From the NCBI RefSeq assembly GCF_026210795.1, contig NC_089444.1:3028501-3092500 (forward strand): a DNA stretch of 64,000 bases, in the 5' to 3' direction. Origin of the DNA: Rhizophagus irregularis. Lineage: Eukaryota; Glomeromycota; Glomeromycetes; Glomerales; Glomeraceae. The position numbers were made by a program, and so were the translations under genes. Shown piece after piece: positions 1-64,000 of the stretch (the stretch's first letter is position 1; every line of letters begins with the position of its first letter). The notes below the pieces were generated by a model. The model ran no database searches, was not told the origin of the DNA, and saw only the letters and a program-made list of their open reading frames with translations.

Positions 1-721
1 GTATCAAAAAAAATGATTATATCCAAAAACGATACTTTTATAATAAATTTCATGGTATTTTCTAATTAAAAATGAAAAATCAGAGTTAACGAATTTTTAC
101 ATTATTATAAGTTAAGCAAATTTTCTATAAAATTTGACTACAATTTAGGAATGAGCAGCTCAATTGATCAAAGCAAAACATTTGGCTGACATACCGAAAT
201 TAATTAGGATATATGAAAAAAAATTTAATTCTTTTATAATGAAAGAATTATATCGTAATTTATATGTACTCCCCATATATTATATTATACTTTTTGTAAG
301 TAAATTATTATTATGTTAAATGTATAATATAAAAAAAATTATTAAAACAATACTATATATCTATACTTCAATTAACTGATAAAACTAATTTTATTTATGG
401 GAATATTATAGACTATTATGTAGTCTAATCTCAGAAGGAAAACATGTGATATATAGTAAAAAAATATGGAGCGGAATATCAAAATTAAATCAATAAATCA
501 CTTAAATAACCAATAAAACCAAATAATCAATAAGCCATAACCATCAAATAAGGGCAAATGAGTCTTACAAATGAATATTACGTATTACGCAAATAATCAA
601 TAAATTCAGAATCAAATTTTTTATTATTTTTTCAAACGCGCACAGTTCTCTTGTTTTCTGTTTGATTTTTTACTTTTTTTAATATCGTTTGACATTATTT
701 TCTTTAAAAACATAACATAAC
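1..721. other. AT-rich non-coding flank
   Basis: I see no convincing gene here. The last 100 bases are T-rich and lead into the ATG at 722, so they probably contain the promoter and 5' leader of the downstream gene. No clear TATA box can be singled out in such AT-rich sequence. Confidence 0.5.
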
Positions 722-2890
722 ATGCCAACAGGAAGCTTACCTGAAGAAGTTCTGAAAGAAGTACGATATCGGGGTAAGTATTTATTGTTCTTTACAATAT
801 CAAATTCTAAATACTCTAACGTGTACCCGTATATCAGATTTTTGGGAAAAACACTATACCAAATGGGGGAATACGGAAACATGGGATAAATTTTTCATTG
901 AAAAAATACCCAATTCCTCAAGAAGCGAGTCACATAACGCTTTAGGCGCAGAACTGAACATATTAATTAAGAAATTAAAGCCCAATACGAGGGCAAGTCA
1001 AAAAGCGTTATTTCTGCAAAATAACTTAAAGGTCAGTATTTTCATGAATTAGCAAATGTGCTACGCCCCGTGCTGCTGGTATGGGGAAGAAGAGCGTTCA
1101 GCCTTATGTACGCCACGACATGTACATTCTGTTTTATAACATTTTGTACTACACCCTGCGCTGCTGGCATGGGGAAGAAGAGTGTCTGGCCTTTACATCG
1201 CTGCAGCGTGCACATTTTGTTCTTTTGTGGGAGCTGTACCCCGCGACTGATGGTCGAGTTGAGGCAATTTTGACCGAGGTGGGAAGCAAGCCACAGCCTA
1301 GCATATGCTCGTTGTGACTTGTCCTGTCTCTTGCTGAAAATGTGCTACGCCCCGTGCTGCTGGTATGGGGAGGAAGAGCGTTCAGCCTTATGTACGCCAC
1401 GACATGTACATTCTGTTTTATAACATTTTGTACTACACCCTGCGCTGCTGGCACGGGGAAGAAGAGTGTCTGGCCTTTACATCGCTGCAGCGTGCACATT
1501 GTGGGAGCTGTACTCCGCGACTGATGGTCGAGTTGAGGCCAATTTTGGCCGAGGTGGGAAGCGAGCCACAGCCTAGCATATGCTCGTTGTGACTTGTGCT
1601 GTCTCCTGCTGACTTAGCAAATTGTTTGCTAATCTTTTTTTTACCATACAGAATGAGAGAACCCTCGAAATTCCGCCTTCATATGATGAACAATCACGCG
1701 AAATTGAGAATGAGAAGGAACCTAACTCAACTGTTGAAGAATTAACATTTGAGCCACATATTGGCACATTACTTTTGCCATATAGAAAAGTTCTTGAAGA
1801 AATGCGGAGTCATCATGTAGAACAAGAATCACAACGAGCCCGACACTTATCTCATATGCTTAAGTGGTCTGTTGTGGACCATTCTCTGTTCAATAACTTC
1901 GAATTTGTTATCAGCTTACCTAGACCGGCCATTAACATGTCTTTATTAGAATTTGTCCTTATGGAAAACCAAAATAAACGGATTCATCACGCGGTTTTAA
2001 TTATGCGTAGTTTGATTTCCAAGGAAGTTGTGGACAATACAAACTGTGGTTTCAAAAAATGGATAGCAACGTTATGTGGATTTCGTACGAAGGAAAACTG
2101 TTGCATTATTGATATAGCAACAACATTAACAACAATTATTTCAGTCCTTCTCTATTCACCAACACCATGTCGAGGCCCAGGGAGTAAACCCTCAGAAAAT
2201 CATATAAAATCACAGTTATGGGCCAAAATCTTTTCTGATACATTCCTTATTTATTCAGATGATGATATCGATGTAAATTGGGAATATCATCACCAAATCC
2301 CAGGTAACGGCGAGAACGGGTCAGCTAGATCCGATTTTGCTGCTGTTATCTTTAACAGTATCGATCAACAGTTTCCCTTTTTTATAGTTGAGTCTGAGAC
2401 TGATGGATTTTCAGTCCATAAGGACGAAGTAGTCGTGACAGCAGAAGCTGCATTCGAATATAATCGCATTCTCACAGCTGCATTCTATCTATCGGAAGAT
2501 GAAGTAAATTCAACTCGTCTTCATATTGGCTTGATAAATGGGACAACTATTCATCTGGGTTTAATGAGAGCAATCTATGATGAGGAAAAGGGAACGTTGA
2601 TTTATGCTTATGAAGAAAACAACATCACTTTCAAACTTCATACTGGTAATCAAGAGGTTGATGTTGCAAATGCATTGAATTTAGTGGCATATTTGAGGAC
2701 AGATGTAAGTCAAGATGGAATTGCACTTAAAGCACTGCTTAATAGGAAAACAAATACTATACGCAATGGAAAGCTAATGTCAGCTTTACCACGTCTTCCT
2801 AAGAGAGCTGTCAAATCACGTCCAAAAAGTTTTACGGAGTTCACTCCTCAAGCTAAAAGGGTCAGATATACTGATAATTCGTTGGAGTAA
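722..2890 (+). CDS. Three-exon gene, unknown function, possible PD-(D/E)XK-like core
   Basis: The exons are 722-773, 838-1031 and 1652-2890, joined by GTAAGT..CAG and GTCAGT..CAG introns. The spliced frame is continuous and encodes 494 residues. The N-terminus (MPTGSLPEEVLKEVRYRDFW) is followed by an acidic linker and a globular region. Around residues 308-334 a strand-turn-strand pattern, SDFAAVIFN followed about 15 residues later by FFIVESET, resembles the D..(E)xE/K spacing of PD-(D/E)XK nuclease folds. Asp310 and Glu332/Glu334 would be the candidate residues, but the canonical Lys is not evident, so this is only an inference. The C-terminus is basic (PKRAVKSRPK, QAKRVRY), which would suit a nuclear or DNA-associated protein. 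I do not recognise the family. The start was chosen because the first exon opens with ATG and splices in frame. The second intron is about 620 bases, inflated by an inserted element. Confidence 0.72.
1058..1613. mobile_element. GC-rich tandem element inserted in an intron
   Basis: Two copies, about 1054-1337 and 1338-1612, with a 284-base period, lie within the second intron of the flanking gene. They are nearly identical except for a 10-base deletion in copy 2. Within each copy a shorter motif (gctgctggtatggggaagaa) recurs in diverged form. The nine bases TTAGCAAAT occur immediately left (1049-1057) and right (1614-1622) of the block, which looks like a target-site duplication. The base composition is much richer in G+C than the surroundings. 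Terminal inverted repeats are not obvious, so the element class is unknown. The short ORFs on both strands inside it are repeat shadows. Confidence 0.65.
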
Positions 2891-5736
2891 TGATTGATAT
2901 TATTGTTTGTTAGATTTTACTGATTAGTATCATGTATTATTATAATAATGTATAGCAATTAATATCATGTATATTATAATAATGTATAGTTGGGTTAAAT
3001 TAATATCATGTATTATTATAATAATTCTATCATATTCATGCTGGTAATTTATTATGTAATTTGCAAACTAAAAAAGAATTTTTCTATTTTTCTCATGCAG
3101 GTGTTTTTGATCCTTATTAAGGCGTATATGATCGATCAACTGCGGACATGCGTGTCCGGATTATTTTATTTTATTTTGTTGACAAGAAGAATGGTACATA
3201 CAGGAATTGATTATGAGTAATCTACAAAGTTTACGCGACCCGATAGATGATACGATAATAAAAATAGGAACACAAATAAACTAGTACCGAGATGCTATTA
3301 AACTAAAAAAAGAATTTATAAGGGAAGTGGTAACTAAATGTCAATAAAAGGAAGATTATCAAATTATCTAATGGAAAATGTTAAGAAATTAAACCAACAA
3401 CTATTGTGAAAAAAATTCGAAGAGGTGGCGATAACCTACCTTCTTAATTGTAGCGAAGTCTGACATCCATATAGGGATTAATGTAACCGATGTTAGATGA
3501 AGGAATTGTTGTTATTTCGTGACGATGCGGTATCTGTATCCAATCCTGGGTCTTTGAATAACGAACAACGATATCTCCAGATGTTATTATATACATATAT
3601 CTAATAATAAATCATATACAAAAGGTAAAAGGATGGATTGATAGATTTGTGGGAATTGATATGAGCTTCAAATAATTTGATCAAGCAACTCTGGGGATAA
3701 GGTTATGTAATAGAATATAAAACCTTTTCAGCGTTATCTATTGTAAAATTAAGCTTTTTCATCAAGAATACATTAAAATTTTAGAAATTATTGGCAAAAC
3801 TTCAATTTTTATATGCATTGATCACGTGATTTTTTGTTTCTGAAAAATCACAAAATCGGCATTATTTCAATGAAATTATAATTAGTCCTTTCATAACATT
3901 ATTTTATTTAGTTTTGCAACCAGTTTTATAGTCCAGTTTTATCAGTCAGTTTTATCAGTCAGTTTTGCGGTCAGGTCAATTTTGGTTGAAAACTGCAGTT
4001 TTAAAACCGAAACTGAACCGAACTGACCATTGGCATCCCTAATCTAGACGAGAAATTAACGGAATCAAAGAAACAAATTCTTGAAGAATTGGGTTCACTG
4101 AAAACGCTTATTGCTAGTAAATATATATTTTCTGTCTTGTATCTCATACGAAGTATATTCTTGATATACAGAAATATGGTATTTCTTCGGATGTATTGTT
4201 TATTATCATGATGGTTATATTACTTATTTTTAACTGTTTTGTTATTAACTTCAACATTATACTTGATGATTTAAATTCGCAATCTATTTCAATTAAAAAT
4301 AATATTCAGAAGATAATTTTGATTTACTTAATTGATGGAACACCCCAGTGATATATGATAAAATTTCTATCCTTAATTTGATTTTTTCATAAGGTATTTC
4401 CTAAAATTATGTATGGTATCATATAAAAATTTACTATTAGAGATTTTCTAAAATAAATTATAATTCGCTTTCAGTTATAAGAAGTTTCCTATTAAAAAAT
4501 GATTCTTTTTCAAACTTTTATAACTCTAGACTCTTCTTAACAATTTCATTTCAAATTTCGTGGAAGTACTCTAAATATCTGTCTCTTTCGTAAAATACTA
4601 GATAGTTTTTATTTTAAAAAAAAGTCATTAACATTTCGAAAACAATAATTTTTCTTTAGAATTTACGCAAAAATCGCTCATTTCATATTTCTAACTAAGG
4701 TTATAATTTATTTATTTAAATCAATTGTATTGCTCAAATGTTAATATAACATGAGTTGTCAAATTTTAAAAGTTTTCAGATAATTTAATGGAAAGAACGA
4801 ATCAACCGTTACATAGCTTAAATCTTTACAAGATAATGCAGATTATTTGATAAATATTTTTCTAAAAAAAATTAGTAACACTGTAATTATATTTATAAAT
4901 TCTGCATATATTGCAATTTGGCAGAAATTCCAATAATCCAATTATCCGCTTTAAATGAGCGTCTAATATTTATTATATGAAACATGGAACACCCAATGTA
5001 TCATGGCTACGTCTCGAACTATGTATTAATAAAATGTTGTGATATAATGCTATTTCTGCGAATGGATTTTATTATCAATAACAAACAATACTATTACATA
5101 CTAGTATTATCTATTATTTCTTGCATTTCACAAATGTTAAGAGGTCCATTAGACAACACAATTCACATCAGTAAAAGGTTTCCTTTGGTAATATAGAATA
5201 TACAACATCAACTAAACTTGGGTTTCGATCAAATCAGTATTTTATTCACTACAATATCATAATAAAAATATTTATTTAATTCGATAGTTTACATCTTATC
5301 TCCGTCTTAAGAAGCTTTACATTTCTGATTAACTAGTAGGAATAATAATAACACTCTGGGTTATACCTCAGTTGGTATTCGTCACTCGAATCCGGCAATA
5401 TATACACTAGTAATTTATGCGCATCTCTGCGTGATCGTCCAAAGGACTGAGACATATCTTGATAGATAAGCAGTAAATCCTGTGACACATTAATCGTGAT
5501 TAATATTATACGCATGATCGCTGGATAGAAAAAACTTTTTATATTGCCCCATATTCATTACTCCATTAATATTATAAGATGAACAAAAGAATTGCGCTAA
5601 TGCCGTCACCATATTACTATCATATTCCGCTTTATTCACTAAGCTCAAGATAAACTGAAATAGTAATTTGGATATAAGGAAAATCATCTTCTAATCTAAC
5701 TCGTTATTTAACATGCACAAAATTATTAATCTCACT
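2891..5736. other. Gene-poor region
   Basis: No intact gene is seen. At about 3905-4035 there is a cluster of CAGTTTTATCAGT-type direct repeats ending in TTGGCATCCCTA, reminiscent of a short hAT-like element terminus. Directly after it, 4040-4130 reads as a Leu/Glu/Lys-rich helical fragment (LDEKLTESKKQILEELGSLK) on the plus strand, which may be an orphan exon or relic. The remaining short ORFs look random. Confidence 0.4.
3905..4036. repeat. CAGTTTTATCAGT direct-repeat cluster, possible hAT-like end
   Basis: The block holds several tandem near-copies of CAGTTTTATCAGT, then CGAAACTGAACCGAACTGACC, and ends TTGGCATCCCTA. A second locus at 34019 begins TAGGGATTGGAACCGGTT. The reverse complement of the end seen here starts TAGGGATGCC, so both may be termini of related short non-autonomous elements. 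No partner end was found nearby. Confidence 0.35.
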
Positions 5737-5919
5737 CCTATAAAACGAACTAAGTTAAATTTGTGCTCATATGTAATAAATGTCTAAAAAAGCACCATTT
5801 TGTTTAATTTTGTTTTTTGCAATAACGGACAAAATGGTACAGACAAAATGGGGCTTTTTTAGACTTTTTTACACATGAACACAGATATAAAACGAATTTA
5901 ACATATTTCGTTTATAGGG
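5737..5919. mobile_element. Foldback (MITE-like) element
   Basis: The core is an inverted repeat: TGTCTAAAAAAGCACCATTT on the left pairs with AAATGGGGCTTTTTTAGAC on the right, extending outward to TGTGCTCAT / ATGAACACA. Weaker pairing continues to CCTATAAA (left) and TTTATAGGG (right). The structure is a palindrome of about 180 bases with a short loop and no ORF. It sits just downstream of the conserved 3' block of the first BTB-TLDc gene. Confidence 0.55.
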
Positions 5920-5929
5920 CACAAATTTT

Positions 5930-6600
5930 ACCCTAATAGTACTATTTTTTTCGAAATTTTTCATCAAATAGCGCAGTAATTACAAAAAAAAAAAATCTGA
6001 CATCGGTAAATTATTTCAATTTAAACGTATAAAATTATATATTGAAATAATAATAATGTCTTTGAGTTCCCAAATATTAATCATTCGTAATTTAAAAGTT
6101 GAGTTTTATAAAATCTTTTTTATTTCTTTGACTATTTTACTAAATTATTAGTGTCAATTTTTTATGATATATAAATAAATTTCAAAGGCTAATAAATAAA
6201 TTAACCTCTAACTTTCTAGTGATTTATACAGATACATTCTATTCATTGACGACTCAGTAAATTTGATAGTATAAGTAGATTTATTCGTCTGAGTGTTCGT
6301 TTTGGTGAAGATGTTCTTATTATTTATTGCTCTTCTATATCTTTACAACCTATCCTTGTTTTACTAGCTTATTCTTTTACACAAGTATTTACTTTTGTTT
6401 GTTGAGGAAAAAAAGGCATTAATACTGCTGATTGAAGCAGATCGCCTAGTCACTTTATTTATATTTTATTTTGTAAATTCAAAAAAAGCTATATTACTAA
6501 GTGCTACCCATCCAGATCAATATATGTGATTATATCAAATTTATTTATTAATGATTAAAATTTTTTTTTCTTTTTTAAGTAGAAATAATAAATTTGAAAA
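5930..6600 (-). repeat. Conserved 3' spacer block of BTB-TLDc array (copy 1)
   Basis: This spacer includes the strings CAAATAGCGCAGTAATTAC and the segment around 6220-6420 (tttatacagatacattctat ... ctcttctatatctttac), which recur 3' of the other array genes at about 9180-9540, 15540-16080, 17930-18550 and 20400-21060. It shows that the duplicated unit includes gene plus spacer, not just coding sequence. Confidence 0.6.
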
Positions 6601-6603
6601 CTA

Positions 6604-8122
6604 CTACTGTTCAACTATTTGGAACACTTCACATTCTTCTACAGTAAAATTATTTTCAGTTTTTCTAATTGGTTTTTCATAAGAACCTTTTTCACAGTAA
6701 CAATGACCAAGTTTCCATATAATAAGGTCTCTAGTTCCAAATGATGGACCATACGGATCTCCATTATTTATGGCAAAACTTTTATTCGTTACACGACTTA
6801 AAATGTAATCTTCTATTCTATCATTGTTAAAAGAAAATATAAAACTATCTTTAGTAAAACCCCATATATTACTAGAATACCATTTAATTGGATTATATCC
6901 TCCAAGAATTTCATTGCTATCTTTCACTTTAATAATTGTTACCGTGCGAGGTATACCATCACAAATTTCGTGAAATTTATGTGGTGTAAGTCCATCACGG
7001 GATCCGCGAAACAATAATTTAAATTCATAAGGAGAAGTTAACTTATAGTCAGTAATTTTTAATCTGTCAATCCATTTTGAGATCAATTCGGTATGTTGAG
7101 ATGTAATGATTTTTGAATAAACGGTTTTTAAGTTAGTTACATGAGGTTTTAAATTATTGCTTAGTAGCTTACTATTGGGATCCAAAAGACTTAAAAATGA
7201 TTTTAATAAATTTTTATATAAATCTTTTGGCAGAATTTTCTTATAAGGTAATACTTTATCTGTAAATTCTTTAGAAGTTAAATAGTAGAATTTAATAAAT
7301 GGAATAAATTGTTGTAAAGTACCCTTTAAAACGTTAAAATCGTCTTTTGAATAATTTGTGACATCAGCAGAAAGACCTGGATTTTGTGCAAGTCCCCATT
7401 TAAGAACATGTTCCCAAATTTGAATTTCACTCATTTGAAGATTATCATTTTGAATTATCGAAAGAAAAAGTTTTTCTGGAATTGAAGAAAAATTCAATGA
7501 GTCGAATATCTTAACTGGTTCTTTCGTCATTAAATCAGTACAATATTTTTGAAGTTCGGAGAAAGAATCATTTTCGAAGCTTGTTTGATATATCAAATTA
7601 AAATTTTGTTCACTCCAATTCGCTTTATTTTCGATCAAAAAGGATTGTAAATATGGGATTAATTCTTGAAGACTAAGTTCACTAGCGGCCATTAGGATTT
7701 GAATTATATCTGAATTATCATATTCATTTAAAGAAAGGTTTCCACCATAAATATACCTAAAAAAAAAATAATTATTTATAAAAAAAGAATAATTTTAAAA
7801 ATTATTTTATTTAATTACTATTATTAAAAAGCGTCAATTGTTATTATAAAATTTTTTTTTCTTACCTCAAAATTATTTGAAAAATTTCAGGAGAAATATT
7901 TGGTAATTTAATATGTGTTAAAGTACCATCATTTTTTTTTTTATTAGTTGATAAAATTCTTCGCAAGTAAGGAGAACGATAATATAAAATAACCATATGA
8001 GCACGAAATATTTTTATATAAGGATCATTACCAACTTCAATAGTAATATCATAATATTCTTCATCATTTAATATTTCGGTTAAATTTTGCAATAATTTTG
8101 GTAATAATTTATTATTAGACAT
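6604..8122 (-). CDS. BTB-BACK-TLDc protein, copy 1
   Basis: Two exons, 8122-7866 and 7756-6604, are joined across a GTAAG..TTTAG intron within an AG|G arginine codon and give 469 residues. Residues about 22-120 form a BTB/POZ fold (EEYYDITIEVGNDPYIKIFR; the intron falls after IFQIIL). A BACK-like helical region follows (about 120-230). Residues about 325-467 form a TLDc domain with LLFRGSRDG, ILGGYNPIKW, KDSFIFSF, GPSFG, SYEKPIRK and EECEVFQI. BTB domains dimerise and commonly dock substrates on Cullin-3 ligases. TLDc domains are linked to oxidative-stress protection and V-ATPase binding. The combined role in this fungus is not known. The start ATG is the first in frame and lies 109 bases from a CACGTG motif. 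All reading frames across the splice are open, so I regard it as intact. Confidence 0.9.
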
Positions 8123-8149
8123 TATTTATTTTCTATGAAAAAAAAAAAT

Positions 8150-8236
8150 GTGGAGAAAATAAATCCTAATTTGTGATGGACCAACCTTATATAATTAGCT
8201 AAATATATTCTGTATAACGTAAACATTTGGCACGTG
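8150..8236 (-). promoter_or_regulatory. Conserved BTB-TLDc promoter block (copy 1)
   Basis: Reading on the minus strand, CACGTG (8231-8236) is followed by AACGTTATACAGAATA, AATTATATAAGGTTGG and a TTAGGATT motif just before the ATG. The same order is found 5' of copies 3, 4, 5, 6 and 7. The TATATAAGG string is a plausible TATA box and the palindrome a plausible bHLH-type E-box. Function is inferred from conservation. Confidence 0.6.
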
Positions 8237-8488
8237 ACTAAATAATTGCAGCCAAAAATCATGTGATATTTTCATCACGTTTCGAACGTTTGAGTTATAA
8301 TTATAAAAAAATCGATATAATAATTCTATAAAATTTGTATAAGATATAACCTGGTCTCAATCTGATGATTAGTGACACTCACTCTGTGTCAGGCACAAAA
8401 TTCAACAAAAAAATAAAATAAATAAATTCCTTCTTTGAAATTTACATATCAAATGGCGCAGTAATCATGAAAATTTAGTTGCAAAAAA

Positions 8489-8954
8489 CTACCCCAGTGG
8501 CACCGACAAATTTAGCGATCACGTGACCAATTTTATCGATCATTCCCAAAAATGGTAAGCAGATTTAACGAAAAAATTTATTGTTATTATTTTTTTTGAA
8601 TAAAACTTACTACAGACATTTTCTAATTTTAAAATTCATACACTATACCTAAATTTGCTTGGTCTGCAAGTTTACTTAGGCAATAAAGGTAGTTTTGAAT
8701 ACAGAATTTTGTAAAATTAATTATTTACGAATTATCATATAAAAAGTCAAAAATTTATATTTAAGCGTATTTTTATCGTATAGGTAAATTTGTAGAGCGT
8801 TCAAAAATACACAAACCATGTAAGTTTAAAAAATTTATGGCGTTTATATTGTGTTTTATTCTTATTTTTTTTATTTTTTCGTTAAATCTGCTTACAATTT
8901 TTGGTAATGATCGATAAAATTGGTCACGTGATCGCTAAATTGCCACTGGGGTAG
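8489..8954. mobile_element. Palindromic MITE in array spacer
   Basis: The left end begins CTACCCCAGTGGCA and the right end reads TGCCACTGGGGTAG. The arms pair almost perfectly for about 85 bases, and each contains GCGATCACGTGACCAATTTT or its complement. The flanks GTTGCAAAAAA (left) and GTTGAAAAAAA (right) look like a diverged target duplication of about 10 bases, and the element is absent from the equivalent spacer of the other array copies. There is no coding capacity. The arms carry CACGTG, the same hexamer found in the neighbouring gene promoters. Confidence 0.75.
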
Positions 8955-9558
8955 TTGAAAAAAAACAAACTACGGCATTAGTAGATTCTTTTAAACTTAG
9001 TAAATCATACAAAACATTTAAAAATGTTTAACTAATATCACATGTAAATAGCTTTATGAAAAGGAATACTAATGTTATGCTTTTGAATTTCCCAAATAAT
9101 GAATTAAAATTAAATCTTTTTTTTTTTGGAAGATTTCTTTGGCTTTTAAAAATATACTGATAATTTTACCCAACTTTAAATGACAATTTTTTATAGTAAA
9201 ATAAAAAAATAAATAAGTTTTTTCTATTTTAATCCCTGAGACCCTGACTTTTCAGTGGTTTATTGGCATACATTCTATCCATTAATAATTCAGTATTTAC
9301 TCGCTTGGAAACCTCATTCAGTTCATAGTGTTTTAGACAAAGAAATTTTTACAACCTCTTCTTGTTATATACTGATGAAAATTTCTATTCTTTTAAACGA
9401 CTATTTATTATCGTTTGTTGAGAAAAAAAAGAATTAATACTTTAATTGGAGCATAGATTTATTTATATCATGAATTTCAATAATGTTTACTTGTTAGTGA
9501 TTATACTTTTTCCTTTTTTGAAATAGAAATAATAAATTTAAAAAATCAATGCAACATA

Positions 9559-11081
9559 CTACTGATCAATTATTTGAAAAACTTCACATTCTTCTATAGT
9601 AAATACAATATTAGCTTTTCTAATTTGTTTTTTATAAGATCTTTTTTTACAACGACAATATACGCTAAATAAATCGTATTCTAATATAATAAGGTCTCCA
9701 TCACCAAATGATGGACCGCGAATACTTCCGTTTACAATAGCACAATTTTCATTCATTACACGACTTAAAATGTGGTCTTCAATTCTATCATTATTAAAAG
9801 AAAATATGAAACTATCTTTGGTAATACCCCACACATAATCCGATTCCCATTTAATTGGATTATATCCTCCAAGAATTTCGTTACTATCTATTACTTTAAT
9901 AATTGTTACTGTGCGAGATATACCATCACAAATTTCATAAAATTTATCTCGTGTAAGTCCATCACGGGATCCGCGAAATAATAATTTATATTTATATTAA
10001 GAAGTTAACTTGTCAGTAATTTCTAATCTATTGATCCATTTTGAGATCAATTCAGTATGTTGAGATGTAGTGATTTTTGAATCAATGGTTTTTAAGTTAG
10101 TTAAATGAGGGTTTAAATTATTGTTCAGCTTACTATTAGGTTCTAAAAGACTTAAAAATGATTTTAATAAATCTTTATATAATCCTTTTGGCAAAATTTT
10201 CTTATAAGGTAATACTTTATCTGTAAATTCTTTAGAAGTTAAATTGTAGAATTTAATAAATGGAATGAATTGTTGTAAGGTAATCTTTAAAGCGTTAAAA
10301 TCGTCTTTCGAATAGTTTGTAACATTAGAAGGAAGTTCTGGATGTTGTGCATGTCCCCATTTAAGAATATGTTCCCAAACTTGAATTTCACTCATTTGAA
10401 GATTATCATTTTGAATTATTGTGATTAAAAGTTTTTCTGGAATTGAGGAGAAATTTAATGAGTTAAATATCTTAATTGGCTCTTTTGTCATTAAATCAGT
10501 ACAATATTTTTGAAGTTCATAAAAAGAATCATTTTCAAAGCTTGTTTGATATATCAAATTAAAATTTTGTTTCATCCAATTCGCTTTATTTTCGATCAAA
10601 AAGGATTGTAAATATGGGATTAATTCTTGAAGACTAAGTTCACTAGCGGCAATTAGGATTTGAATTATATCTGAATTATCATATTCATTTAAAGAAAGTT
10701 TTCCACCATAAATATACCTAAAAAAAACAATTATTTATAGAAAAAAAAATTATTTTATTTAATTATTATTAAAATACGTCAACTATTTTTATCATTATAA
10801 AATTTTTTCTTACCTCAAAATTTTTGAAAAATTTCAGGAGAAATATTTGGTAATTTAATATGTGTTAAAGTACCATCATTTTTCTTTTTATTAGTTGATA
10901 AAATTCTTCGCAAGTAAGGAGAACGATAATGTAAAATAACCATACTATGAGCACGAAATATTTTTATATAAGGGTCATTACCAACTTCAATAGTAATATC
11001 ATAATATTCTTCATTACTTTCATTACTTAATATTTCGGTTAAATTTTGTAATAATTTTGGTAATAATTTATTATTAGACAT
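9559..11081 (-). pseudogene. BTB-BACK-TLDc pseudogene, copy 2
   Basis: The layout matches copy 1: exon 1 is 11081-10814 and exon 2 is 10717-9559. Two disabling changes are visible. First, exon 1 lacks one base near 10825 relative to the other copies (aaaatttttg instead of aaaattatttg), so the frame reaches a TGA at 10817-10815, just before the splice donor. Second, exon 2 has an in-frame TAA at 9999-9997 where the other copies encode SPY at the start of the TLDc domain. Exon 1 also has in-frame insertions (SNES near residue 19 and an extra Ser in RAHSMVIL). Downstream TLDc motifs (KDSFIFSF, GPSFG, EECEVFQI) survive. Its proximal 5' region is cut by the adjacent Mutator-like insertion. The inference is that loss of the promoter preceded or accompanied decay. 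Confidence 0.85.
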
Positions 11082-11194
11082 TATTTATTTCCTACGAGAA
11101 AAGAAAAAAAATACAATATGGAGAAAATGAACCCTAATTTGTGGATGGACCGATGGAGTTCATGTAATTAGCTAATGTATTCTAACATGGGTAG

Positions 11195-11782
11195 TCTTAC
11201 CACACCACCCTCGGTTACACAAAATATTTGTTGGGGTGTGATAGGACCCAGAAATATATATAAAAGGGTCAGGTTTGAGTTTGCGTATTTTGAACTAAAA
11301 AAATCATGAAAATCTTTCCTTTTTTAGATAATTTTTGATAATTTCAGTCAGAATTTTATTTCCTATTATAGTAACCGACTGACATATCATAATTCCGGCC
11401 CTGAAAAAATGCGTAGTAAAAAAATTTTTTCATCACCTGACCCCTATATATATATTTCTGGGTCCTGGTGTGATTTCCGATGTTGTGACAAATAAGGATC
11501 AGGCTAGTAAAAAAAACTGTCCCTCAGGCAAATATATGAATCTTGACCCGTCACGTACGTGAAACTTGACCCACCTGCATGCACGTTGTCGATCCTATTC
11601 ATGGTGTATTGTAAAATATATGTGATCGACAACGTGCATGCAGTGGGTCAAGATTAATCCATGTGACGGGTCAAGATTCATATTTTTGCGTCCCTCAGAT
11701 AAATATAAAAAATGCGAACGCGGATATCACGTGACAATGTGACGCTAAATGTCACTGTGTAACCGAGGGTGGTGTGGTAAGA
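11195..11782. mobile_element. Nested palindromic MITE at MULE left end
   Basis: Perfect 27-base terminal inverted repeats run TCTTACCACACCACCCTCGG... at 11195-11221 and its complement at 11756-11782. Between them lie two further, independent inverted repeats: one with arms 11244-11274 and 11435-11465 (GGACCCAGAAATATATATA), and one with arms about 11537-11594 and 11624-11680 (CTTGACCC..GCATGCACGTTGTCGATC). No ORF is present. The arrangement looks like foldback elements inserted side by side inside an older one. Confidence 0.75.
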
Positions 11783-12015
11783 TTTTCGAGCATCCTTATC
11801 CTGGACCTCGAATTTGATTGGGCAAAAATTGTTATATTTTTGTAGCACAAGTTAATAAATTTCATACTGAATTTTATATACAAAATACAGACAGAATAAA
11901 ATTAAATTTTCAACTAAAAAATGCATAATTTTTTATAATGTATTTATTTCGTGCAAGAATTACACTTACTATTAAAAAATTTTTTATTGACAGATTATTT
12001 ACATCAAAATAATTA

Positions 12016-14997
12016 CTATACAATTGCAGTTTCTGCATAGTGCATAAAACAAAATTCTGCGCGATCAGTTTCTAATATTTTATCTAAAAACAAACAAATA
12101 TGTAACGATAAATTGAGAAAATTTTTATAATCATAAAGATAAATAATAATAAATAAATGTTATTTTTATACCTTTATTCTGTAATATTTTCAAATAATCA
12201 AGCAACTTTTTTGGTAAAGGATTAGGCAAAGATTGATTGCAAAAAAGACAAAATAATTCATTATCTAGTAATGTATAGTTAATCTTTAATACCTTTTTGA
12301 TATTTAAATTTGAAATATAATAAATAGTGATAAGACTATACCTTTTTTTTTGCTTAAACCATTGTCTATTTCCACTATTTCCATATCCATTAATTCCGTC
12401 ACTGATATTTGTGGTAAATTCTGAAATACCCTATGTATTGAACTAGATGCGTTAATATTATCATTTTTTTTATCATCATATTTGGGAATATTTTCTTTTT
12501 CTTGTAATGACAATCCACTGCTATTATTGGATCTTGTTTTCCGTTTTTTATTTGATAAGTCATTCATTACTTTACTTTTTTTTTCTAATTTAACGTAGTA
12601 AAACTAGTATTAATAATATAATCACATTAATAAAAATTAATTTAAAAAAAAACAATTACAAATACCTCTTTTTTTTGAATTATTAGTAGCAGTCTGGGGA
12701 TTTCTAATTAAATTTTTTGTTGTACTTTTACAAGTTTTTTGATTATTTGCACTTTTTATTCTATTTAATTTTGTAATAAAATATTGTTTGTAGTATAAAA
12801 TTCCTGTGCCATTTCCGGGTACTTTTTTACCAATCCTTTTATTTCATGAAAGACTTTTAATAACAAATATTCATAATCTTCAACACATTCAATAATTTTG
12901 TCATTTGGAGATTGAATATTATTACAAAATAAATGAAAATTTTGCGTTAAAACAAGATTACTTGGATCTTTTCTCCATTGCACTATAAAAAAAGAAAATT
13001 CGGAATTTGCCCTGAAAAGTATGGAAAATGTCCGGAAATTTTCCGTGCGTCCGGAAAACATTCGGAAACGGTCATGTTTTGGAACATTTTCCGGACGCTC
13101 AATTCTGGACAAATTCTGGACAAATTCTGGAGTGTCAAGAAAATGTCTGGAATTTGTGCATCCGGAAAGTGTTCCAAAACGTGACCGTTTCCGAATGTTT
13201 TCCGGACGCACGGAAATTTTCCGGACATTTTCCATACTTTTCAGGACAGATTCCGAATTTTCTTTTTTTATAGGGTTGATTATGAAATAATGATTCTGGA
13301 AGATTATTTAAATTAAGTTGTGTTGCTACACGAATAATATGTCGGCAGATAATTCCTGAGAAGGTAGTGTATTATTTGTTTCACCATTATGTACCACTTT
13401 TCTTCCAGTTTTGGTTTCATGATTAAAACGGTAAATTTGATAAGTTTGCATCGTTTCAGTTCTATTTTTTTTTAAAAAAATCATGCATTTTATAGTATTA
13501 GTACATTGTTACAATAAAAAAAGATATTTATAATATATAACATACCTTGAATCTAATAGTTCAATACATAAATAACTCGTATATTTCTGAGGCCTGATAT
13601 TCAAGTGGACTTAATGTTTTAAAAGCATTTTCATGAATTTGCTTGTATTTAGCTAATTGTAAATCATTTTCACGCTGCTCTAATGCTGATTCAAATGCTT
13701 TTAAAAAATCCAATAATGAATGGGAAGCATCCATATAACCTTTCATTAAATTATTCATAGATTCACCACGCTGTGTACTTGTCATATCTGCTAAAAATGT
13801 ATCTCTTATAAAGCAAGGCGCCCATTTCTCTTTTATTTTATCCATTCTTTCTAAATGTGATTTTGAATCTGGAAAATTTTCTTTAAGTTGCTGCCACTTA
13901 ATTATAAAATTATCAACTTCATATTCTCTTATGCAATCGTAAAATGATTTAGTGAACTCCCGCCATTTTGTTCCTAGAACATTAGCAATATTTTTGATGA
14001 CATTTTTCCAAAGATGCCATATACATAAAACATGTTTAGTATTTTGTCCAAATGTGATCTCTATCGCCTGAGAAATTGCTTTGTCTTCGTCAGTAAGCAT
14101 CACTTTAGGTGAATAATTATTAACAAACTTAAAAAAAGTATTAAATACCCATACAAAACTATCTATTGTTTCTCGACACATTAAAGTTCCAGCAAAGCAT
14201 ACACTTTGACCGAAATTATTTATTCCAGTAAAAATCCCAAATGGCATATTAAACCTATTAACTTTATATGTGTTATCAAAAACAATAGCATCTAAAAATC
14301 TGCTATAATATCGCTTTTGATCAGGATACATCCAAATTACTTGAAGTAATTCATTTGTATTAACATCAACTCTAACTTCGTATTCAAATCCATCAATTTC
14401 TCTTTTAAGTTGTTTTAAGATATTTATAAATTCTTCTGCTTCAAAAAAGCGTTGTTCTTGTTTACCATTTAACTGATATATGAAATTATAAATATCATTA
14501 TAGATCCATGTTTCTAAGTCTTTATATTCTTGCTTAAGAATTGAACGAATAGTTGGTACATTACAGCCTGCTTGATGATAAACTATAATTCGATCTTTAA
14601 TTTCTTGAGGAATTATTCTTTCACTACTAAGAAACATTTTGTGTTCAGGAGCAACCATTTCATGATTATGTTCCAAATTCATGGCTAAAATGTGCCAAAG
14701 TCCACTATTATTATCAAGTAAAGCTCTGATAAAAAATGGACAATTACATCTTTGAGATTTACGATCTCTTGAGTTGACTTTATCCTCTTTACTTTCAGAA
14801 ACACCTGCGCGTGATCATAAGATTGTTTTTCTTATAATATTTTTTTCTTTATCACGACCTACTTTACTCAACCGTATCTGAAAATTGCAATATGACGCGC
14901 AATTTTGAGCTCTTGCTACAAATTCTTCATGATTTTTAAATATATCCGAAATTTTTAATTCAGAAGATTGTTGTGGTTCAGGTTCGGAAGTATTCAT
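12016..14997 (-). pseudogene. FAR1/MULE-type transposase with C-terminal Cys-rich tail, degenerate
   Basis: The gene starts at an ATG at 14997 (MNTSEPEPQQSSELK) and enters a FAR1-type DNA-binding region. An in-frame TGA at 14817-14815 stands where the first zinc-finger Cys would be expected (TIL*SRAG), followed in frame by QRCNCPFFIRALL and MNLEHNHE. The MULE catalytic domain is well preserved at about 14680-13565: DAIVFDNTYKVN (Asp), VMLTDEDKAI (Asp), HVLCIWHLWKN and TSTQRGESMNN (Glu). The frame breaks at 13561. A SWIM-like piece, SGIICRHIIRVATQLNLNNL, lies near 13360-13290. A 291-base MITE then interrupts the gene before QWRKDPSNLVLTQNF (about 12975). Later exons (12975-12666 with a 2-base frameshift, 12584-12342, 12292-12172, 12083-12016) encode a Lys/Asn-rich linker, LFCLFCNQSLPNPLPKKLL and AEFCFMHYAETAIV, then a stop. 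The Cx2C..LP..P and FC..H..AE pattern resembles an RTC4-like tail, which is tentative. Confidence 0.8.
12983..13273. mobile_element. MITE inside transposase gene
   Basis: Near-perfect inverted arms of about 115 bases begin CTATAAAAAAAGAAAATTCG and end in its complement. The arms are rich in TCCGGA/TTTTCCGG repeats. The element splits the transposase frame between the SWIM-like segment and QWRKDPSN. The four mutually overlapping ORFs it contains on both strands (12978-13290) are palindrome shadows, not genes. Confidence 0.8.
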
Positions 14998-15293
14998 AGT
15001 TACTAGAAAAAAATATTAAAGAACGAGTTCACACAATTAATTTTTACTCTTTATATTTATATTTTCATATGTTTAAATAGTTGTAGTTATAATACTTACA
15101 ATATTTTTATAAGTAAAAGATGTGTGGTAAAAAACTTTTAATATGTATTATTGTGTGTATATAAACTCGTGTGGCTAAGTAAAAAAAAATTGATTTTATT
15201 GATTTTATTGATTGAAATTAGCCAATCAAATTTGACTGGCCCAGGATAAGCATTTGGACCGGTGGATCAGGTTAAGGATGGCCGAGATTTTCC

Positions 15294-16085
15294 CGTAAAC
15301 ATTTTGGCATAATTACAACCAAAATCATGTGATATTTTCATCGTTTGTTTATTTAACGTTTTAACGTGCGTAAAAGTTATAATTATAAAAACATCGATAT
15401 ATAATAATTCTATAAAATTGTATAATATATAACTTGGTCTCAATCTGATGATTAGCAGTTAGTGATAAGCAAATAATTTTACCCAGAATAATTTTTCATT
15501 CAACAAAAAACAAAATAAATAAATTTCTTCTTTGAAATTTACATATCAAATGGTAAATAACTTTCAGAAAAAAAATAAGATTTAATTTTTAACTTATTGT
15601 TTGGGAAACTCAAAAGCATAATATTATTCTTTTTAATAAAGATTTCTTTAGCTTATATATCAGAAATATACTGATATATTTTACCCAATTCTAAATGACA
15701 ATTTTTTTTATAGTGAATATATTAAAAAAAAAAATTAAAAAAACTAATAAATAAGTCCTTTCTATTTAGGCTTCATTTCCAGTGACTAATCTTTCCATCA
15801 ATAATTCAGTATTTACTCGCTTGGAAACTTCATTCGGTCCATATAGTGTTCGTTTTAGGATAAGACGTTCTTATTTATTGCTCTTTTATGCCTTTACACC
15901 CTTATTGCTATATACTAGTAATGAAAACTTCTGTTTTCTACACATTTGTTAGTTAATAAAAAAAAGCGTCAATACTGTTGTTGGAGCATACATCATAATC
16001 TTTAATAATCTTGATTTATCAATGATTATATTTTTTTCTTTTTGAAATAGAAATAATGAATTTAAAATCTAATCAATATGATTTA
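15294..16085. repeat. Array spacer between copies 2 and 3
   Basis: The left part is the distal promoter block of copy 2, stranded by the MULE insertion (CGTAAACATTTTGGCA, then a GTCTCAATCTGATGATTAGC block). The right part is the conserved 3' block of copy 3 (TCAGTATTTACTCGCTTGG). It contains no gene. Confidence 0.6.
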
Positions 16086-17593
16086 TTATTGCCCAACTAG
16101 TATTTGAAACACTTCACATTCTTCTATAGCAAAATTATTTTTGGTTTTTCTAATTGGTTTTTCATAGGATCTTTTTTTACAATGACTAGAACCAAAATCC
16201 CATACAATAAGGTCTCCATTACCAAATGATGGACCGTAAGCACTTCCGTTTCTAATAGCGCAATTTTTATTCATTACACGACTTAAAACGTGGTCTTCAA
16301 TTCTATCATTATTAAAAGAAAATATAAAACTAGTATTTTTAGTAACACCCCACACATAACTCGATTCCCATATAATTGGGTTATATCCTCCAAGAATTTC
16401 GTTACTATCTTTCACCTTAATAATTGTTACCGTGCGAGGTATACCATCACAAATTTCATGAAATTTATGTAGTGTAAGTCCATCACGGGATCCACGAAAT
16501 AATAGTTTATACTCATATGAAAAAGTTAACTCGTCAGTAATTTCTAATCTATCAATCCATTTTGAGATCATTTCAACATGTTGTGATGTAATAATTTTTG
16601 AATCAATGGCTTTTAAGTTAGTTAAATGAGGGTTTAAATTATTGTTTAGCTTACTATTAGGTTCTAAAAGACTTAAAAATGATTTTAATAAATCTTTATA
16701 TAATTCTTTTGGCAAAATTTTCTTATAAGGCAATACTTTATCCATAAATTCTTTAGAAGTTAAATTGTAGAATTCAATAAATGGAATAAATTGTTGTAAG
16801 GTGCTCTTTAAAGTGTTAAAATTATCTTTTGAATAGCTTGTGACATTAGAAGGAAGTTCCGGATGTTGTGCATGTCCCCATTTAAGAACATGTTCCCAAA
16901 CCTGAATTTCACTCATTTGAAGATTATCATTCTGAATTATTGTGATCAAAAGTTTTTCTGGAATTGAGGAGAAATTTAACGAGTTGAATATTTTATTTGG
17001 CTCTTTTGTCATTAAATCAGTACAATATTTTTGGAGTTCAGAGAAAAAATCATTTTCAAAGCTTGTTTGATATATCAAATTAAAATTTTGTTCCATCCAA
17101 TTTGCTTTATTTTCGATCAAAAAAGATTGTAAATAGGGGATTAATTCCTGAAGACTAAGTTCATTAGCGGCAATTAGGATTTGAATAATATCTAAATTAT
17201 CATATTCTTTTAAAGAAAGGTTTCCACCATAAATATACCTAAAAAAAATAATTATTTATAGAAAAAAAAATTATTTTATTTAATTATTATTAAAAAGCGT
17301 CAACTATTTTTATCATTATAAAATTTTTTTTCTTACCTCAAAATTATTTGAAAAATTTCAGGAGAAATATTTGGCAATTTAATATGTGCCAAAGTTCCAT
17401 CATTTTTCTTTTTATTAATTGATAAAATTCTTCGCAAGTAAGGAGAACGATAATGTAATATAACCATATGAGCACGAAATATTTTTATATAAGGGTCATT
17501 ACCAACTTCAATAGTAATATCATAATATTCTTCATCATTTAATATTTCGGTTAAATTTTGTAATAATTTTGGTAATAATTTATTATTAGACAT
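16086..17593 (-). CDS. BTB-BACK-TLDc protein, copy 3
   Basis: Exon 1 is 17593-17337 and exon 2 is 17238-16086, and the spliced product is 469 residues. The join is open throughout (IFQIILR | YIYGGNLSLKEYDNLDII). Exon 1 is almost identical to copy 1 (Ile instead of Thr before NKKKND). The linker LEPNSKLNNNLNPHLTNLKAID groups it with copies 2 and 4. TLDc motifs are complete: LLFRGSRDGLTLHKFH, EILGGYNPIIW, FIFSFNNDR, GPSFGNGDLIVW, RSYEKPIRKTK and EECEVFQI, with an unusual ILVGQ ending. The variable loop between GGYNP and FIFSF (ESSYVWGVTKNT) differs from every sister copy. The promoter hexamer is changed to CATGTG (17723-17728), so expression may differ. It appears functional. Confidence 0.9.
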
Positions 17594-17639
17594 TATTTTA
17601 TTTTTTATGAGAAAAGAAAAGAATACAGTATGTGGGAGA

Positions 17640-17728
17640 AAATGAATCCTAATTTGTGGATGGAATGATGGACCAACCTTATATAATTAGCTAATGTATT
17701 CTGTACAACGTAAACATTTTGGCATGTG
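17640..17728 (-). promoter_or_regulatory. BTB-TLDc promoter block, degenerate E-box (copy 3)
   Basis: AATTATATAAGGTTGG and the AACGTTGTACAGAATA segment are conserved on the minus strand, but the palindrome reads CATGTG rather than CACGTG. Role is inferred from comparison with copies 1, 4, 5, 6 and 7. Confidence 0.5.
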
Positions 17729-18556
17729 ACTAAATAAGCCAAAAATCATGTGATATTTCATCCCGTTCATCTTTTTATTAAGTACTTGTTTATCCTCCAA
17801 TATTACATGTCATTCGATGTTTTTATAAGATATAACTTGGTCTCAATCTGATGATTAGTGTTAGGCAAATAATTTTACCCAAAATAATTTTTTATTCAGC
17901 AAAAACAAAAAAACAAAATAAATAATTTGAAATTTACATATCAAATGGCGCAGTAATTACGAAAAAAAAATCTATGGTATTAGTAAATTCTTTTAAACGA
18001 CTATAGTGAATTATACAATACATTTAAAAATGTTTAACTAATATCACATGTAAGTAGCTTTATGAAAAAGAATAATATTATGCTTTAAGTTTGAGTTAAA
18101 ATTAAATTTTTTTTTTTTTTTGAAGATTTCTTTGGCTACTTTCAAAAATATACTGATATATTTTACTCAACTCTAAATGACAATTTTTTTATAGTAAAAT
18201 AAAAAAATTAAAAAGTTAATAAATAAATTCTTTCTATTTTAATCCCTGGCTTTTTAGTGATTTATCCGCATACATTCTATCCACTAATAATTCAGTATTT
18301 ACTCGCTTGGAAACTTCATTCAGCTCATATAGTGTTCGTTTTAGGCAAAGAAATTTTTTACAACCTTTCTTGCTATATACTGATGAAAATTTTTATTCTT
18401 TTACACGACTATTCACTATCGTTTGTTGAAAAAAAAAATTAATTTATTTATATCATTTATATCATAAATTTCAATAGTGTTACTTGTTAATGATTATACT
18501 TTTTCTTTTTTTTGAAATAGAAATAATGAATTAAAAATCTAATCAAATATAATTTA
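17729..18556. repeat. Array spacer between copies 3 and 4
   Basis: The GTCTCAATCTGATGATTAG block, the AAATGGCGCAGTAATTACG string and the TCAGTATTTACTCGCTTGG block are all shared with the other array spacers. The 60-residue ORF here is a by-product of this repeat. Confidence 0.6.
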
Positions 18557-20064
18557 TTATTGCCCAACTATTCGAAATACTTCACATTCTTCTATAGCAA
18601 AATTATTTTCAGTTTTCTAATTGGTTTTTCATATGATCTTTTTTTACAACGACAATAGCCAAGTTCCCATATAATAAGGTCTCCATTACCAAATGATGGA
18701 CCGCAAATACTTCCGTTTTTAATAGCGAAATTTTCATTCATTACACGACTTAAAATGTGGTCTTCAATTCTATCATTATTAAAAGAAAATATAAAACTAT
18801 CTTTAGTAATACCCACACAAAATCCGATTCCCATTTATTTGGGTTATATCCTCCAAGAATTTCGTTACTACCTTGCACTTTAACAATTGTTACCGTGCGA
18901 GGTATACCATCAGAAATTTCATGAAATTTATCTCGTGCAAATCCATCACGAGATCCGCGCAATAATAATCCAAATTCATAAGGAGAAGCTAACTTGTCAG
19001 AGATTTTTAATCTATCAATCCATTTTGAAATCAATTCGTTATGTTGAGATGTTATAATTTTTGAGTCAATAGCTTTTAAGTTAGTTAAATGAGGGTTTAA
19101 ATTATTGCTTAGCTTACTATTAGGTTTCAAAAGACTTAAAAATGATTTTAATAAATCTTTATATAATTCTTTTGGCAAAATTTTCTTATAGGGTAATACT
19201 TTATCCATAAATTCTTTAGAAGTTAAATCGTAGAATTTAATAAATGGAATAACTAAATTGTTGTAAAGTGCTCTTTAAAGCGTTAAAATCGTCTTTCGAA
19301 TATTTTATGACATTAGAAGGAAGTTCTGGATGTTGTGCATGTCCCATTTAAGAACATATTCCCAAACTTGAATTTCACTCATTTGAAGATTATCATTTTG
19401 AATTATTGTGATCAAAAGTTTTTCTGGAATTGAGGAGAAATTTAATGAGTTAAATATCTTAATTGGCTCTTTTGTCATTAAATCAGTACAATATTTTTGA
19501 AGTTCGGAGAAAGAATCATTTTCAAAGCTTGTTTGATGTATCAAGTTAAAATTCTGTTTCATCCAGTTCGCTTTATTTTTGATCAAAAAGGATTGTAAAT
19601 AGGGAATTAATTCCTGAAGACAAAGTTCATTAGCGGCAATTAGGATTTGAATTATATCTGAATTATCATATTCATTTAAAGAAAGTTTTCCACCATAAAT
19701 ATACCTAAAAAAAAAAATAATTATTTATATAAAAAAAAATTTAAAAAAATTATTTATTTAATTATTATTAAAAAGCGTCAATTCTCATTATAAAATTTTT
19801 TTCTTACCTCGAAATTATTTGAAATATTTCAGGAGAAATATTTGGTAATTTAATATGTGTTAAAGTACCATCATTTTTCTTCTTATTAGTTAATAAAATT
19901 CTTCGCAAGTAAGGAGAACGATAATGTAAAATAACCATATGAGCACGAAATATTTTTATATAAGGGTCATTACCAACTTCAATAGTAATATCATAATATT
20001 CTTCATCATTTAATATTTCGCTTAAATTTTGTAATAATTTTGGTAATAATTTATTCTTAGACAT
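18557..20064 (-). pseudogene. BTB-BACK-TLDc pseudogene, copy 4
   Basis: Exon 1 (20064-19808) is still open, with small changes (MSKNK, LSEIL, LLTNKKK, IISR). Exon 2 (19704-18557) is broken at several sites relative to copies 1 and 3. A base is missing in the CCCC run near 19345 (WGHAQ becomes WDMHN and soon terminates). Four bases are added near 19253. One base is lost in a C run near 18816, just after GGYNPNKWESDF. One base is lost in a T run near 18615, destroying RKTENNF. Fragments of BACK and TLDc (RGSRDGFARDKFHE, KDSFIFSF, GPSFGNGDL) remain recognisable. Simple-run indels could be assembly errors, but four of them in one gene and none in intact neighbours favour a real pseudogene. Confidence 0.82.
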
Positions 20065-20159
20065 TATTTATTTCCTACGAGAAAGAAAAAAAATACAGTA
20101 TGTGGAGAAAATGAACCCTAATTTGTGGAAATGTATTCTGTACAACGTAAAAAATTTGT

Positions 20160-20165
20160 CACGTG
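20160..20165. promoter_or_regulatory. CACGTG palindrome 5' of copy 4
   Basis: GTCACGTGAC lies 96 bases before the copy 4 ATG, with TTACGTTGTACAGAATACAT between them as in intact copies. The TATATAAGG box of the sisters has been lost here by a short deletion, which fits pseudogene status. Confidence 0.5.
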
Positions 20166-21075
20166 ACTGAATATTGATCATGTGATATTTTCTTCACGTT
20201 CGTACGTTTGTTTATCCTCCAATATGACATATCATTCAACGTGCGTAAAGTTATAATTATACAAATTTTATAGAATTATTATATATCGATGTTTTTATTA
20301 GATAGTATAACTTGGTCTCAATCTGATGATTAGCAGTTAGTGATAAGCAAATAACTTTACCCAAAATAATTTTTTCATTCAACAAAAAACAAAGTAAATA
20401 AATTTCATCTTTGAAATTTACATATCAAATGGCGCAGTAATAATTACGAAAAAAAACAATCTACGGCATTAGTAAATTCTTTTAAACTTAATAAATCATA
20501 CAATACATTTAAAAATGTTTAACTAAATGAATATCACATGTAATAACTTTATTAAAAAGAATAATATTATGCTTTTGAGTTTCCCAAACAATAAGTTAAA
20601 AATTAAATCTTTTTTTCTTTTTGGAAGATTTCTTTGGCTTATACTGTATATCAATATATTTTACCCAATTCTAAATGACAATTTTTTTATAGTGAATATT
20701 ATAAAAAAAAATTAAAAAAGCTAATAAATACTAAGTCCTTTCTATTTAGGCTTTCCAGTGACTGATCTGCACACATCCTATCCATCAATAATCCAGTATT
20801 TACTCGCTTGGAAACTTCATTCAGTCTATACTCCATACAGTGTTCGTTTTGGGATAAAACGTTCTTATTTATTGCTGCTTTATGTCTTTACAACACCTTC
20901 TTGCTATATACTAATGAAAGCTTCTATTTCTACACATTTGCTTGTTGACAAAAAAAAGCATTAATACTGTTGTTGGAGCATACTTCATAAACTTAATAAT
21001 CTTGATTTATCAATGATTATATTTTTTCTTTTTGAAATAGAAATAATAAATTTAAAATCTAATCAATGTAACATA
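20166..21075. repeat. Array spacer between copies 4 and 5
   Basis: This is the same spacer family as at 15.3-16.1 kb (GTCTCAATCTGATGATTAGC, AAATGGCGCAGTAAT, CAGTATTTACTCGCTTGG). No gene is seen; the two short ORFs are repeat artefacts. Confidence 0.6.
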
Positions 21076-22593
21076 CTACTGATTAATTATTTGAAAAATT
21101 TCATATTCTTCTACAGTAAACTCATCTTCAGTTTTTCTAATTGGTTTTTCATAGGATCTTTTTCTACAACGACAATATTCGCCCAATAAATCGTATCCTA
21201 ATATAGTAAGGTCACCATCACCAAATATTGGACCGCAATTATCTAAATTATATATGGCTTTACTTCCATTCATTACACGACTTAAGATGTAATCTTCAAT
21301 TATATCATTATTAAATGAAAATATAAAACTATCTTTAGTATAACTCCACACATTATCAGACTTCCATTTAATTGGATTAAATCCTCCGAGAATTTCATTG
21401 CTGCCTTTCACTTTAATAATTGTTATTGTGCGGGATTTGTCATTACAAATTTCGCGAAATTTATGTCGTGTAAATCCATCACGGGATCCGCGAAATAATA
21501 ATTTATATTTATATGGAGAAGTTAACTTGTCAGTAATTTCTAACTTATTAATCCATTTTGAGATCAATTCAGTATGTTGAGATGTTATAATTTTTGAATC
21601 AATAGTTCCTAAGTTAATTTCCTTAGTTATACAAGACTTTAACTTATCACTTGGCTTGATATTAGGATCCGAAAGACTTAGAAATGTTTTTAATAGATTT
21701 ATATGTAATTCTTCAGGTAAAATTTCTCTATAAGGAAATATCTCATCTAAAAATTCTTTAGACGTTAAATTATCGAATTTAATGAATGGAATAAATTGTT
21801 GTAAGGTGCTCTTTAAAGAGTTAAAATCGTCTTTTGAATAGTTTGTGACATTAGAAGGAAGTTCTGGATGTTGTGCATGTCCCCATTTAAGAATATGTTC
21901 CCAAACTTGAATTTCACTCATTTGAAGATTATCATTTTGAATTATTGTGATCAAAAGTTTTTCTGGAATTGAGGAGAAATTTAATGAGTTAAATATCTTA
22001 ATTGGCTCTTTTGTCATTAAATCGGTACAATATTTTTGAAGTTCGGAGAAAGAATCATTTTCAAAGCTTGTTTGATATATCAAATTAAAATTTTGTTCCA
22101 TCCAATTTGCTTTATTATCGATCAAAAATGATTGTAAATAGGGAATTAAATCCTGAAGACTAAGTTCATTAGCGGCAACTAGGATTTGAATTATATCTGA
22201 ATTATCATATTCATTTAAAGAAAGGTTTCCACCATAAATATACCTAAAAAAAAAATAATTATTTATGAAAAAAAAATTTAAAAATTATTAATTGTTTAAA
22301 AAGCGTCAATTATTTATCATAAATTCTTTTTCTTACCTTAAAATTATTTGAAAAATTTCAGGAGAAATATTTGGTAATTTAATATGTACCAAAGTTCCAT
22401 CATTTTTCTTTTTATTAGTTGACAAAATTCTTCGCAAGTAAGGAGAACGATAATGTAATATAACCATATGAGCACGAAATATTTTTATGAATGGGTCATT
22501 ACCAACTTCAATAGTAATATCATAATATTCTTCATCGTTTAATATTTCGATTAAATTTTGTGATAATTTTGGTAATAATTTATTATCAGCCAT
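21076..22593 (-). CDS. BTB-BACK-TLDc protein, copy 5
   Basis: Exons 22593-22337 and 22243-21076 give 474 residues, beginning MADNKLLPKLSQN. The BTB exon matches the array consensus, but the segment after BACK changes to REILPEELHINLLKTFLSLS and SDPNIKPSDK with a KEINLGTID extension. That linker is shared with the two plus-strand copies at 31.3 and 39.8 kb, not with copies 1-4. In the TLDc region LLFRGSRDGFTRHKFREICN, EILGGFNPIKW (Phe for Tyr), KDSFIFSF and KRSYEKPIRKTEDEF are intact. GPSFG is altered to GPIFG, and the end is EEYEIFQI. It is the outermost member of the minus-strand array and looks functional. Confidence 0.88.
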
Positions 22594-22639
22594 TATTTAA
22601 TTTTATAAATTTAAAAAATGAAATGAAAAAAAAAAATAT

Positions 22640-22731
22640 GTAGAGAATGGAAGAAAATAAATCCTAATTTGTGAATGGTCCAAACCTTATATAATTGCAA
22701 TTCTGTACAACGTATCATTTTATAGCACGTG
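22640..22731 (-). promoter_or_regulatory. BTB-TLDc promoter block (copy 5)
   Basis: CACGTG at 22726-22731, then AATTATATAAGGTTTGG and TTAGGATTTATTT toward the ATG, match the order seen in the other copies. Confidence 0.55.
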
Positions 22732-23713
22732 ATTAAAAAATTTACGAAATTTTTTCAACCTTCCGCGTTTATTTGTCCTGGGGTATTAATTATAATTAAT
22801 TTACAATGTGAATACACTGGTTATTTAATTTGTCTGTTGCGTCGTTTTTAATTTTTATGATAAAATTTGTCAAAGAGAGTTTACGTGCTATAATTATGAT
22901 TTAGGATCTTTCGTTAGGGATTTTTATTTTCTATAGACTTTATTACTGCTGGTGAATATCAAGACATATTTAATTTTTAATTGTTTGATTTTCTTAACTT
23001 TTCTTATTTTGATATATTTATTTATAACACATTACTATTAATTCTTGATGATAATATAATTGAATAATAATGTTAATAATGGACATGAGAAAAGTTCTAC
23101 TGAGTACTGATATTTTATTTATTATTATTAGTAATGACATTAAAATATGTATTTATATGGGGATATAAACGATCATTAATGAATATTATTAATTACTTGC
23201 AGATAAACAAACAATAAGAAAAATCATACATTTGGGAATATAAGTGATATTGTATATAAATATATCGGTATGCAGATTTTTATTTGATATCGTTTAATTT
23301 TTTTTTCTTTAATTAATATAAACGATTTTTAATTTATTTTTCTACTTCTAGATTTATTGAGTTTTAGGTATTCAACCAATTATCTATTGAACATTTTGAA
23401 TTAAATAATAAGATAATATAGACTAATTAGTAATAAGTCAGCAGAAAAACATTTTTTAATTATTTTATTTGAAAAAGACAATATTATTATCCTTTAAAAA
23501 CTAAAAATAAAAAAAGATTATAATTTTCCTATATAATAATCGTTAATTTCTAATAATTATAATTAAATTATAATTAATCTCAAAAAAAAATTTGTAACAT
23601 ATTAAACATGTTTAACGTATAAAACATTACTGTATATTAAACGTAACAAAATATATTTTTTATTTCTGTCATTAAATGACGAAAAGAAAATAATTTATTA
23701 TTAATTATTAACG
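22732..23713. other. AT-rich intergenic region
   Basis: No gene or element was recognised. The array spacer homology stops soon after the promoter of copy 5, marking the end of the duplicated array. Confidence 0.4.
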
Positions 23714-23998
23714 TTAATAACCAGTATAAACTTCTGACATACTATCACTCCTTCTAATTTCTAAACTTTTTTTCTTGCGATAATAAATCAAAATCGCAAA
23801 TATGATTAATAATAAAATTACAAATCCTATGATAGAAAAAGTGAGAATACAATAATTTGCACAAGATTTATTTTGTCCATTATTTGAATAATTCCAAAAA
23901 GTCCAATTTTGATTTGGGACTGAATAGGTAATTTGAGTTATGCTTAATAGCAAAAAAATATTTAACAAATTCCATATTTGAAATGATTTAAACATCAT
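23714..23998 (-). CDS. Small single-pass membrane protein, unknown
   Basis: This is an intronless frame of 94 residues. Residues 1-27 form a hydrophobic signal-like segment (LLNIFLLLSITQITYS). A short polar ectodomain with two Cys follows (NGQNKSCANYCIL), then a strong transmembrane helix at about 50-72 (FSIIGFVILLLIIFAILIYY), then a basic stop-transfer RKKK and a short cytoplasmic tail ending SMSEVYTGY. This order predicts a type I membrane protein with N-glycosylation sites (NWT, NYS, NKS) outside. I do not recognise a family. The architecture is not what random AT-rich sequence would give, but no homologue is visible in the window. Confidence 0.6.
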   Translation of the reverse strand: MMFKSFQIWNLLNIFLLLSITQITYSVPNQNWTFWNYSNNGQNKSCANYCILTFSIIGFVILLLIIFAILIYYRKKKSLEIRRSDSMSEVYTGY

Positions 23999-26900
23999 AT
24001 AATATAGTATTTATATTTATCTAAAAATTTAATAAATTAATACGTTGAGTCAGTTAAATAATTTACGAAAGAAAAAAAAAAAATAGTTTTTATTGTCTTA
24101 TTGTTACCTACATTTGATTGTAAAAATATAATCGTTTTTAAAAGGATTAAAAAGAATCAAAAAAGGGGGAACTAAATTACCAAATTACCGACACCTATCC
24201 ATAAATGGTTTAAACTCGTTTTTAGTCATATGATGATGCATAAAGTTTCGTAGCACGAAACTATTGGCACGTCGATCACTAATACCTTTTCGATATATTG
24301 AATTACTCCGCTTTTCGACTCGCTGCAAAAAAAGAGGTTTAGCCATTTCCTATTTTGATACAAACCATACTTTCCTTTTTTTTCAAAGCGATACTTTCTA
24401 AAATTAGTATTATAATAGAATCCGATCAATTATCAATAGATAAAATACATCATCGTCTTCCAACGATAATGCAAGTTTATGTGCGACCAAATGACCAAAA
24501 CTCATGTGATTAGCATTTTACTTGATATTTTGATATTAGAGAATTTTTTAACCAATCTATAGTTGCTACATCTTAGATATATTGATGTTTATCGCAATCT
24601 ATCATTAATTGATTATATTAATTGTGGCAGTATTGTGGCAGTATTGTGGCAGTGGAACAGAACTTTTTACGTTACACGAATAATATTAAATAACTGTCCA
24701 TTTACTTTCTCAACTGTTCATTTACGAAATGAGGCAAAACTCTTTCTCAACTTTCATATTAAAAGATATTATCAAAATTATCACTGAAATTTAATGATAT
24801 CCGAAAGAATGTTATAATATTACTAGAAGTTCTATATATGGACATTTTAAATTATCATTCATCATATAAAATGTATTTTATTTATATAAGAAGCATTTTA
24901 TCTCCTTATAAAAATTATCGTTCATCTTATATAAAAAAATTTTATCTCCTTATAAAAAGTAAAATTTTTGCATTTTTTAATACTTAACTGCAAAACTGTA
25001 TACATATTAAATTACTTAACGTTATTCTTCAAAAATAATTAAAATCCTGATTACTGATATGGAAAGAGTGCGTTCATTCAGAGTACCGGTGACCGGAAAC
25101 GGTTCATTCCATTTTTCCGCACTAAAATTGATATGAAAAAGTTATTGTTTTTCCTTTATACGAAATGTTAAATCTCCAATACTTCATGCATGATCCTGCA
25201 TCGATAAAAATCGCTAAAGAACAATGATCAGTCTTTGTTACAGATATACTGAAGTACAACTTCAAATATATTTGGTCTTTGGAAATTAACATCTTTATAC
25301 TAGTCCTTTTTGACTAAATACAAATGAATGATGCGAAGATATTAGCAAAAGTTCTTGGAGGATATAATCCATTGAATATAATAGCACTACATTTTACTGA
25401 TAATAATATTAATTCTACTAGTAATTAATCGCTACATATGAAATTTCATTATATTTCAATTAGATTATTAGTTTATTATAATATATAGTGAAAACCAGGT
25501 TTATATTTTCTTATAACAACGATTATTTATAACCTATAGATTAATATATATTTATATATTATTGTACAATTTATTTAAAATAATTTAAATTGTTACACTT
25601 TCTTTTATTTAACTAAATAAAATATGACAATCAATTTTTTGACAGCCTATGACTGTAATCTTGATATTAAGAAGGTTGAAGAAATGGGATACGAAATTTC
25701 TTTGATATTTTATTATTAGGTGGTCGTTAAAACTGATAGGGTGCATTCATTGCACAGGTCACTTGTAAGTTGTAACTACTATTTTATGAACTAAATAAAA
25801 TATTATATTTTAAATAAGGTATTAAAATATGTCATAGTTTCTTTAACTTAAATGCTAAAATTAATTAAAATAATCATTATATTGCTAGTAAATTTGACTT
25901 TAAAGATGAATTTAAATTTATTTTAATATTTATTTCCATTTTTACTAAATATTTAACATTAACTACCTGCCCATTCTTTCGATTAATATCAATACATAAC
26001 TTTTTCACGTCTAATAATTTGTACTCGTATGCATAATGAACGCCATTTGATTTTATTTTGGTTCAGTTTGTTCGTGAATTCATTTTTTTTAAATCAGAAA
26101 TTCATTTTTTGAATATTATTAAACGTTCGCCTTCCTAAAATTTTTTGATAATAAATTATATAAATACGATTGGACGCATGAATTATGTTTTAAACTGTGT
26201 CAATAAATTAAAAAAAATGCTTATTAAATTTAAGATCATAAAATTTACGAATTTATTCTTAATCTATCTGAAGAAACCAATCTTTATATAGTAATCTTTT
26301 TTATTTGAATTTGTATTGTTGAAACTTAACTTTTTAATCTAATTGATCTAATTGGTAACAGAATTTGAAATAATTATTACAGGTAAATTGTTAAATTTAT
26401 AGTGAGAAAAAAAAAATTATAATATAGTACGTCACTGTACGTGGCATCATAACATCACTGTACGATAAAGTTTAACCAAGGCTTATTTTTAAAATGTTAC
26501 GATAGTATATATATGGTTAGCATATGTATAAAATATTTAGTAAGTTAAAATTAATAGTGAATAAAAATTATTTTGGATAAAATTATTTGTGTTCTTTCGT
26601 GTTCTTTCGTTTTCTAGTACAACGAGTTAGACTATATGGAATTTTCAAATTGATTATTATTATTATTCTAGAATAAATAAATTTAATGCGTTAATATATT
26701 ATAAAGTTTATATTGAATTTATATTAGTTAATATTTACTAATAAGACGAAAAATAAAAAGAAAATGATGAAATAATATAAGAATAATTTAGTAAGTATCC
26801 AATTTTCATTTTATTCTTTTTTTTTGAACTCTATGACAAATGTTACACTTAATTTTATACAAATAGATTAAATATTTTAACCTATCTCTTTTTTGTAATA

Positions 26901-27154
26901 ATAGATTATTATATTTATAATCCTTTCTTTTACTAAATATATATAGGAAGAAAAGGGGAAGGAGAAGGGGACTATTTAAAAATTTACAGATAAAAAAAAA
27001 CTATTCACATTTTTTCAAATAAGATCGATATTTTACAATATAAAAAAAAAAAGTTTGAAACAAATTAAAATTCTGAAAGGTAATTAATTAGTAGATAGAT
27101 AAATTTTATATAAAAATCTATTTTCACTCATGTAATCAATTATCAAAAAAAACT
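23999..27154. other. AT-rich intergenic region with TLDc relic
   Basis: No intact gene is seen. A (GGCAGTATTGT)-type triplication lies at about 24625-24650. A short TLDc-like remnant lies at 25333-25392 (listed separately). Confidence 0.4.
25333..25392 (+). pseudogene. TLDc-domain fragment
   Basis: The plus-strand frame reads AKILAKVLGGYNPLNIIAL. The VLGGYNP core matches the ILGGYNP signature in the nine full genes, preceded by a Lys/Val strand as in KVKDSNEILGG. Flanking frames are closed, so it is only a scrap, but the seven-residue match suggests an old copy of the family on this strand. Confidence 0.4.
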
Positions 27155-28525
27155 TTAATAAGATTTCTTGTCATCTTTTTTATTTTTCTTGTAGTAATCA
27201 TCTTTCTTGTGGTAATCATCTTTCTTGTAGTAATCATCTTTCTTGTGGTAATCGTCTTTGTGATCATCTTTTTCGTAGTAGTACTCATTCTTGTAATCAT
27301 CATCCTTGTAGTAATCGTCATTGTAGGAATCATCTGGTGAAGCTAAGGCATTACGTCTGTAGTATTTCTTGTTCTTATCTTCGTAGTCATCTTTCTTGTG
27401 GTAATCGTCTTTGTGGTCATCTTTCTTGTAGTAATCATCTTTCTTATGGTAATCGTCTTTGTGGTCATCTTTTTCGTAGTAGTACTCATTCTTGTAATCA
27501 TCATCCTTGTAGTAATCGTCATTGTAGGAATCATCTGGTGAAGCTAAGGCATTACGTCTGTAGTATTTCTTGTTCTTATCTTCGTAGTCATCTTTCTTGT
27601 AGTAATCATCTTTCTTGTGGTAATCGTCTTTGTGGTCATCTTTCTTGTAGTAATCATCTTTCTTATGGTAATCGTCTTTGTGGTCATCTTTTTCGTAGTA
27701 GTACTCATTCTTGTAATCATCATCCTTGTAGTAATCGTCATTGTAGGAATCATCTGGTGAAGCTAAGGCATTACGTCTGTAGTATTTCTTGTTCTTATCT
27801 TCGTAGTCATCTTTCTTGTGGTAATCGTCTTTGTGGTCATCTTTCTTGTAGTAATCATCTTTCTTATGATAATCGTCTTTGTGGTCATCTTTTTCGTAGT
27901 AGTACTCATTCTTGTAATCATCATCCTTGTAGTAATCGTCATTGTAGGAATCATCTGGTGAAGCTAAGGCATTACGTCTGTAGTATTTCTTGTTCTTATC
28001 TTCGTAGTCATCTTTCTTGTGGTAATCGTCTTTGTGGTCATCTTTCTTGTAGTAATCATCTTTCTTATGATAATCGTCTTTGTGGTCATCTTTTTCGTAG
28101 TAGTACTCATTCTTGTAATCATCATCCTTGTAGTAATCGTCATTGTAGGAATCATCTGGTGAAGCTAAGGCATTACGTCTGTAGTATTTCTTGTCCTTAT
28201 CTTCGTAGTCATCTTTCTTGTGGTAATCGTCTTTGTGGTCATCTTTCTTGTAGTAGTCGTCTTTATCATATTTGTAGTAATAATAATGATCATCTTTGTC
28301 TTCCTTCTTCTTATCATCATAATAATATGAAGAAGGTGACTCGTCACGTTTATTATTTAATTCAATCCCACCATTAGGAGTAGGAGCAGCAGTAACTACA
28401 TATATATAAAATGAAATTAGAAAAAAACATTTTACTTGTATTTTTTATAATCGAGATATATACTCACCATCATTAAGGGTTGAAACTCCCAAAATTGCCA
28501 AACAAATAGCTATTGTTATCTTCAT
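27155..28525 (-). CDS. Secreted repeat protein with dibasic sites, Asp/Tyr/Lys/His-rich
   Basis: Exon 1 (28525-28468) encodes a signal peptide, MKITIAICLAILGVSTLND. A GTGAGT..GTAG intron leads to exon 2 (28395-27155). The product is 432 residues. After the signal comes TAAPTPNGGIELNNKR, with KR as a possible Kex2 site. The body is made of units that start RRNALASPDDSYNDDYYKDD and continue with DDYHKKDD / DDYYKKDD / DDHKDD blocks. The NALASPDD marker recurs five times with spacings of 201, 219, 201 and 201 bases (67 or 73 residues). The units are nearly identical at DNA level. No Cys occurs in the repeats. RR and KK pairs recur in every unit, so processing into peptides (Kex2-processed repeat type) is possible. 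Alternatively the clustered Asp/His/Tyr could bind metal ions or the cell wall. Location is predicted extracellular. The opposite-strand frame of 346 codons is a shadow. Confidence 0.85.
27339..28361. repeat. 201/219-bp coding minisatellite
   Basis: The marker GAAGCTAAGGCATTACG occurs at 27339, 27540, 27759, 27960 and 28161. The unit is 201 bases, with one 219-base unit carrying an extra 18 bases (six residues). All lengths are multiples of three, which keeps several frames open on both strands. Within each unit a shorter TCTTTCTTGTGGTAATCGTC-type motif of about 18-27 bases repeats. Confidence 0.85.
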
Positions 28526-30392
28526 AATTGAATTTTAGACTTTTTATTTTATTTTGATTTCGAACTTTTAATTTATTTCAGATCGAACTGGAGAGTTTTT
28601 GAAGGGAGAAGAGTGAGGGTTTATATAGTTTTTGGAATTCGAAATTTTCTATCAATAGTTTACATTATATTGACTTACCAAATTCCCTTGAATAGAAATT
28701 TTCATTGTTATCATCAATGATACTAAATTTTAATTAAATAATCTTCTTCTATTTCTTTTAAAGATCTTCAATCTATTCTTTCAATTGTCGGCTATTCTTC
28801 TCATTCTCATGTATATTGCCATTATGAGAATACGGTTTCCCTTTTAAAAAGGAAATTCATAGAACAACACTGGGTAATAATCTTTTAATAGGTTAATTGA
28901 TTTCTACAATACGTAAGCCTCCAACAAAATTTTATTAGGGCTTGCATAATAAGTTACATTATTCAGATTTGAATATTCATTCTAATGCAGATCATTCCGG
29001 GTCAGTAGTATCAATTGTAAAACAAGATTTTCAAAGAACTCGAGGCGAAATGAAAAATTTTATTTGTATTACATTGTTATCATAATATACATGTGCGTTT
29101 ATTATATTTTTTTATATAAAGAAATGGTAATACCATAGACGTAATATTTTTTTATTTATTATTAGTATCATTGTCATTAACTTCATGAATTAAGTTTTCA
29201 TAGTCGTACTCGATTAAAAAAATTTTTTGATTGATGTGGCTCATATTAAAGAAGAAAAAAATGATAGTCATGCAATTGTGCATAATATGAAAACTTTAAA
29301 GCCTTAGCCGTTTTCAAAAATGGTTGATCCTGATGTTGATCATGAAACACAATTTCTAAGCCACGCCGATCATTAAAAACTGTTTTTTTTTCTTTTTTTC
29401 TTTAGTGTATTAGTGTATTCTAATAAACAGACATTTTTTAGTAGAAATTTCCAATCTATTTGCTGCTTGACCTTGATATCACACTTTGGATCAACTTTTA
29501 TAGATCACAGAACGAACACGCTTGGATTACACTTTCATGGAATAGTGCTAGAATGACATTGTGAGTACTAATAAAATATTTTTTTTTAACTTGTTGCGAG
29601 ACAACGAAATAAAAATTTTGTTAATATAATTAATACATACTATGAAATTGATATTACCGTATATGAAAATTTCTCCAACTAATGATCAAAATTTTTGTAT
29701 ATGTATATATGAATTTTTTTTTATATTTATAGACGAGAAGTAATACTAGATAGCGTTTTCGGTAGACGGTAGTTTTGTAAGTTTCAGTATGAATTTTTTA
29801 TTTACTTGCTATTTTATAATATTTCTGTATTTTTTTTTTTATGGGAAAAAATTTTCTAATTAACTTACTCATTTTTAAAAGGCTATATAGAATTGTTTTT
29901 GACCGTTATTTGAAATTGTAGAAGAATCTGGCGTGGAAACAAGGCATTATATTATTTTATAAGTTGAAATAGTGTTGAAATTTATAATTAGAAATTTTAG
30001 CATTCTTCAAACGGTTATTTAATTTTATAATAGGTTTCTTTCTTTTTTTTTTAAAAAAAAAAAAAAAATATTTTAAATTTAATTAATTTATTTATTTAAT
30101 TAATGAACTTTTTAAAATACTTAATACTTGAACAAATAAAATACAATAATTAATGATTAAAAATAATAGATTTTAACCCTTTATTGGCTCCTCATAATAT
30201 ATCTATGCTCAAATTTTTTTATGAAAAAAAAACAAGAAAGCGACTCGTTAAATTTATATGATTAGTGATTTCACGTCAACGCCGATTTTTGTGTCCCATT
30301 ACGATCATAAAAATAAAATCTTAATATGAAAATGCAGTGAAGGCCACGTACTTTTTTTTGGCAAAATTAATTAAGAAAAGTAAATTGGTGTA
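28526..30392. other. Intergenic region with a possible relic exon
   Basis: Mostly AT-rich. At about 29458-29562 on the plus strand a frame reads LLDLDITLWINFYRSQNEHA and WITLSWNSARMTL before a GTGAGT-like donor. This looks like coding sequence, but no partner exon was found. I recognise nothing else. Confidence 0.3.
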
Positions 30393-30578
30393 CAGTTCAC
30401 CCTCGCTATAGTGAATTTTTATATAGTGAATAATTTGCTATAGTAAAGAAAAGCTCAGGTACGGATTTTCTATATAAATAATAATTCTTAATACAGTCCA
30501 CCTTCGCTATAGTGAATCCCTTACTATAGTGAATCTTAACCTTCAGCCCATGAGCTTCACTATAGCGAGGGTGAACTG
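30393..30578. mobile_element. pogo/Tc1-like MITE
   Basis: The 24-base ends CAGTTCACCCTCGCTATAGTGAA (30393 on) and TTCACTATAGCGAGGGTGAACTG (to 30578) are perfect inverted repeats, flanked by TA on both sides (30391-30392 and 30579-30580). A diverged internal copy of the end (CAGTCCACCTTCGCTATAGTGAAT) lies near 30495. There is no ORF. CAGT..CTCG..ATA ends with TA duplication are typical of pogo/Fot1-type families. Confidence 0.8.
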
Positions 30579-30836
30579 TATACAAAGGGGTTAAAGAGTA
30601 CGATTATATTTTGACAGTTTCAATAATTGGTCTAATTTAATATGGAAGGGATCGTAAAAAATCTTCCGATTTAAGTAATTTAAAATTCTCTTTCGATACG
30701 AAACTCAAGAAAAGAGAAACGAACTTTTTTTAAAAAAAATCTAATAAAATAATATGAACTAATGCAAGTTTGATTAATATTAAATTTTTGTTACAATTTA
30801 TTGTCATTACTTTAACAAATCCTCTATCATGCTTCT

Positions 30837-31030
30837 TTAAAAGGCACTAATTTCTACTAACAACTCTTTGTTGGCCTTTCCATTATTAGTTGGCCGGGTC
30901 TTAACCTTCTGTCCATTATATTTATATTGCCCAAATAGCTTCTTATTCTGATCATCCTTCATTCCGGACGCTTCCTTTTTTTGGAGTCCTTCTTCGATGT
31001 CCGACTAGCGTCGGAAATCTTTTTTTTCGG
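30837..31030 (-). pseudogene. C-terminal coding relic, unknown family
   Basis: The minus-strand frame reads DIEEGLQKKEASGMKDDQNK, continues KLFGQYKYNGQKVKTRPTNN and GKANKELLVEISAF, and ends in TAA at 30839-30837. An upstream piece in another frame reads SDASRTSKKDSKKRKRPE. The Lys-rich and Gln/Gly/Tyr composition is coding-like, and codon use is richer in G+C than the flanks. I do not recognise it; it is probably the end of a decayed gene or element. Confidence 0.4.
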
Positions 31031-31235
31031 GATTCGGATGTAAATTTTTTATAAAACCATTGTAGTAATATTATCTCGATTCGTCACATTTTCATAACGT
31101 GATTAAAGAATGTGCTACTTCAAAATTACTATTACAGCTTTAATTCATGAATTTCCCAAAATACTCGTAATATGATGAAAAGTAATCCTTAAAATGAAAA
31201 CGTGTGATCGCTTCATACCCGTGACAAAATGTAGT

Positions 31236-31346
31236 CACGTGCCATAAATGTGACGTTATGCAGAATGTAATAATAAGGTTGGACAATCCACAAAATTAGG
31301 ATTCATTTCTTTCTTTTTTAATTGAATTTTTTTTTAAAAAAAAAAA
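31236..31346 (+). promoter_or_regulatory. BTB-TLDc promoter block (copy 6)
   Basis: CACGTG (31236-31241) is followed by GTGACGTTATGCAGAATG, AATAATAAGGTTGG (a changed TATA box) and ATTAGGATTCATTTC before the ATG. The order and spacing match the minus-strand genes. Confidence 0.55.
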
Positions 31347-32902
31347 ATGGCTGATAATAAATTATTACCAAAATTATTACAAAATTTAACCGAAATATTA
31401 AATGATGAAGAGTATTATGATATTACTATTGAAGTTGGAAATGATCCTTATATAAAAATATTTCGTGCTCATATGGTAATTTTACATTATCGTTCTCCTT
31501 ACTTGCGAAGAATTTTGTCAACCAATAAAAAGAAAAATGATGAAACTTTAACACATATTAAATTACCAAATATTTCTCCTGAAATTTTTCAAATAATTTT
31601 GAGGTAAGAAAAAAAAATTTATAATGATGATAAAAATAGTTGACGCTTTTTAATAATAATTAATTAAATAAAATAATTTTATTATTTATTTTCTATAAAT
31701 AATTATTTTTTTTTTTTAGGTATATTTATGGTGGAAACCTTTCTTTAAATGAATATGATAATTCAGTTATAATTCAAACCCTAATTGCCGCTAATGAACT
31801 TAGTCTTCAGGATTTAATTCCCTATTTACAATCTTTTTTGATCGAAAATAAAGCGAATTGGATGGAACAAAATTTTAATTTGATATATCAAACAAGTTTC
31901 GAAAATGATTCTTTCTCCGAACTTCAAAAATATTGTACTGATTTAATGACGAAAGAACCAGTTAAGATATTCAACTCATTAAATTTTTCCTCAATTCCAG
32001 AAAAACTTTTGATCACAATAATTCAAAATGATAATCTTCAAATGAGTGAAATTCAAGTTTGGGAACATATTCTTAAATGGGGACATGCACAAAATCCGGA
32101 ACTTCCTTCTGATATTACAAATTATTCAAAAGATGATTTTAACACTTTAAAGAGTACTTTACAACAATTTATTCCATTTATTAAATTCTACAATTTGACC
32201 AATAAAGAATTTACGGATAAAGTATTACCTTATAGAGAAATCTTATCTGAAGAATTATTTATAAATTTATTAAAAACATTTTTAAGTCTTTCGGATCCTA
32301 ATATCAAGCCAAGTGATAATTTAAAACCTTGTATAACTAAGAAAGTTAATTTAAAAGCCATTGATTCAAAAATTATTACATCACAACATGTTGAAATGAT
32401 CTCAAAATGGATTGATAGATTAGAAATTACTGACAAGTTAACTTCTTCATATGAGTATAAACTATTATTTCGTGGATCCCGTGATGGATTTTCACTAAAT
32501 AAATTTCACGAAATTTGCGACGACAAAACTTCCACAGTAACACTCGTTAAAGTGAAAAGCGGCAATGAGATTCTTGGAGGATATAATCCAATTAAATGGA
32601 AGTCTGATGATGTGTGGTGTATTACTAAAGATAGTTTTATATTTTCTTTTAATACTGATAGAATTGAAGATTACATTTTAAGTCGTGTAAAGAATAAAAA
32701 TTACGCCATTAATAACGGACCAAATCGCGGTCCATCATTTGGTGGCGGCGACCTTACTATATGGAAAACTGCTATATGGAAATCTACTCAAATGTTGGAT
32801 TATTGTTATAGTAAAAAAAATTTTTATGAAAAACCAATTAGAAAAACTGAAAATGAATTTAAAGTAGAAGAATGTGAAGTTTTTCAAATAATTAATCAAT
32901 AG
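31347..32902 (+). CDS. BTB-BACK-TLDc protein, copy 6
   Basis: Exons 31347-31603 and 31720-32902 give 479 residues (MADNKLLPKLLQN). It is in inverted orientation to the main array, yet its 3' flank (about 32990-33130) is the complement of the array 3' block, so the whole unit was inverted and moved. The linker SDPNIKPSDNLKPCITKKVN places it with copies 5 and 7. TLDc motifs are LLFRGSRDGFSLNKFHEICD, GNEILGGYNPIKWKSDD, FIFSF, GPSFGGGDLTIWK and EECEVFQI. A six-residue insertion that repeats IWK (IWKTAIWKSTQ) follows GGDLT and lengthens the surface loop. The BTB exon is the array consensus apart from DETLTH. No defects are seen. Confidence 0.9.
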
Positions 32903-34018
32903 TAATTGATTACATTGACCAGGTTTTTAATTTATCATTAATAAATTGGGTTTATGATCCATAATAGTAAAAAAGATAGAGTTTCATTAATATAAAACCA
33001 AAAGGTTGTAACGTTAGTATACAGAACAATAAATAAGAACATCTTTGTATAAACCCGAATAAAGTTCCAAGCGAGTGAATCTGCTTATATTATCGGCTTA
33101 TCAATAAAAAAGCAGAATTGTAAATAGGCGGATAAATTAACGGAAGTGAGGGTTAAATTAGAAATAATTGTTCGTTAAAATGATAATTTATAGCACTAAA
33201 AATATTGTACCGGGTAAAAATGTGTCAAAGAAATCGTCCAAGATTTATAAAGTGAATTTAATCATAAACAAATTAATGTTTGATGACTCAAAACAATTTT
33301 TATAAAAAATATTTGTAATTTTAAACGTGCTAAACGAACTGCTATGTCATCTTTAGGGTTGCTAATTTTCTGATATTTGTTTTTTCATACTAATTGCTGC
33401 GCCATTTGATAAAAATTTGTTTTTAATTGAATAGAAAAATCAAGTTTTTAGCATGCAACATATATAATAATAACAATGAAGTCTTCTTCGATTTTTTTAC
33501 TAATCCCAAGAAAAATTTGTCGTCAGATTGGAAGGTAAATGATCCAAATTATCATTATAGCTTAATTCACCCGTAATACTTTGTAAAAAAACATCATATA
33601 CGGAATCGGCCTTTAGTTAATGATAAAAAATTTAAAAACTATTATGGAAATGATCGGATGGACAATGCTAACACGTGCATAAAGTTTCAAAAAACTCAAA
33701 CAAAATCATGCTAAATTGAAGGCTCTATCTGAGCAGAATCTAATAATAGTCTAATAATAATAATTCATAGAAAAATAAATTTTATATTTATTTAAGTTAT
33801 TAATTTCGTATGTATTGTTTATTATTTCAAAAAAATTATTTTTTCTGTAGCTTATGAGTTATGATTCAAATAAAGTAAAATTATACCAAAATAAAGCCTT
33901 AAATAAGGTGATTCTAATGATATTAAAATAAATATCATTACTGACAAGGAGTTATAAAAATCACATAAGTTTCCCACCATCAGATTTTTGAATATATAAA
34001 ATTTGCCTAAGTTTAAAA

Positions 34019-34340
34019 TAGGGATTGGAACCGGTTAATGTTAACCGGTTAATTAACCGGTTAAGACGGTTAACCGGTTAAAGTATTTTGAAAATCGGTT
34101 AACCGGTTAAAACTATATTTATCATAATTCTAGTCAGATTTATATAATGCAGCCCAGAGACATGTAAATTGTGGCCACGTGTTCCTAAACTTGAAGTTTT
34201 AATACCGAATTTTTTTCTATTTATTTATAATAATTTTAGTGATACATACATAGTCTTCCTATAACTAAATATGCAAGTAAAATCAAAATTTGCAGTAAAA
34301 AAAGTTTTTAAAATATTTTTAATATTAACCGGTTAAGGTT
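34019..34340. repeat. Palindromic AACCGGTT cluster, possible hAT-like MITE
   Basis: The block starts TAGGGATTGGAACCGGTTAA and holds about six copies of the palindrome ACCGGTT within TTAACCGGTTAA contexts, five in the first 90 bases and one at about 34327. Clusters of short palindromes next to a TAGGG-type end are seen in non-autonomous hAT elements. The opposite end was not delimited. Confidence 0.4.
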
Positions 34341-34659
34341 TTTTTGGACGGTACAATTATGATATAAAATAAATAGTAGATAAATCAACAAATAAAATCA
34401 TACCAAGTTTTACTTTAGATTCAAAGCTTTTATACTTTTTACAACTATATTACTTGTTAAAAACTTTTAAAAGCAAATAAGAATAAGTAGTTACTTATTG
34501 TCCGGAAAGTAGCGAAGTGTTATGTAGATGATTTGATAGTTACGTCACCCTGCATTTTCTTATATCCGAACTATATAACTTCTATACTAAAATATCCGTC
34601 TGTCCGTCTGAATAAAAGTTTCCTTAAGGTCTCCTCCTCTTTCTTTACGTTTTCCTTTA

Positions 34660-34866
34660 CTAGGTACTGTATGTGGGTTGTTGTGTGTAGGTTTGTGTAT
34701 GGGTCCAATGTTGATTAGGGTCAGATTTATTAGGTGCACCGACTTGAACTCTTCCATCAACATTAACCAAGTTCTTTTCTGACATAGAATGCACAATATT
34801 ATACGTAATTCCTTCTATTAGATCAAAGTCTTCAAGATCATCGGTATTAACCCAAATATTTGAAAT
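34660..34866 (-). pseudogene. Possible ricin-B-type lectin fragment
   Basis: An open minus-strand frame reads ISNIWVNTDDLEDFDLIEGI, TYNIVHSMSEKNLVNVDGRV, then QVGAPNKSDPNQHWT and a Thr/Gln-rich tail before TAG. The order Y-I-V-H-S-...-V-D-G-...-P-N-Q-x-W resembles a beta-trefoil (QxW) repeat of ricin-B-like lectins. Only one repeat is visible, with no start codon or partner exons, so it is a relic or a single exon. Confidence 0.35.
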
Positions 34867-37800
34867 TTAAGAACAAGAAAAACCTTAAGAGATTTATTCG
34901 TATATTTTACTTTCATGGTTTAAATTAAAAGGAATTAATGGAGAAAATATTAAATATACAGTACATGTTCATTCTGCATTTATTGACGTAAAGTTACGCC
35001 ACAGAAAAAAAAACTTCATACAGTAAGCCAACATACCGTAACAAAAATTTTATGATTTAATATGTCAAAATCATGTTTTATTATTATAGTTATTTGACCG
35101 TTTCAAAACAATATACTTTTTTGGAAATAAAAGGTTGGGCTTAGTTATCCGTTTATCTAAGTTCTTCGATCTGAATCTAGAAAACTGCACAACCAGGATG
35201 ACTATTTATTTATTGTATTTTTTATTTATTTATTTACTTTTTGAATTAGAAAATATAGCATTTTTATGTTTATTTAATTCTTTAACAATAATAATTACGA
35301 TTATAATATCTGACGCTAATATAATAACTTTAATTTAATTTAATGAAATTTCTATTTCTATTAAAAAAAAAAAAATTTTTTATTTCTTTTTCCCTTTTTT
35401 CATTTTTCTTCTTTTAAAAAGTCGTATTTCTCAAAAAAATCTACTTTTTATTTTCTTTTTCTACCTTTTTTTTTTAAGAAAAAAACCTATCCCAAGAAAA
35501 AACTAGATTTTTTATTAAAAAAATTTATTTAAATAAATAGAAAAATAAAAATAATAAAATGCTTTTTATTAAAATTTACTAATGTATTACTTTACTGATA
35601 AATTTACTATAAAAGATTATTTAACATTTATTTTTTTTTTAAAAAAATAAAAAGTTTATTCGTGTAACAATATCCTACGCAAAAAAAAGATATGTAAAAA
35701 ATGTTTAACAATTTTTTGGTTTGTTTATTTGTGTCGCATGAGTTCTCCGACTCTTTGATAAAAGTATAAATAATAGGAATCAATTGGAATACCTACCACA
35801 AATGATACTAAATTTGATTAGATCGTTTTTGAACATCAAAACTCAAATAGAATAAGATTTTTTCTTGCACATAAAAGATAAGACCGTTTCTAATTTTAGT
35901 AAATATTAGTATTACGCAACATTCTTTTTTAAAATCATTTTTCCGTAAACAAAAACGTAATCTAAACTGGAAAGATCTTTAAGATAATGTGTTCATACAA
36001 GTTGACAAAATATTCTATCCATCAAAAAAAATTTTGAAGTAAATTTCTTGTCAAGATATAACTACCTTACAGTGTCTAACACGAGGACTAAATGGTCCAC
36101 CTCGATAGCAGAAATTAAACTTCAATTGAGTTTTTTCCCTTCATAATTTAATTCTTAGAATGTATTAAACCTTTCCAAATTGTGTATGAAATGATCCAAT
36201 AGTTCTAATTCAAATGATAAATTCAATTCATGACCTCATTCAGTTGAGGATTTCCATAAATAAATTTTATGTACGAATTGTTTTTTAGACCGACCATTCA
36301 ATAAGTTATTTCTGGATGATATGAAGAAACAACTTTAAAGAGAAATAAATAAGTTTTTTTTCTAAAGGTGAAAATAAGTTTATTTACTTATATTTTTATA
36401 TATATTTTTGAATAAATTTTTCATAAATATATTTAATGGTGAAATATTTTCAACGAGATTTTTATAAGGAAAATTTAATAATTGACATTATGACGTAATG
36501 ATGAATACGAGAAAATTTTTTTCGACGAGTAAAGAAAGTATTTTAAAACGAAATTATTCCTTTTAATGTACATTATATCAAATAGTATGTTTCACACGTA
36601 ACATTTCAAATTTATTGTCTGACAAAAAAAAACGAATTTTTATATTTATAAAAAAAAACTTTACGCAGCTCGTCAAAAATCATGGTCTGAACAACGGCCC
36701 AGTTGTTAAAAATAAATAAGTATTACTCTAATATTGACATATTGTCTTATTAATCAAATTGTGACCTTTTACTGTTTTGAATAAATTTTTAATTTTTTCT
36801 TAATACTGTAAAAAAAATATTAAATTTTTCGAATATTAATTTGATTTCACAATGTGAACACGATTCTCAATGAAATACGCGACGCAGAGGTTTCAACGAA
36901 AAAAAAAAAATTAGTTTGGTAAATCTTTAAAATTTAAATAATATGATTGTTAGAACACTTTCAATCCAGTTTTTAACATTCTTAATTTATTTAGTCATTG
37001 ATAAATTTTCGAAACATAGAGATAAAACAGTGTTGGGTTAATTATAAAAAATTATTTTCTAACATTATTTCGTAAGATTGATTAATAATTTACTATTGTT
37101 TCATATCCCAGTCTCGTAAATTTGCAGCTACAATACATTTAATATTTTTCTGAGTTATGGGACCGTACCTACTAGTACTGTAATCTCAACCGTTTCATCT
37201 TATAGAAACAAGTTCTTATTCAAGAAGCTAACTTTCCAGTAAATTATTAGTCATGCCGACTTAACCATAATTATAATTAAAGCAATTAACCAACGTTGTT
37301 GAAATTGTTTTAAACTAAGGTCTACCTACATACAGTAGACTCTTTCGTTACTTTTATTATGATAAATTTAGGAATGTGTGGCATAACACAAATTACTGAC
37401 CAGTCCATTAACATTCATGCCGCGAGGATCGTCTCGCTTTATTTCTCTCTACAGATTGTTCATCAAATGCATATTATATTCAAAAGTTAATTTTAACTTT
37501 AAACTTAGGTTTTAACAAACTATTATTAAACTTTGGGTCAGGAGCTCAGGGCTACGTCACCTCGGGTAAGATCATTATAGCTTTAACAATCGCAACAACT
37601 ATCTAAAACTACTAAAACGCTAAAAGGTAAAAATATTTTAACAGTTGATTCCAATTAAGTCCACATCACTATGAATTATATAAGATTCAATAACAACATA
37701 TTGGCTTTTGATTCTCACTTTTGTTTAAAGTAAAGTTTAATTTTGTATTTATAAAATAGTCATTGTGTGATCATAATTCGATTGCTTCATATTTATAAGA

Positions 37801-39712
37801 ATAATTAAAATAAATAACTTATTTTTGCATACTAATTTTTACTTAAAAAAATTAATGTAATGTATCAGTATTTTTTATAGCTAATTACCTTAATTTTTAT
37901 TATTATTTTGTTGCATAATAATGGATTTCATAAATTATACTTAATAAATACAAGTAAAATATAAATTAAAGAATGTTTATTAATGACTAACATATGTTGA
38001 TGGTGAAGATATTCTTGAAAAATTTTTTTTTAGAAACTTATGAAGACATGAATTTGTCTATAATGCATCATATTTACATTTGTTAATAGTTCTGTTTTTA
38101 CATTTAAGGGAGAAATACAACCTAGATAGCGTCATATTTGTGACAGTTTGATTTACTATATATATAATAGGTCTAAGGATCTATGATGGACTATCTCACG
38201 TCACTTTACTCTATTATACTGAGTTAAATATCAGGACTATATTAAATGAGTTGCCATTACTATTATTCAAGCTTAAATTTCTTTTTGATGTACGATAAAT
38301 GGGTGTTATATACCATATGATTCTAAACTACATATGATGAATTCTTGACTCGTTTAAATATAAAATTGTCCAATGTGGACATCTAAATATTTCAGTTTGG
38401 ATTAAATAATAGTAAATGACCATGTAAACTTGTTTATAAGATTGCATTAATAGTATCAGTATAAAAAAATTTAAAGTGCAAGTTATTTACTTAAAGCTGT
38501 GCGTTTAACATAATATACATAACATGTATTAGGAATAAACAGATATCAAAATACCAATTTCGAGCTTAATTAAAGAGATGCAATCAAATTTTAGTTAGAA
38601 AAGTGAAGGGAGGATTTATAAAGTAATATAATAAATGGAATATATTTTTCTTTAACATATATGTCAAATGTAATTTCTTAATGACAGCTCACAGATGTTT
38701 CATAGGTAAATATTATTTTATTATACCAATTTTCATATGATAATTTTATACAATAGTAAATTTATCAATATAATAATACTAATAATAATGTTACTACCAA
38801 TTTTCGATGATTATAGAGGTAATAACAGAAAGATAAATCGGTTAACAATCGGTAAGGTAATATGATGTTAAATAGCCAGTGGTGAGATAATCTAGAATGT
38901 ATGTATGTTAAATAGCTGACAATCGGAAATAAATCATGTAAAAAAATGATTAATAAGTGATAATGAACACTGCGATAAAATAAGACGAATAGTTTATGTG
39001 TAAGAAATTGGAAACAAATCGGCAGGGTTTATTTATTTACAAATAAAATACAATATTACTGCCTCTTTCGGCGCTGTGTAATATTCGTATATCTATCTAT
39101 TTATAAAATAAAACCACATACACCTTTCCAAATCGAATTCGCAAATTCACCATTCGCCGATCGGATGATTAAGCCATCTTAACCACCCACCTCTAAGTCT
39201 CCGATTTCCGTCTATAAGCCCAATAAATAAATAAACTATAAACTAAATAAAAATAAACAAAGCTTTTCTATAATAACATTCTTAGCACTAGAATGCTGAA
39301 GAAATTTTTTGACGTTCAATGATTTTCAATATGTTTTAAAAAATCTTTTCAACCATATTCCTTTTTTTGTAATACTGATAATTTTGCTATTTTTTGTAAT
39401 CAATTTTTTTTTGTTTAATGTTATAATTAAAAAAATAAAAAAAGATCCTGCGACGGACTTTAACGGTTACCATTTTCCAAATTATATTCAATATACAAGT
39501 AATGTAAAAAACTTTTCTATACTATAAACGTTAAAAACCATCTTCACGTTGTTTATTTGCGTTTATGGATAGTATATTCTTTATTTCAAAAGTAAAGTCT
39601 ATTTACTTTTTTTTTTATCAGTGAAGCAAATATCACGTTTTTCAATTAAATCCTTAATTTAGGCCGATTCCGCAGATCGGACATATGTGAGTTCGTAAAT
39701 GCAAAATTTAGT

Positions 39713-39839
39713 CACGTGCATAAATGTATAACGTTGTACGAAATGCAATAGTCATATAAGGTTTGAACCATCCACGAATTAGGATTCATTTCACAATACT
39801 CATTTCTTTTATTAAATTTATAAAAAAAAAATAAAAATA
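39713..39839 (+). promoter_or_regulatory. BTB-TLDc promoter block (copy 7)
   Basis: CACGTG at 39713-39718, ATAACGTTGTACGAAATGC, GTCATATAAGGTTTGAACC and AATTAGGATTCATTTC precede the ATG in the conserved order. Confidence 0.55.
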
Positions 39840-41366
39840 ATGGCCGATAATAAATTATTACCAAAATTATCACAAAATATACTCGAAATTTTAAATGATG
39901 AAGAATATTATGATATTACTATTGAAGTTGGTAATGACCCTTATATAAAAATATTTCGGGCTCACATGGTTATTTTACATTATCGTTCTCCTTACTTGCG
40001 AAGAATTTTATCAACTAATAATAAAAAAAAAAATAATGATATTTTGACACATATTAAATTACCAAATATTTCTCCTGAAATTTTTCAAATAATTTTGAGG
40101 TAAGAAGAAAAAATTATAATGATAAATAATTGACGCTTTTTTAATATAAATTATTAAATAAATAATTTTTTATATAAATAATTATTTTTTAGGTATATTT
40201 ATGGCGGAAAGCTTTCTTTAAATGAATATGATAATTCAGATATAATTCAAATCCTAATTGCCGCTAATGAACTTGGTTTTCAGGAATTAATTCCCTATTT
40301 ACAATCTTTTTTGATTAAAAATGAAGCAAGCTGGATGGAACAAAATTTTAATTTGATATATCAAACAAGCTTCAAAAATGATTCTTTTTCCGAGCTTCAA
40401 AAATATTGTACTGATTTAATAACAAAAGAACCAGTTAAGATATTTAACTCATTAAATTTCTCCTCAATTCCAGAAAAACTTTTGATCACAATAATCCAAA
40501 ATGATGATCTTCAAATGAGTGTAATTCAGATTTGGGAACACGTTCTTAAGTGGGGACTTGCACGACATCCAGAACTTCCTACTAATGTTACAAACTATTC
40601 AAAAGACGATTTTAATGCTTTAAAGAGCACCTTGCAACAATTTATTTCATTCATTAAATTCGACAGCTTGACTTCTAAAGAATTTTTGGATAAAGTATTT
40701 CCTTATAGAGAAATTCTACCTGAAGAATTATGTATAAATTTATTAAAAACATTTCTAAGTCTTTCAGATCCTAATATCAAGCCAAGTGATAAGTCAAAGC
40801 CTTGTATAACTAAGGAAGTTAACTTAGGAACTATTGATTCAAAAATTATTACATCTCAACATACTGAATTGATCTCAAAATGGATTAATAAGTTAGAAAT
40901 TACTGACGAGTTAACTCTTCCATATGAATATAAATTATTGTTTCGCGGATCCCGTGATGGATTTACACAAAATAAATTTCACGAAATTTGTGACAACAAA
41001 TTTCGCACAGTAACAATTGTTAAGGTGAAAGAAAGCAACGAAATTCTTGGAGGATATAATCCATTTGTATGGAAATCTGTTAGTGGGTGGGTTATTACTA
41101 AAGATAGTTTTATATTTTCATTTAATAATGATAGAATTGAAGATCACGTTTTAAGTCGTGTGACGAATGAACGTAAAGCTCTAAAAAATTCATCTATAAG
41201 AGGCCCGTCATTTGGTGATGGCGACCTTACTATATGGAAATTAGATAGTTCGGCAGGATATGATTATTGTCGTAGTAAAAAAAGATATTATGAGAAACCA
41301 ATTAGAAAAACTGATAACGAGTTTTTCGTAGAAGAATGGGAAGTGTTTCAAATAATTGAGCAATAA
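39840..41366 (+). CDS. BTB-BACK-TLDc protein, copy 7
   Basis: Exons 39840-40099 and 40193-41366 give 477 residues. The BTB exon has one extra residue in the Lys-rich loop (STNNKKKNND) compared with the consensus STNKKKND. The BACK region reads AANELGFQELIPYLQSF, and the linker SDPNIKPSDKSKPCITKEVN is closest to copies 5 and 6. TLDc motifs are LLFRGSRDGFTQNKFHEICD, ESNEILGGYNPFVWKSV, ITKDSFIFSF, RGPSFGDGDLTIW, RYYEKPIRKTDNEF and EEWEVFQIIEQ. The loop after GDLTIWK is again expanded (LDSSAGYDYC). All frames are open and the promoter block is complete. Confidence 0.9.
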
Positions 41367-42464
41367 TTGATTGTATCACAATAAATAAACGCACAAAACA
41401 GTAATACTTCAATTTTCTATAGATGAATTTATTTTAACTATTAATAAGCTTTTTAATTTTAAATCTATTCCTAACCAAACATATATCAAATAGTTTATCG
41501 GAAGTACTGTATAATGATGAATTTTAAAGTCAGGAAATACAGGAAATGATAAAATACGAAAATAAATAAATTAGATAATTATGAGTGTACTTTCATAATG
41601 AGTATTCGTATTTGATTCAATTTATAGAATCTAAAATATAAACTGTCTTATTTTTTTTATATAAGTGTAAGTATTATTGAGATAAAGATACAAAGTATAT
41701 AAATAAGAATAAATAAAAACCTAAAATATGGAATTGTTGACAATTCGTTAGCTATAATTTATCATATGTCTATTATTTTTTTGTTTGAAAATAAAGACTA
41801 TATATTATTCAAAATTCAATAATGTACCCAGATTTTATTTGTTTGTGCCATAAAATTATTTTCATAAATTATAAATTCGAATTATTATCTGTTGTTGAAT
41901 TATCTCTATTTTGTCATATTGGTTTAAATAAAGTCACGTTATTTAATAATGAAATTATAAAATGAATTCACTTACTATATTGCTTATTTGCAATTTATTA
42001 TGAAATGTTATTTTAAAAACTAAATTGATATACAGTAGTAACTAAAAATTGATAAAATTATTATTTATACCTTCTTATTATGTAATATTATTTGTGCTAC
42101 AATATAGAAAAAGTGTAAGATTTACGCATTTTTAATGATCAATCATATACGTCATGAACACCCAAAATTAATTTATTGTATAAAATTTCATAAAATCATA
42201 AAATCAAGCATATAATATTATTAATCAATAAATGATCTAAAAATTCATTTGTTCAAAGCTATAAAGATTTGAATTCTTTTCGTATATGTAATTTTTTTGT
42301 GCTGCGTGATTGACATCGATTTCAACCATTTCGAAAGCTTATGTAATACTTACATAAGCTTATCATTTTTGGAATTTTTGTGTACAAATTTATCACTTGT
42401 GAATTACATATAAATATAATCGAAATACTTCAATATCAATGAATTTTTTTTAAGCGTTTATATA
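41367..42464. other. AT-rich intergenic region
   Basis: Nothing was recognised. The last few hundred bases presumably hold the promoter of the kinase-like gene. An imperfect repeat, AAGCTTATGTAATACTTACATAAGCTTAT (two short inverted halves), occurs near 42336-42364 and could be a regulatory hairpin or a small foldback. Confidence 0.35.
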
Positions 42465-45400
42465 ATGATGTTTTCCAAAAAAAATTCTTTAGAGATATCT
42501 AACATTCAAAAATATTTAGAAAAAAATCAAATATGTTGGACTAGTGGAAATGATAAAATTGATAATTTTGTCAAGGAAATGCAATCAAAAATCTATAATA
42601 AAGATTACGGATACAAAGTAGTATTTGAATGGATACTATATAATCAGTTTAGTGAGATCAAAGAAACAGAAAAAAATGATCTTATAACAGTATATTCAGC
42701 AATATGGAAGGATGGTCTTATATGCAAGCTTGCTGGATTAAGTGGTAATTTTGATTTTGTTGCCAATTATAAAAGAGATTCAAATAAAAAAGTTACTTTA
42801 AAATGTTTACATAATTCACAAGAATCTATTGATTCTTTAATAAATGAGGTATGAAATTTACTTAAATATTTAAATACTTTCTTTAATTAATAAATTTACT
42901 ATCTCTTTTATTTATATTTAGGCTAAAAAATATTCAACAAAACATGTAACACTTCAAGTATTGTATGGAATATCTCAAAATCCAGATACAGGAGATTATA
43001 TTTTGGTTCAAAATAATTATACATGGATTAGTGAAAATGGAAAAATTGACAATTTCATTCAGGAAAGGCAATTAAAATTTAATAAGTATGGTGATATAGT
43101 GCTTGAATGGATACCATACAACCAGTTTAAGGAAATCAAAGATACAGGCAAAAATGGCCTTATAACATTTTATTCAGCAATATGGATAGATGGTCCAATG
43201 CGACAATGTAGTTATACAAGAGATTCAAATAATAAAAAGGTCGCTTTAAAGTGCTTACATAACACACAAGAATCCATTGATTATTTAGTAAATGAGGTAT
43301 GTAATTTCTTCAAATATTTAAATGCATTAATCAATATATTTATATTTACAATTTCTTTTATTTATATTTAGGCTAAAAAATATCCATCAAAATATGAAGC
43401 ATTTCAAGCATTGTATGGAATATCTCAAAATCCTGTTACAGGAGATTATATTTTAGTTCAAAATAATTCTATAATCTTGGCAAATTATATCAGTAAAAAT
43501 AAAAAAATTGATGATTTCATTCAAGAAATGCAATTAAAAATGAATTACTATAGTGCTATTGTATTTGAATGGATACCATACAATCAACTTGATGAAATTA
43601 AAGAAATAGTCAAAAATAGTTCTATAACAGTGTATTCAGCAATATGGAAGGATGGTCCATTGTATTGTGATAAACAACCATATTATGGTAAAAATTATAG
43701 TAATTACACAAGAAATTCAAATAAAAAAGTTGCTTTAAAATACTATAACTCACAAAATTCTGTTGACTTTCTAATAAATAAGGTATAACATTTATAAATA
43801 TTCTTAACATCTATTAATATAATAAGTATATTCATTACTTTGTTTTATAATTAGGCTGAAAAATATTTAACAAAACCAGTCATGTATAATAGAGAAATTT
43901 GTAGTATACATGGAATATCTCAAAATCCAAAAACAAATAATTATATTTTAGTTCTTGCATGGACAAGTGGTAATGAAAAAATTGATGACTTTATTATTCA
44001 GAAAATGCAATTAATAAACAGCAATGATTATGGTTATATAATGCTTGAATGGATACCATACAATCAGTTTAATGAAATAAAAGAAACAGACAAAAATGGC
44101 CCTATAACAGTATATTCAGCAATATGGAAAGATGGTCCATTAGATTTCAATACTTGGGGTCATGAATACGTAAGTTCAAGATTTTCAAATAGAAAAGTTG
44201 CTTTAAAATGTTTACATGACTCTCAAAATTCTGCTGACTTTCTAATAAGTGAGGTATAACATTTTTATCAAAATATCTTAATACTATTAATAGTATATTT
44301 ATCACTTTATTTTATATTTTAGGCTGAAAAATATTTAACAAATATGTTTGACAGAGTATTTTGTAATATATATGGAATATCTCAAGATCCAAATACAAAC
44401 AATTATATTTTAGTTCTGGAATGGTCAAGTGGAAATTAAAAAATTGATATTTGCATTCGGGAATTGCAATTAAAAATTAATAACAAAAATGATATAATAT
44501 TTGAATGGATACCCTACAATCTATTTGATGAAATTAAAGTAATTTTGAAAAATAATTCCATTACAATATATTCAGCAGTATGGAAAGATGATACATTACG
44601 TTATGATAATTTTTGTAGTAAATATACAAGAAACTCCACATTTGCTTTAAAACTTTTACATGGTTCACAAGATCTCATTGATTTTCTAATAAATGAGGTA
44701 TAAAATTTTAATTGCCATTCTTTTTTTATAAAATATACTTATTCATATCATTATAACTTAGGTAAAAAAATATTCGACAAGTAAATTTTGTAAGGAGTTT
44801 CTTAAAATACATGGGATATCTCAAGATCCAGATACAAATGATTATATTTTGGTTCAAGAAAATTTTACTTGGGTAAGTGGAAATGAAAAAATAGATGATT
44901 TCGTTCAAGAAATGCAATTGAAAATAAATAACCATGAGGATGTAGTATTTGAATGGATACCATATGATCAATTTGATGATATTAAAGAAACAAGCAAAAA
45001 TAACCTTGTGACAGTATACTCAGCAGTATGGAAGGATGGTCCAACAAAATGCTCAAAATACTATGGTTGTCACATTGATAATATTGGTAATATTAATTGT
45101 CGATATTCTAGTAGATATTCATATGAAAGAGTTGCTTTAAAATGTTTACATAATTCAGAAAATTCTATTGATTTCCTAATAAATGAGGTATAAAATTTCT
45201 TATAAATATTTGTACTACATTTTAATAATATATAAATGTATTAATTTTTTCTATTATTTATTAGGCTAAAAAATATTCAACAAAATATGGGCCATCCCCT
45301 ATATTGTATGGAATATCTCAAAATCCAAATACGAATGATTATATTTTGGTTCAAAATGATTTAATGAACTTAGTAAATTGTTTGAGTGGAAATGAAATAG

Positions 45401-46595
45401 TTGATGATTTTATTCAAGAAATGCAATTAAAAATAAATGACTATAATGATATATTGTTTGAATGGATACCATACAATCAGTTTAATAATATTAAGGAAAT
45501 AGGTAAAGGTGGATTTACTACAGTATATTCAGCAAAATGGAAAGATGGTCTATTAGAATATGATAAAGTTAAAGAAATATATGAAAGGAATCCAGATAGA
45601 GTAATTGCCCTAAAATGTTTACATAATTCACAGAATATTAGTAATGAATTCTTAAATAAGGTATAAAATTTTTTAAAAATCATTTTTAATTATTTTTTAT
45701 ACGAAAGAAATAATAATATATTTAAATTATTTTTGATATCAATGTATTTTAATAGGTTAAAGAGTACTCAATAAATAGGAGTAGTAATATTCTTAATATA
45801 TATGGAATATCTCAAAATCCGGATACAAAAGAATATATTATAGTTCTCAAATATGCTAAAAAGGGAAATCTTAATGATTGGATAAATAAGAATTATGAAT
45901 ATTTTGATTGGCAAGCTAAATTATCTGTATTGGATAATATCATTTGTGGTCTTAAAGAAATTCATCGGAAAAATATGGTTCATCATGATTTTCACACAGG
46001 AAATATATTATTTTTAAGTAATATAAAAGATTTTAATATGAATTATATATCAATTTCGGACACAGGATTATATGGAGAAGTTGGTAATAAAGATGAAATG
46101 AATATTTATGGAGTTATGCCCTATGTGGCTCCTGAAGTATTAAAAGGAAAGCTTTATACTCAAGCAGCAGATATCTATAGCTTTGGAATGATAATGTATT
46201 TTGTAGCAACTGGACAACAGCCTTTTTACAATTGTGCACATGACCACCATCTAACATTAGATATTTGTAAAGGAATTAGACCTGAAATATATGAACCAGA
46301 AGCACCAAGCTGTTATATTAATTTAATGAAAAAGTGTTGGGATTCAGACCCAAACAATAGACCAAATATTTTTGAAGTAAATGATTTAATCACATCGTTT
46401 TATAAGTCATCTGGAGTGGATTTCTACATTGTTGAGAATGAAGAAATTGAAATGCAATTCAAAAAAGCAGAAGAATATAGAAAAGCCAATTTTTCATCTA
46501 TTAAAAATTACCAAGCAGCTATTCATTCACAGGCTATTTATACATCTCGTTTACTTAATCCTTTTACAAAAGATCTTAATAATCTAATCAAGTGA
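42465..46595 (+). CDS. Kinase-like protein with seven tandem N-lobe exons and one C-lobe
   Basis: Eight phase-0 exons: 42465-42848, 42922-43296, 43372-43782, 43855-44253, 44323-44697, 44762-45187, 45265-45660, 45756-46595. Introns are 64-95 bases. Exon 1 carries WTSGNDKIDNF..FEWILYNQF, a Gly-loop region and VTLKCLHNSQ. Exons 2-7 each carry the hinge-side strands of the preceding lobe (YGISQNPxTxDYILV) and then a new N-lobe with FEWIPY, VYSAxWKDG and the beta3 Lys (ALK). Only exon 7 keeps a Gly-rich loop (IGKGGFTTVYSAKW); exons 1-6 have KNxxIT in its place. Exon 8 holds the single C-lobe: MVHHDFHTGN (HRD is HHD, with catalytic Asp and Asn present), SDTGLYG (DFG is DTG), PYVAPEV and a C-terminal helix. 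Exon 5 has an in-frame TAA at 44437-44439. If all exons join, translation stops there; skipping exon 5 gives 1076 residues. Whether a true upstream exon exists is uncertain. Confidence 0.8.
44323..44697 (+). pseudogene. N-lobe exon 5 with in-frame stop
   Basis: This exon unit is full length (125 codons), with normal acceptor (TTTTAG|GCT) and donor (GAG|GTATAA) sites. A GAA-to-TAA change at 44437-44439 (SGN*KID against SGNEKID in sisters) stops the frame. Its loop is also the most diverged (ILKNNSITIYSAVW, FALKLL). It is either a dead exon that must be skipped or a sign that the gene no longer produces the full protein. Confidence 0.75.
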
Positions 46596-48180
46596 TAGTG
46601 ATAGTACAAATTTTTTTCTTATCATTAAATTAAATTATCCTCCTGATTTGATATTTTATAACTGTTATTTTATTTATAGGAAATTTGCAATTAAGTACAT
46701 AGTTTTTGTCCAACACTGTATTTATATTATGTAAGTTTTTTATTTTACATAAATAAACCAGTTTGTAATTGGATAAACTGTATAATATATTATATATCCC
46801 TCCATTATTTAAAAATGTGTAACATCATCGTAAATCAATATTTTCAGAATAGTAAGAGATAATTCCGTCTTCTATAAAATATATGAGTGAAATTGTTTGA
46901 TACATTTGTATTATTTATTTTCAAAATAATACTTCCATTCCTCATGTCTGTATGTAAGTATTGAATAAAAGTAATATATGTAAATTTTAAATGATATTTA
47001 AGGTTATTTTTTTTATAATAAATTTACATTCAATAATCAGAATTAGCAAATATAACAAAAAAAAATGAAAGTGATAAAATAAATTCATTTGCCAAATATA
47101 TAATAATGTCTATAAGACATATTCATATTGATATTCTTATCAAACAAATACACATAATGAATAACTTAAAGTTTAGTGTTACATTAAATAATGTTATAAA
47201 TAAATTCATTCTTAATATTCTTAGTAAAATATCTGATTAGGTTCCTGGATTATTATTAATAATGTATTTAAATAGGCCATTGTATCATTTGATACTCAAA
47301 TAAAGAATTGCAAAAGTAGGGATTTATAACCATAGAATAAAAGTAAAAGTAATATGTTTTTTAATAATAAAGTCTCTCCTCGATTGAGTATATAAATATC
47401 TCTCTCTTTAAAATCAAATATGATAACAAATATACTAAGTGTAAATACTATTGTAATACTTGAGTAATAAAAAGAGATATAAAAAAAAGAATAATTACAC
47501 AATTTCAATGTCTTCAATAATGATGTTTATTGTGAAAGATTAATATTACATATTTTCTCTTTAGATCAATTAAAAAACTATAAATACCAATTCAATCAAC
47601 CTTGTCAGAAATCATTGATTTTAACAAATGTAATTAAATTTTTAGAAATAACTAACCTATAAAAAGGTAACACAATACAATGACAAAAAATTTTATTATT
47701 TAGAAAATTTAAAGACACAATTATAATGACCAAGAAATGGGACTTCTCTCACACTAGACATTCCAAAGTCATTATATTTAAAATTGAAGTTCTGATATAT
47801 TAAAATTACTGAAGGTCTCAAAAAAATAAAGCAATAAATGAAAAAAATAAAGTATTTCATCGCTAATAAAACTTTCCTAATATTACTATTAGCTTTTCTC
47901 ATTTGTTATTGGAGCCACGATTTTTTGCTAAAAAATTAAGGATAGATTCGGAGATAGACAAAAATAGCTCTCACAGTCTCACGAAATTACAAGTATTGCT
48001 AGTTTGGCAAAAAGAAGGAACTATCTATAACCTCCCTGACTAGGACTGATTACCTTGTGAATTCACATTATCTCTTCTTGTATTTTTTCAGTTATATAGT
48101 ATCATCACTACAAAGAAAAAAACAGGTCAAAAAGAGTAAAAATTTTTTTCTTCTTAGCGGAGATAATATCTTCTAATTGT
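46596..48180. other. AT-rich intergenic region
   Basis: No gene is seen. A 68-codon minus-strand frame at 47696-47902 has one hydrophobic stretch, but nothing supports it as a gene. Confidence 0.4.
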
Positions 48181-48775
48181 TAAACTTTGTTTTCCAGCAT
48201 TCTTATGGACTTATCAGCAGAAGCAAGAGTTTTTCTTATTATCTGAATATCATCCTTGGTAAAGGCAATGGAATAACTGTGTGATTTTTTTATTTTTTCT
48301 TCCAACATTTCAGTTTCATGAGATTCAATGCGTTACATTTTGTTATTATATTTGTCCTCCAGATTTTTCTTTAATAAACGCAAGCTATCAGCAAATCTCT
48401 CATGTTCATCTTGTAAACGTTTGGATTCAGCACTAAGACAAGCTTCGATATCCATTTAATCTGTTTGGTTATTGTTTTCTGAATTTCTATTTTCGCTTGT
48501 TCAATTTATTCACATATTCTTCTTCACGTTGGCGCAAGGGATTTTCACTATCAGTTATCTCTTTTTCTCGTTCAAAAAGAGTCTATTCGAATGAAACTAA
48601 CCTGTTAAGAGTATCAATCACACCTGGAGTCGTATTTGCAGTTGTTTTCAGTCATTGATGATCTTTTTCTTTGTGTAATTGATTACTTCTCGATTCAACA
48701 ATTTCTCCACTTCAGGATGAATACTACTCGCTTCTTCTATTGTTAGTGGAAATTTCCAAGTTGTGAAACGTCTTT
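48181..48775 (-). pseudogene. Coiled-coil protein relic
   Basis: From an ATG at 48455 the minus strand reads MDIEACLSAESKRLQDEHER, FADSLRLLKKNLEDKYNNKM, then a TAA, and then in the same frame RIESHETEMLEEKIKKSHSY and KDDIQIIRKTLASADKSIRM to TAA at 48181. Further 5' (48480-48775) broken frames give LTIEEASSIHPEVEKLLNRE and FEREKEITDSENPLRQREEE with stops. The heptad-like Leu/Glu/Lys pattern indicates a decayed coiled-coil protein. Its family is unknown; it could be the tail of the transposase relic further upstream on the same strand. Confidence 0.55.
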
Positions 48776-49689
48776 ATATATCATTTTTAATAAGAACGAG
48801 GAAGTTAGTTAAGCTGTAAGTGAAAAGATGGAAATAATGAGTTGCTCATTTATCCGAAGAGTACTCAATAGTTATCCTATATGTACGTGAGAAAAAAATC
48901 ATAGAATTCATAGAACTCTGTGCTTCTTAGAATTGGGAATTCCATACATTCGGTAATGAAAATAAATTGTGTTTATCATGTTTGTTAGGTTTTATTATGT
49001 TAACGAGTAATTATGTGAATACAGAATGATGGAAATGGAAATAAAAAATAATACCTAAGTATATGCGTAAGAACATATAGACTAATTGGAACTCATCGTT
49101 TGTTCTAAGCGTGGGACAACACTCGCTACATCACACGACAAAATATACCAAAGTAAAGTAAAAACGCGTCTTTGGTTTATTATTTGTTTAAAAGAAAAAA
49201 ATTACATATTGCGATTCATACTATGATAATAAAAAAAAAATATTAGAATTCTTCAGAGATTATTGCTAGACATCTTATTAGTAAAGAATGTATTAAAAAA
49301 TTGCGTATAAAAATCATGATTAGAGAAATATCCCAAATCCTCAAACCATCTCCCCACTATGTGTCTTAACATTAAGTAATGACTATTTGGTATAACCATT
49401 ACGTATATGTATGACTCCTTAGAATCGATATTATAAATGTCTAAATTTGATCCGATTAGCTCTATTCGATCATTTTTTTTATTATATATTCCCTTTAATA
49501 TAAACTTTACAAAATATTACATAATTGAATATCAGAAATTTTGAAGTTTGGTAGATATGCTAATACCATTATTTCAAATTGTACAAAAGTTTATACACTA
49601 TAATTCAACTACCTTTTGTTAAATTGTTCTTTCCCTTAAACTATTTCTTCTTTATAGAAATCCAATCATCAAAACTAGAATTTAGCTTT
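48776..49689. other. Intergenic region
   Basis: Nothing recognisable was found. The stretch lies between two relics on the same strand and may be an eroded part of the same element. Confidence 0.35.
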
Positions 49690-50560
49690 TATTTCAACTG
49701 TTTTGGTAAGTTTGGCTTATATGCCAAACGCAATGTATGTCAAAAGTGTTCGGAAATTGTATTGTTATTGTGGCATTAACTGCAAGATCACCATCAGTTA
49801 CAAAAACTTTTGATGACGCACCAGTTGCTTCTTTTACACATTGAAAGGCCCATTCATAGGAAAGTTGTGTTTCATCATCAACAATTGCTTGTGCTACAAT
49901 TCGATTCTTTAAATTATTGTCTGAAATAACAAAAAGAGACAATGGGTGATTATACCAGTTGTTTTGTAAGTATTATCATGCATTATCACATCATGGTATC
50001 GCAACCACAAAATCTGCTATTCAGGACTAATCCAAGAAAGATGGGTTAATGAAGAAGTAATTTGATCAAATTTCATTGAAATTATCCATCGTGGATCCTC
50101 AGTTTTTTATCATGAAGCCTTTTTAATAACATTCCTGCATCTTCTTCACCTGGTGTTGATTCACGTCGAAATTTACTGATAGCATTATAAAGATCCAGTC
50201 GGCATATTCTAGTCTTAAATTTTTCTCGAATAATCCGATATTGTTCTGTTGCATTTATAACATTAAAATGAATTTCTTCAAGGAACTCTTCTGGTAATTT
50301 TCGTTATGTTGGAATAAATTGACTTGCTGATGGATGACATTCATGTCCAATATGTTGGTCGTTGAATTATGTGACTTCAAGATAACCCTTACTCTTTTTA
50401 ATCCATATATTAAACAAGATGATACACTTGTAGGACCCTTTTAATTAGACCTGGCTTTTCCGGCGCCGGCACAAATAAGTTCGCTTCAATACTTCACCAC
50501 CAATTCGCATTCCATGACCTTTAGCAGCACTGCAGCAGCAAATTTCTTCATGATATTTGC
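49690..50560 (-). pseudogene. FAR1/MULE transposase relic
   Basis: Reading on the minus strand from about 50540, fragments appear in order: HGMRIGGEVLKRTYLC (FAR1-type DNA-binding region), SKGYLEVT..FNDQHIGHECHP, LPEEFLEEIHFNVINATEQY, FRRESTPGEEDAGMLLKRLH, WLRYHDVIMHDNTYKTT (first catalytic Asp), ETQLSYEWAFQCVKEATG, VFVTDGDLAVNATI (second Asp) and DIHCVWHISQ. These are MULE transposase landmarks. Several stops and shifts interrupt them, and the Glu region and SWIM finger are missing. It is unrelated at sequence level to the 13-14 kb element beyond the domain family. Confidence 0.75.
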
Positions 50561-52159
50561 TACATGATCCCAACTTGATATGTTTTACCGACATAAATCT
50601 TTGAAATGTCACTCTTGTCGGTATTTTCTACTTCTTATATTATGTTTTCATTGCATACATCATCGGACATACTATTCAAGAAAAAAAAATCCCACATGTC
50701 TTGTTTTTTTTCATTTAGACAATGTCATGAAAAAGGCAAATTATTACTTGCCTGTCAGTATCAGAAAAATCTTCTGAACTATCGTGTGCCAATAAAGTCT
50801 CGAACTCTGCATTTTGAATGGTTTCTTTCATATTTTGTATAAATCGTAGTATTGTAGAATGCTTAATTGTATTTTATTTAATGAAAATAAAACAAAAGAA
50901 ACTGGGATACACTATATTATAATGATGAGCTCTATGGGAAAATAAGCTTTCGCCAAGTAACCAATGAATTACGAAATGTATGACAATCTCATACGTATAA
51001 GTATGATAATTGCGTGATAAAGACGTGATATTTACAAACTGCCACATATTAATCGTGATATTTACAAATTTAAGAATTTATTGCACGTGATACACTTTGT
51101 TTGTATTATTTTGCCAAAATTTATCTTGTGAAAATCTTCATTATACGAAGAACAGATTCGTTTAAATGAAAATTCGTCATATAAAGAGTTATTTTGTATA
51201 TGCGAGTTATAAAAATAACTTCGTTAAACGATATATATAAAATTAATTGATGATATTCAATATGAAAAGAACTTTTTCATATGTTAAAATCGATACCATG
51301 CTGAAGATTTGTTGTATTGTGAAATTCATTATATCAAAATTCGCTATAAAAAGAGTTAACTATTTACTTTTTACTGTTTCCTGTATCTTTAAAACTTTTT
51401 TTTTTTTCAAACTGTAACGCATCTCTTTATTAAGGACAGACAAATCCCTTTTAGAAATACCTAGAAACGTTCGTCAACACGAAACGCCTCTATAACAGAG
51501 TTCAATCTATCCTAATACAAATAAAACAAATATAACAAAAAAAATTAAATACTAAAAAAACAAACAAACCTGATACACTCTAATAGGACCTAACTAAAAT
51601 TAAAAACTATCTACTAAAGACTAAAGAATTCTCTCTAAGAAACTAAATTTAAGGGAAGCTCTCGCTAATCTAGAAATAACAAATAATATAACTCGATTAT
51701 AAGCTACAAATTACCCTATCAGCCCATCTAAAATCTGCTCTCCTCTCTATTATTGTTGCTTCAACCTCTTCTTATACTTCTCTATATTCTTCAAAAATCG
51801 TGTTGGCGATGGTGTTTCCGGAATCAGCCGTTTCTCCCCAGTTTCTTTTTCATCGGTCCTTCGATTTTCGTCCTTTAAGCGTTTTGTATCTTTAAAACTT
51901 CCTTTATTTAATATACTTGATATATAACTATTTTATTTGATGAGTTAATAAATTGTAATTTTGGAACAGTTACACCAACTTAGCTTTATTTTTATTAACT
52001 TAGATCGTTTTAATATATGTATTAATTTATACAAAGATAAAAAAAATATAAAACTAGCTCCCCAACTTACGCGTCAAAGACTATAGTAAGTAGCGAATTC
52101 AACCTTTTATGTTCTTCATAAATGTTTTTCAAAGAGTAAGAATGATAGAGAAGTAAATT
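50561..52159. other. Intergenic region with relic
   Basis: AT-rich. At 51750-51890 (minus) a 45-residue C-terminal frame reads KRLKDENRRTDEKETGEKRL, IPETPSPTRFLKNIEKYKKR and LKQQ before TAA. It has clear coding character, is rich in charged residues, and belongs to no family I recognise. The rest shows no structure. Confidence 0.4.
51750..51890 (-). pseudogene. Short charged C-terminal relic
   Basis: The open minus-strand segment ends in TAA at 51752-51750 and starts without an ATG. Its codons contain far more G+C than the surrounding bases. It is probably the surviving 3' end of a transposon or host gene. No domain was recognised. Confidence 0.35.
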
Positions 52160-53654
52160 TCAATGACTATCAATTTGAAATACTTCACATTCTTCTACAT
52201 CAAACTTACTTTCAGTTTTTCTAATCGATTTTTCATAAGAGAATTTTTTGCAATAATTAATATTGAATATGTTCCACATAATAAGATCATTTTCACCAAA
52301 TGATGGACCATAAGCAGACCAATTATACATAGCACATTTTTCATCCACTACACGGCTTAAAATATAATTTTCAATTCTATCATTGGTAAAAGAAAATATA
52401 AAACTATCTTTAGTAGTTCCATATTTTCCATCAGATCCCCATTCAATTGGATTATAACCTCCAAGAATTTCGGTATTATCTTTCACTTTAATAATTGTAA
52501 CTGTACGAGATTTATTATCACAAATTTCGTGAAATTTATCTCGTGAATGTCCGTCACGAGATGCGCGAAATAATAATTTAAATTCATACGAAGAAGCCAA
52601 CTTGTCCGTGATTTCTAATCTATCGATCCATTTTGAGATTAATTCAGCATGTTGAGATGTAATGATTTTTGAATCAACAGTTTTTAATCCAATTTCTTTA
52701 GTTATTTGAGATCTTGATTTGTCGATTGGCTTACTATCAGGATTTAAAAGAGTTAAAAAAGCTTTTAATAAATCCGTACATAATTCTTCAGGTAAAATTT
52801 CTTTATAAGGAAATACTTTGTCAACAAATTCTTTAGAAGTTAAATTGTAAAAATTAATAAAAGGAATATATTGTTGTAAGGTATTCTTTAAAGTATTAAA
52901 ATCATCTTTTAAAAAATTTGTGATATCAGAAGGAAGTTCAGGATTTTGAGCAAGTCCCCATTTAAGTACGTTTTCCCAAATTTGAATTTCACTTATTTGA
53001 AGATTATCATTTTGAATAATTGAAATCAAAAGTTTTTCTGGAATTGAAGAGAAATTTAATGAATTGAAAATCTTAATTGGCTCTTTAGATATTAAATTAA
53101 TACAATATTTTTGAAGTTCTGAGAATGAATCATTTTCAAAACTTGTTTGATAAACGAAATTAAAATTATTTTCCATCCAGTTTTCTTTATTTTCGATCAA
53201 AAAAAATTGTAAATATAAAACTAATTCCTGAAGACTAAGTTCATTAGCGGCAACTAAAACCTTAATTATATCCGAATTATCATAATCATTCAAAGAAAGT
53301 TTTCCACCATAAATATACCTAAAATAAAAAAATATATATATACATTATTAATAAAATCAATAAAATAGAATAACCTAAATATCATTTGTTTTACCTTAAA
53401 ATTATTTGAAAAATTTCAGGTGAAATATTTGATAATTTGATATGTGCCAAAGTTCCATCATTTTTCTTTTTATTAGTTGACAAAATTCTTCGCAAGTAAG
53501 AAGAACGATAATGTAAAATAACCATGTGAGCACGGAAAACTTTTACGTAAGGGTCATTACCAACTTCAATAGTAATATCATAATATTCTTCATCATTTAA
53601 TATTTCAAGTAAATTTTGTGATAATTTTGGTAAAAGTTTATTATCCTCCTCCAT
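52160..53654 (-). CDS. BTB-BACK-TLDc protein, copy 8
   Basis: Exons 53654-53395 and 53318-52160 give 472 residues starting MEEDNKLLPKLSQNLLEIL. Together with copy 9 it forms a distinct subgroup: TLDc opens LLFRASRDGHSRDKFHEICD (Ala for Gly), the exon 2 start is KVLVAANELSLQELVLYLQF, and the Arg/Ser-rich linker KPIDKSRSQITKEIGLKTVD replaces the array type. Other motifs are TEILGGYNPIEW, KDSFIFSF, YGPSFGENDLIMW, SYEKSIRKTESKF and EECEVFQI. The intron differs in sequence from the array genes but sits at the same codon. The promoter keeps a TATATAAGG-like box (ACATATATAAGGCC) but I find no CACGTG nearby. It is intact. Confidence 0.9.
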
Positions 53655-55213
53655 GTTTTATAATTTCGGCGTTAAAAAAGGAAAGAAAAGGAATTAATTC
53701 AAATTTGTTAATTGTTCGGCCTTATATATGTGATAATTTGTATTTGTACGACATTATTTTACACCACATATACTATAATGATCTAGCATGCTACAGTAGT
53801 TATTTTGGCGGCGTTGATCGTTAACAATTGTAACGTCAAACACTGAAATAAAGCATCTGGTATTTGATAAGAATCATGATTATATAATTTTCCTATAAAA
53901 TTATTAATTATCAAGAGAACAAAATGTTTTAAACAGTTTGTATTTTCGAAATCATTAATTAGCTATCACGTTTTTAGTTTTTCTACAATTACAGTAATAA
54001 TGAAACTTTAAGATAGATTATTTATTATTCACGTAAAAATTTGATTAAGGGTAGAAAAAACAGAACGATATAATTATGTTAGAGAAGAATTCATAGAAAT
54101 TTTTAAATCCAACATTAAAAAAAATCCTTAAAATATAATTTTTAAAATATAATTTGTTGAATTAATTATTCGTCGGTAACGATCATTCTTGATTAAATTC
54201 AGTTAATTAGAAAGTTGTAATGATGACTTTTGGGGCCAATGGACAATTGAACAATTGGATAATTGAACTATTGGACTTTGATAAGTCCAAATCCATATTT
54301 TATTGGATAAATTGTCACTTTTGTACTATTACTAGTTATTCTAAATAATCATATATACAATTTTGTTTGAAGATATAGAATCAAAAATAATCAACTAATT
54401 ATTTTTATTTACAAAAATTATTAAGCTTGAAATAAAATTGTTGGATTAATAATATTAATGAATTAATTCAAAAGTACTGGGACTATAAGAATTCAATCGG
54501 ACTATCGGTTGGAATGGACTATCACCAATTAGTCCAAGCCCAATAGTCCAAATTTTTTTCAATTGGACTCCCATAACTGGTTTAAAGTAAACTATTATGT
54601 GCCGTTGTCATGGTAATTGGAATTGTAAAATTCTCAACTTTAAAATAATTCTTAATTTAACGTAACAAATGATAAAAGGACAAATAAAAAAGATTTAAAT
54701 TATAATTTTGATCGTTTAAATAAGAGAAAAAATTATCTTTTTTTATAGACTATTTAAATTAACAAAAATTATCTCGTTAACTTTCCAAAAAAAAAGGTTC
54801 ATTATATCGGGCATTCACTGTTAATAAAGATTAGATAATATTTTTTAAATTGTGATTATATGAATAGAAATGAGACAAAGAACACACATGCGTTTCAAGA
54901 GTGGAGTAACCGCTAAAGGAATGTGGCTTTGATATTCAAATGAAAATCATGACATAAGACTTAACGCCTTTAGCCGATCATTTTCGTTTTAAATGATCGT
55001 AACCAATTGTACAAATCTAATCTCATCATTTAAAAATAATATTTAAAGCGGCAATATTCTCCTTCCTTCTACAAATCGTAGATGTAAATAATGTGTGAGT
55101 AAAATTGGTCGTTGAATCACTTGAGATTTTGATATGAGATATAACTTGCCTAATATTCTCCTATGCGTAGACTATAAACTAATTAAAATTTATTTATTAT
55201 TATTTATTATTAG
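53655..55213. other. Intergenic region with TTGGAC-repeat element
   Basis: No gene start was found for the downstream Cys-rich exons. The segment about 54230-54590 is described separately. The remainder is AT-rich and unexplained. Confidence 0.35.
54230..54590. repeat. TTGGAC-motif repeat cluster, possible MITE
   Basis: ATTGGAC/GTCCAAT and near variants occur many times (ggccaatggacaattgaaca, ctattggactttgataagtc, tagtccaagcccaatagtcc, caattggactcccataactg) in both orientations at the two ends, with an AT-rich middle. This resembles subterminal repeats of a short non-autonomous element. Exact ends and target duplication could not be set. Confidence 0.4.
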
Positions 55214-56043
55214 GCTGCTATTGCTGTGGAAGTACTGGCAAAACGTATGGAGATAGCTGTCACTGCATCGCGAGATTTGGTGAAGGCGCCATAAGTAATA
55301 AAGAAGCTTGTGAATATTGCTACAAATGCTATGCTCATTGTAATTGTGGTAAGTAATAATTCTCAAATTTCTCAATTTTTATAAGTTATTGTTATTATCA
55401 TCAAAAATCTCAAAGTGATTCAATGACCTGAATTATGGCACATTTACATTAAAAACTATTATAACGTGTACGGTAACGTAATTTTATCATCGATTGAATG
55501 CGAAGTAACGTAAAACAATGAGCTGCTTTAGAATTTTAAAATACCTTTTTTAAGGTCTTTTCATTTTTGTCCTTCTGATTCTTATGTATATAGAATGGAT
55601 TAAACCAATTTATTGGTTTATAACGTTAACGAATAAAATTATCGGAACTTTGTATACGCAATGTCAAATATATATAATAGTTCGGTCGTTTGGAATACTG
55701 TTACAATCAAAAGTAGTATACTAACTTGGTTATTAAAAACTTGAGACATTTTTACTTACGCCAAAAGATTAAATGATATACATTTTTTATATAACGCCAG
55801 ATAGAAAAATTTTATGAATAAACACATGATTAATATAAAATTTTCCCCACTGAATTTTATAGATTTATAAATTATTATATTTTCTATAAATAATGATGCG
55901 TAAATTTAATTATTACGGTTTTCAAAATTAGTCGATACGAATAAAATAAAAAATGAAATTTTATAATCTCGTGTAAATAAGAAAATTCTCTTGTATTTTT
56001 TTTTTCCTTAGACGGAGGATGTACAATTACCACTACTACCTAA
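55214..56043 (+). CDS. Cysteine-rich small protein, two exons, 5' end not found
   Basis: Exon A (55214-55348) follows TTATTAG and ends at GTAAGT. Exon B (56012-56043) follows a T-rich CCTTAG acceptor and ends in TAA. The joined frame reads CYCCGSTGKTYGDSCHCIAR, FGEGAISNKEACEYCYKCYA, HCNCDGGCTITTTT. Eleven Cys in about 55 residues, in C-x-CC and CxxCxxC spacing, predict a disulphide-rich (or metal-binding) secreted mini-domain. The phase requires an upstream exon ending in one extra base, which I could not identify, so a signal peptide is not shown. The intron is about 660 bases, long for this window. It is either a small secreted Cys-rich protein gene with a distant first exon or the tail of a decayed one. 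Confidence 0.5.
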
Positions 56044-56692
56044 AAATCTAATTTCGGTATGAAAAACTCGTTTACTTTATTTAAAGAATATTCATGTTAC
56101 ATAATATTTACGATATTTCAAAAAATTACGAACTTGCCAAAAGAATTGATTGGTTACTTAAAAATCAATTTAAATAAATTTAATGTAAAATTATTTCTGA
56201 AATTTTTTTCATTAATTCCGTATTGATTATTTTGTATTTTATTCAAAAAGATTTTACTCGATACTATCAAAAAATTCTTTATTTGTCGACACTTGTTATG
56301 GGCGAAGGATGATACCAAATTTTATATCATATTATTTCAATTTGTATTATCAGTAATACTATAAACTTGTTAGTTAGTTATTACTGCACTGAAACTCACA
56401 AATATCTTGAACATGTTACAATTATCTTTTTTATACCTTTTATGATTTTCATTATTTAACGCTTAACCAAAAATTTATTTTGTTCAATCACCGCCTTTTA
56501 TTCATACGCAGTAACGAGATAAATATATATTCTTTGTTACACATGAATTACACGCAGGTTTAACCATATTTATTTTTGTCCATAATATAATGTTATGTTG
56601 CACAGAGTACAATGAAAATTATATAAGGTCTAACATTTACGTATTTGGATTAATACTTTTTCTTTTCGCTAACGTTAAAAAATTTATAAAGA
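56044..56692. promoter_or_regulatory. Intergenic region and promoter of copy 9
   Basis: ATTATATAAGGTCTAAC near 56618-56634 is the conserved TATA-type box of the BTB-TLDc family, about 60 bases before the ATG. No CACGTG palindrome was found. The rest is AT-rich. Confidence 0.45.
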
Positions 56693-58221
56693 ATGGATGA
56701 TAATAAACTTTTACCAAAATTATCACAAAATTTACTTGAAATTTTAAATGATGAAGAATATTATGATATTACTATTGAAGTTGGTAATGACCCTTATGTA
56801 AAGTTCTTTCGTGCTCACATGGTTATTTTACATTATCGTTCCCCTTACTTGCGAAGAATTTTGTCAACTAATAAAAAGAAAAATGATGGAACTTTGGTAC
56901 ATATTAAATTGCCAAATATTTCTCCTGAAATTTTTCAAATAATTTTAAGGTAATTAATTTTTAAAGACGATTAAATAAATTTTATTTTAATAATATTTTA
57001 ATTTAAGAATATTTTCTTTACTTCAGGTATATATACGGTGGAAAACTTTCTTTGAACGAATATGATACTTTAGACCTAATTAAAGTTTTAGTTGCTGCTA
57101 ACGAACTTAATCTTCAAGAATTAATCACATATTTACAATTTTATTTGATTAAAAATAAAACAAACTGGATGGAACAAAATTTTAATTTGATATATCAAAC
57201 AAGCTATGAGAATGATTCTTTCTTGGAACTTCAAAAATATTGTACTGATTTAATTTCTAAAGGACCAGATAAGATATTTAATTCTTTAAATTTTTCTTCA
57301 ATCCCAGAAAAACTTTTAGTTACAATTATTCAAAGTGATAATCGTCAAATGAGTGAAATTCAAATTTGGGAATATGTTCTTAAATGGGGTCTTGCTCAAA
57401 ATCCCAACCTTCCCTCTGACCTTACAAACTTTTCAAAAGATGATTTCAAAAGCTTAAAGAATACTTTACAAGGATGTATTCAAATTATTAAATTTTATAA
57501 TTTAACTTCTAAAGAATTTTTAGAAAAAGTGTTACCTTATGAAAAAATATTTCCCAAAAATTTATATAAAGATTTATTAAAAGCTTTTTTAAGTCTTTCA
57601 GATCCTAATAGCAAACCAGTTGATAAATCGGAATATACTTTTTCAAGTCTTCCAGTTCTTGATGATGAATCGGAACATATTTTAGGTCTTTCGGAATATG
57701 AAAATATGAGAACTATTGATTCAAAAATTATAACTTATCAACATATTGAATTAATCTCAAAATGGATCGATAGATTAGAAATCACGGACAAGTTGGCTTC
57801 TTCGTATAAATTTAAATTATTATTTCGCGCATCTCGTGACGGACATTCACGAGGTAAATTTCACGAAATTTGCGATAATAAACCACGCACAGTAACATGT
57901 GTTAAAGTGAAAGACAGTAACGAAATTCTTGGAGGGTATAATCCAAATGTATGGAAATCAGACATCAGTAACGGCGCTAATAAAGATAATTTTATATTTT
58001 CTTTTAGCAATAATAAAATTGATAATTATATTTTAAGTCGTGTAACGAATGGGAATTATGCTACAATAAATAATCCTAGTTATGGTCCATCATTTGGTGG
58101 AAGTGATCTTATTATATGGGGTTGTATAGGTTGTTATAGTGCAAAAAGACATTATGAAAAATCGATTAGAACTGAAAATGTCTTTGGTGTAGAAGAATGT
58201 GAAGTGTTTCAAATTGCGTAG
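56693..58221 (+). CDS. BTB-BACK-TLDc protein, copy 9
   Basis: Exons 56693-56949 and 57027-58221 give 483 residues, the longest copy. The BTB exon starts MDDNKLLPKLSQNLLEIL and has KFFRAH where others have KIFRAH. The BACK to TLDc linker holds a unique insertion of about 25 residues (SSLPVLDDESEHILGLSEYE). TLDc opens LLFRASRDGHSRGKFHEICD as in copy 8, then NEILGGYNPNVWKSD, KDNFIFSFSNNKIDNY, YGPSFGGSDLIIWG, HYEKSIRTENVF and EECEVFQIA. It sits on the opposite strand to copy 8, about 3 kb away, so the pair looks like an inverted duplication with the Cys-rich exons between. It is intact. Confidence 0.9.
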
Positions 58222-60283
58222 AAAAATTAATAGCGATGAGTTTTTTTGAATTAAAATATAATTATTAATAAAGCTTAGAAAATTACTATGTTCTATTGAT
58301 GTTATATTCTAATCAATTGATTATATATATGTATATTTATTCATTAGAATAATCTTGTTAAATTAAAAAGAATAGCTTCAGCAATACAGCGACAATAAAA
58401 TAGATAAACTTACTTTTTTCATATTTACCAAAAAAATCGTATTTAGAATTTAAATAAAGCTAAAAAAAAATAAAAATAAAATATATTCAGGAAAGTAAAA
58501 TCGTCTGAAAAACTTATTCTTTTTACGGTAAACAAAATTTTTCTCCACCATAATATAAATTCTCGTGATTGAATATTTTCGAAAATTTATTTTGAAGACT
58601 AAACAAACTAAATTTACCGTAAAGGATAATCTTAAAATTTTTCTGTATGTCGTTTCTTTTCAATTTAATTACAGGAATATCGGTCATGAAAGATTAAATG
58701 AGTTTCAATTCCGATAAATAAAACTGGAGGTCTAAAACAACTTTTTTCCATAGGGTTACGCTGATTGGCTAAAATTTATCAATTATCATTGATGGGATAA
58801 TTCAAGCACCACAAGCAACCAAGTAAGTCATATGGATCATAACCATCTCGTCCAAAAATTTGAAAATATGAAAAAAGAGGCATCACCAGAATTCTGGATA
58901 GAAATCTTCCCCATACCTAACAGATAAACTCCGGCACATTTTCGCATTATTCTTGCCTAATTTATTGTTACACAGTCCGAGACTCATCAACATTTGAAGG
59001 TTTGTGTAATCTACAAAGAGAGCATTTTGAATTACCGCTGGAGATATTTCTTTTGCTTGTTGCATAGTTTACTTTATTTATTACGACTCTTTGAAGGACA
59101 ATATGATAATTAAGTAAGCGAAGAGTGGTTGCTCAAAATATAATCGTGATCTTTATTTAAATTGGTCGTAATGATTGAGTATCACTATGTTATCCCATTG
59201 AGGAGTCGCTTGAGAACCCCTTAGAAAAAGTATTTTATATAAAGAGTTAATGCGAAATCTAAATACGTGCTACTAATAACAAGATTTCATGTCTGCCTGA
59301 CTGCCCATTAACTAATTTATACTTAATAAATTTTTATTATTTAACTTGAATGTCAAACTTAAGATTGGTTCTTATGAAAGTATACGTTAATTTGAATCTG
59401 TTCTAATTGATGAAATTTACTTTCAAATTATAAGTTAACATTAGGTATCCTTTATGACTATAAGCCGTACCAAATTTATATAGCACAAATAGGGAAGTTA
59501 AAATTTGCTGATGCGAAACTTTTATGTCATTGTTTGAACGAACAACATAATAAATTGGAGACGTGAAATGCAAATACTGTGTGCCAACTTCCGTCAAATG
59601 TGTAAGAAGTTTCTCTATCTAACTTTAGTCCACTTTTTAATAATAATGTGAGTCTGTGATTCATGTCATGTTTGTTTTGGAGCTTATAACAAGTAGTATA
59701 ATGATAACCAGACCCAATCTATATTTAAAGATACGAACATTAAAAACTTTTAAGTATTTTAAGTATTTTTAATCAAATAATTGAAATATTCCTTATTTGA
59801 ATTTACCAAGATAAAATATAAAATTATTTAATAGTTTATGACATGTTACAAACAAATAAATAAGAATTGCTTAACCAGTTAATTAATAGAGTAATTAATT
59901 AAATGAGTAATTAATTAATATTGTCCTAGTAACTGAAGTAATACGGTAATAAATAATCATTTTGTACTTTTTACGCTTCAAGAAAATTTCAAGATAATTT
60001 TGGTGAAATTTTATTATTTTCGTTATTAAACATTTAAACCCACACCAATATATGACACTCCCGGCCTTATTATGACTTGTAAATTAAAATATTAAAACGA
60101 ACGACATGAATCCATATAACATAATTAATACTTTTTATTCTTTAACATTAAAAATACATATCTTAGATTAATTTATCATAAATAAAGAATGATACAATAA
60201 TAATAGCTTAAATTTAGATTTATAGTGTATATTAAATATTTTAACCGTTCATTATGTTAAAAATTATTTGAAAGAAGTTTGAG
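58222..60283. other. Intergenic region with possible relic
   Basis: Mostly AT-rich. At 58780-59065 (minus) two overlapping frames look coding: MQQAKEISPAVIQNALFVDY and following residues (59065-58883), and, after an AG-type acceptor near 58930, LVMPLFSYFQIFGRDGYDPY then DLLGCLWCLNYPINDN before TGA. They could be two exons of an unrecognised gene or a frameshifted relic. Confidence 0.3.
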
Positions 60284-62070
60284 TCAAACAATTTCATTTT
60301 CAACATTTTCAACATTAATTTCATTATTATTTTCGATAATTATATTAATGGGTAAATCGTTTAATTCAATTGAAGCAGGACTTGGATAAGATTCCTCATC
60401 TAGTTTTGTTTTGATATGTAATGAGGTAGTCGACTTGTATTGTGTAGGATGAAAAGTTTTTCTTTCATTGATCATATATTGTATTGCATTTCCAATTCCA
60501 CCTAAATTAACTCCTAATTAAAAAAAAAGATTTATTTTTTTTTTTGATAAATAAAATTGAAGTAATTTTTATTTAATATCGTGTTTTATAAATTAATTAC
60601 CTATCACAGCAACAACATAAATCCATGTTTTATCAATCTAATTAAAAAAAAAAGTTGGTTCAATTGCTTAGCGTATTGTAGTTTATCTTATACTATATAA
60701 TAATATCAATATAATATTGAAAACTTACATTACACCACGATCCGATATTAGAAACCTGTACTGGAGTCCACTATTATTAAATACATTTATTAATTAGTAT
60801 TTGTAAATTTAATCGCAAATCGTCACATTTCAAAATATATATATATATATATATATAATTATTTTTCAAATAAATTATTTACCTGAATAAAGAATACTAA
60901 AATATAACTAGCAATTTTAACTGAAGCTTTCTTCTCCATCATACATTTTGTATCAGATATTGTTGTATATTCAATATCTCTATTATCATTTCTATTATCC
61001 CTATTATCATTATTCTCATCATCATAATTATTAATTTCTCCTCCTTCAGCAAAAGTTGCTTCAATTGTTTTATAAATTAACATATAACATGTTAAAGTTG
61101 TAAATAATAATATAAAATATAAAGTAAAATTTGTTACTGAAAATACAATATTTTTCGATTTCCCAATGCACCTAAAAAAAAGATTATTATTATAAAAAGG
61201 TTAATTAAGGTTAATTAAGGTTATTATAATGATTAAAAAAAAAAAATCAAAAAATGTTATTTAAATATATATTTTTTTTAACATACCAATATTTTTCTGG
61301 TCCATAAAATGGACCGGCTATTATTTGTAATATCGTAATAATTAAGAAGACAATTGTCCATAATTTATAATCATATTTACCAGTATCAAAAAAAATATCT
61401 CTGCATACTCTTATGTAAGTCATAATGCTAATAAAATTAATTACGTAAGAATAAGTATATATTTAAAGTGAAGTAAATCTTATTTCATACCTTATTACAC
61501 CATAAAGAGATAAATTTAATGAAACAAAAAACCAAGATAATGCTCCTACTATTGTACACATTGGTTGTTCCCATACTCTCGCATATATTGCCGTATGTGC
61601 CTACGATCATTAAAAGAATATGTAATTGGTATTTTATAATATTTTTAATATTTTTTAGACTTAAGTGAAAACTTACGATATTTATCGCACCAGAAATAAA
61701 AATTCCAAAATCTAAATAAACAGGAAAAAAAATTTATATATATCGCATCAATTAACGTCATAGTGATCAGCGAACAATAAATACCTGAAATGGCGGTATA
61801 GAAAGGTAATCTGTAACTCATTGTTAACCTATTTTTATTTTTTTTACAAAACATCCATTTTATAAAAGTTTTACAAAATACGAAGGAACATCCAATTGCA
61901 TTTAAAGATCCTACAACATAATAAGTATAAACTATAATTTGAAATTCATTATCATTTAACCTTTGTTGTTCAGGATTATTATCAGAACTGTAGTTTTCTT
62001 CGGCGTTTATAAAAATTGGATAAAAAAAGAGCAACGAATAAATCATGAAAATTAATGATAATTGAGACAT
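60284..62070 (-). CDS. Seven-transmembrane GPCR-like receptor
   Basis: Eight exons on the minus strand: 62070-61785, 61711-61677, 61600-61491, 61427-61287, 61171-60883, 60770-60729, 60637-60601 and 60513-60284. All are bounded by GT..AG and keep one frame of 389 residues. Residues 1-23 are a signal-like segment, followed by a short ectodomain. Predicted helices are at about 43-70, 86-108 (YTAISDFGIFISGAINI), 123-143 (TIVGALSWFFVSLNLSLYGV), 167-187, 198-222, 274-295 and 302-326. AIYARVWEQPMC between helices 2 and 3 supplies the usual extracellular Cys and Trp region. The third intracellular loop is long and Asp/Asn/Arg-rich (DDENNDNRDNRNDNRD). The cytoplasmic tail is polar with Ser/Thr. The layout fits fungal cAMP-receptor-like GPCRs of the plasma membrane; the ligand is unknown. 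The second exon is only 35 bases but is required for helix 2. Confidence 0.82.
60832..60857. repeat. (TA)n microsatellite
   Basis: An uninterrupted AT dinucleotide run lies within an intron of the receptor-like gene, between exons 5 and 6. Confidence 0.8.
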
Positions 62071-64000
62071 TATTATTTAGAACACATTTTATCCTTAAAA
62101 TTTTTTTTTTTATTTTTTTTTGTATGTAGGATAACAATGTTAAGAAAAAGCAATCCAAAGAAAATAATCTTTATATATATACGTGAACTTTGGATAAACA
62201 CGATTATACATCAACTTCTTAAATCAATATTCCAAAATAATTTGATGCATTTAGTTTGAGTTTACCCCGTGTTAATCTCTAAAAAGTAACTGGAAAAGAT
62301 ACGAAATGACATCAATTAATTAAATAATCTCCGAAATTTTTACTCACTAACGAATGAAATTCGTAAAATAATGTATTTTTTAGATATATTTATGCTATAT
62401 TTCATGTAAATATTAAAGAATATCATAAATTTGTAAATTAGGCTGTTAAGGCTGTACCGATTAAATAATCAATCATTATTACATTATGTTTCAAATATAG
62501 ATAAATGATAATTATAGAGATAATTAATGTATATTAAAAAATCTTAAATTGCTGTAATGGAGATCTTTTTTCAATGACACAATCACTGCAAATCCAATCA
62601 TGATGATCTCCTAAAAATTCGCAATTGTTTACAAAATGACGCAAGAATGATCACAAAATTCCCCTCTCGTTTTAAATCTGATTTTGTCACGTGAAAGAAA
62701 GGATTCGTAAATCCGGATCAAAGACCCGTGAAATTGTCATGTGATTCTGGTAACAAAAAAGGTTAACCTAAATCTATTTATATTCTAACCCCTATAATTT
62801 TACATATATATACATGGATATCAATTATTGTTAAATGTGATCACAATGGACACTTATTTGCGGATTTGTATAAATCATTAAAACGCTTAATGCTAATCAT
62901 TAATAACATTAAAAGAAAAAAGCACTTTCATATTATTCTAATAAATAAATATTGTTTTTTTTTTATAGATAATTTTGTGTATTATTACTTTTAACCTTTT
63001 TTGAAATAAAAATGCATTACAGCATTTTAAAAATTTCCGTTATCATTATAATATTTTTAGGTTTATTTTGTAACAATCACTAGTTTCTTGATAATATGTA
63101 CTCAAACGTTTTAAAAAACCCCTATTTATGTAATAACCTAAAAAGTGAATAATACGATACTTGAAACGATGAAACGTGTAGTTATAAATATCTAATTATG
63201 ATAATTATTGAAAAAACAAAAAAGTCAAGAAATAGAAATTTTTAATTTATGTGATTGTATTTTTAGTGAAATAAAATCCAAAAAAAGATATCAAATATTT
63301 AAAAATAAAAATCATCATCCCATTTTTGAATCTTTTGTGTCACATTATGACGTTATATACTCTAAATTGAATTCAAACTCGAGAATTAATCTATTATTCA
63401 TCGATATATATATATATATATTGATTTTAAAAATGAATATGATCTATTATAAAAATTTATTTTTTTTTTAAAAAAAAAAAGTTTCTAAAATTAGTTCTTT
63501 TATTATTACTGTCATTTATTATTATTATAAATTATTACAAAAACTCGCTTGATCCAATTCTCATTTAGGCGTTTCGTTTGAAACGCGCGTGTTTCATATA
63601 ATATATTGTTACTTTTGATTTTCGAAATGTTCATAATTAATCAATTCACCAGATATGTACATAACTAACATTTTTGATAATATTTTATCCGTATAATTAT
63701 TGTTAAATAATAAAAAATATTTTGATTTTCGATCGCGGAGTTATAATCGGAATTGAAAATATTGTGATTCCGATAGATGAAGTATTTATGTGTAATGCCA
63801 AGTAACGAACGATAGATTCTTTGTTTTATTTTTAAATAATAAAAATATTTAGGACCAATGAACGATCAATATAATAAAAGAATATTGATAATAAAAGTGA
63901 CACTAATAAATTAATAGATCAATCGTTTAGAGTATATACCTGTAAATGGAATAACTTTTTTAAAAAAAGCTAGTATCATTATATTTATTATGCAATGTTG
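62071..64000. other. AT-rich non-coding flank
   Basis: No gene was recognised. A TCACGTGA hexamer context at about 62687 and a short hairpin GCGTTTCGTTTGAAACGC at about 63569 are the only notable strings. The 87-codon frame at 63208 is Lys/Asn/Ile-rich as expected by chance. Confidence 0.4.

Follow-up and report, generated by a model that had tools for sequence, protein, structure and literature searches.

Kinases of the tyrosine-kinase-like and related groups, such as Roco4, MLK and RIPK1, have one N-lobe per kinase domain and no repeat array, and to our knowledge the kinase N-lobe has been described as one half of an enzyme and not as a repeat unit. In plant tandem kinase-pseudokinases (TKPs) such as WTK1/Yr15 the catalytic loop and the Gly-rich loop are described as the least conserved parts of the pseudokinases (PMC6170490). 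The repeats of fungal NLRs are of the WD, ANK or TPR type, and their high conservation is understood as more than 85% identity (PMC4986451). The kinase repertoire of Rhizophagus irregularis is expanded to 2,533 members (PMC10234402); the sections of that paper dealing with the repertoire contain numbers of genes, with no word on arrays of N-lobes or on the exons that encode them. Among the open-licence papers listed by literature searches, covered by titles and abstract openings, no description of N-lobe arrays was found.

Here we analyse a kinase gene of R. irregularis located in the window, that is, the whole stretch of 64,000 nucleotides under study, together with the family to which it belongs. 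We suggest that genes of this type probably encode one polypeptide, in which a string of non-catalytic N-lobes provides interaction or recognition modules for a single kinase.

Anatomy and state of the window gene

The gene occupies positions 42465-46595 and consists of eight exons, all of lengths divisible by 3, with GT-AG splice signals. The seven introns are 64-95 nt long and all in phase 0. The first exon starts with ATG, the last contains the stop codon and the others lie exactly between AG and GT.

E1, 42465-42848, plus strand: ATG, short N-terminus, linker and N-lobe 1 without its hinge strands
E2, 42922-43296, plus strand: hinge strands of lobe 1, linker, N-lobe 2 with KN-type loop
E3, 43372-43782, plus strand: hinge strands of lobe 2, linker, N-lobe 3 with KN-type loop
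E4, 43855-44253, plus strand: hinge strands of lobe 3, linker, N-lobe 4 with KN-type loop
E5, 44323-44697, plus strand: hinge strands of lobe 4, linker, N-lobe 5 with KN-type loop; contains an in-frame stop
TAA in E5, 44437-44439, plus strand: in frame
E6, 44762-45187, plus strand: hinge strands of lobe 5, linker, N-lobe 6 with KN-type loop
E7, 45265-45660, plus strand: hinge strands of lobe 6, linker, final N-lobe with the glycine loop GKGGF
E8, 45756-46595, plus strand: hinge strands of lobe 7, the single C-lobe with HHD, DTG and APE motifs, stop codon

A unit runs from the hinge strands of the preceding lobe through a pre-kinase linker to the next lobe up to helix C, and the inner exons end at the helix-C Glu (or Lys). 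The beta3 Lys is present in all seven N-lobes, as the original prediction had it. The Gly loop has the form GKGGF in E7 and is of the KN type in E1-E6. The last residue of E3 and E7 is Lys, in place of the Glu found in most of the family; alignment of the last-lobe profile to 4csv puts the terminal Lys of E7 at the position of the helix-C Glu, and this replacement is common to the window gene and its nearest paralog, L001.

E8 matches the Pfam family PK_Tyr_Ser-Thr (PF07714) at 6.6e-33, with 114.5 bits against a cut-off of 23.1. The match begins at profile position 59 and thus comprises the hinge strands and the C-lobe, and the best match among PDB sequences is the Roco4 kinase (4f0f, 3.9e-19). 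The gene has one C-lobe and none between its units. The predicted coordinates and layout, seven N-lobes followed by one C-lobe, are confirmed by the exon map and the Pfam match of E8. E8 has HHD and DTG in the place of HRD and DFG; the activity of the kinase is putative, and the window copy may be a pseudo-active member of the family.

The N-terminal exons are hardly visible to Pfam. E7 alone reaches 0.053, E1-E4 and the part of E5 behind the stop gave no match in the Pfam scan, and E6 gave one unrelated match below its cut-off. When lobes were joined to their hinge as the presumed splicing would join them, all eight of the last lobes given match PF07714 (best 1.8e-10), and one of the 13 inner lobes given has a weak Pfam match (0.17). 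No PDB sequence is matched significantly by the inner-lobe profile (its best E is 0.5, and most of the matches are kinases), and the last-lobe profile has a weak match (5.3e-4). The two profiles align to each other with probability 100 (hhalign, E 2.7e-51, 101 columns, 54% identity), and through this match to the last-lobe profile the inner repeat units are recognisable as homologues of kinase N-lobes. An AlphaFold model of E6, made from seven window sequences, is poor (mean pLDDT 52.8). Because Pfam hardly detects inner lobes, annotations may list array genes as ordinary kinases with unannotated N-termini.

The original prediction implicitly treated the gene as intact and overlooked the TAA in E5. 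Owing to this stop the eight exons joined together do not form one open frame, and the window copy must skip E5, be truncated at E5 or be decaying. There is no stop in the E5 counterpart of L001. Between the two genes the C-lobe (E8) has dN 0.030 and dN/dS 0.19, and E7 has 0.035 and 0.66, respectively. For E1-E6 dN is 0.088-0.184. Their dN/dS is 0.49-0.80 for E1, E2, E4 and E6 but reaches 1.17 for E3 and 1.45 for E5, the exon with the stop; the pooled value of E1-E7 is 0.73. In this one gene pair the protein of the repeat lobes hence changes about 2.5-6 times faster than that of the last lobe and C-lobe.

That the window copy is a dying pseudogene of a real family is a serious contender, which we hold to be somewhat the less probable case and which is compatible with the string-of-lobes reading. 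The stop missing from L001 and the high dN/dS of E5 speak for it, as do the Lys at the helix-C Glu position of E7, shared as it is with L001, and the DTG of the window gene, where relatives such as L049-L051 have DMG. However, the remaining seven exons are open, the C-lobe has the low dN/dS given above, skipping of E5 keeps the frame, and the TAA could be a base error of the assembly. The window copy shows the anatomy, and an open long array would be the better subject of study.

The array family and its rules

The genome of 146,748,485 bases in 32 contigs was searched with E6 and two further queries. E6 has at least 150 matches, of which 148 span the query from position 15 or less to 140 or more and so include the hybrid junction. 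The three queries together give at least 280 distinct unit exons in 61 clusters; among the matches listed, 48 of these clusters have two or more units and 41 lie on one contig, C16. The exon numbers are lower bounds, and one array can be split into two clusters, as happens with L019 and L020.

For the array sample 31 loci were fetched and scanned, together with the window, with a profile of five window units. The 32 loci contain 385 unit hits, from 6 to 36 per locus, a count in which each split unit appears as two, arrays that run beyond the stretch examined are incomplete and one L035 hit belongs to a neighbouring kinase. The longest array, L021+L022, has 36 N-lobe hits ahead of one C-lobe; copies in one gene number up to about 35. 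Of the 32 loci, the window included, 28 have a C-lobe adjoining the last unit; in L004, L012, L013 and L023 no C-lobe adjoins it within the stretch examined. In L010 and L033 the C-lobe match comes in two overlapping pieces, and these C-lobes may be broken. The 31 other loci have none or one C-lobe per array within the stretch, except L035, where the second belongs to the neighbouring gene.

Seven loci intended as single-kinase controls (L036-L042) were ruled out as an ordinary-kinase contrast, as all carry further N-lobe units: six have complete or near-complete ones and L041 a partial one. They became a test of the Gly loop instead. Among four more kinases with good Pfam C-lobe matches, L043-L045 have extra N-lobes and only L046 looks single. 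With one unit query, a unit was found over 1150 bp upstream of at least 24 of 104 kinase matches, and at least 30 of the 104 have any unit within 6 kb, so that the fraction of arrays among kinases is given as a lower bound only. Presumably the array family belongs to the kinase expansion of R. irregularis.

The exon borders are kept throughout the family. Hits to the whole model have AG exactly before them in 249 of 249 cases and GT exactly after them in 249 of 249, and 304 of 314 full units contain the hinge motif. In 24 of the 25 judgeable loci the first exon is without this motif and an in-frame ATG lies upstream; one of the 24 (L035) is the neighbouring kinase, L032 is partial, and seven loci are cut by the edge. 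The claim that duplication followed exon borders is thus borne out by exon-bounded units, both in the window gene and across a multigene family. Many sister arrays, as seen in loci of the second sample described below, carry a CxxC...CxxC element in the linker, and the window type has therefore probably lost it.

Exons that are in phase 0 at both ends, with exact splice signals in every complete unit, would let any subset be joined in frame. The array could then be a cassette for alternative splicing, with few inner exons per message and the array as a repertoire of variants, and exon skipping would tolerate the stop in E5. We regard this as unlikely. L047 reads two neighbouring units together, as they lie in one open frame of 334 codons without an intron at the usual place, and a KN-type lobe spliced directly to the C-lobe would give a kinase without a Gly loop. 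L048 also has two units in one frame (314 codons), perhaps with an intron remnant inside.

Among 371 lobes with a readable Gly loop, its glycine pair is present in 29 of 29 lobes adjoining a C-lobe (one of them from the neighbouring kinase of L035) and in 2 of 342 others (Fisher 4e-41). Both exceptions, unit 13 of L004 and unit 13 of L013, are terminal, with the C-lobe missing or far. A second sample of sixteen loci (L036-L051), picked by C-lobe or unit matches and not by loop, gave 13 of 14 last lobes, with L040 as the sole one without the pair, against 0 of 38 others; units with mostly gapped loop columns were dropped, and all units of L047 and L048, where the C-lobe is absent from the stretch, were scored as non-last. 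The original prediction that the loop survives solely in the lobe adjoining the C-lobe, made for the window gene, accordingly holds family-wide. Of 336 non-last lobes with a letter at the position of the beta3 Lys, 316 retain this Lys; last lobes with a letter there have the beta3 Lys in 25 of 25 cases and the helix-C Glu in 22 of 24.

Inner lobes that keep this Lys, lose the Gly loop and remain 54% identical to last lobes in the profile alignment could also be decoys, which dock on the shared C-lobe and hold the kinase off until a signal pulls the array apart and the last lobe engages. However, strands 4-5 of each inner lobe are encoded by the next exon, and the lobe would have to part from them; we find this somewhat more doubtful than splicing variants.

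For 200 of 294 inner units the nearest relative lies in the same locus; mean DNA identity within loci is 0.849, and reciprocal pairs reach 1.0. A tree of 327 units was built after taking out the columns of the Gly loop and of beta2-beta3. It has a group with support 99 that contains 24 of the 26 last lobes and not a single inner one; 2 changes account for the last/inner label, against 125 for the locus label. Most last lobes hence form an old separate lineage, and amplification continues among the inner exons. A hybrid exon carrying the end of one N-lobe, the linker and the start of the next N-lobe appears to have been amplified, most likely by unequal exchange.

If the inner exons were by-products of unequal exchange, they would drift, and only E7 with E8, or nothing, would be functional. 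The behaviour of the reading frames makes this improbable. In 73 reciprocal nearest pairs, that is, 146 near-full-length inner units, intron divergence is 0.085 (JC); about 252 nonsense changes are expected under drift (single-step, with the intron spectrum), and 2 stops are seen. The units split between frames lie outside this set. The frames of inner units thus appear from their sequences to be kept far better than drift predicts, for which we consider the evidence strong, and the exact splice signals of the 249 complete units and the Gly-loop rule in the sampled loci stand against drift as well. In its favour are the stop in E5, stops in 6 of 319 exons with both splice signals in the wider family sample, and nine further units that, by their coordinates, are each split into two hits whose frames differ. 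One more stop lies in the last lobe of L033.

Drift would also suit the dN/dS of the repeats (0.61-0.73), which fits relaxed constraint too. For the 73 inner pairs dN/dS is 0.61 overall and 0.38-0.64 outside the beta2-beta3 loop, with 0.38 between beta3 and helix C. In the beta2-beta3 loop it is 1.04, a value from pairwise counting on an uncertain alignment that may reflect misalignment; we do not take it as a sign of positive selection. The same loop of last lobes has 1.62 (only 6 pairs), so its variability is not special to the repeats.

An assembly stutter is ruled out, since the repeated stretches of the window have 61-89% DNA identity (identities below 60% were not reported) and the seven exons recur in unchanged order in L001, a paralog at another place of the contig; separate genes are ruled out by the lack of any C-lobe between window units and by the in-phase splice signals that flank the inner exons. 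Protein identity between the window gene and L001 is 71, 76, 82, 84, 79, 82 and 93% for E1-E7, and each window exon has its own L001 counterpart as the best match of its row. The 32-chromosome assembly of R. irregularis DAOM197198 is reported to have uniform read coverage, from which its repeats were concluded to be resolved (PMC10234402). Nanopore RNA reads are reported in that paper as well.

Proposed working of the array

We suggest that the exons would be spliced in series, giving a protein that is a string of N-lobes in which strands 4-5 of each lobe are supplied by the next exon. The string would end in one complete kinase, made of the last N-lobe and the C-lobe. The repeat lobes, devoid of the ATP loop, would be unable to bind ATP in the normal way. 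They would instead dock partners or respond to a ligand and in this way control the single kinase, which is the output; the beta2-beta3 loop is perhaps their variable surface. As every exon is in phase 0, exchange or the skipping of exons could alter the copy number and leave the frame intact. A role of the repeats in protein interaction fits the kept frames, the fast protein change and the loss of the ATP loop, and the array may thus be a fast-evolving array for recognition or docking.

We know of no allorecognition receptors in the fungal lineage of R. irregularis. By extrapolation from lower-bound counts R. irregularis would probably have hundreds of array kinases, in which up to about 35 N-lobes with variable loops feed one kinase. 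We propose only tentatively that they form a recognition system variable in copy number, for self and non-self or for plant and symbiont. The family would explain part of the huge kinase expansion in arbuscular mycorrhizal fungi. An N-lobe that is multiplied, with the ATP loop dropped in nearly all but the last copy, would show how a catalytic half-domain turns into a modular repeat.

Comparison with known systems

In the sequence of its C-lobe the window gene is similar to Roco4, MLK and RIPK1, as follows from the PDB matches. The arrangement of a kinase beside degenerate kinase domains makes the arrays similar to plant TKPs and animal JAKs as described in PMC6170490. However, unlike TKPs and JAKs, which combine a whole kinase with a whole pseudokinase (PMC6170490), the arrays repeat only the N-lobe, on phase-0 exons and with 6 to 36 unit hits per locus, and have a single C-lobe; with its one C-lobe the window gene does not contain two complete kinase domains.

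With fungal NLRs, as presented in PMC4986451, the array kinases share a tandem array, change of repeat length, some fast positions and the joining of repeats to other domains. The array kinases differ from them in having N-lobes on separate exons, repeats that are less alike and a kinase as the output. The window units have 42-60% protein identity to the first row of their alignments and stay below the more than 85% identity over 100 aa of fungal repeats with high internal conservation; some unit pairs of other loci are more alike, as the DNA identities within loci show. Array kinases would combine the ideas of TKPs and JAKs and of NLRs by means of a half-domain, and would be a member of neither class.

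Higher-order repeats within N-lobe arrays

Multi-unit periodicity is seen inside two N-lobe arrays found at other loci of the genome, L007+L008 and L013+L014 (each a pair of loci treated as one array). In the former, units 4/13 and 8/17 form two pairs with a loop motif common within each pair, the members being nine units (~4.3 kb) apart, and in units 9-12 of the latter a two-unit block recurs at ~1.1 kb. Such higher-order repeats in L007 and L013 are the pattern to be expected if blocks of several exons had undergone unequal exchange.

Arrays L049 and L051 carry a long Asp-rich low-complexity insert in the last-lobe exon, upstream of the hinge strands.

Last-lobe exons with Asp-rich insert
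L049 1302-2096 (+)
L051 290-1036, numbered from the far end, reverse strand

Frames around the kinase gene

Eight mutually similar open frames lie on both sides of the kinase gene and on both strands. They look like a single BACK/TLDc family, assigned by Pfam match for the 40182-41366 frame and by eye only for the other seven.

Open frames in the window
6604-7794 (-), BACK/TLDc-like
9997-10734 (-), BACK/TLDc-like
16086-17255 (-), BACK/TLDc-like
21076-22284 (-), BACK/TLDc-like
31703-32902 (+), BACK/TLDc-like
40182-41366 (+), BACK/TLDc (PF07534 TLD, 1.4e-20; BACK, 8.7e-05)
52160-53344 (-), BACK/TLDc-like
57007-58221 (+), BACK/TLDc-like
13561-14814 (-), putative Mutator-like element transposase, likeness by eye
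27155-28444 (-), tandem-repeat frame, 429 codons (open-frame reading and tandem-repeat scan)

Tandem-repeat frame

The 27155-28444 frame encodes about five nearly identical 67-aa repeats, a 201-bp tandem repeat in DNA (95% matches), which are Asp/Tyr/Lys-rich with a recurring KKYYRRNALASPDDSYN stretch. Judged by its sequence, the product looks like a secreted repeat precursor that would be cleaved at dibasic sites.
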